From IMG/VR virus record IMGVR_UViG_3300030012_000288, positions 1 to 22,018 of that record: a stretch of DNA of 22,018 nt. The stretch is one strand, 5' to 3'. Below the pieces are notes generated by a model. That model was not told the DNA's origin and ran no database searches. It saw only the letters and a program-made list of their open reading frames with translations. This DNA is from a virus. A program made the position numbers and the translations under genes. Shown in pieces: positions 1-22,018 of this stretch. Numbering within the stretch: the first letter of the stretch is position 1; each line of letters begins with the position of its first letter.

Positions 1-44
1 ATTATAACTATCAGACAGGAGAAGTAAATCTTTGGAAGCCATAA
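1..44 (+). CDS. C-terminal end of an upstream gene (partial)
   Basis: Reading from base 3, the first 13 codons give YNYQTGEVNLWKP followed by a TAA at 42-44. The composition looks like real protein, and the stop lies one base before a strong hairpin at 46-81, as expected for the last gene of a transcription unit. The start lies outside the window and the product is not recognisable from so few residues. Frame 1 also reads without a stop for eight codons, but it ends earlier, at 25-27, and looks less protein-like. In T7-like genomes this position, just before the portal block, usually holds a replication-region or nucleotide-metabolism gene; that is context only. Confidence 0.45.
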   Translation, partial: YNYQTGEVNLWKP

Positions 45-45
45 A

Positions 46-81
46 GAAAACCCTATGAGGAACCACCAACATAGGGTTTTC
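46..81 (+). terminator. Perfect 12-bp hairpin, possible terminator
   Basis: GAAAACCCTATG (46-57) is the exact reverse complement of CATAGGGTTTTC (70-81), with a 12-nt loop. It has the A-rich left arm, GC core and T-rich right arm of a bidirectional intrinsic terminator. There is no U-tract beyond the stem: CAAAG follows, so termination could be weak. It follows the upstream stop at 42-44 directly. An RNase III processing stem of the kind T7 uses between late genes is an equally good reading. Confidence 0.5.
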
Positions 82-91
82 AAAGCAGTAC

Positions 92-113
92 AGCAAGGCA
101 ACCAATCCTTGCT
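92..113 (+). promoter_or_regulatory. Second hairpin in the leader of the structural block
   Basis: AGCAAGG (92-98) and CCTTGCT (107-113) form a perfect 7-bp stem with an 8-nt loop, ten bases after the first hairpin. No T-run follows, so a terminator is unlikely. It may be a transcript-processing or stability element ahead of the first small gene at 158. The remaining leader (114-157) is almost pure A/T, and I see no convincing promoter in it. Confidence 0.35.
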
Positions 114-157
114 ATCTATACATTAACATATAAAATAATTATAACTATTATAAATTT

Positions 158-358
158 GTGGATTATAAATTACCTGTAATTACAGACGAATTGATATATA
201 GTTTAGATAGTATCTTTCCAAATCGTCACCCTGATTTGTCATTATCTGATAGAGAAGTATGGTATCGTGCAGGTCAAAGGTATGTTGTTGATTATTTAAT
301 TGAACAACAAAAAAGACAGAAAGAAACTATGCTTTCTAACAATGTATTAGAAAATTAA
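158..358 (+). CDS. Small conserved phage protein upstream of the portal block, 66 aa
   Basis: The protein begins with GTG at 158. An in-frame TAA at 131-133 and the absence of an in-frame ATG make this the best start, although no Shine-Dalgarno sequence precedes it. The product is soluble, with an acidic N-terminal half and a Lys/Gln-rich C-terminus (around residues 48-56). The segment FPNRHPDLSLSDREVWYRAG followed by QRYVVDYL (about residues 20-47) resembles a short protein I remember lying ahead of the portal gene in marine T7-like phages, with a D-R-E-x-W then G-Q-R-x-V-V pattern. That resemblance is from memory. No enzymatic motif is visible and its function is unknown. The gene is joined to the next one by a TAATTATG junction, suggesting coupled translation. 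Confidence 0.75.
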   Translation: MDYKLPVITDELIYSLDSIFPNRHPDLSLSDREVWYRAGQRYVVDYLIEQQKRQKETMLSNNVLEN

Positions 359-360
359 TT

Positions 361-567
361 ATGTGCCTAAGACCAAGACCTCCTAAGTTACCTGATCCAA
401 GACCAACTGCACCAGCACCAGAAAAAAGAGCACAGAATGTTGTAGTTGGTAAAGGTAGGAAAAAATCAAGTGCCTTACCTCAAGATACTATGACAAGAAG
501 AGGAGCTAGTCCTCTTAGAATTAGAAGAGCAAGTGGTAGATCTTACGGTGGTAACTTAAACGTATAA
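361..567 (+). CDS. T7 gp7.3-like small virion or tail-assembly protein, 68 aa
   Basis: This is a short, basic, Pro/Arg/Lys-rich protein directly ahead of the portal gene, where T7 has gene 7.3 (a tail assembly and host-range protein). The N-terminus is MCLRPRPPKLPDPRP, and the middle is rich in Lys and Ser. The C-terminus SPLRIRRASGRSYGGNLNV resembles the end of T7 gp7.3, which reads KKSLSVARSSGGGINI: both show S-L-x-I/V, then R-x-S, then G-G-x-I/L-N-I/V. Position, size, charge and this C-terminal motif together support the assignment. There is no transmembrane segment. The Met-Cys start is not a lipoprotein signal because no hydrophobic leader precedes the Cys. The start ATG lies two bases after the previous stop, and no Shine-Dalgarno sequence is present. 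Confidence 0.7.
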   Translation: MCLRPRPPKLPDPRPTAPAPEKRAQNVVVGKGRKKSSALPQDTMTRRGASPLRIRRASGRSYGGNLNV

Positions 568-569
568 GT

Positions 570-2162
570 ATGGAATATACTTCAAACACTTTTAATGCTG
601 CTAGTCGTTATGAACAATTACAAGCAGATAGATCTGTTTTTCTAAGAGAAGCTCAAGACTCTTCTAAAGTTACAATACCGAGTCTTATACCTGAGACTGC
701 TAAAGGTAATAGATCAAAAATCAAAACACCTTTTCAATCAACAGGAGCTATGGCTGTTAATTCATTAGCAGCAAAATTATTAGTAGCTCTTTTACCACCT
801 TCAACACCTTTCTTTAAATTAGCTTTAGATAATTTAGAACTTTTAAAAGAAGGTCAATCAGGTTTAGAAAGTGAAATTGATAAAGGTTTAAGAGTATATG
901 AAAATGCTTTGATGGATGAGATTGAAGTTTCTAATGATCGTGTAGCTATGTTTGAAGCTCTTAAGCATTTAATAGTAGCTGGTAATGTTCTTTTATATTT
1001 AACTGATAATGGTTTAAAAGTTTATCCTTTAGAAAAGTTTGTTTGTAAACGTGATTCTGTTGGTAATGTTTTAGAAATAATTACTAAAGAATCTGTTAAT
1101 CCAAATGCTCTACCTGTTAGTTTTGTAGAACAAATTAAAAAGAAAGATAATTATGACGCAAAAGAAATGGAAGGTGAAATAGATATATATACAATAATTA
1201 AAAGACAGAATGAAAATTTATTTTGGTATCAAGAATGTAAAGGAGAGAAGATACCTAATACTGATGGTAGATCTAAGATTGAAGTATCTCCTTGGATCTT
1301 ATTACGTTGGGTACGAATAGATGGAGAAAATTATGGTCGTGGATATGTTGGTGAATATCGTGGAGACCTTGTAAGTTTAGAAGCTTTGATGCAAGCAATA
1401 ATAGAAGGTGCTGCTGCTAGTGCAAAAATTTTATTTCTTGTAAATCCTAATGGTCAGACTAGGGCTAGCACATTGGCAAAGGCTCCTAATGGTGCGATCA
1501 GAGAAGGAAGTGCTGCTGATATAAGCGTCATGCAAGTAGGAAAAGCAGGGGATTTCAGTATCGCTTTACAATCTATACAGCGAATTGAACAAAGATTACA
1601 AAATGCTTTTCTTATGGTGAGATCTATACAGAGAGATGCAGAAAGAGTAACAGCAGCAGAGATAAGTCTTATGGCTCAAGAGTTAGAGAACAGTCTGGGT
1701 GGAGTGTACTCTATTCTGTCTCAAGAGTTTCAATTGCCTTACCTTAGAAGAAGGATGCACATGCTTGTACGTTCTGGAAAGATGCCTAAGTTACCAGATA
1801 AAATAGTGAAACCTAAAATTGTTACAGGTATTCAAGGTCTTGGTCGTGGTAATGATCGCAATAAACTTATTGAATTTATATCAACTATTTCACAAGCACT
1901 TGGTCCTGATGTAATGAGACAATTTGTTAATCTTGATGAAGCTATAAAACGTCTAGCAACTTCTATAGGTATTGATACAAATAACTTAGTTAAAACACCA
2001 GAAGAGATACAAGCAGAGATGCAACAGATGCAGCAGCAGCAGCTTATACAAAGCCTTGGACCTGCTGCTTTGGGTTCTAAATTATTAGATCCTAAAAACA
2101 ATGCACAGGCACAACAAATACAGGAGGAATCTAACAATGCCGACCAAGAAATCGAACAGTAA
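570..2162 (+). CDS. Portal protein (head-tail connector), T7 gp8-like, 530 aa
   Basis: The portal forms the dodecameric ring at the capsid vertex through which DNA is packaged and ejected. It also nucleates procapsid assembly with the scaffold. Length is close to T7 gp8 (about 536 aa). Segments that match T7 gp8 are SRYEQLQADRSVFLREAQ near the N-terminus, TPFQSTGAMAVNSLAAKLLV (about 53-72), FEALKHLIVAGNVLLYL (128-144), DGENYGRGYVGEYRGDL (251-267), and ERVTAAEISLMAQELE followed by GGVYSILSQEFQLP (about 358-390). The C-terminus is glutamine-rich: MQQMQQQQL at 484-492 comes from a CAG run. The ATG is three bases past the stop of the gp7.3-like gene. The end overlaps the next small gene by 26 bases. 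The family is the head-tail connector family of T7-like phages. Confidence 0.97.
   Translation: MEYTSNTFNAASRYEQLQADRSVFLREAQDSSKVTIPSLIPETAKGNRSKIKTPFQSTGAMAVNSLAAKLLVALLPPSTPFFKLALDNLELLKEGQSGLESEIDKGLRVYENALMDEIEVSNDRVAMFEALKHLIVAGNVLLYLTDNGLKVYPLEKFVCKRDSVGNVLEIITKESVNPNALPVSFVEQIKKKDNYDAKEMEGEIDIYTIIKRQNENLFWYQECKGEKIPNTDGRSKIEVSPWILLRWVRIDGENYGRGYVGEYRGDLVSLEALMQAIIEGAAASAKILFLVNPNGQTRASTLAKAPNGAIREGSAADISVMQVGKAGDFSIALQSIQRIEQRLQNAFLMVRSIQRDAERVTAAEISLMAQELENSLGGVYSILSQEFQLPYLRRRMHMLVRSGKMPKLPDKIVKPKIVTGIQGLGRGNDRNKLIEFISTISQALGPDVMRQFVNLDEAIKRLATSIGIDTNNLVKTPEEIQAEMQQMQQQQLIQSLGPAALGSKLLDPKNNAQAQQIQEESNNADQEIEQ
2122..2127 (+). promoter_or_regulatory. Strong Shine-Dalgarno inside the portal gene
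   Basis: AGGAGG lies nine bases before the ATG at 2137, within the last codons of the portal gene. It is one of few near-perfect ribosome-binding sites in the window. It decides the start of the 51-aa protein: an in-frame ATG at 2101 exists, but its first residues would only re-read portal codons. Confidence 0.8.
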
Positions 2163-2292
2163 TGAAGAAACTACTAAGACAGAAGAAACTAAAGCAGTAG
2201 TTTCTCGTTTAGGTGTAAATGATCCTAACCCCGTTTCTGGTAAGACAGGTGATGTCAAGACCAAAAATGGAAATACATTAACTTTTAATTAA
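2137..2292 (+). CDS. Small hydrophilic protein between portal and scaffold, 51 aa
   Basis: The product begins MPTKKSNSNEETTKTEETK and ends NGNTLTFN. The first third is Lys/Glu/Thr-rich and probably disordered; the rest (AVVSRLGVNDPNPVSGKTGD) is Gly/Asn/Pro-rich and may form a small beta structure. The AGGAGG at 2122-2127 with nine-base spacing selects ATG 2137. The first 26 bases overlap the portal reading frame, so translation is probably coupled. I do not recognise a family. Its place between portal and scaffold suggests a minor head or assembly protein, which is inference from position only. Confidence 0.7.
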   Translation: MPTKKSNSNEETTKTEETKAVVSRLGVNDPNPVSGKTGDVKTKNGNTLTFN

Positions 2293-2300
2293 AAACTTTT

Positions 2301-3113
2301 ATGACTTCATCACAAGTAAATGTCAATGAGACACCACCAATGTCTGCACAAGATCTTGAATCTTTAAAAGATGAGAATGGTTTGTATGCTGGTAAGTTTA
2401 AATCTGTTGAAGATTTAGCTTCTAGTTATAAAGAACTTGAAGGTAAACTTGGTTCTATAAATCAAACAAAACAAATCACTGAAGAATCTGAAGCAGAAGA
2501 AAGTATTGAATCTGAAGACCAATCACAATCTGAATCAGATATAGATTTTGAAGATTTATATGGTGATGGTGTATATAGTGTTTTACAAGAAGTTGGTATA
2601 GATCCAGCAGATATTACAGAGAGATTTAATAATGAAGGAGAGATAACAGAAGATGATTATGCAAAATTAAAAGAAGGTGGTTTCTCAAAACAATTAGTAG
2701 ATACTTATTTGCAAGGTTTGAAAGCAGGTAATAATATTGAAGACATCGCTTCTGTTGAAATACAGGGAATAAAAGATTCTGTAGGTGGTGATAATAATTA
2801 TGAACAAATGGTAAACTGGGCAAAACAAAATCTATCTGATAGTGACATTAGTGAATTTGATGAACTAACAGAAACAGCTTCAACATTTAAAATTAAGTTA
2901 GCTGTTCAAGGATTATACAATCAGTATCAAAATGCTATGGGTATTGAACCAGACTTAGTAACAGGAAGACCTTCAACTAATGGACCAAGACCATTTCAAT
3001 CTACAGCAGAAGTAAATGCAGCAGTAAGTGATCCTCGTTATGGTAAAGATGTAGCATATACAGAAAGTGTTTATGCTAGGTATGAAGGCTCAAATGTCTT
3101 TGGTCAAAGTTAA
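2301..3113 (+). CDS. Scaffolding (capsid assembly) protein, T7 gp9-like, 270 aa
   Basis: The scaffold directs capsid-protein assembly into the procapsid and leaves before maturation. Evidence is its place between portal and capsid genes, its size (T7 gp9 is about 307 aa) and its very acidic, Ser/Glu/Gln-rich composition (notably residues 52-75, SEAEESIESEDQSQSESD). The N-terminal segment LYAGKFKSVEDLASSYKELE (28-47) is the G-K-F-K-S-x-E-D-L-x-x-S-Y-K-E-L-E pattern common in scaffolds of T7-like marine phages. The C-terminal part (NGPRPFQSTAEVNAAVSDPRYGKD, written here in two blocks: NGPRPFQSTAEV and NAAVSDPRYGKD) matches the usual ending, where gp9 contacts the capsid protein. No strong Shine-Dalgarno precedes ATG 2301. 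The spacer from the previous stop is eight bases and AT-rich. Confidence 0.92.
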   Translation: MTSSQVNVNETPPMSAQDLESLKDENGLYAGKFKSVEDLASSYKELEGKLGSINQTKQITEESEAEESIESEDQSQSESDIDFEDLYGDGVYSVLQEVGIDPADITERFNNEGEITEDDYAKLKEGGFSKQLVDTYLQGLKAGNNIEDIASVEIQGIKDSVGGDNNYEQMVNWAKQNLSDSDISEFDELTETASTFKIKLAVQGLYNQYQNAMGIEPDLVTGRPSTNGPRPFQSTAEVNAAVSDPRYGKDVAYTESVYARYEGSNVFGQS

Positions 3114-3115
3114 AC

Positions 3116-3190
3116 ATGGCTAACACACCTACGAACCCCAAGCTTTATGCAAGAATAAAAGAAAAAGAAGAAAAGGACGAAAGAGTTTAA
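3116..3190 (+). CDS. Candidate 24-aa ORF between scaffold and DUF6321-like gene
   Basis: An ATG two bases after the scaffold stop opens 24 codons giving MANTPTNPKLYARIKEKEEK and then DERV before TAA. The N-terminus resembles the beginning (TNPxLYxRVKAEAK) of longer marine-phage proteins that I recall as DUF5872-type. Here the reading frame stops where those continue with a conserved YPSAYANGW-like segment, so it may be a truncated remnant or a genuine micro-protein. There is no good Shine-Dalgarno; translation would depend on coupling to the scaffold stop. The following 48 bases (3191-3238) are AT-rich with no further ORF. Confidence 0.4.
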   Translation: MANTPTNPKLYARIKEKEEKDERV

Positions 3191-3238
3191 AGATTGCATA
3201 AGAGTGTTATATTTTAAATAACTACTAATCTTTCCTTT

Positions 3239-3502
3239 ATGTCTAAGGGAGTATCTCTTACCAAAAAAGACAAAGATCCCTCAGGGGGTCTTTCTGCTTC
3301 TGGTCGTAGGAAATACAACCGAGCAACAGGTGGAAACTTGCAAGCTCCTGTTACTAAAAAGACAGGTCTTTCGCCCAGACAAAAAGCAAGAAGAAAATCT
3401 TTTTGTGCAAGGATGTCAAAGGTAAAAGGACCATTAAAGAAAGATGGTAAGTTAACTCGTAAAGCCCTTGCATTACGCAAGTGGAATTGCGGTTCAGTAT
3501 AA
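3239..3502 (+). CDS. DUF6321-like basic protein, 87 aa
   Basis: A small, very basic protein beginning MSKGVSLTKKDKDPSGGLSA. I recognise the pattern GGLSASGRRKYNRATGGNL, then SFCARMSKVKGP, then a KWNC near the C-terminus as a family found in many marine phages and, to my memory, catalogued as DUF6321. The function is unknown. Two invariant-looking cysteines (in SFCARM and KWNC) could bind metal or form a disulfide; this is speculation. The charge suggests a nucleic-acid or capsid-interior role. The gene sits between scaffold and capsid, where T7 has no equivalent. It starts without a Shine-Dalgarno sequence behind a pyrimidine-rich leader. It uses more G/C-rich codons than its neighbours, notably CCC TCA GGG GGT early in the gene, which form a strong hairpin. 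Confidence 0.85.
   Translation: MSKGVSLTKKDKDPSGGLSASGRRKYNRATGGNLQAPVTKKTGLSPRQKARRKSFCARMSKVKGPLKKDGKLTRKALALRKWNCGSV
3272..3293 (+). other. 9-bp tetraloop hairpin inside the DUF6321-like gene
   Basis: AAAGATCCC (3272-3280) pairs with GGGGTCTTT (3285-3293) around the tetraloop TCAG, with one T-G wobble. It lies 11 codons into the gene and encodes part of the conserved KDPSGGLS segment. The stem depends on CCC and GGG, codons that are rare in this AT-rich genome. It resembles an intrinsic terminator stem but is followed by TTTCTGC rather than a U-run. Attenuation, RNase III processing or mere coding chance are all possible. Confidence 0.5.
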
Positions 3503-3531
3503 AATTAACAAAGCGTAAATCTAAATATCTA

Positions 3532-3558
3532 AAGTGCCTGATGCGTCAGATACCACTT
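3532..3558 (+). promoter_or_regulatory. Interrupted hairpin in the capsid gene leader
   Basis: AAGTG (3532-3536) pairs with CACTT (3554-3558), and inside it CTGA (3538-3541) pairs with TCAG (3546-3549), separated by an asymmetric internal loop. The whole lies about 65 bases before the capsid start, in the 120-base non-coding stretch 3503-3622. It would form in the leader of the capsid message. T7 has a late promoter and an RNase III site in the equivalent place; whether this is one is unknown. Nothing else in the stretch stands out apart from AT-rich sequence. Confidence 0.4.
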
Positions 3559-3608
3559 GCGAAAAAGGATTGAAGCGAAGTTAGTTATTAACTTTTTAAA
3601 TTATTCAC

Positions 3609-3613
3609 AAGGA
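3609..3613 (+). promoter_or_regulatory. Capsid gene ribosome-binding site
   Basis: AAGGA ends nine bases before ATG 3623 and decides the capsid start. The frame stays open upstream to a TTG at 3557, but the extra 22 codons would cross the leader hairpin and have no ribosome-binding site. The protein from ATG 3623, MANATVSRLGLINNTGTG, matches typical T7-like capsid N-termini. Confidence 0.75.
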
Positions 3614-3622
3614 CTTTATAGG

Positions 3623-4609
3623 ATGGCTAACGCTACCGTATCTCGCCTTGGTTTGATTAATAATACTGGTACTGGCTTTAATGATCTCTTTTTGAAAATT
3701 TTCTCAGGAGAGGTTCTATCAGCATTTACCAGAAATAACATCTTCAATGAGCAACTTCATTCAGTTCGTACTATCACAAGTGGTAAGTCAGCACAGTTCC
3801 CTGTGCTTGGAACTGCAACGGCTGCCTACCATACGGTCGGGACCCCCCTCGTTGGAGCCAATCAAATCTTGGCAAATGAAAAGATTATCAACATTGATGA
3901 TCTATTAATCGCACAAAGTTTTGTAGCTTCGATTGATGAACTTAAGAATCATTATGACGTTAGAGCTACCTATGCTGATGAGCTAGGCAAGGCTTTAGCT
4001 AGGACATACGATCAAAACGTAGCCAAGCAAATCGCTAATGCTTCAAGAGCATCTACTACTCTTACAGGTGGTAATGGTGGTCTTACATTAACATTAGCTA
4101 CTGGTAATACAACTTCAGCAAACGTCACAGGTGATGAGATAGCTGCTGCTATCTATGACATTGCACAGACATTTGACGAAAGAGACATTCCTCCAACAGA
4201 TCGTTTCTGTGTATTGCCACCTGCTGAGTATTACAAACTTGCTGAGTCTGCTACAAGAACTGTAGATGTTGACTTCAACCCACAAGGTAATGGTTCGTTT
4301 GCATCAGGTCGTGTACAGCAAGTCGCAGGTATTCCTGTAATGATGAGCAACAACGTACCTCAGTCAAACGTTGCTTCAAACCCATCAGGTGCTAACAACA
4401 CTTACTCAGGTGACGATAGTAAAACTATCGGTTTAGTATTCCACAAATCTGCTGTTGGTACAGTTAAGTTAATGGATATGACAACTGAGATCTCTGGTTC
4501 TGACTATGGAATAATGTATCAAGGCACCTTAATGGTTGCTAAGTATGCGTTAGGTCATGGCATCTTAAGACCAGAATGTGCAGCAACAATCAAGTTATCT
4601 GCTACATAA
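3623..4609 (+). CDS. Major capsid protein, T7 gp10-like, 328 aa
   Basis: This is the HK97-fold shell protein. Length is close to T7 gp10A (345 aa). Matching parts are the N-terminal LFLKIFSGEVLSAFTRNNIF, then SGKSAQFPVLGTATAAYHTV (53-72), which corresponds to the FPVLG segment of T7 gp10, then the ANEKIINIDDLLIAQSFVAS segment, the DERDIPPTDRFCVLPPAEYY segment, and the C-terminal ISGSDYGIMYQGTLMVAKYA. Start choice rests on the AAGGA at 3609. Many codons here end in C (AAC, GAC, ATC, TTC), more than in flanking genes, as expected for a highly expressed gene. Codons 71-76 are six consecutive G/C-ending codons. An intrinsic terminator follows the stop by 13 bases, as T-phi follows gene 10 in T7. 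Confidence 0.97.
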   Translation: MANATVSRLGLINNTGTGFNDLFLKIFSGEVLSAFTRNNIFNEQLHSVRTITSGKSAQFPVLGTATAAYHTVGTPLVGANQILANEKIINIDDLLIAQSFVASIDELKNHYDVRATYADELGKALARTYDQNVAKQIANASRASTTLTGGNGGLTLTLATGNTTSANVTGDEIAAAIYDIAQTFDERDIPPTDRFCVLPPAEYYKLAESATRTVDVDFNPQGNGSFASGRVQQVAGIPVMMSNNVPQSNVASNPSGANNTYSGDDSKTIGLVFHKSAVGTVKLMDMTTEISGSDYGIMYQGTLMVAKYALGHGILRPECAATIKLSAT

Positions 4610-4622
4610 AAAATTATTTATT

Positions 4623-4654
4623 AAGAGTACTCAAGTATGGGTACTCTTTTTTTT
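4623..4654 (+). terminator. Intrinsic terminator after the capsid gene
   Basis: AAGAGTACTC (4623-4632) pairs with GGGTACTCTT (4639-4648), 10 bp including one T-G wobble, around the six-base loop AAGTAT, and runs into eight T residues (4647-4654). It lies between the capsid stop and the next small gene. By analogy with T-phi behind T7 gene 10, it probably lets part of the transcription through and sets a high capsid-to-tail ratio; the analogy is inference. Confidence 0.9.
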
Positions 4655-4670
4655 ATTTAGGTATTTTCTT

Positions 4671-4835
4671 ATGGCAAAAATTACAACAAAAAAAAAGCAA
4701 TCTAGAAAAAATTTAAAGATTGCAAATATTACTGAATCTCAATACAGAGCAGCTTTAAAAAGATTATCTGGTGCAGGTCCATTTAGTATGAAAGATAAAC
4801 AAATAGTTATTCAGTATAATAAAGGCAAAGCTTAA
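4671..4835 (+). CDS. Small basic protein behind the capsid terminator, 54 aa
   Basis: Starting at ATG 4671 the product begins MAKITTKKKQSRKNLKIANI and ends QIVIQYNKGKA. The first 20 residues are strongly basic; the rest (about 22-50, ITESQYRAALKRLSGAGPFS and onward) is likely helical. The frame is open further upstream to 4578, but that part re-reads the capsid end and the terminator, so ATG 4671 is preferred. Only a weak AGG at 4659-4661 precedes it. I recognise no family. With the next two ORFs it forms a cluster of short lysine-rich proteins between capsid and tail genes, perhaps minor capsid or DNA-condensing proteins; this is conjecture. Confidence 0.65.
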   Translation: MAKITTKKKQSRKNLKIANITESQYRAALKRLSGAGPFSMKDKQIVIQYNKGKA

Positions 4836-4843
4836 AAACAATT

Positions 4844-5062
4844 ATGGCTATTACTAAATCACAAATGCAAAAAGCATTTCAAGATAAATTAAAAAGAGAA
4901 CGTGAGAAAAAGATAAGAGAAAAAAGAAGAAAAGAAATGGAAAAACGAATGAAAGAACAAGCTAGAAAAGCAGCAGAAGCAGCAGAAGCAGCAGGAAGAC
5001 AATCAATGAAACAATTAGAACGAAGACGTAATGTAAGTAGAGATAAACTTAAGATTAGATAA
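4844..5062 (+). CDS. Charged coiled-coil-like small protein, 72 aa
   Basis: The product is an almost continuous Lys/Arg/Glu-rich helix: the section around residues 15-38 alternates basic and acidic residues (KLKREREKKIREKRRKEM), followed by KAAEAAEAAGR encoded by a nine-base repeat of GCAGCAGAA type, and it ends NVSRDKLKIR. It is predicted by eye to be a single long helix or coiled coil. The last residues RDKLKI recur at the end of the next ORF. No Shine-Dalgarno is present, and the start follows the previous stop by eight bases. The function is unknown; a structural or nucleic-acid-binding role is plausible from charge alone. Confidence 0.65.
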   Translation: MAITKSQMQKAFQDKLKREREKKIREKRRKEMEKRMKEQARKAAEAAEAAGRQSMKQLERRRNVSRDKLKIR

Positions 5063-5074
5063 TTTATTTTTTAA

Positions 5075-5081
5075 AAGGAGG
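5075..5081 (+). promoter_or_regulatory. Near-perfect Shine-Dalgarno before a 22-aa ORF
   Basis: AAGGAGG ends five bases before ATG 5087. It is the strongest ribosome-binding site in the window, yet it serves a 22-codon ORF. This argues that the micro-ORF is translated, or that it loads ribosomes for the tail gene whose ATG lies three bases past its stop. Confidence 0.8.
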
Positions 5082-5086
5082 ACACT

Positions 5087-5155
5087 ATGGCTTACGGTAA
5101 AATGAAAAAGAAAAAAAAAGGTAATAGAGATAAACTTAAAATTAAAAAGTATTAA
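5087..5155 (+). CDS. Lysine-rich micro-protein, 22 aa
   Basis: The ORF begins MAYGKMKKKKKGNRDKLKIK and ends KY before TAA. About half its residues are lysine or arginine. The strong AAGGAGG at 5075-5081 supports translation. The C-terminal NRDKLKI closely repeats the end of the preceding 72-aa protein (SRDKLKI), also at the DNA level (AGAGATAAACTTAA in both), pointing to local duplication. The stop is followed by ATT and then the ATG of tail tubular protein A, so it could act as a leader peptide for that gene. I recall similar MAYGK-plus-lysine peptides near capsid genes of marine phages, but their function is not known to me. Confidence 0.65.
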   Translation: MAYGKMKKKKKGNRDKLKIKKY

Positions 5156-5158
5156 ATT

Positions 5159-5767
5159 ATGACTGTAGCTGCAACGACCGAACTTGAAAGCATCAACATT
5201 ATGTTGGCTGCTATAGGAGAAGCACCTGTTAATACTTTGACAGGTACATTACCTGTTGATGCAAAGATGGCTGTATCTACTTTGAACGAAACTAATAAAG
5301 TAGTTCAAATGGAAGGTTGGTCTTTTAATACTGAAATAGATGTAACTCTTACTAGAGATGCTTCTAAACAAATTGCTCTTTCTACTGATGTATTAAGAGT
5401 TGATCCTAATATTCATCAGCATCCAACTATAGATGCAATACAACGTGGTTTGAAATTATATGACAGGTTAAATAATAAATTTGAATTTGAAGAAGATCTT
5501 ATATCTACTGTTGTTTACTTTAGAAAATTTGACGAGATACCAGAACAAGCTAGATACTATATCACTATTAAAGCTGCAAGAATATTTGTAGATAGAATGG
5601 TAACTGATGATGGTTTAAGGTCATATACACAACAAGATGAAAATAGAGCTAGAGCAATCTTAGTTGAAACTGATCTTAGTAATGGCGATCATAATATTTT
5701 AAGAGGAGATCCTTCTCTAACAAATGTATTTAATACATACTCACCTGCAAATGTACTTATTAGATAA
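5159..5767 (+). CDS. Tail tubular protein A (adaptor), T7 gp11-like, 202 aa
   Basis: This protein forms the ring joining the portal to the tail nozzle and also serves in fibre attachment. Length matches T7 gp11 (196 aa). The N-terminal segment TTELESINIMLAAIGEAPVN corresponds to the T7 pattern A-E-L-x-A-V-N-x-I-L-A-x-I-G-E-x-P-V. The middle VVQMEGWSFNTE corresponds to I-Q-S-R-G-W-T-F-N. The segment DEIPEQARYYITIKAARIF corresponds to DEMPECFRYWIVTKASRQF. It starts at ATG 5159 just behind the 22-aa ORF, whose Shine-Dalgarno may supply ribosomes. It ends in a TAATTATG junction with the next gene. Confidence 0.95.
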   Translation: MTVAATTELESINIMLAAIGEAPVNTLTGTLPVDAKMAVSTLNETNKVVQMEGWSFNTEIDVTLTRDASKQIALSTDVLRVDPNIHQHPTIDAIQRGLKLYDRLNNKFEFEEDLISTVVYFRKFDEIPEQARYYITIKAARIFVDRMVTDDGLRSYTQQDENRARAILVETDLSNGDHNILRGDPSLTNVFNTYSPANVLIR

Positions 5768-5769
5768 TT

Positions 5770-8268
5770 ATGCCTTTAAGATCAAGAGCAATTCCTACAT
5801 TAATCAGAGGAATATCACAATCTTCTGATGCTACAAAACAAGCTGACCATGCTGATATACAGGATAATGCTAATAGCGATCCTGTATTAGGTCTTACAAA
5901 GCGTTCTGGCAGCCAATTTGTAAGTAAATTAATTGCTGGTGGTGCTCAGATAACAAATAGTCATGTAAGAATGATTAATAGAGATGTCAATGAAAGATAT
6001 GTTGTAGTATTTTCATTAAACCCTGCTAATGTAAGAGTCTTTGAATTAGATGGTACAGAACTTACAGTAAATAAACCTGATGGAATAAATTATTTAAACT
6101 GCACAAATCCAAGACTTGAATTAAAAACTATAACTATTGCTGATTTTACTTTTATTGTTAATACAACTGTTACCACTGCAATGGATACAACCTTATCAGC
6201 AGGTAATGTTACACAGGCAATAGTTTTCTTTAATCGTGTATCAGATAAAACTACTTATAAAGTAAAGGTTGATAATTTTGTAGCTACAAAGGATACGTCA
6301 AATGATGATCCTCTTAGTACTGAAACTGTTGCAGATTCTATAAGAACTTCTCTTACTTCTAACCTTACTGGTTTTACAATTAATCAGAATGGACCAGTAT
6401 TACATATAAAGAAAAATGATAATTCTGATTTTTCGGTGGAGTCTTCTGATACTCAAGGTAATACTCAGATTACAACTGTAAAAAATACAGTACAACAATT
6501 TACAGATTTACCAACTGTTGCACCTAATGGCATGGTAGTTGAAGTAAAAGGAGATGAATCTACAAACTTTGATAATTACTATGTGAAATTTGTTACTAAT
6601 AATTCTAATGGTGTAGGTGTTTTAGCTGAAGGACAATGGGAAGAATCAGTAGAAGCAGGTATAAAATTTAAATTTAATTACGACACTATGCCACATGTAT
6701 TAATAAGGCAGTCTGATGGTAATTTTAGATTTGCAAGAGTAGATGGTGATGCATATACATCAGCTAATCAAACTTTTAATGTACCAAAATGGGGAGAAAG
6801 AAATGTTGGAGATGAAGACTCTGCACCAGATCCATCATTTATAGGATCAAAAATAAATAATGTTTTCTTTTTTAGAAATAGATTAGGATTTTTAGCTGAT
6901 GACAATGTAATACTTTCTAGAGTATCTCAATTTTTTAACTTCTTTCCTGAAACTGTTATATCAACAATAGATAGTGACCCTATAGATGTAGCTGCTTCTC
7001 ATACAAAAGTAGCAATATTAAAACATGCTGTATCTATGGGAGAAAAATTAATTTTATTTTCCGATGAAACACAATTTGTTTTAAGTAGTTCATCAGATAC
7101 ACTGACACCTAAATCAGCAAACGTAATTGTATCAACAGAATTTGAATCAACAGATGAAGCTGCACCTATAGGTAGTGGAGGTAGTATTTATTTTTTAAAT
7201 AAGAAAGGCAACTTTGCTGGTGTAAGAGAATATATATTACAACAAGGAGTACAGATACAAGATGCTGCAAACATCTCTATACATGTACCAAGATTAATTC
7301 CTAATGACATATATAAAGTAGCTGTTTCAACTAACGAAGATGTCTTGGTTTTATTGGGTGCTACAAATCCAAATAAGCTTTATATTAATAGATGGTTATA
7401 TGGACAAAGATCAGAAAAGATATTAAATTCTTGGTTTACATATACTTTTGATCCAAGCAGAGAAATTAAAAATATAGATTTTATTGGTACTGATTTATTT
7501 ATAGTAACGGATAGGTCTATATTATTTAATGATGCTGGTGCAGAAGTAATTTTAGAAAAAATACCTTTTGTATCTGACTTCAGAGAACCATTTTCTGAGT
7601 TTGAATTTCATTTAGATCGTAAAATTACAGAAGCAACTGCTGGTGTTTCCATTGCTTATAACAGTACTACTAAAGTTTCAACTATTACTGTGCCATATAA
7701 ATTACATACCAAGATGCAAGTCATAGGACGTTATTTAGCTAGCACTGAAACAAGTACATTTGTTGATACAAAAGGGGTTACACAAAATTTAAAAGCAGGT
7801 CAAATCATAATATCTACAAATGCTACTAATGGTTTAACAAATACAATTACAGCTAGTGGAGATTATAGAAATTCTAAATTTATTATTGGTGAACCCTATG
7901 AAATGCACTATAGATTTAGTAATCAAAGATTAACAGAAAGTACTGGTGGATCTAACACAGGTGAAATTATTAGCGGACGATTACAACTAAAACACTTTTA
8001 TTTAAAATTTGAAAACTCTGCTTTCTTTCAAGTTGAAGTAACTCCACAGCATAGAGATACAAGCATACATAAATTTACTGGTCGTTTAGTTGGTACATCT
8101 TCTTCAACTATTGGTCAAATTAATTTAGAGACAGGTATATTTAAAGTACCAATTATGAGTAAGGCTGATAAAGTAACAATAGATATAAAAAATAATACTT
8201 TTCTACCTGCAACATTAGCCAGTGCTGAATATGAAGCTATGTTTTATATGAGAAGTAGACGTATTTAA
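5770..8268 (+). CDS. Tail tubular protein B (nozzle), T7 gp12-like, 832 aa
   Basis: This is the main tail-nozzle protein, forming the six-bladed tube below the adaptor. Length is close to T7 gp12 (794 aa). The N-terminus has the family hallmark RGISQSSDATKQADHADIQD (13-32), equivalent to GGISQQPDILRYPDQ in T7, and LTKRSGSQFVSKL (42-54), equivalent to LQKRPP. Later segments include RNRLGFLADDNVILSRVSQF (about 369-388) and the SHTKVAILKHAVSMGEKLIL followed by FSDETQFVL region, both typical of this family. The C-terminal half is beta-rich. The stop overlaps the start of the next gene by one base (TAATG). Confidence 0.95.
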   Translation: MPLRSRAIPTLIRGISQSSDATKQADHADIQDNANSDPVLGLTKRSGSQFVSKLIAGGAQITNSHVRMINRDVNERYVVVFSLNPANVRVFELDGTELTVNKPDGINYLNCTNPRLELKTITIADFTFIVNTTVTTAMDTTLSAGNVTQAIVFFNRVSDKTTYKVKVDNFVATKDTSNDDPLSTETVADSIRTSLTSNLTGFTINQNGPVLHIKKNDNSDFSVESSDTQGNTQITTVKNTVQQFTDLPTVAPNGMVVEVKGDESTNFDNYYVKFVTNNSNGVGVLAEGQWEESVEAGIKFKFNYDTMPHVLIRQSDGNFRFARVDGDAYTSANQTFNVPKWGERNVGDEDSAPDPSFIGSKINNVFFFRNRLGFLADDNVILSRVSQFFNFFPETVISTIDSDPIDVAASHTKVAILKHAVSMGEKLILFSDETQFVLSSSSDTLTPKSANVIVSTEFESTDEAAPIGSGGSIYFLNKKGNFAGVREYILQQGVQIQDAANISIHVPRLIPNDIYKVAVSTNEDVLVLLGATNPNKLYINRWLYGQRSEKILNSWFTYTFDPSREIKNIDFIGTDLFIVTDRSILFNDAGAEVILEKIPFVSDFREPFSEFEFHLDRKITEATAGVSIAYNSTTKVSTITVPYKLHTKMQVIGRYLASTETSTFVDTKGVTQNLKAGQIIISTNATNGLTNTITASGDYRNSKFIIGEPYEMHYRFSNQRLTESTGGSNTGEIISGRLQLKHFYLKFENSAFFQVEVTPQHRDTSIHKFTGRLVGTSSSTIGQINLETGIFKVPIMSKADKVTIDIKNNTFLPATLASAEYEAMFYMRSRRI

Positions 8269-8720
8269 TGGGTTATTTAAGAAAAGCAAATTTAAAAGAT
8301 CTAAACTATGTATGTGAACATATTAGAGAAATAGATCGCTTGGAAGCATATTATCAAACAGGACAAAAACCACAAGATGCTTTGCGTTTAACTTATTTAC
8401 ATGGAAAAACTAATATGGCAATAGCAGATGATGATGATAAACCTATAGGTTTATGCGGTGTTATTAGTGATGGTTGTATATGGATGGTTGCTACTGATGA
8501 CTTATTTACTAATAAAAAATATAAAATACAACTTATAAGAAAAGGTAGGGAATGGGTAGATAGTCTGTTGAAATCTTACAAAGTCTTATATAATTTTGTA
8601 TATGCAGAAAATACTTCTGCTATAAAATGGTTAAAGTCTCTAGGGTTTAAATTTATTAAATACCATGCTAATTATGGAGAAGAGAAAAAACCTTTCTACG
8701 AATTTCTAAGGATTTCTTAA
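8268..8720 (+). CDS. T7 gp13-like (GNAT-fold-like) virion-associated protein, 150 aa
   Basis: T7 gp13 is a small protein needed for virion morphogenesis and placed between gp12 and gp14, as here. The C-terminal segment NFVYAENTSAIKWLKSLGFK (109-128) matches T7 gp13 NYVWVGNTSHIRFLKTIGAV. The N-terminus MGYLRKANLKDLNYVCEHIR has the look of an acetyltransferase-like fold (R-x-A-x-x-x-D-L), and the middle PIGLCGVISDGCIWMVATDD fits the central beta strands. The classical acetyl-CoA-binding R/Q-x-x-G-x-G/A loop is not evident, so enzyme activity is doubtful. The gene is coupled to its neighbours: TAATG at its start and ATG immediately after its stop. Confidence 0.88.
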   Translation: MGYLRKANLKDLNYVCEHIREIDRLEAYYQTGQKPQDALRLTYLHGKTNMAIADDDDKPIGLCGVISDGCIWMVATDDLFTNKKYKIQLIRKGREWVDSLLKSYKVLYNFVYAENTSAIKWLKSLGFKFIKYHANYGEEKKPFYEFLRIS

Positions 8721-9314
8721 ATGTGTGTAGCAGCATTACCAGTATTAGGACCACAAGTAGGTGCTTTATTTGGTGCAAGCCTTGGTATAAATTTAGCTTC
8801 TAATTTAATTGGAAGATCATCAGCACAACAGCAAGCAGCACAAGTAGCTCAACAATCACAAATTGCAGCAAGGTCAGCAGAACAATCTTTTGCTAATCAA
8901 CAAGGAGCTTTAGCTGAACAATTAAAAGAAACTGAAGCTTCAAAAAATCAAGAAAGATTAGCTGCAACAATAAAAGGATTACAAGCTAGAGGAAGAATAC
9001 AAGCTTCAGAACGAGCAGGTTTAACAGCAAGTTTATTAGTTAGAGATGCAGAGAGACAAGCAGCAAATGAAAGAAATAGTATAGGACAAACTTTAGATTC
9101 ATTTAGAAGACAATACAGTAGAAATATACAAGGTTTAGAAACTCAGAGAAATAATAGATTAAATGAATTACAAGGTAATATAAATGAAGCGTATAACCAA
9201 GTACCATCTTTAGGATCTGTACTGCTTAATACAGCAGCATCAGGTGTTACAAACTACTTAGGATTATTACCTTCACCAAAATTAGACAATAACGTATTAA
9301 GGTTTTCTTCCTAA
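8721..9314 (+). CDS. Internal virion (ejection) protein, T7 gp14-like, 197 aa
   Basis: gp14 is part of the internal core and, on infection, is placed in the host outer membrane as the first element of the DNA translocation channel. Length equals that of T7 gp14 (196 aa). The N-terminus MCVAALPVLGPQVGALFGAS and following residues to about 31 form a Gly/Ala-rich hydrophobic segment. Residues about 34-155 are Ala/Gln/Arg/Glu-rich and probably coiled coil. A second hydrophobic patch (SVLLNTAASGVTNYLGLL) lies near the C-terminus. The amphipathic two-ended architecture fits a channel protein. The ATG abuts the previous stop, and its own stop overlaps the next ATG by one base. Confidence 0.88.
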   Translation: MCVAALPVLGPQVGALFGASLGINLASNLIGRSSAQQQAAQVAQQSQIAARSAEQSFANQQGALAEQLKETEASKNQERLAATIKGLQARGRIQASERAGLTASLLVRDAERQAANERNSIGQTLDSFRRQYSRNIQGLETQRNNRLNELQGNINEAYNQVPSLGSVLLNTAASGVTNYLGLLPSPKLDNNVLRFSS

Positions 9315-11998
9315 TGACACAAAGTTTTCGTGGTACATCATTTCAACCTTCTGCTAATCCTGTAGATACTTTTGAGCAAGGTGTTCGTGTTGCACCTAAA
9401 TCAGGTATTCAGTCTTTAGCTGAAACTTTAGCTGATGTAAATCCAACTATACAAAAATATTTAAGCAATCAAATTGATACTAAAATTGCACAAAATATAC
9501 AAGCAGGTCAGTTACAGGTTTTAGGTTCTGATCCAGAAGGTATAGATAAACTTAGAAAAGAATTAGAGAAAAATGAAGGTAAAAGATTTGCTAGAAACTT
9601 TATTGGTGGAAATGTTTATACACAATACGGAATTGAAAAACAACTAGCAATTAATTTAGGTAACGCTAGTGAAGCTAAAACAAAAAAGTTTTTTGATGAA
9701 TATGTAGTAGATGTTGAATTACCAAATGGACAAACTATTCAAAAACCATTATCTCAATTTTCTACTAATTCTGATGAATTTCAACAAGCAGTAAATGAGT
9801 TTCAAGAAACATCTTTAATGAATACAAGAGGAATAAGACCAGAAATAGTAAATCAATTCTTAATACCTAAACAAAATTTAGCTTTACAAAAAGTTTATAA
9901 GACACAAGAAAAAAATTTAGCAGATGCAAAAATAGAACAGGCAAATCTACTATTTAATAATTCAATATTAAATGCTTGGTTTAGTATTGATAATATTAAT
10001 GAGAATATAGAAAATGATTTAATACAAGATAATAAATCAAAGAATGGATTATCAACAGCAGAAGTTTTATCTTTAGATGAATTACAAAACAATATAAATT
10101 ATATGGTGAAAATCGGATTGAGTAGTAGTGTTTCTCCAAGCAAAATAATAGATGTTATGCAAACAAACATTTTGCAAATATTTGATTATTACGAAAATAA
10201 TAATCTTGATATGGAAGTAGCAGAAGAAGAAATACAAGAATATATTAATTGGATAGGTAATTTAAAAGTTACTAATAATCAACCTTTAAGAAATTTTTAT
10301 ATACAAGATGGAGAAGATAAAATTGAAACATTTATGAGTGATATAAATAAGAAAAAAGCAACTGCTATAAAAAATCAAAACGCTTTTCAGAAACAACAAG
10401 ATCAAGAAAATATTACAAACACTTTAAATAATTTAGATTTATCTCGTACTCAATTTAAAGATGGCAAAGAAGCATTAAATTACTTTAAAAGTATAGGTAA
10501 TACTTTAGATGCACTTGCTTTAGAGTACCCAGAACAAATTGAATTTTTATATAAGGAATATGACCTTAGAAATTTTAGTGTTGATGATTTCTTTTTTGAA
10601 TTAGAAACAGCGTATGACGATAAGATAGTAACTCAAAGTCAAGCTTTAACACAACTAACAGATGTCATGCAAGCTTTAGGACCAAACGCTTCTAATGCAG
10701 ATAGAAAAAAATATAAAGAATTAAAAAATTATTTAAATGAGACAGATGGCAAAAGTTTAGAACAAAGATTTCCAGCAATGAAAGAGTTAATAAAGTATGG
10801 TAAAAGAACTGTTGGCGAAGTAAAAGATGGTCTTCGTGTAATTACAGATGCTGATGATGTAGATAGAATGGAAGATCTAAATATAAAATTAAAAAGTTTA
10901 ACTAAAGAAAATGGAGGTATTGATGCTCAAATTGATATAAGAGGTCAAAGAACAACAGTTAGAAATTGGTATTTAGGTGAACTAAGAAAATTAAAAAATC
11001 CAAGAAAGTTTAATGATTATGAATTTTATGATCCAGCTTTAGATTTATCAGAACCTTTAGAATTTAAAGAAATACCTAGTGATGATGGAGATGGAGATGG
11101 TCAAGATGATGGTAAGACAGTAAATATACAAGAACAAAAAGTTTTAACTTACGATACAAATACAAAGTTATTTAGTGAAGTTAATACTAATGAATTACAA
11201 GTAGGACCAACTACTACAGTTGTATCTATTAATGGTTCAGTTACACCTGCTGGTGAATCGTTACGTCAAAATTTAAAAATAAAATCATTTGAAAATTTTA
11301 ATGTTGATTTTTATAATGCAACTTTTGAAGACAAGCAAACAGAGACAAGAAATGAAAAATTACTAAGTGATGATTTAGAAGCTAGTGTTTTTAGTGATGT
11401 TAGCGAAAAAGAATCACCTACTACAGTTGAAGTTGAACAGGGAGATACCTTAAGTAAGTTAGCAGATCAGTTTGGCTCGTCAGTACAAGCAATTATGGAA
11501 GCTAATAATCTTACTAATCCAGATATGATAAGAGTAGGACAAGAGCTAGTTATGCCAATAGTTGAAAGGATAAATATGAAAGAAGTAAAAAATAATCAGA
11601 TAAAAGCATTAGACGTTATTTTAAAAGATACAGACAAGACAAAGGTAATACCTCAACCTAAGATAGAAGAAATGTTATTAGCTGTAGGTTTTGAACCAAA
11701 CATTGCAAAAATTATGGCTGCTGTTTCAATGGCAGAATCAGCAGGTGATCCTATGATTGATACTGTCAAATCTGGTTTAGATCCTGAGAAGAAAAAAGAA
11801 TTTTCTATAGGTTTGTTACAACTAAATATGAAAGATGATAGAGACAGATTATTAAATGTATTTGATATTGAATCTGAAGAAGAGTTATATGACCCTATTA
11901 TTAATGTAATTGCAGCCAAGCGACTATATGATGAGCAAGGCCTTAATGCTTGGGGTGCATACAAAAATGGTTCCTATAAAAAGTTTCTAAAGAACTAA
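9314..11998 (+). CDS. Internal virion protein, gp15-position, with LysM and lytic transglycosylase-like domains, 894 aa
   Basis: The position corresponds to T7 gene 15 (747 aa). Residues 1-700 are a long, mainly helical, polar region without known motifs; the start SFRGTSFQPSANPVDTFEQG is a common opening of such proteins in marine podoviruses. Residues 705-748 form a LysM peptidoglycan-binding domain (VEQGDTLSKLADQFGSSVQA, then NNLTNPDMIRVGQELVMP). From about 780 to the end is a lysozyme-like transglycosylase domain: the probable catalytic Glu808 in AESAGDP, then SIGLLQLN (831-838), NVIAAKRLYDEQGL, and the terminal WGAYKNGSYKKFL. In T7 this activity is at the N-terminus of gp16, so the cell-wall-opening function has moved to this core protein. 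An Asp/Gly-rich linker (DDGDGDGQDDGK) lies near 594-605. Confidence 0.9.
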   Translation: MTQSFRGTSFQPSANPVDTFEQGVRVAPKSGIQSLAETLADVNPTIQKYLSNQIDTKIAQNIQAGQLQVLGSDPEGIDKLRKELEKNEGKRFARNFIGGNVYTQYGIEKQLAINLGNASEAKTKKFFDEYVVDVELPNGQTIQKPLSQFSTNSDEFQQAVNEFQETSLMNTRGIRPEIVNQFLIPKQNLALQKVYKTQEKNLADAKIEQANLLFNNSILNAWFSIDNINENIENDLIQDNKSKNGLSTAEVLSLDELQNNINYMVKIGLSSSVSPSKIIDVMQTNILQIFDYYENNNLDMEVAEEEIQEYINWIGNLKVTNNQPLRNFYIQDGEDKIETFMSDINKKKATAIKNQNAFQKQQDQENITNTLNNLDLSRTQFKDGKEALNYFKSIGNTLDALALEYPEQIEFLYKEYDLRNFSVDDFFFELETAYDDKIVTQSQALTQLTDVMQALGPNASNADRKKYKELKNYLNETDGKSLEQRFPAMKELIKYGKRTVGEVKDGLRVITDADDVDRMEDLNIKLKSLTKENGGIDAQIDIRGQRTTVRNWYLGELRKLKNPRKFNDYEFYDPALDLSEPLEFKEIPSDDGDGDGQDDGKTVNIQEQKVLTYDTNTKLFSEVNTNELQVGPTTTVVSINGSVTPAGESLRQNLKIKSFENFNVDFYNATFEDKQTETRNEKLLSDDLEASVFSDVSEKESPTTVEVEQGDTLSKLADQFGSSVQAIMEANNLTNPDMIRVGQELVMPIVERINMKEVKNNQIKALDVILKDTDKTKVIPQPKIEEMLLAVGFEPNIAKIMAAVSMAESAGDPMIDTVKSGLDPEKKKEFSIGLLQLNMKDDRDRLLNVFDIESEEELYDPIINVIAAKRLYDEQGLNAWGAYKNGSYKKFLKN

Positions 11999-11999
11999 C

Positions 12000-14900
12000 A
12001 TGACAGACTCAAATATTGTTAAGAGCCTTCTTGATAACAAAGAAGAAGAAAAAACACTTGAACAACCAACAACTGTTAATGATCGCAATTCAAATATTAT
12101 TAATAGTCTTCAACAAAATGAAACTGCTGAACCAATAACAAAAATTAATTCGCCATTTACTAATGTTTTTAAAGAAGAATCTAAGTTTGATGATTATGTG
12201 AATAACACTTTGTTTGATGAAGAACCTTTTGATTTTGCTTCACCAGACCTAGATTTTAGTAATAATATTTTTAATGACTTTACAGAAGAAAAACCTCAAC
12301 AAGATTTAACAGGTTTAGCAAAAGGTTTAGGTATAGAAATTAGTACTGGTATAGGTGCTGATTTAGCTTTTGCTCCATTATTAGCTCTTGGTCCTTTAGG
12401 TATTGCAGCTTATGGTGGAGGTCAATTTGCTGTTGGTTACTATGCAAATATCGCAGCACAAAAAGCTAGGGGTGTAAAAAAAATAAGTCAAGCTGAAGCT
12501 GTAGCTGCTGGTCTTGTACAAATAATACCTGCTGGCACAACAGCAAAAGGTGTTAAAGGTATTGCAAAGAGTGGTGCTTTTGGTGCTGGCTTTGGTGTAG
12601 GTGAAACTTTTCTTAGAGATTTATTAGGAGATGATGTAACACGTAATGAATATTTATTAAGTCTAGGTTTTGGTGGTGCTTTTGGTGCTGGTTTTAAAGG
12701 ATCATTAGAAGGTTTAAGCGGTATTTTTAATAAAGTTAAAGGTAAAACACCAGCAGAAGCAGATGCCATATTAACTAAACAAGATAACAAAACTATTAAT
12801 GATGCAGTTAAAAATATAGATACAGTATCAAAAAAACAAAAAGAAAAATTAAAACAAGAAGGTGTAGATACTGATAAATTAGATCAAGAAATTAGCAGTC
12901 AAAAACAACAAACAACAAATATAAATCAAGATAGTATTCCTTTAGGCAGCAGAGTAAAAGCAGCAGATAGAGGAAACATAGGAACTGTTGTTGGTTTTGA
13001 TGAATCTACTGGTAAATTTACTGTTTCTTTTAAAAGTAAACAAGGTGCATTTCAATCAGTAAAATTTGATCCTAGTCAATTAACAATAACTAAAAAAGGA
13101 AAAGTTTTACAATCAGATATAGATTTTGGAGAACCAAAAAAACCAGCAATTCAAACAGAGGTTACACAAGATCTTACTTTTACAGCACCAGAAGCTTACA
13201 AAAGAACTAAACCTCGTTATGGGTCTGCCAATATACAATTTCAATCTGACTTTGATAAGTTATCTTGGTCTTTAAGAAATGGAAGAAAAGTAAAAGCACA
13301 GAATGATGGCAAGATATTAAAAGTATTTTTAGATCAAGGCTTTACAGAAAAAGAAGTTAGATTACATGGAGATAAAGTACACGCAAAATTAAAATCATTA
13401 GTAAAAGAACAGACAGGTAGTGCTAGTGCTTCGGTTTCAAATACAAGTGGTTTAAATTTAGAAGTAAAAATACTACAAGACTTTGCAAATAAAGTACAAA
13501 CACCATTAAACAAACTAGATAGTCAGCCTGACTTGGATTTAGGTAATACACAATTAAATCCACAAAAGATGAATCGCATTAAAGATATGCAGCAAGGTAA
13601 AAAAGATTTAGTAACTGCCAAAGTAAGAAAGAAGAAAGATGAAGGAGGATTTAAGGGTGCTGAAAGAAAAAGTCAGTTTGATACGCAAGAAGGTGGATTA
13701 GGTAAAATGATAGATAGTAAAGGCAAAATAGGTATAGATAAAAAGAATTTAAAATTTTTTCAAGAGTACACAAGAAAAAAAGCATTACTACAAAATAGAT
13801 TACCTGATGATGAAGAAGTTGTTATTAACCAACAAGGTTTGCAAATAGCTACAGATAGAGTTGCAAACTCCACTCAAAACTTTATAGATATAATTAAAAG
13901 AAATGCTGGTAAGAAAACTAAAAAAAGTCAAGCTGCTATAGATAAAGCAGGTGCAGAAATTATTGATGCTGAAAAATTAGTAGATGATTGGTTAGGTTAT
14001 GGTATTCCTTTAGGCACAAGATTAGGTAGAGCTTTGCAAGCTTTTAAAATTAAACCAGTAGAAGGCATAGAAGGTATGACACCTGCTGAAGTTATGAAAC
14101 TAAGTCCTTTAGAAAAGAAAAACTTGACAGCACAAAATCGTGACGTATCACCTGCCCTTGCAAAGTTAATAGAACAAAGTCAAGACTTTCAAGATAATTT
14201 ACTTGCAAAAATAAAAGAAGGACATGAAACAGGAGACTACTCACAAGTTATAAAAGTTGCACAAGATATGAAAGAAGCAGGTGGAAGTATAGAAAATATG
14301 GTAAAACTTTATAACGCTGATGCTTTTGGTAAGACTTTAAAACTTGCTAACCAAACCTCAAGAGTAATTAACGAGGTAGGAATTAATGGAGTTTTATCTG
14401 GTCTGCCTTCTCAAAGAGTCAATTTATATTCTGGTATTGTGCAAACGTTTTTAGGTAACATGAAAAACTTTAGTGGTACTTTAGATGTTGCAAATGGCAA
14501 GGGTTTAATAAGAAAAGAAGGAGTAGAAGCAGCTACTAGACACTTATTTGCCATGATGTATAACTTTGATTTTGGGTTAAAGGTATGGAAAAGATCATGG
14601 GATATGGAAGATAACTTTATAAATGTCGGTAATTCTAAAATTGAAACTGGTCAAAGATTTGTTATTTCATCTGAAAGTCCTTACTTCCCACTAAGAACAG
14701 CTATAAATTCTGGAGGTAAATTTATAAGGTTACCTAGTAGGTTAATGACATCTAATGATGCTTTAATACAAACACCAAATATTCTTGGTTCGACTGCTTA
14801 TCATGCAACTATGGAAGCTTTGAAAAAAGGCTTGAAAGGACAAGACTTAGATGATTATGTAAAAGGTAGCCTTGATGGAGTTATAGCTTATATTTTAAAA

Positions 14901-16976
14901 GGACAAGAGGGAGAACTAGGTAGATTAAAACCACTAGAAGGAGATACATTTTTTAAAAAAGGTATAGGTCCAAGAGAGTTTATTGCTGATCCTGTTCTTG
15001 CAAAAATATTTCAAAGAGCTAAAAACTTTGGTAAAGAGATTACATATACACAACAAATAAGAGGTGGTCGTAGTGATGATGTTACAGATCCACTTGGTTT
15101 GTTTGCAGAAGAAATAAATAATTTAGCAATACAATACCCACCAATGAGAACATTCTTTAAATTTACAAGAACACCTACAAATATGATTAAAGACATAATG
15201 AGGTATATTCCTGTAATAAATACACCTGCAAGATTTGGTGGTAAAAACAATCGTAATTGGTTAAATGCTTGGCTTTTACCAGAACTAGCAGCAGACCTTA
15301 GAAGTCCTGATCCTCAAGTTCGTGCTAATACAAGAGGACAAATTTATATGGGTAATGCTTTTGCTACTATTTTAGCATTTATGGCTTACAAAGACATATA
15401 TCAACCAGCAAATGAATTTATGAGTTCAAGTGAGTATGACAATGAAGATGAGATACCAAAAACATTTTTAACTGGTGGTGGTCCTAGTTGGAGAACAAAA
15501 GAAGGTGCTGCTAAACATCTTTCATTATTAAGAAGTCGTTGGCTACCATACGCTAGAGCTTATTTAATGTATGACGAAGATGGTGAAATCTTATTTGATG
15601 AAGATGGAAAGCCAAAATATAACTATGTTTCTTATGAAGATTTACCTGATCCAGTTTTATCTTTTGTTAAAGCTTGGGTTGATTTTCAAGAGATGTCTCC
15701 ATTTTTTACTAAAAAATTAGACAGAATATATGATGAATATACTATTGGTTGGGTAGGTTTTATAGGTCGTGTTATTACAAATAAAAGTTATGTTCAACAA
15801 GTAAATGAAACAATGGAGATGTTTACTGCCTTACCAGAGGTAGGTGGAGGTGGAGTTGATCCAGACGATACTATAAGTTATGAAAGACAAAGAAATATAG
15901 CTTATCTAGGTAGGCTATTTGAATCTTCTGTAACTCCTTATAGTAGTTTATGGGAAGATATACTTCGTTTGCCAGCAGATGTTACTGCACAAATACTAGG
16001 TATAGATGAACAGAAAGCACAACAACTTAGGAAAGAAGGATCAGAAGGTTTAACAAAATATGCGATAGAAGTTCTTGGTAAAGAAATAAAATTAGGTACT
16101 GTTAAAAATAAAAGGCTTATAAGATTATTTGCCAAGATGGACACTAAAACATACTCAGGTGATTTCTCTGATTTAACAAGAAATATAAAAAATTTAAGAT
16201 ACCTTACAAGTGAAGATAAGTTAGGTTTATCAGATCAAGACTATAACGAAGTTAATGGTGCTTTGCAATATTTACATGGATTACTACAACAAGCGAAAGC
16301 AAACGTGCCTTCTAATGTAGGTGGAGACTTACCATTTCAAGTAGAACATATTACTAATGATGTGGTTACATATCCTAGTAGAAGAGGATTTAATATTTTT
16401 ACAAATGCAAAACATTCAAAAAGTAAAAATAATTTATTACATGACGCAACTTATACGATAGGTAGATTATTACCAGAGCCACCTAATATTATCAGGGGTA
16501 GTAAAGTAAAAAACTTTGTTAGAAATTCTAACTTTAGTAGTAAGTTATTTAAGCCAATAAAACTAGATACAACAGCATATAATAATTTAAAAAAATATGT
16601 TAATACAACTGTTTTAAATCTTAGCGGTAAAAGTTATAACAATGCAGATGCTTTAAAAGCATATATTAAAGGTGAACTTGAATATGTCGAAGATGGATTT
16701 AGAGCAAAAGATAAGTTTAGATATGACGCAAATAAACAACAAATAGAAAGATATGGATTAAGTTCAGAAGAAGGACAAGTTGCAGCAAATAGAATATTTA
16801 AGGTTATGAATGGAATAAATCAAAAATTTATTAACGCAGGTATTGAAAAATATGTTGAAGCAAATTACTCAGAAGAAGAATTAGAATCTAGGATAAACGT
16901 AAAACTAGATCAACAAAACAAGTATAATGAAGAAATAGAAGATATTTTAGATCAACTTAACTTGAAAAGGTTTTAA
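12000..16976 (+). CDS. Large internal virion (ejection) protein, T7 gp16-like, 1658 aa
   Basis: This is the largest core protein, ejected with the DNA to build the trans-envelope channel and pull in the genome. T7 gp16 is 1318 aa. Residues 1-100 are acidic and low-complexity. Residues 105-249 are Gly/Ala-rich and hydrophobic (for example ADLAFAPLLALGPLGIAAYG) with glycine-zipper character, a likely membrane-interacting region. About 313-365 (SRVKAADRGNIGTVVGFDES and onward) looks like a KOW/SH3-type beta barrel. The core near 1050-1135 has FFKFTRTPTNMIKDIMRYIP and a hydrophobic stretch AFATILAFMAYKD, typical of this family. No transglycosylase motif is found at the N-terminus, in agreement with its presence in the preceding protein. 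It starts one base after the previous stop. Confidence 0.9.
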   Translation: MTDSNIVKSLLDNKEEEKTLEQPTTVNDRNSNIINSLQQNETAEPITKINSPFTNVFKEESKFDDYVNNTLFDEEPFDFASPDLDFSNNIFNDFTEEKPQQDLTGLAKGLGIEISTGIGADLAFAPLLALGPLGIAAYGGGQFAVGYYANIAAQKARGVKKISQAEAVAAGLVQIIPAGTTAKGVKGIAKSGAFGAGFGVGETFLRDLLGDDVTRNEYLLSLGFGGAFGAGFKGSLEGLSGIFNKVKGKTPAEADAILTKQDNKTINDAVKNIDTVSKKQKEKLKQEGVDTDKLDQEISSQKQQTTNINQDSIPLGSRVKAADRGNIGTVVGFDESTGKFTVSFKSKQGAFQSVKFDPSQLTITKKGKVLQSDIDFGEPKKPAIQTEVTQDLTFTAPEAYKRTKPRYGSANIQFQSDFDKLSWSLRNGRKVKAQNDGKILKVFLDQGFTEKEVRLHGDKVHAKLKSLVKEQTGSASASVSNTSGLNLEVKILQDFANKVQTPLNKLDSQPDLDLGNTQLNPQKMNRIKDMQQGKKDLVTAKVRKKKDEGGFKGAERKSQFDTQEGGLGKMIDSKGKIGIDKKNLKFFQEYTRKKALLQNRLPDDEEVVINQQGLQIATDRVANSTQNFIDIIKRNAGKKTKKSQAAIDKAGAEIIDAEKLVDDWLGYGIPLGTRLGRALQAFKIKPVEGIEGMTPAEVMKLSPLEKKNLTAQNRDVSPALAKLIEQSQDFQDNLLAKIKEGHETGDYSQVIKVAQDMKEAGGSIENMVKLYNADAFGKTLKLANQTSRVINEVGINGVLSGLPSQRVNLYSGIVQTFLGNMKNFSGTLDVANGKGLIRKEGVEAATRHLFAMMYNFDFGLKVWKRSWDMEDNFINVGNSKIETGQRFVISSESPYFPLRTAINSGGKFIRLPSRLMTSNDALIQTPNILGSTAYHATMEALKKGLKGQDLDDYVKGSLDGVIAYILKGQEGELGRLKPLEGDTFFKKGIGPREFIADPVLAKIFQRAKNFGKEITYTQQIRGGRSDDVTDPLGLFAEEINNLAIQYPPMRTFFKFTRTPTNMIKDIMRYIPVINTPARFGGKNNRNWLNAWLLPELAADLRSPDPQVRANTRGQIYMGNAFATILAFMAYKDIYQPANEFMSSSEYDNEDEIPKTFLTGGGPSWRTKEGAAKHLSLLRSRWLPYARAYLMYDEDGEILFDEDGKPKYNYVSYEDLPDPVLSFVKAWVDFQEMSPFFTKKLDRIYDEYTIGWVGFIGRVITNKSYVQQVNETMEMFTALPEVGGGGVDPDDTISYERQRNIAYLGRLFESSVTPYSSLWEDILRLPADVTAQILGIDEQKAQQLRKEGSEGLTKYAIEVLGKEIKLGTVKNKRLIRLFAKMDTKTYSGDFSDLTRNIKNLRYLTSEDKLGLSDQDYNEVNGALQYLHGLLQQAKANVPSNVGGDLPFQVEHITNDVVTYPSRRGFNIFTNAKHSKSKNNLLHDATYTIGRLLPEPPNIIRGSKVKNFVRNSNFSSKLFKPIKLDTTAYNNLKKYVNTTVLNLSGKSYNNADALKAYIKGELEYVEDGFRAKDKFRYDANKQQIERYGLSSEEGQVAANRIFKVMNGINQKFINAGIEKYVEANYSEEELESRINVKLDQQNKYNEEIEDILDQLNLKRF

Positions 16977-16978
16977 TT

Positions 16979-18664
16979 ATGGCTACTAACACTGCTGCGT
17001 CTTTTACAAACCACACTGGTAATGGTAGTGCTGGTCCTTTCGCTATATCTTTTTCTTATATAAAAGATACTGATGTTGATGTAACAGTAGGAGGTGTTTT
17101 AAAAACTCTTTCTACTCATTACACTTTTACCAGTGCTACACAGATAACCTTTACCAGTGGTAATGAACCTGCTAATGGTGCTGCTATTAAGTTTCAAAGA
17201 GATACTAATATCACTGCAAAAGCTGTTGATTTTCAAGATGGTAGTGTTCTTACTGAAGCAGATTTAGATGCTAATACAAATCAAGTTTTATTTAGTGTAC
17301 AAGAAAACTTAGCAAAGCTTTCAACTATTGAAGAGGGTGCAACAGGAGATCAAACTAACGCAGAGATAAGAGCAGCAGTAGAAGCTGCAACTGATAGTAA
17401 TGTCTTTACAGATGCAGACCATACAAAATTAAATGCAATAGAAAGTGGTGCTACCGCAGATCAAACTAATGCTGAAATAAAGACAGCTTATGAAGCAAAC
17501 TCTGATACAAATGCTTTTACAGATGCAGAAAAAACAAAGCTAACAAATATTGAAAGTAACGCTACTGCTGATCAATCAGATAGTGAAATTAAAACAGCCT
17601 ATGAAAATAATAGCAATACCAATGCTTTTACAGATGCAGAGAAAACAAAACTTTCTGGTATAGCTGCTAATGCAGATGTAACCTCAACAAAACAAATTGG
17701 TGATCTTTCTAATGTAAATACAACAGGTGTAGCAGACGGTAAGATTCTTAAGTATCAAGCTTCTAGTGGTAACTTTATTATTGCTGATGATGGAGGTGGT
17801 GGTGGAGCTAGTCTTACTAATGGTGATAAAGGTGATATAACAGTCGCAAATGCTGGTACTGTAAGTGAATCATTCACTATAGATAACGCTGCTGTAACAG
17901 GGGCTAAGATAGCAAACCAGACCATAACTGCTACCAACTTAGCAGCAAACTCTGTTATAACAAATGTTATAGATGATCAAAATATAACAACAGCAAAGAT
18001 AGCAGATTCCAATGTAACGTCAGCAAAGATAGCAGGTCAAGCTGTTACAAAAGATAAAACTAATTTTATATCTACATCTTCAGCAGCAGGTCTTGAAATC
18101 AAAGGTACGTCTGGACAATCGGAAGGATATATACAACTTAACTGTGCAGAAAACAGTCATGGTGTAAAAATTAAATCACCACCTCATAGTGCTGCACAAA
18201 ATTATACTCTTACATTACCTTCAAATATAGTTAATGGACAATTTTTAAAAACAGATGCTTCTGGAAATCTTAGTTGGGCTGCTGTTGATTTAACAGCTTT
18301 AAGTGCATCTAATTTAACTTCTGGAACTGTACCAGATGCTAGATTCCCTGCTACCTTACCTGCTGTTAGTGCAGCTAACCTTACATCTATACCAGCAGGT
18401 AACTTAACAGGAACGGTAGCAGATGCAAGGATTTCTACACTTACAGCATCTAAGCTTTCTGGTGCATTACCAGCTATTGATGGATCAGCATTAACAGGTA
18501 TTGCAACGACTACTGGTGGTGGTGCTATCTACGAGAATAGTGCTACTATTAGTGCATCAAGAACAATCCCATCAGGGTCAAATGGTATGAGTGCTGGTCC
18601 TATTTCAGTAGCAAACGGAGTTACTTTAACTGTTAGTTCTGGCAGCGTTTATACGGTAGTTTAA
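16979..18664 (+). CDS. Tail fibre with T7 gp17-type N-terminal anchor, 561 aa
   Basis: This fibre attaches to the tail through its N-terminal domain. Residues 1-113 match the T7 tail-fibre N-domain: the segment DFQDGSVLTEADLDANTNQV corresponds to DFTDGSILRAYDLNVAQIQT in T7. Residues 117-227 are three 37-residue repeats. A glycine-rich hinge (DDGGGGGAS) lies near 269-277. A second set of short repeats (TGAKIANQTI, TTAKIADSNV, TSAKIAGQAV) continues to about 360. It is followed by a beta-rich part with YTLTLPSN, the collagen-unlike ALPAVSAANLTSIPAGNLTG region, and a C-terminal module (SATISASRTIPSGSNGMSAG to the end) that is widespread in marine-phage fibres and probably ends the trimer. No receptor-cleaving enzyme motif is visible. 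Both ends are TAATTATG junctions. Confidence 0.9.
   Translation: MATNTAASFTNHTGNGSAGPFAISFSYIKDTDVDVTVGGVLKTLSTHYTFTSATQITFTSGNEPANGAAIKFQRDTNITAKAVDFQDGSVLTEADLDANTNQVLFSVQENLAKLSTIEEGATGDQTNAEIRAAVEAATDSNVFTDADHTKLNAIESGATADQTNAEIKTAYEANSDTNAFTDAEKTKLTNIESNATADQSDSEIKTAYENNSNTNAFTDAEKTKLSGIAANADVTSTKQIGDLSNVNTTGVADGKILKYQASSGNFIIADDGGGGGASLTNGDKGDITVANAGTVSESFTIDNAAVTGAKIANQTITATNLAANSVITNVIDDQNITTAKIADSNVTSAKIAGQAVTKDKTNFISTSSAAGLEIKGTSGQSEGYIQLNCAENSHGVKIKSPPHSAAQNYTLTLPSNIVNGQFLKTDASGNLSWAAVDLTALSASNLTSGTVPDARFPATLPAVSAANLTSIPAGNLTGTVADARISTLTASKLSGALPAIDGSALTGIATTTGGGAIYENSATISASRTIPSGSNGMSAGPISVANGVTLTVSSGSVYTVV
17327..17659 (+). repeat. Three tandem 111-bp (37-residue) repeats in the fibre gene
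   Basis: Units run 17327-17437, 17438-17548 and 17549-17659. Each encodes I-E-x-x-A-T-x-D-Q-x-x-x-E-I-x-x-A, then N-x-F-T-D-A-x-x-T-K-L. Units 2 and 3 are the most alike, unit 1 more diverged. A fourth partial unit begins with IAANADVT. They probably form a trimeric shaft; copy number may vary by recombination. Confidence 0.9.
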
Positions 18665-18666
18665 TT

Positions 18667-19713
18667 ATGGCAATAAAAATCAACGGAACTAATACAGCAG
18701 CAAATCCTTCTATTACTGGAGATGATACTGATACAGGTATTGTTTACGGTAGCGATCAGATAGATTTTTCTACAGGAGGTTCAAGCAAGGTAACTTTAAA
18801 TGGATCTAATTTAGGTATTGGGATACAAAGTCCACAAGAGATATTGCACGTTAAAGGAGCTAGTGAAACCATAAGTTCAAGAGATGGTGTTATTTTTGGT
18901 TCAACAGATTCTTTAGCAGCAGATAAAGGATTACCGTTAGTTTGGACTGCACATATTGGTACTGATGCTAATTATGGAATAGCAAGTATTTGCGGAAGAA
19001 AAGAAAATGCTACAAACGATAATGGTGCTGGATATTTACAGTTTGGAACTGGTAGTAGTGGTGGTGCAATAGATGAACGTCTCCGTATAGATTCGTCTGG
19101 AAACTTACTTGTAGGTACAAGTTCTACTTCTGCCATTCAAAAATTTGGAGGTTCTGCTAGTGGATTAGCGGTAAAAGCAGGGCAAGCTGTTTTAGCGGTA
19201 GAAGCTAGTGCTAATTCACAATACGTTGGATATTTAGGTCAATCTGGTACAGATACTTTTTTAGGTGGTGTTGGAGGTGGAAGTTTAATATTTCAAACTG
19301 GAACTTCTGGTACATCACACATGCGTATAGATTCGTCTGGAAACATAGGTGCACCATCTGGTACAAATATATTTAATGCATCTGATTCAAGAGTTAAAAC
19401 CAATGTTGTTGATCTTGATAAAGGTTTATCAGCTATAAAGTCTCTTAGACCAGTTTCTTTTAATTGGATAGATGGTTTTTGTGATGAAGAAAAAGACACT
19501 CTTTATGGTTTTATTGCACAAGAAGTAAAAGCTGTTGATAATAATTTAATACAAGATTTTGCAACAGAACTAACAATAAATGATAATAAAATTGAAAATG
19601 TTTTAAGAGTAAATGAAAAATTTATAATACCTATGCTTGTAAAAGCATTACAGGAAGCTGTTGCTAAAATTGAAGTATTGGAAACAAAAGTCGCTGCATT
19701 GGAGGCTGCATAA
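18667..19713 (+). CDS. Tail fibre or spike with C-terminal S74 self-cleaving chaperone domain, 348 aa
   Basis: The N-terminal part (MAIKINGTNTAANPSITGDD, then GIVYGSDQIDFSTGGSSKVT) is a common beta-rich opening of marine-phage fibre proteins. The middle carries LRIDSSGN and MRIDSSGN repeats. Residues about 237-348 are an intramolecular chaperone of the peptidase S74 / endosialidase type: ASDSRVKTNV, then FNWIDG, GFIAQEV and a C-terminal helical coil (EAVAKIEVLETKVAALEAA). The family uses a Ser-Lys pair five residues apart; here Ser239 and Lys244 fit, so cleavage before Ser239 would release about 110 residues after the trimer has folded. The protein lacks the T7-type anchor, so it probably binds to the preceding fibre or to the tail through its N-terminus. 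Confidence 0.88.
   Translation: MAIKINGTNTAANPSITGDDTDTGIVYGSDQIDFSTGGSSKVTLNGSNLGIGIQSPQEILHVKGASETISSRDGVIFGSTDSLAADKGLPLVWTAHIGTDANYGIASICGRKENATNDNGAGYLQFGTGSSGGAIDERLRIDSSGNLLVGTSSTSAIQKFGGSASGLAVKAGQAVLAVEASANSQYVGYLGQSGTDTFLGGVGGGSLIFQTGTSGTSHMRIDSSGNIGAPSGTNIFNASDSRVKTNVVDLDKGLSAIKSLRPVSFNWIDGFCDEEKDTLYGFIAQEVKAVDNNLIQDFATELTINDNKIENVLRVNEKFIIPMLVKALQEAVAKIEVLETKVAALEAA
19084..19344 (+). repeat. Pair of identical 21-bp direct repeats 240 bp apart
   Basis: Bases 19084-19104 and 19324-19344 are identical (beginning CGTATAGATTCG and ending CTGGAAAC). They encode RIDSSGN in LRIDSSGNLL and MRIDSSGNIG. The offset is exactly 80 codons, so recombination between them would delete or duplicate 240 bp in frame. 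The sequence between them is fibre coding sequence. Confidence 0.9.
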
Positions 19714-20397
19714 ATGAGCCAGATCAAACTAAAACATAGCGGTGGTAATTCAGTAATCATAGCTGCACCAGATAGTAACCCTGCATCTGATCGCACTCTA
19801 AAATTACCTAGTAATGCAGATGGCAATATTTTAACAAGTACAAGTGGTAGTTCCCTTCAAGTGCTTGAACAGTTTTATCTACTAGCAGATGGTAGATCAG
19901 TTTCAACATCAAACGGAACAGTAACAACAACTAATGTAACGGCTGCACAAGCCTTAACAGATTCTTTTGTGGCAGCAACAGGGTCAGCTTTAACTTATCA
20001 ACCTCCAACTGGCACAACTGAACTTATATTTGAATATAAATTTCTGTTTGATGAATCTAATGCAAACGATAGATATTTATTTTCTTATTATCTAGATATA
20101 GACGGAACAGCAATACTTGAATCCAGAGGTGGAGCTTATACTAACGGTGATACATTTAATGATTACGTCCATTTTAAATATGGATTTAGAATTGGAAGCG
20201 GTAGTGATAGTGCTACTACAGGAGATCGAGCTTCATGGTCTTCTAATAAAACTATATCCCTAAAAATAGCAAGGTATAACAGTAGTTATGCCGTTGATCT
20301 ACATCGACTTCGTTATTATACACCTGCAGCTAGTAGTGCTGAGAACATAACAAGAAGACCGTATGTAGGTATTACAGCTATAGGAGTACCATCATGA
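19714..20397 (+). CDS. Tail fibre-associated or adhesin-like protein, 227 aa
   Basis: A GGAGG at 19701-19705, eight bases before the ATG and inside the end of the previous gene, gives good ribosome binding. The N-terminus MSQIKLKHSGGNSVIIAAPD and the following SDRTLKLPSNADGNIL are a module often seen in marine-phage fibre proteins (a related YTLTLPSNIVNGQFL occurs in the first fibre here). After residue 50 the sequence is beta-rich with many aromatic residues (ELIFEYKFLFDESNANDRYL and RYLFSYYLDIDGTAI) and could form a jelly-roll-like head domain. No catalytic motif is visible. Its end overlaps the next ATG by four bases (ATGA). The role is inferred from composition and position; the exact receptor or target is unknown. 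Confidence 0.7.
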   Translation: MSQIKLKHSGGNSVIIAAPDSNPASDRTLKLPSNADGNILTSTSGSSLQVLEQFYLLADGRSVSTSNGTVTTTNVTAAQALTDSFVAATGSALTYQPPTGTTELIFEYKFLFDESNANDRYLFSYYLDIDGTAILESRGGAYTNGDTFNDYVHFKYGFRIGSGSDSATTGDRASWSSNKTISLKIARYNSSYAVDLHRLRYYTPAASSAENITRRPYVGITAIGVPS

Positions 20398-21569
20398 GTG
20401 AAATTAAAGTAAATTCGATAAAAGGGGTAGGAGCTAGTTCTGCTGCTATTACCGTTAACAATACTGATGGAACGTGTACTGCCAATATTACTAATAGAAG
20501 TAATCACAATTTAATAATAAATGGTGGCCATAATGTTAGTCAGAGGGGAATAGCAGCAGTTACAGTTACAGGTTCTGCTACATTTAGATGTGTTGATAGG
20601 TGGAAAACAGATATTGATGGTAGCGGTGGAGGTGATTTTTCACATGCTCAATCAACAGATGTGCCAGACGGTCAAGGCTTTACTCATTCATCAAAAATAA
20701 CAACTGTTACTCAGGCATCACAACCAACTTCTGAAGGGAATAGGAATCAATTATATTATCAACTAGAAAAACAAGATGTTGCTCATTTAGCTTGGGGTAC
20801 ATCTTCTGCAAAGACTTGTACCTTATCTTTTTGGGTCAAAGGAAGTATTACTGGTGTTTACCCTTTGTGGTTTAATTATTATGCAAGTGGTGGCAATCAA
20901 TATTTTTGGACAAATTATACGATTAGTGCAGCTAATACATGGGAAAAGAAAACTATTACCTTAACTGGTCCAACTTCTGGTGGTATGGTCTCAGGCACAA
21001 CCGCAGTTGGTTTTAGAATAGAGTGGGGATTAGGGTATGGCAGTGACACTGAAACTGGTACGTTAAATGCTTGGACAACATCTTCAACAATTAGAACTGC
21101 TGCGGGAAGTGTGTATTTACCAGAAAACGCAGGAGCAACATGGTATCTAACGGGATGTCAGTTTGAAGTCGGGTCTGTTGCTACTGCTTTCCAGTTTAAA
21201 AGTTTTGCAGAGGAGCTTACTTTATGTCAGAGGTATTATTATTTACACGCCAAACAAACTGGTTCTGCTGGTGCTGATACTAAGCCAATCATGAGTGCTG
21301 CTCAATATACTAGTACACAAGCTTATGGAGTTATTTACTTACCTGTACGAATGAGAGCTACTCCAACTTTAGAGCAAGTAACTGGAACGGATTTCTTTCG
21401 TGGTTTTTCTGATGGTAATGCTGATAGTTTTGATTCATTTAGTGGTACTAGGCTAGAACCTCATATAGTTGAAATTCGTGCTGAAGGTATATCTAGAACA
21501 CAAACTGATGCTGCCTTTATAAGAACCAATGCAAATACAGCAGAATTAGCCTTTTCTGCGGAGTTATAA
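20394..21569 (+). CDS. Tail fibre or adhesin-like protein with NLIINGG module, 391 aa
   Basis: The N-terminus MSEIKVNSIKGVGASSAAIT is followed by NHNLIINGGHNVSQRG (about 38-53) and then DRW at about 68-70. This is a pattern widespread in marine-phage fibre proteins (N-L-I-I-N-G-x-M-x-V-x-Q-R-G then D-R-W/F). The middle (LSFWVKGSITGVYPLWFNYY, TWEKKTITLTGPTSG, VYLPENAGATWYLTGCQFEV) looks like a carbohydrate-binding jelly-roll. The segment ATAFQFKSFAEELTLCQRYY is the usual linker that follows this domain, and the last 100 residues are a variable beta domain. A sugar-binding adhesin is the best guess; evidence is pattern memory, not a search. It overlaps the previous gene by four bases. Confidence 0.8.
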   Translation: MSEIKVNSIKGVGASSAAITVNNTDGTCTANITNRSNHNLIINGGHNVSQRGIAAVTVTGSATFRCVDRWKTDIDGSGGGDFSHAQSTDVPDGQGFTHSSKITTVTQASQPTSEGNRNQLYYQLEKQDVAHLAWGTSSAKTCTLSFWVKGSITGVYPLWFNYYASGGNQYFWTNYTISAANTWEKKTITLTGPTSGGMVSGTTAVGFRIEWGLGYGSDTETGTLNAWTTSSTIRTAAGSVYLPENAGATWYLTGCQFEVGSVATAFQFKSFAEELTLCQRYYYLHAKQTGSAGADTKPIMSAAQYTSTQAYGVIYLPVRMRATPTLEQVTGTDFFRGFSDGNADSFDSFSGTRLEPHIVEIRAEGISRTQTDAAFIRTNANTAELAFSAEL

Positions 21570-21571
21570 TT

Positions 21572-21757
21572 ATGGCATATCCAACAGATCCTATGTATAA
21601 ATTTATTAAAGATTCTTTTACTAACACAACAGTAGCTGTAAGAAAATCTTGTGGTAAAGGTATCTTATTAGACATTCCTATTGATGAAGCAAACACAGAT
21701 TACCAAGAGTACCTTGAGTGGGTGGCAGAGGGAAACACAGCCGAAGCTGCTGATTAA
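21572..21757 (+). CDS. Small protein at the end of the fibre cassette, 61 aa
   Basis: The product begins MAYPTDPMYKFIKDSFTNTT and ends DYQEYLEWVAEGNTAEAAD. The ending resembles the Y-x-x-Y-L-x-W-x-A-E-G-N-T-P-x-x-A-D tail seen at the C-termini of some tail-fibre assembly proteins and of small ORFs next to fibre genes in marine phages. A role in fibre assembly is possible but not shown. Hydrophilic, no membrane segment. It is joined to the preceding adhesin gene by TAATTATG, and its last four bases overlap the convergent minus-strand ORF. Confidence 0.7.
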   Translation: MAYPTDPMYKFIKDSFTNTTVAVRKSCGKGILLDIPIDEANTDYQEYLEWVAEGNTAEAAD

Positions 21758-21882
21758 TTAGTCTTATGTTGCATCTGCCTTGTCATAAGGCTCATGGTGA
21801 CGTACAAAGGTGCTAGTACCATAATTCCTACAAAAGTTATTATGGTGACAGGTACTAAGGCTTTAGCAAAAGCATCTCTCAT
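21754..21882 (-). CDS. Minus-strand single-pass mini membrane protein, 42 aa
   Basis: On the minus strand, ATG (complement of 21880-21882) opens 42 codons: MRDAFAKALVPVTIITFVGI then MVLAPLYVTMSLMTRQMQHK and TN, ending TAA at 21754-21756. Residues about 9-33 are a clear membrane segment; the N-terminus is short and charged and the C-terminus is basic, so the likely topology is N-out or N-in with one span. It follows the fibre cassette, where T7 has its holin gene 17.5, so a holin-like or superinfection-related role is possible. The orientation is opposite to every other gene here. No Shine-Dalgarno is visible upstream. It overlaps the preceding plus-strand gene tail-to-tail by four bases. Support comes from the coherent membrane profile and the lack of a credible competing plus-strand gene in 21758-21885. 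Confidence 0.55.
   Translation of the reverse strand: MRDAFAKALVPVTIITFVGIMVLAPLYVTMSLMTRQMQHKTN
21815..21856 (+). repeat. Interrupted inverted repeat inside the minus-strand ORF
   Basis: AGTACC (21815-21820) pairs with GGTACT (21851-21856), and inside it ATAAT (21821-21825) pairs with ATTAT (21839-21843). ACCATAAT and ATTATGGT alone also make an 8-bp perfect stem (21818-21825 with 21839-21846). No T-run follows on either strand, so this is not an obvious terminator. Confidence 0.4.
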
Positions 21883-21885
21883 AAT

Positions 21886-22018
21886 ATGGACGAAATATAC
21901 TTACCAAACCTACCAGATACAAACTATATACTCAATCCTCCTAAAACAATTTTTTATCCCCCTGTAGCGGAGATACCTTATTTAGATCCAGTTCTTTTAC
22001 CAAGTCTGGAACAAGTTG
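21886..22018 (+). CDS. Proline-rich protein, N-terminal part (runs off the window)
   Basis: ATG 21886 opens a frame that stays open to the window end: MDEIYLPNLPDTNYILNPPK, then TIFYPPVAEIPYLDPVLLPS, then LEQV. The regular L-P, P-P and I-P spacing resembles an extended proline-rich N-terminal region found, in my memory, in marine podovirus proteins downstream of the tail fibres; their function is unknown to me. There is no Shine-Dalgarno sequence. The start lies three bases from the start codon of the minus-strand mini-protein, making a head-to-head pair. The remainder of the protein is outside the window. Confidence 0.65.
   Translation, partial: MDEIYLPNLPDTNYILNPPKTIFYPPVAEIPYLDPVLLPSLEQV

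Follow-up and report, generated by a model that had tools for sequence, protein, structure and literature searches.

A 42-codon gene, hereafter P, lies on the minus strand near the end of a viral contig of 22,018 nucleotides (IMG/VR record IMGVR_UViG_3300030012_000288; hereafter the window), and comparison with its relatives confirms it as a genuine, conserved and unannotated protein-coding gene. The surrounding genes place P in the mobile 'plasmid-stability' hypothetical cassette of cyanophages. We put at about one in two the probability that it encodes a hidden inner-membrane protein of this cassette, expressed as the last cistron of the exported-protein transcript and serving in the late opening or remodelling of the envelope at lysis. 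The open-licence literature yielded no previous account of P.

P runs from an ATG at position 21882 to a TAA at 21756-21754 (21754..21882, minus strand) and translates as MRDAFAKALVPVTIITFVGIMVLAPLYVTMSLMTRQMQHKTN*, that is, 42 codons and a stop. The earlier note, made from the letters of the window, had seen here a minus-strand frame with a transmembrane segment and a basic tail. The frame lies exactly at the stated coordinates, and its features hold: there is one span, with a mean Kyte-Doolittle hydropathy of 2.37 in the best 19-residue stretch, flanked by net charges of +1 on the N-terminal and +2 on the C-terminal side. P fills completely the gap between two plus-strand genes. On its stop side it converges with a small 61-aa gene behind the fibre (21572..21757, plus strand), whose TAA at 21755-21757 overlaps the stop codon of P, read as TTA at 21754-21756 on the plus strand; the last large fibre-like gene (391 aa, 20394..21569, plus strand) lies upstream of the locus. 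On its start side, within a head-to-head region at 21880..21888, 3 bp separate the start codon of P (CAT at 21880-21882, minus strand) from that of the plus-strand neighbour (ATG at 21886-21888). This neighbour is phrog_9426-like, begins MDEIYLPNLPDTNYILNPPKTIFYPP... and is represented by its 5' part (21886..22018, plus strand), cut by the contig end; it measures 161-169 aa in the related loci L008, L009 and L019, and its full-length relatives carry a C-terminal membrane segment. The 136 bp of the window upstream of the P start stop short of the operon presumed to carry P, whose layout is taken from relatives, L008 and L009 among them. Elsewhere in the window, positions 9314-11998 (plus strand) encode an 894-aa virion-type protein that has, by the look of its sequence, a LysM-like stretch and a lytic-transglycosylase-like C-terminus; it is possibly an ejected internal protein.

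A tblastn search of 50,697 phage records found P in AG-345-A17 (80% identity) and, with 67% identity each, in MED4-117, MED4-184 and P-HS2. According to the region tables of MED4-117 and P-HS2, it falls in an unannotated gap flanked by two opposite-strand genes, and the AG-345-A17 record is devoid of any annotation. A scan of IMG/VR with a four-sequence P alignment gave 475 pattern matches, including 389 P relatives confirmed by tblastn. The contigs that carry P thus number in the hundreds and come from marine phages, mostly of Prochlorococcus type. Among 71 distinct nucleotide sequences, the P frame contains no stop codon in any, while the five alternative frames are interrupted in 71, 37, 71, 39 and 71 of them. 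The pooled pN/pS ratio of this set is 0.25 (pN 0.14, pS 0.57), so that synonymous sites are near saturation while the protein is kept; the median pairwise dN/dS over usable pairs is 0.14, and mean entropy is highest at the third codon position (1.14, against 0.44 and 0.20 at the other two). As the 71 sequences had been recruited by peptide match, a second sample was drawn by the neighbouring gene only. Close pairs in this sample have a pooled dN/dS of about 0.40, and 117 of the 122 P matches are clean frames from ATG to stop; two of the other five reach a contig edge, and three are open frames whose start was missed by our script. One of the 117, at L195, is apparently frameshifted past residue 13 and is the sole likely broken copy. 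With dN/dS below 1 and start and stop kept, the minus-strand frame displays the conservation that the earlier note had singled out for checking.

Neither of the two observations that the same note regarded as fatal to the gene was made. Related DNA leaves the P frame intact, and positions 21758-21885 are not covered by any conserved gene on the plus strand: the 57-codon plus-strand frame at 21794-21967, which overlaps P as well as the gene that follows, is interrupted in 39 of the 71 relatives and is probably spurious. Three other accounts of the locus were rejected. A chance frame is ruled out by the hundreds of contigs, the absence of stops in the 71 sequences and the pN/pS and dN/dS values; a plus-strand gene on the same DNA, by the breaks in its frames among relatives; and a structured RNA finds no Rfam match at the P locus.

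The family has 152 distinct members, about 41-53 aa long, some of which share merely 19-30% identity with the window copy. Four alignment columns are nearly or fully invariant: K/R8 and P27 in all proteins, L28 in 148 and Y29 in 150. Every member has one strong hydrophobic span (mean hydropathy 2.36 over 100 proteins) between charged ends, with a mean net charge of +1 before and +1.7 after, a profile that suggests the topology of a one-span inner-membrane protein. One sub-family (L183, L186-L188, L198, L200, L241 and others) has a longer Ser/Thr/Pro-rich tail, ...SP.S/HPQSxK, in place of the TRQM...KTN tail. No model in Pfam, PHROGs, NCBIfam or PADLOC describes P, the best matches being scattered, marginal and mutually unrelated, and 41 members searched against Pfam, PHROGs and NCBIfam matched no holin or spanin family. 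Comparison with T7 gp17.5 by hhalign gave a probability of 0.1%, and no relatedness between P and phrog_568 was detectable. When divergent variants served as tblastn queries against isolate phages, two gave no match and a third returned the same six records.

The cassette was described in cyanomyoviruses as T4-GCs 218, 219, 234, 235 and 237 together with a 'plasmid stability' protein, and its genes as functionally clustered (Sullivan et al. 2010, PMC3037559). Our identification of it is based on PHROG matches, layout and the annotation of Syn33 (T4-GC 218, 414, 219, 234-237). Its members are two membrane proteins, phrog_568 ('plasmid stability') with one span and phrog_570/9426 with a C-terminal span, and two that are exported, phrog_650/564 and phrog_848/1755. 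These exported proteins have signal-peptide-like starts and are encoded, in relatives, on the strand of P, beyond the antisense neighbour or neighbours. The suggestion that P lies opposite all other genes therefore stands for the main genes of the window, which are all on the plus strand, but not for relatives with secreted-protein genes on the P strand. P itself is head-to-head with either phrog_568 or the phrog_9426-like gene. The gene next to its start runs antisense to it in 71 of 71 loci, and the gene next to its stop is convergent in 74 loci and co-directional in nine. In 66 of the 72 phrog_568 loci scored, a single CATG serves both start codons (offset +1), and across L176-L255 this overlap of opposite-strand genes at the phrog_568 start is unusually fixed. 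Two low-confidence AlphaFold models were obtained for cassette proteins (mean pLDDT 57 for phrog_848 and 61 for phrog_570); a structure search with the former retrieved cyanophage relatives only, Gp165 among them, without any match to a PDB fold. The phrog_848/1755 family (L084:682-1392, L008:1152-1685 and relatives, among them Gp165 of P-SSM7 and P-SSP10) has a signal peptide, four invariant cysteines, a predicted beta-rich region and a long helix.

The cassette does not occupy a constant place in the genome. At L037, L038, L048, L072 and L076, its P end immediately precedes the major capsid gene and is co-directional with it, so that the cassette is inverted or relocated with respect to the gene order of the window; at L018, L019 and L041 a lysine-rich gene separates the two. 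At L037, L048, L072 and L076 the capsid gene follows P on the same strand after 118-140 bp; P therefore moves with the cassette and not with the tail and fibre genes. An antisense role at the fibre gene is then unnecessary, and the proposal that P regulates late read-through in this way is disfavoured, given that the protein sequence is conserved and that P is far from the tail genes in some phages. Of the other roles that the note raised, lysis timing and superinfection exclusion are both possible.

There is no intergenic space on either side of P, and scans for promoters and terminators around it (in L008) gave matches at chance level; read-through from the exported-protein genes is therefore the simplest route to its expression. 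The earlier note had supposed that a minus-strand gene would need its own promoter. This need not be so, because P shares its strand with the secreted-protein genes of the cassette in relatives that extend past the contig end. Gene order thus suggests that P is most likely read across its antisense neighbours from the exported-protein genes, in the layout of a noncontiguous operon, the alternative being a transcription start inside the neighbouring gene, where synonymous variation dips weakly at the 5' end but not specifically in P-carrying loci. Noncontiguous operons are reported from phages (PMC7154746), and the gene order of relatives, taken as gene order only, is compatible with one transcript spanning the opposite-strand gene.

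An inner-membrane role at the end of infection appears likeliest because P has a single span, because its cassette partners are directed to the envelope, and because it occupies the interval where T7 carries its holin and spanins. The T7 order 17-[17.5, 18, 18.5, 18.7]-19, in which 17.5 is the holin and 18.5 and 18.7 are the spanins, corresponds to the interval from the fibre genes to the terminase in which P lies; this bears out the position, that of the T7 holin, first noticed for P. P also answers to the general description of a holin as a small protein with one or more spans, if not to any holin family or profile; no endolysin or spanin was identified in the cassette. We propose that P would be transcribed as the last cistron after the exported-protein genes, antisense through the interposed gene or genes. 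Its product, a kinked single span with a short basic N-terminus (K/R8), a PLY motif and a basic tail, would enter the inner membrane of the host at a late stage of infection, where it would most likely act with the other envelope proteins of the cassette to open or remodel the envelope at lysis.

The distribution of P was surveyed through its two head-to-head neighbours, phrog_568 (MFQKIAN...) and the window-type, phrog_9426-like gene (MDEIYLPN..., hereafter MDEIY), scanned without any criterion on P. Each scan covers the best 80 loci, and the query alignments came from P-carrying loci, wholly for phrog_568 and mainly (four of six rows) for MDEIY, so the presence rates hold for near relatives. 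A divergent P frame is carried by all 76 small-phage phrog_568 loci with enough upstream DNA and by 46 of 78 MDEIY loci, where its start is 3-5 bp (once 19) away from that of the neighbour. P occurs in none of the best 80 loci of a scan with the T4-like phrog_568, and was not found in T4-like cyanophage isolates with the cassette. It is also absent, by profile search, from P-SCSP1b and P-SCSP2, two isolates (PMC9860041) that both carry the cassette. Among isolates, P-SCSP2 has the portal protein nearest to that of the window (74.7%); its tail gene ends 2 bp ahead of the neighbour and P is missing. P is thus not found in all cassette carriers, and its absence from these T4-like phages and from P-SCSP1b and P-SCSP2 indicates that in some lineages neither the cassette nor the phage requires it. 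The hosts of the uncultured contigs are presumably of Prochlorococcus type, to judge from the MED4 isolates and a Prochlorococcus single-cell contig (L088). One 13-kb P-carrying contig (L089) was binned with an alphaproteobacterial genome (a Maricaulis MAG) and may be a mis-binned cyanophage.

On the MDEIY tree, the presence and absence of P require about six changes, at least three of them forced by starred branches. This patchiness beside the phrog_9426-like gene, together with the P-SCSP2 locus where the tail gene abuts the neighbour, favours a possible though unlikely alternative: that P is a moron-like accessory gene for superinfection exclusion or host takeover, inserted between two opposite-strand genes, whose small membrane protein would alter the host inner membrane and so block incoming phage DNA. 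Exclusion proteins are typically small and single-span, as P is; the fixed partnership with phrog_568 (76/76) and the conserved start overlap nonetheless point to a cassette component rather than a free moron, and the gap is too small for a promoter or terminator of its own. The near-obligate pairing with phrog_568 in small phages and the overlapping start codons could instead reflect a role of P in structure or assembly beside the membrane proteins phrog_568 and phrog_570, as part of a stoichiometric complex in the envelope or the virion, without any pore-forming or lytic activity by P itself; the S-TIM5 gene at the phrog_570 position is annotated 'virion structural protein and packaging'. 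We find this account doubtful, as T4-like phages retain phrog_568/570 without P and window-type phages pair P directly with the phrog_9426-like gene. It appears distinctly improbable that, in small cyanophages, P and the gene opposite it make up a two-protein lysis system that disrupts the envelope, in which the two membrane proteins would be translated in opposite directions from start codons within a single CATG, and the strand transcribed would pick the membrane protein and so act as a timing switch. Finally, a P transcript would necessarily be antisense to the 5' region of the neighbour, with start codons 1-7 bp apart, but that the conserved element is an antisense RNA regulating the neighbouring gene or genes, with an incidental frame, is very improbable and as a sole role largely refuted: the protein is kept at near-saturated synonymous sites (pS 0.57, pN 0.14), Rfam gives no match, and the neighbour shows no P-specific synonymous constraint, variation dipping slightly at the 5' end of phrog_568 and similarly in MDEIY loci with and without P.

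In small marine cyanophages, most functions in lysis and at the envelope have yet to be assigned, and P, as a putative late envelope protein, offers a concrete handle on a 'plasmid stability' cassette that is long known and unexplained. It occurs in hundreds of contigs at a fixed antisense position and with a near-obligate partner. It is unannotated in the isolates and the single-cell phage where we found it and lies outside the family libraries searched, which exposes a systematic blind spot of annotation for short frames placed head-to-head against another gene. P can be tested in MED4-117, MED4-184 and P-HS2, all of them isolates on Prochlorococcus MED4 that carry it.

Several known systems resemble P in part. 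The T7 gene 17.5 holin is likewise a small membrane protein encoded between the fibre and large terminase genes, but it has 67 aa and lies on the main strand, whereas P is antisense, has 42-53 aa and shares no sequence or profile similarity with it. Short unannotated membrane proteins are a known kind in catalogues of phage small proteins (review, PMC11323111), among which P differs in forming a family without a Pfam, PHROG or NCBIfam model and in its unusual, fixed antisense position. In noncontiguous operons and excludons (PMC7154746), too, an opposite-strand gene interrupts an operon and transcripts would overlap; the known cases rest on RNA data, and that of P on gene order. Another parallel is the cyanomyovirus cassette (PMC3037559), where phrog_568 and the gene at the phrog_570 position occupy one strand and phrog_650/564/848 converge from the other. 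Its T4-like members have a co-directional gene at the place of P, and to this plan the small cyanophages add an antisense P, head-to-head with phrog_568 or phrog_9426.
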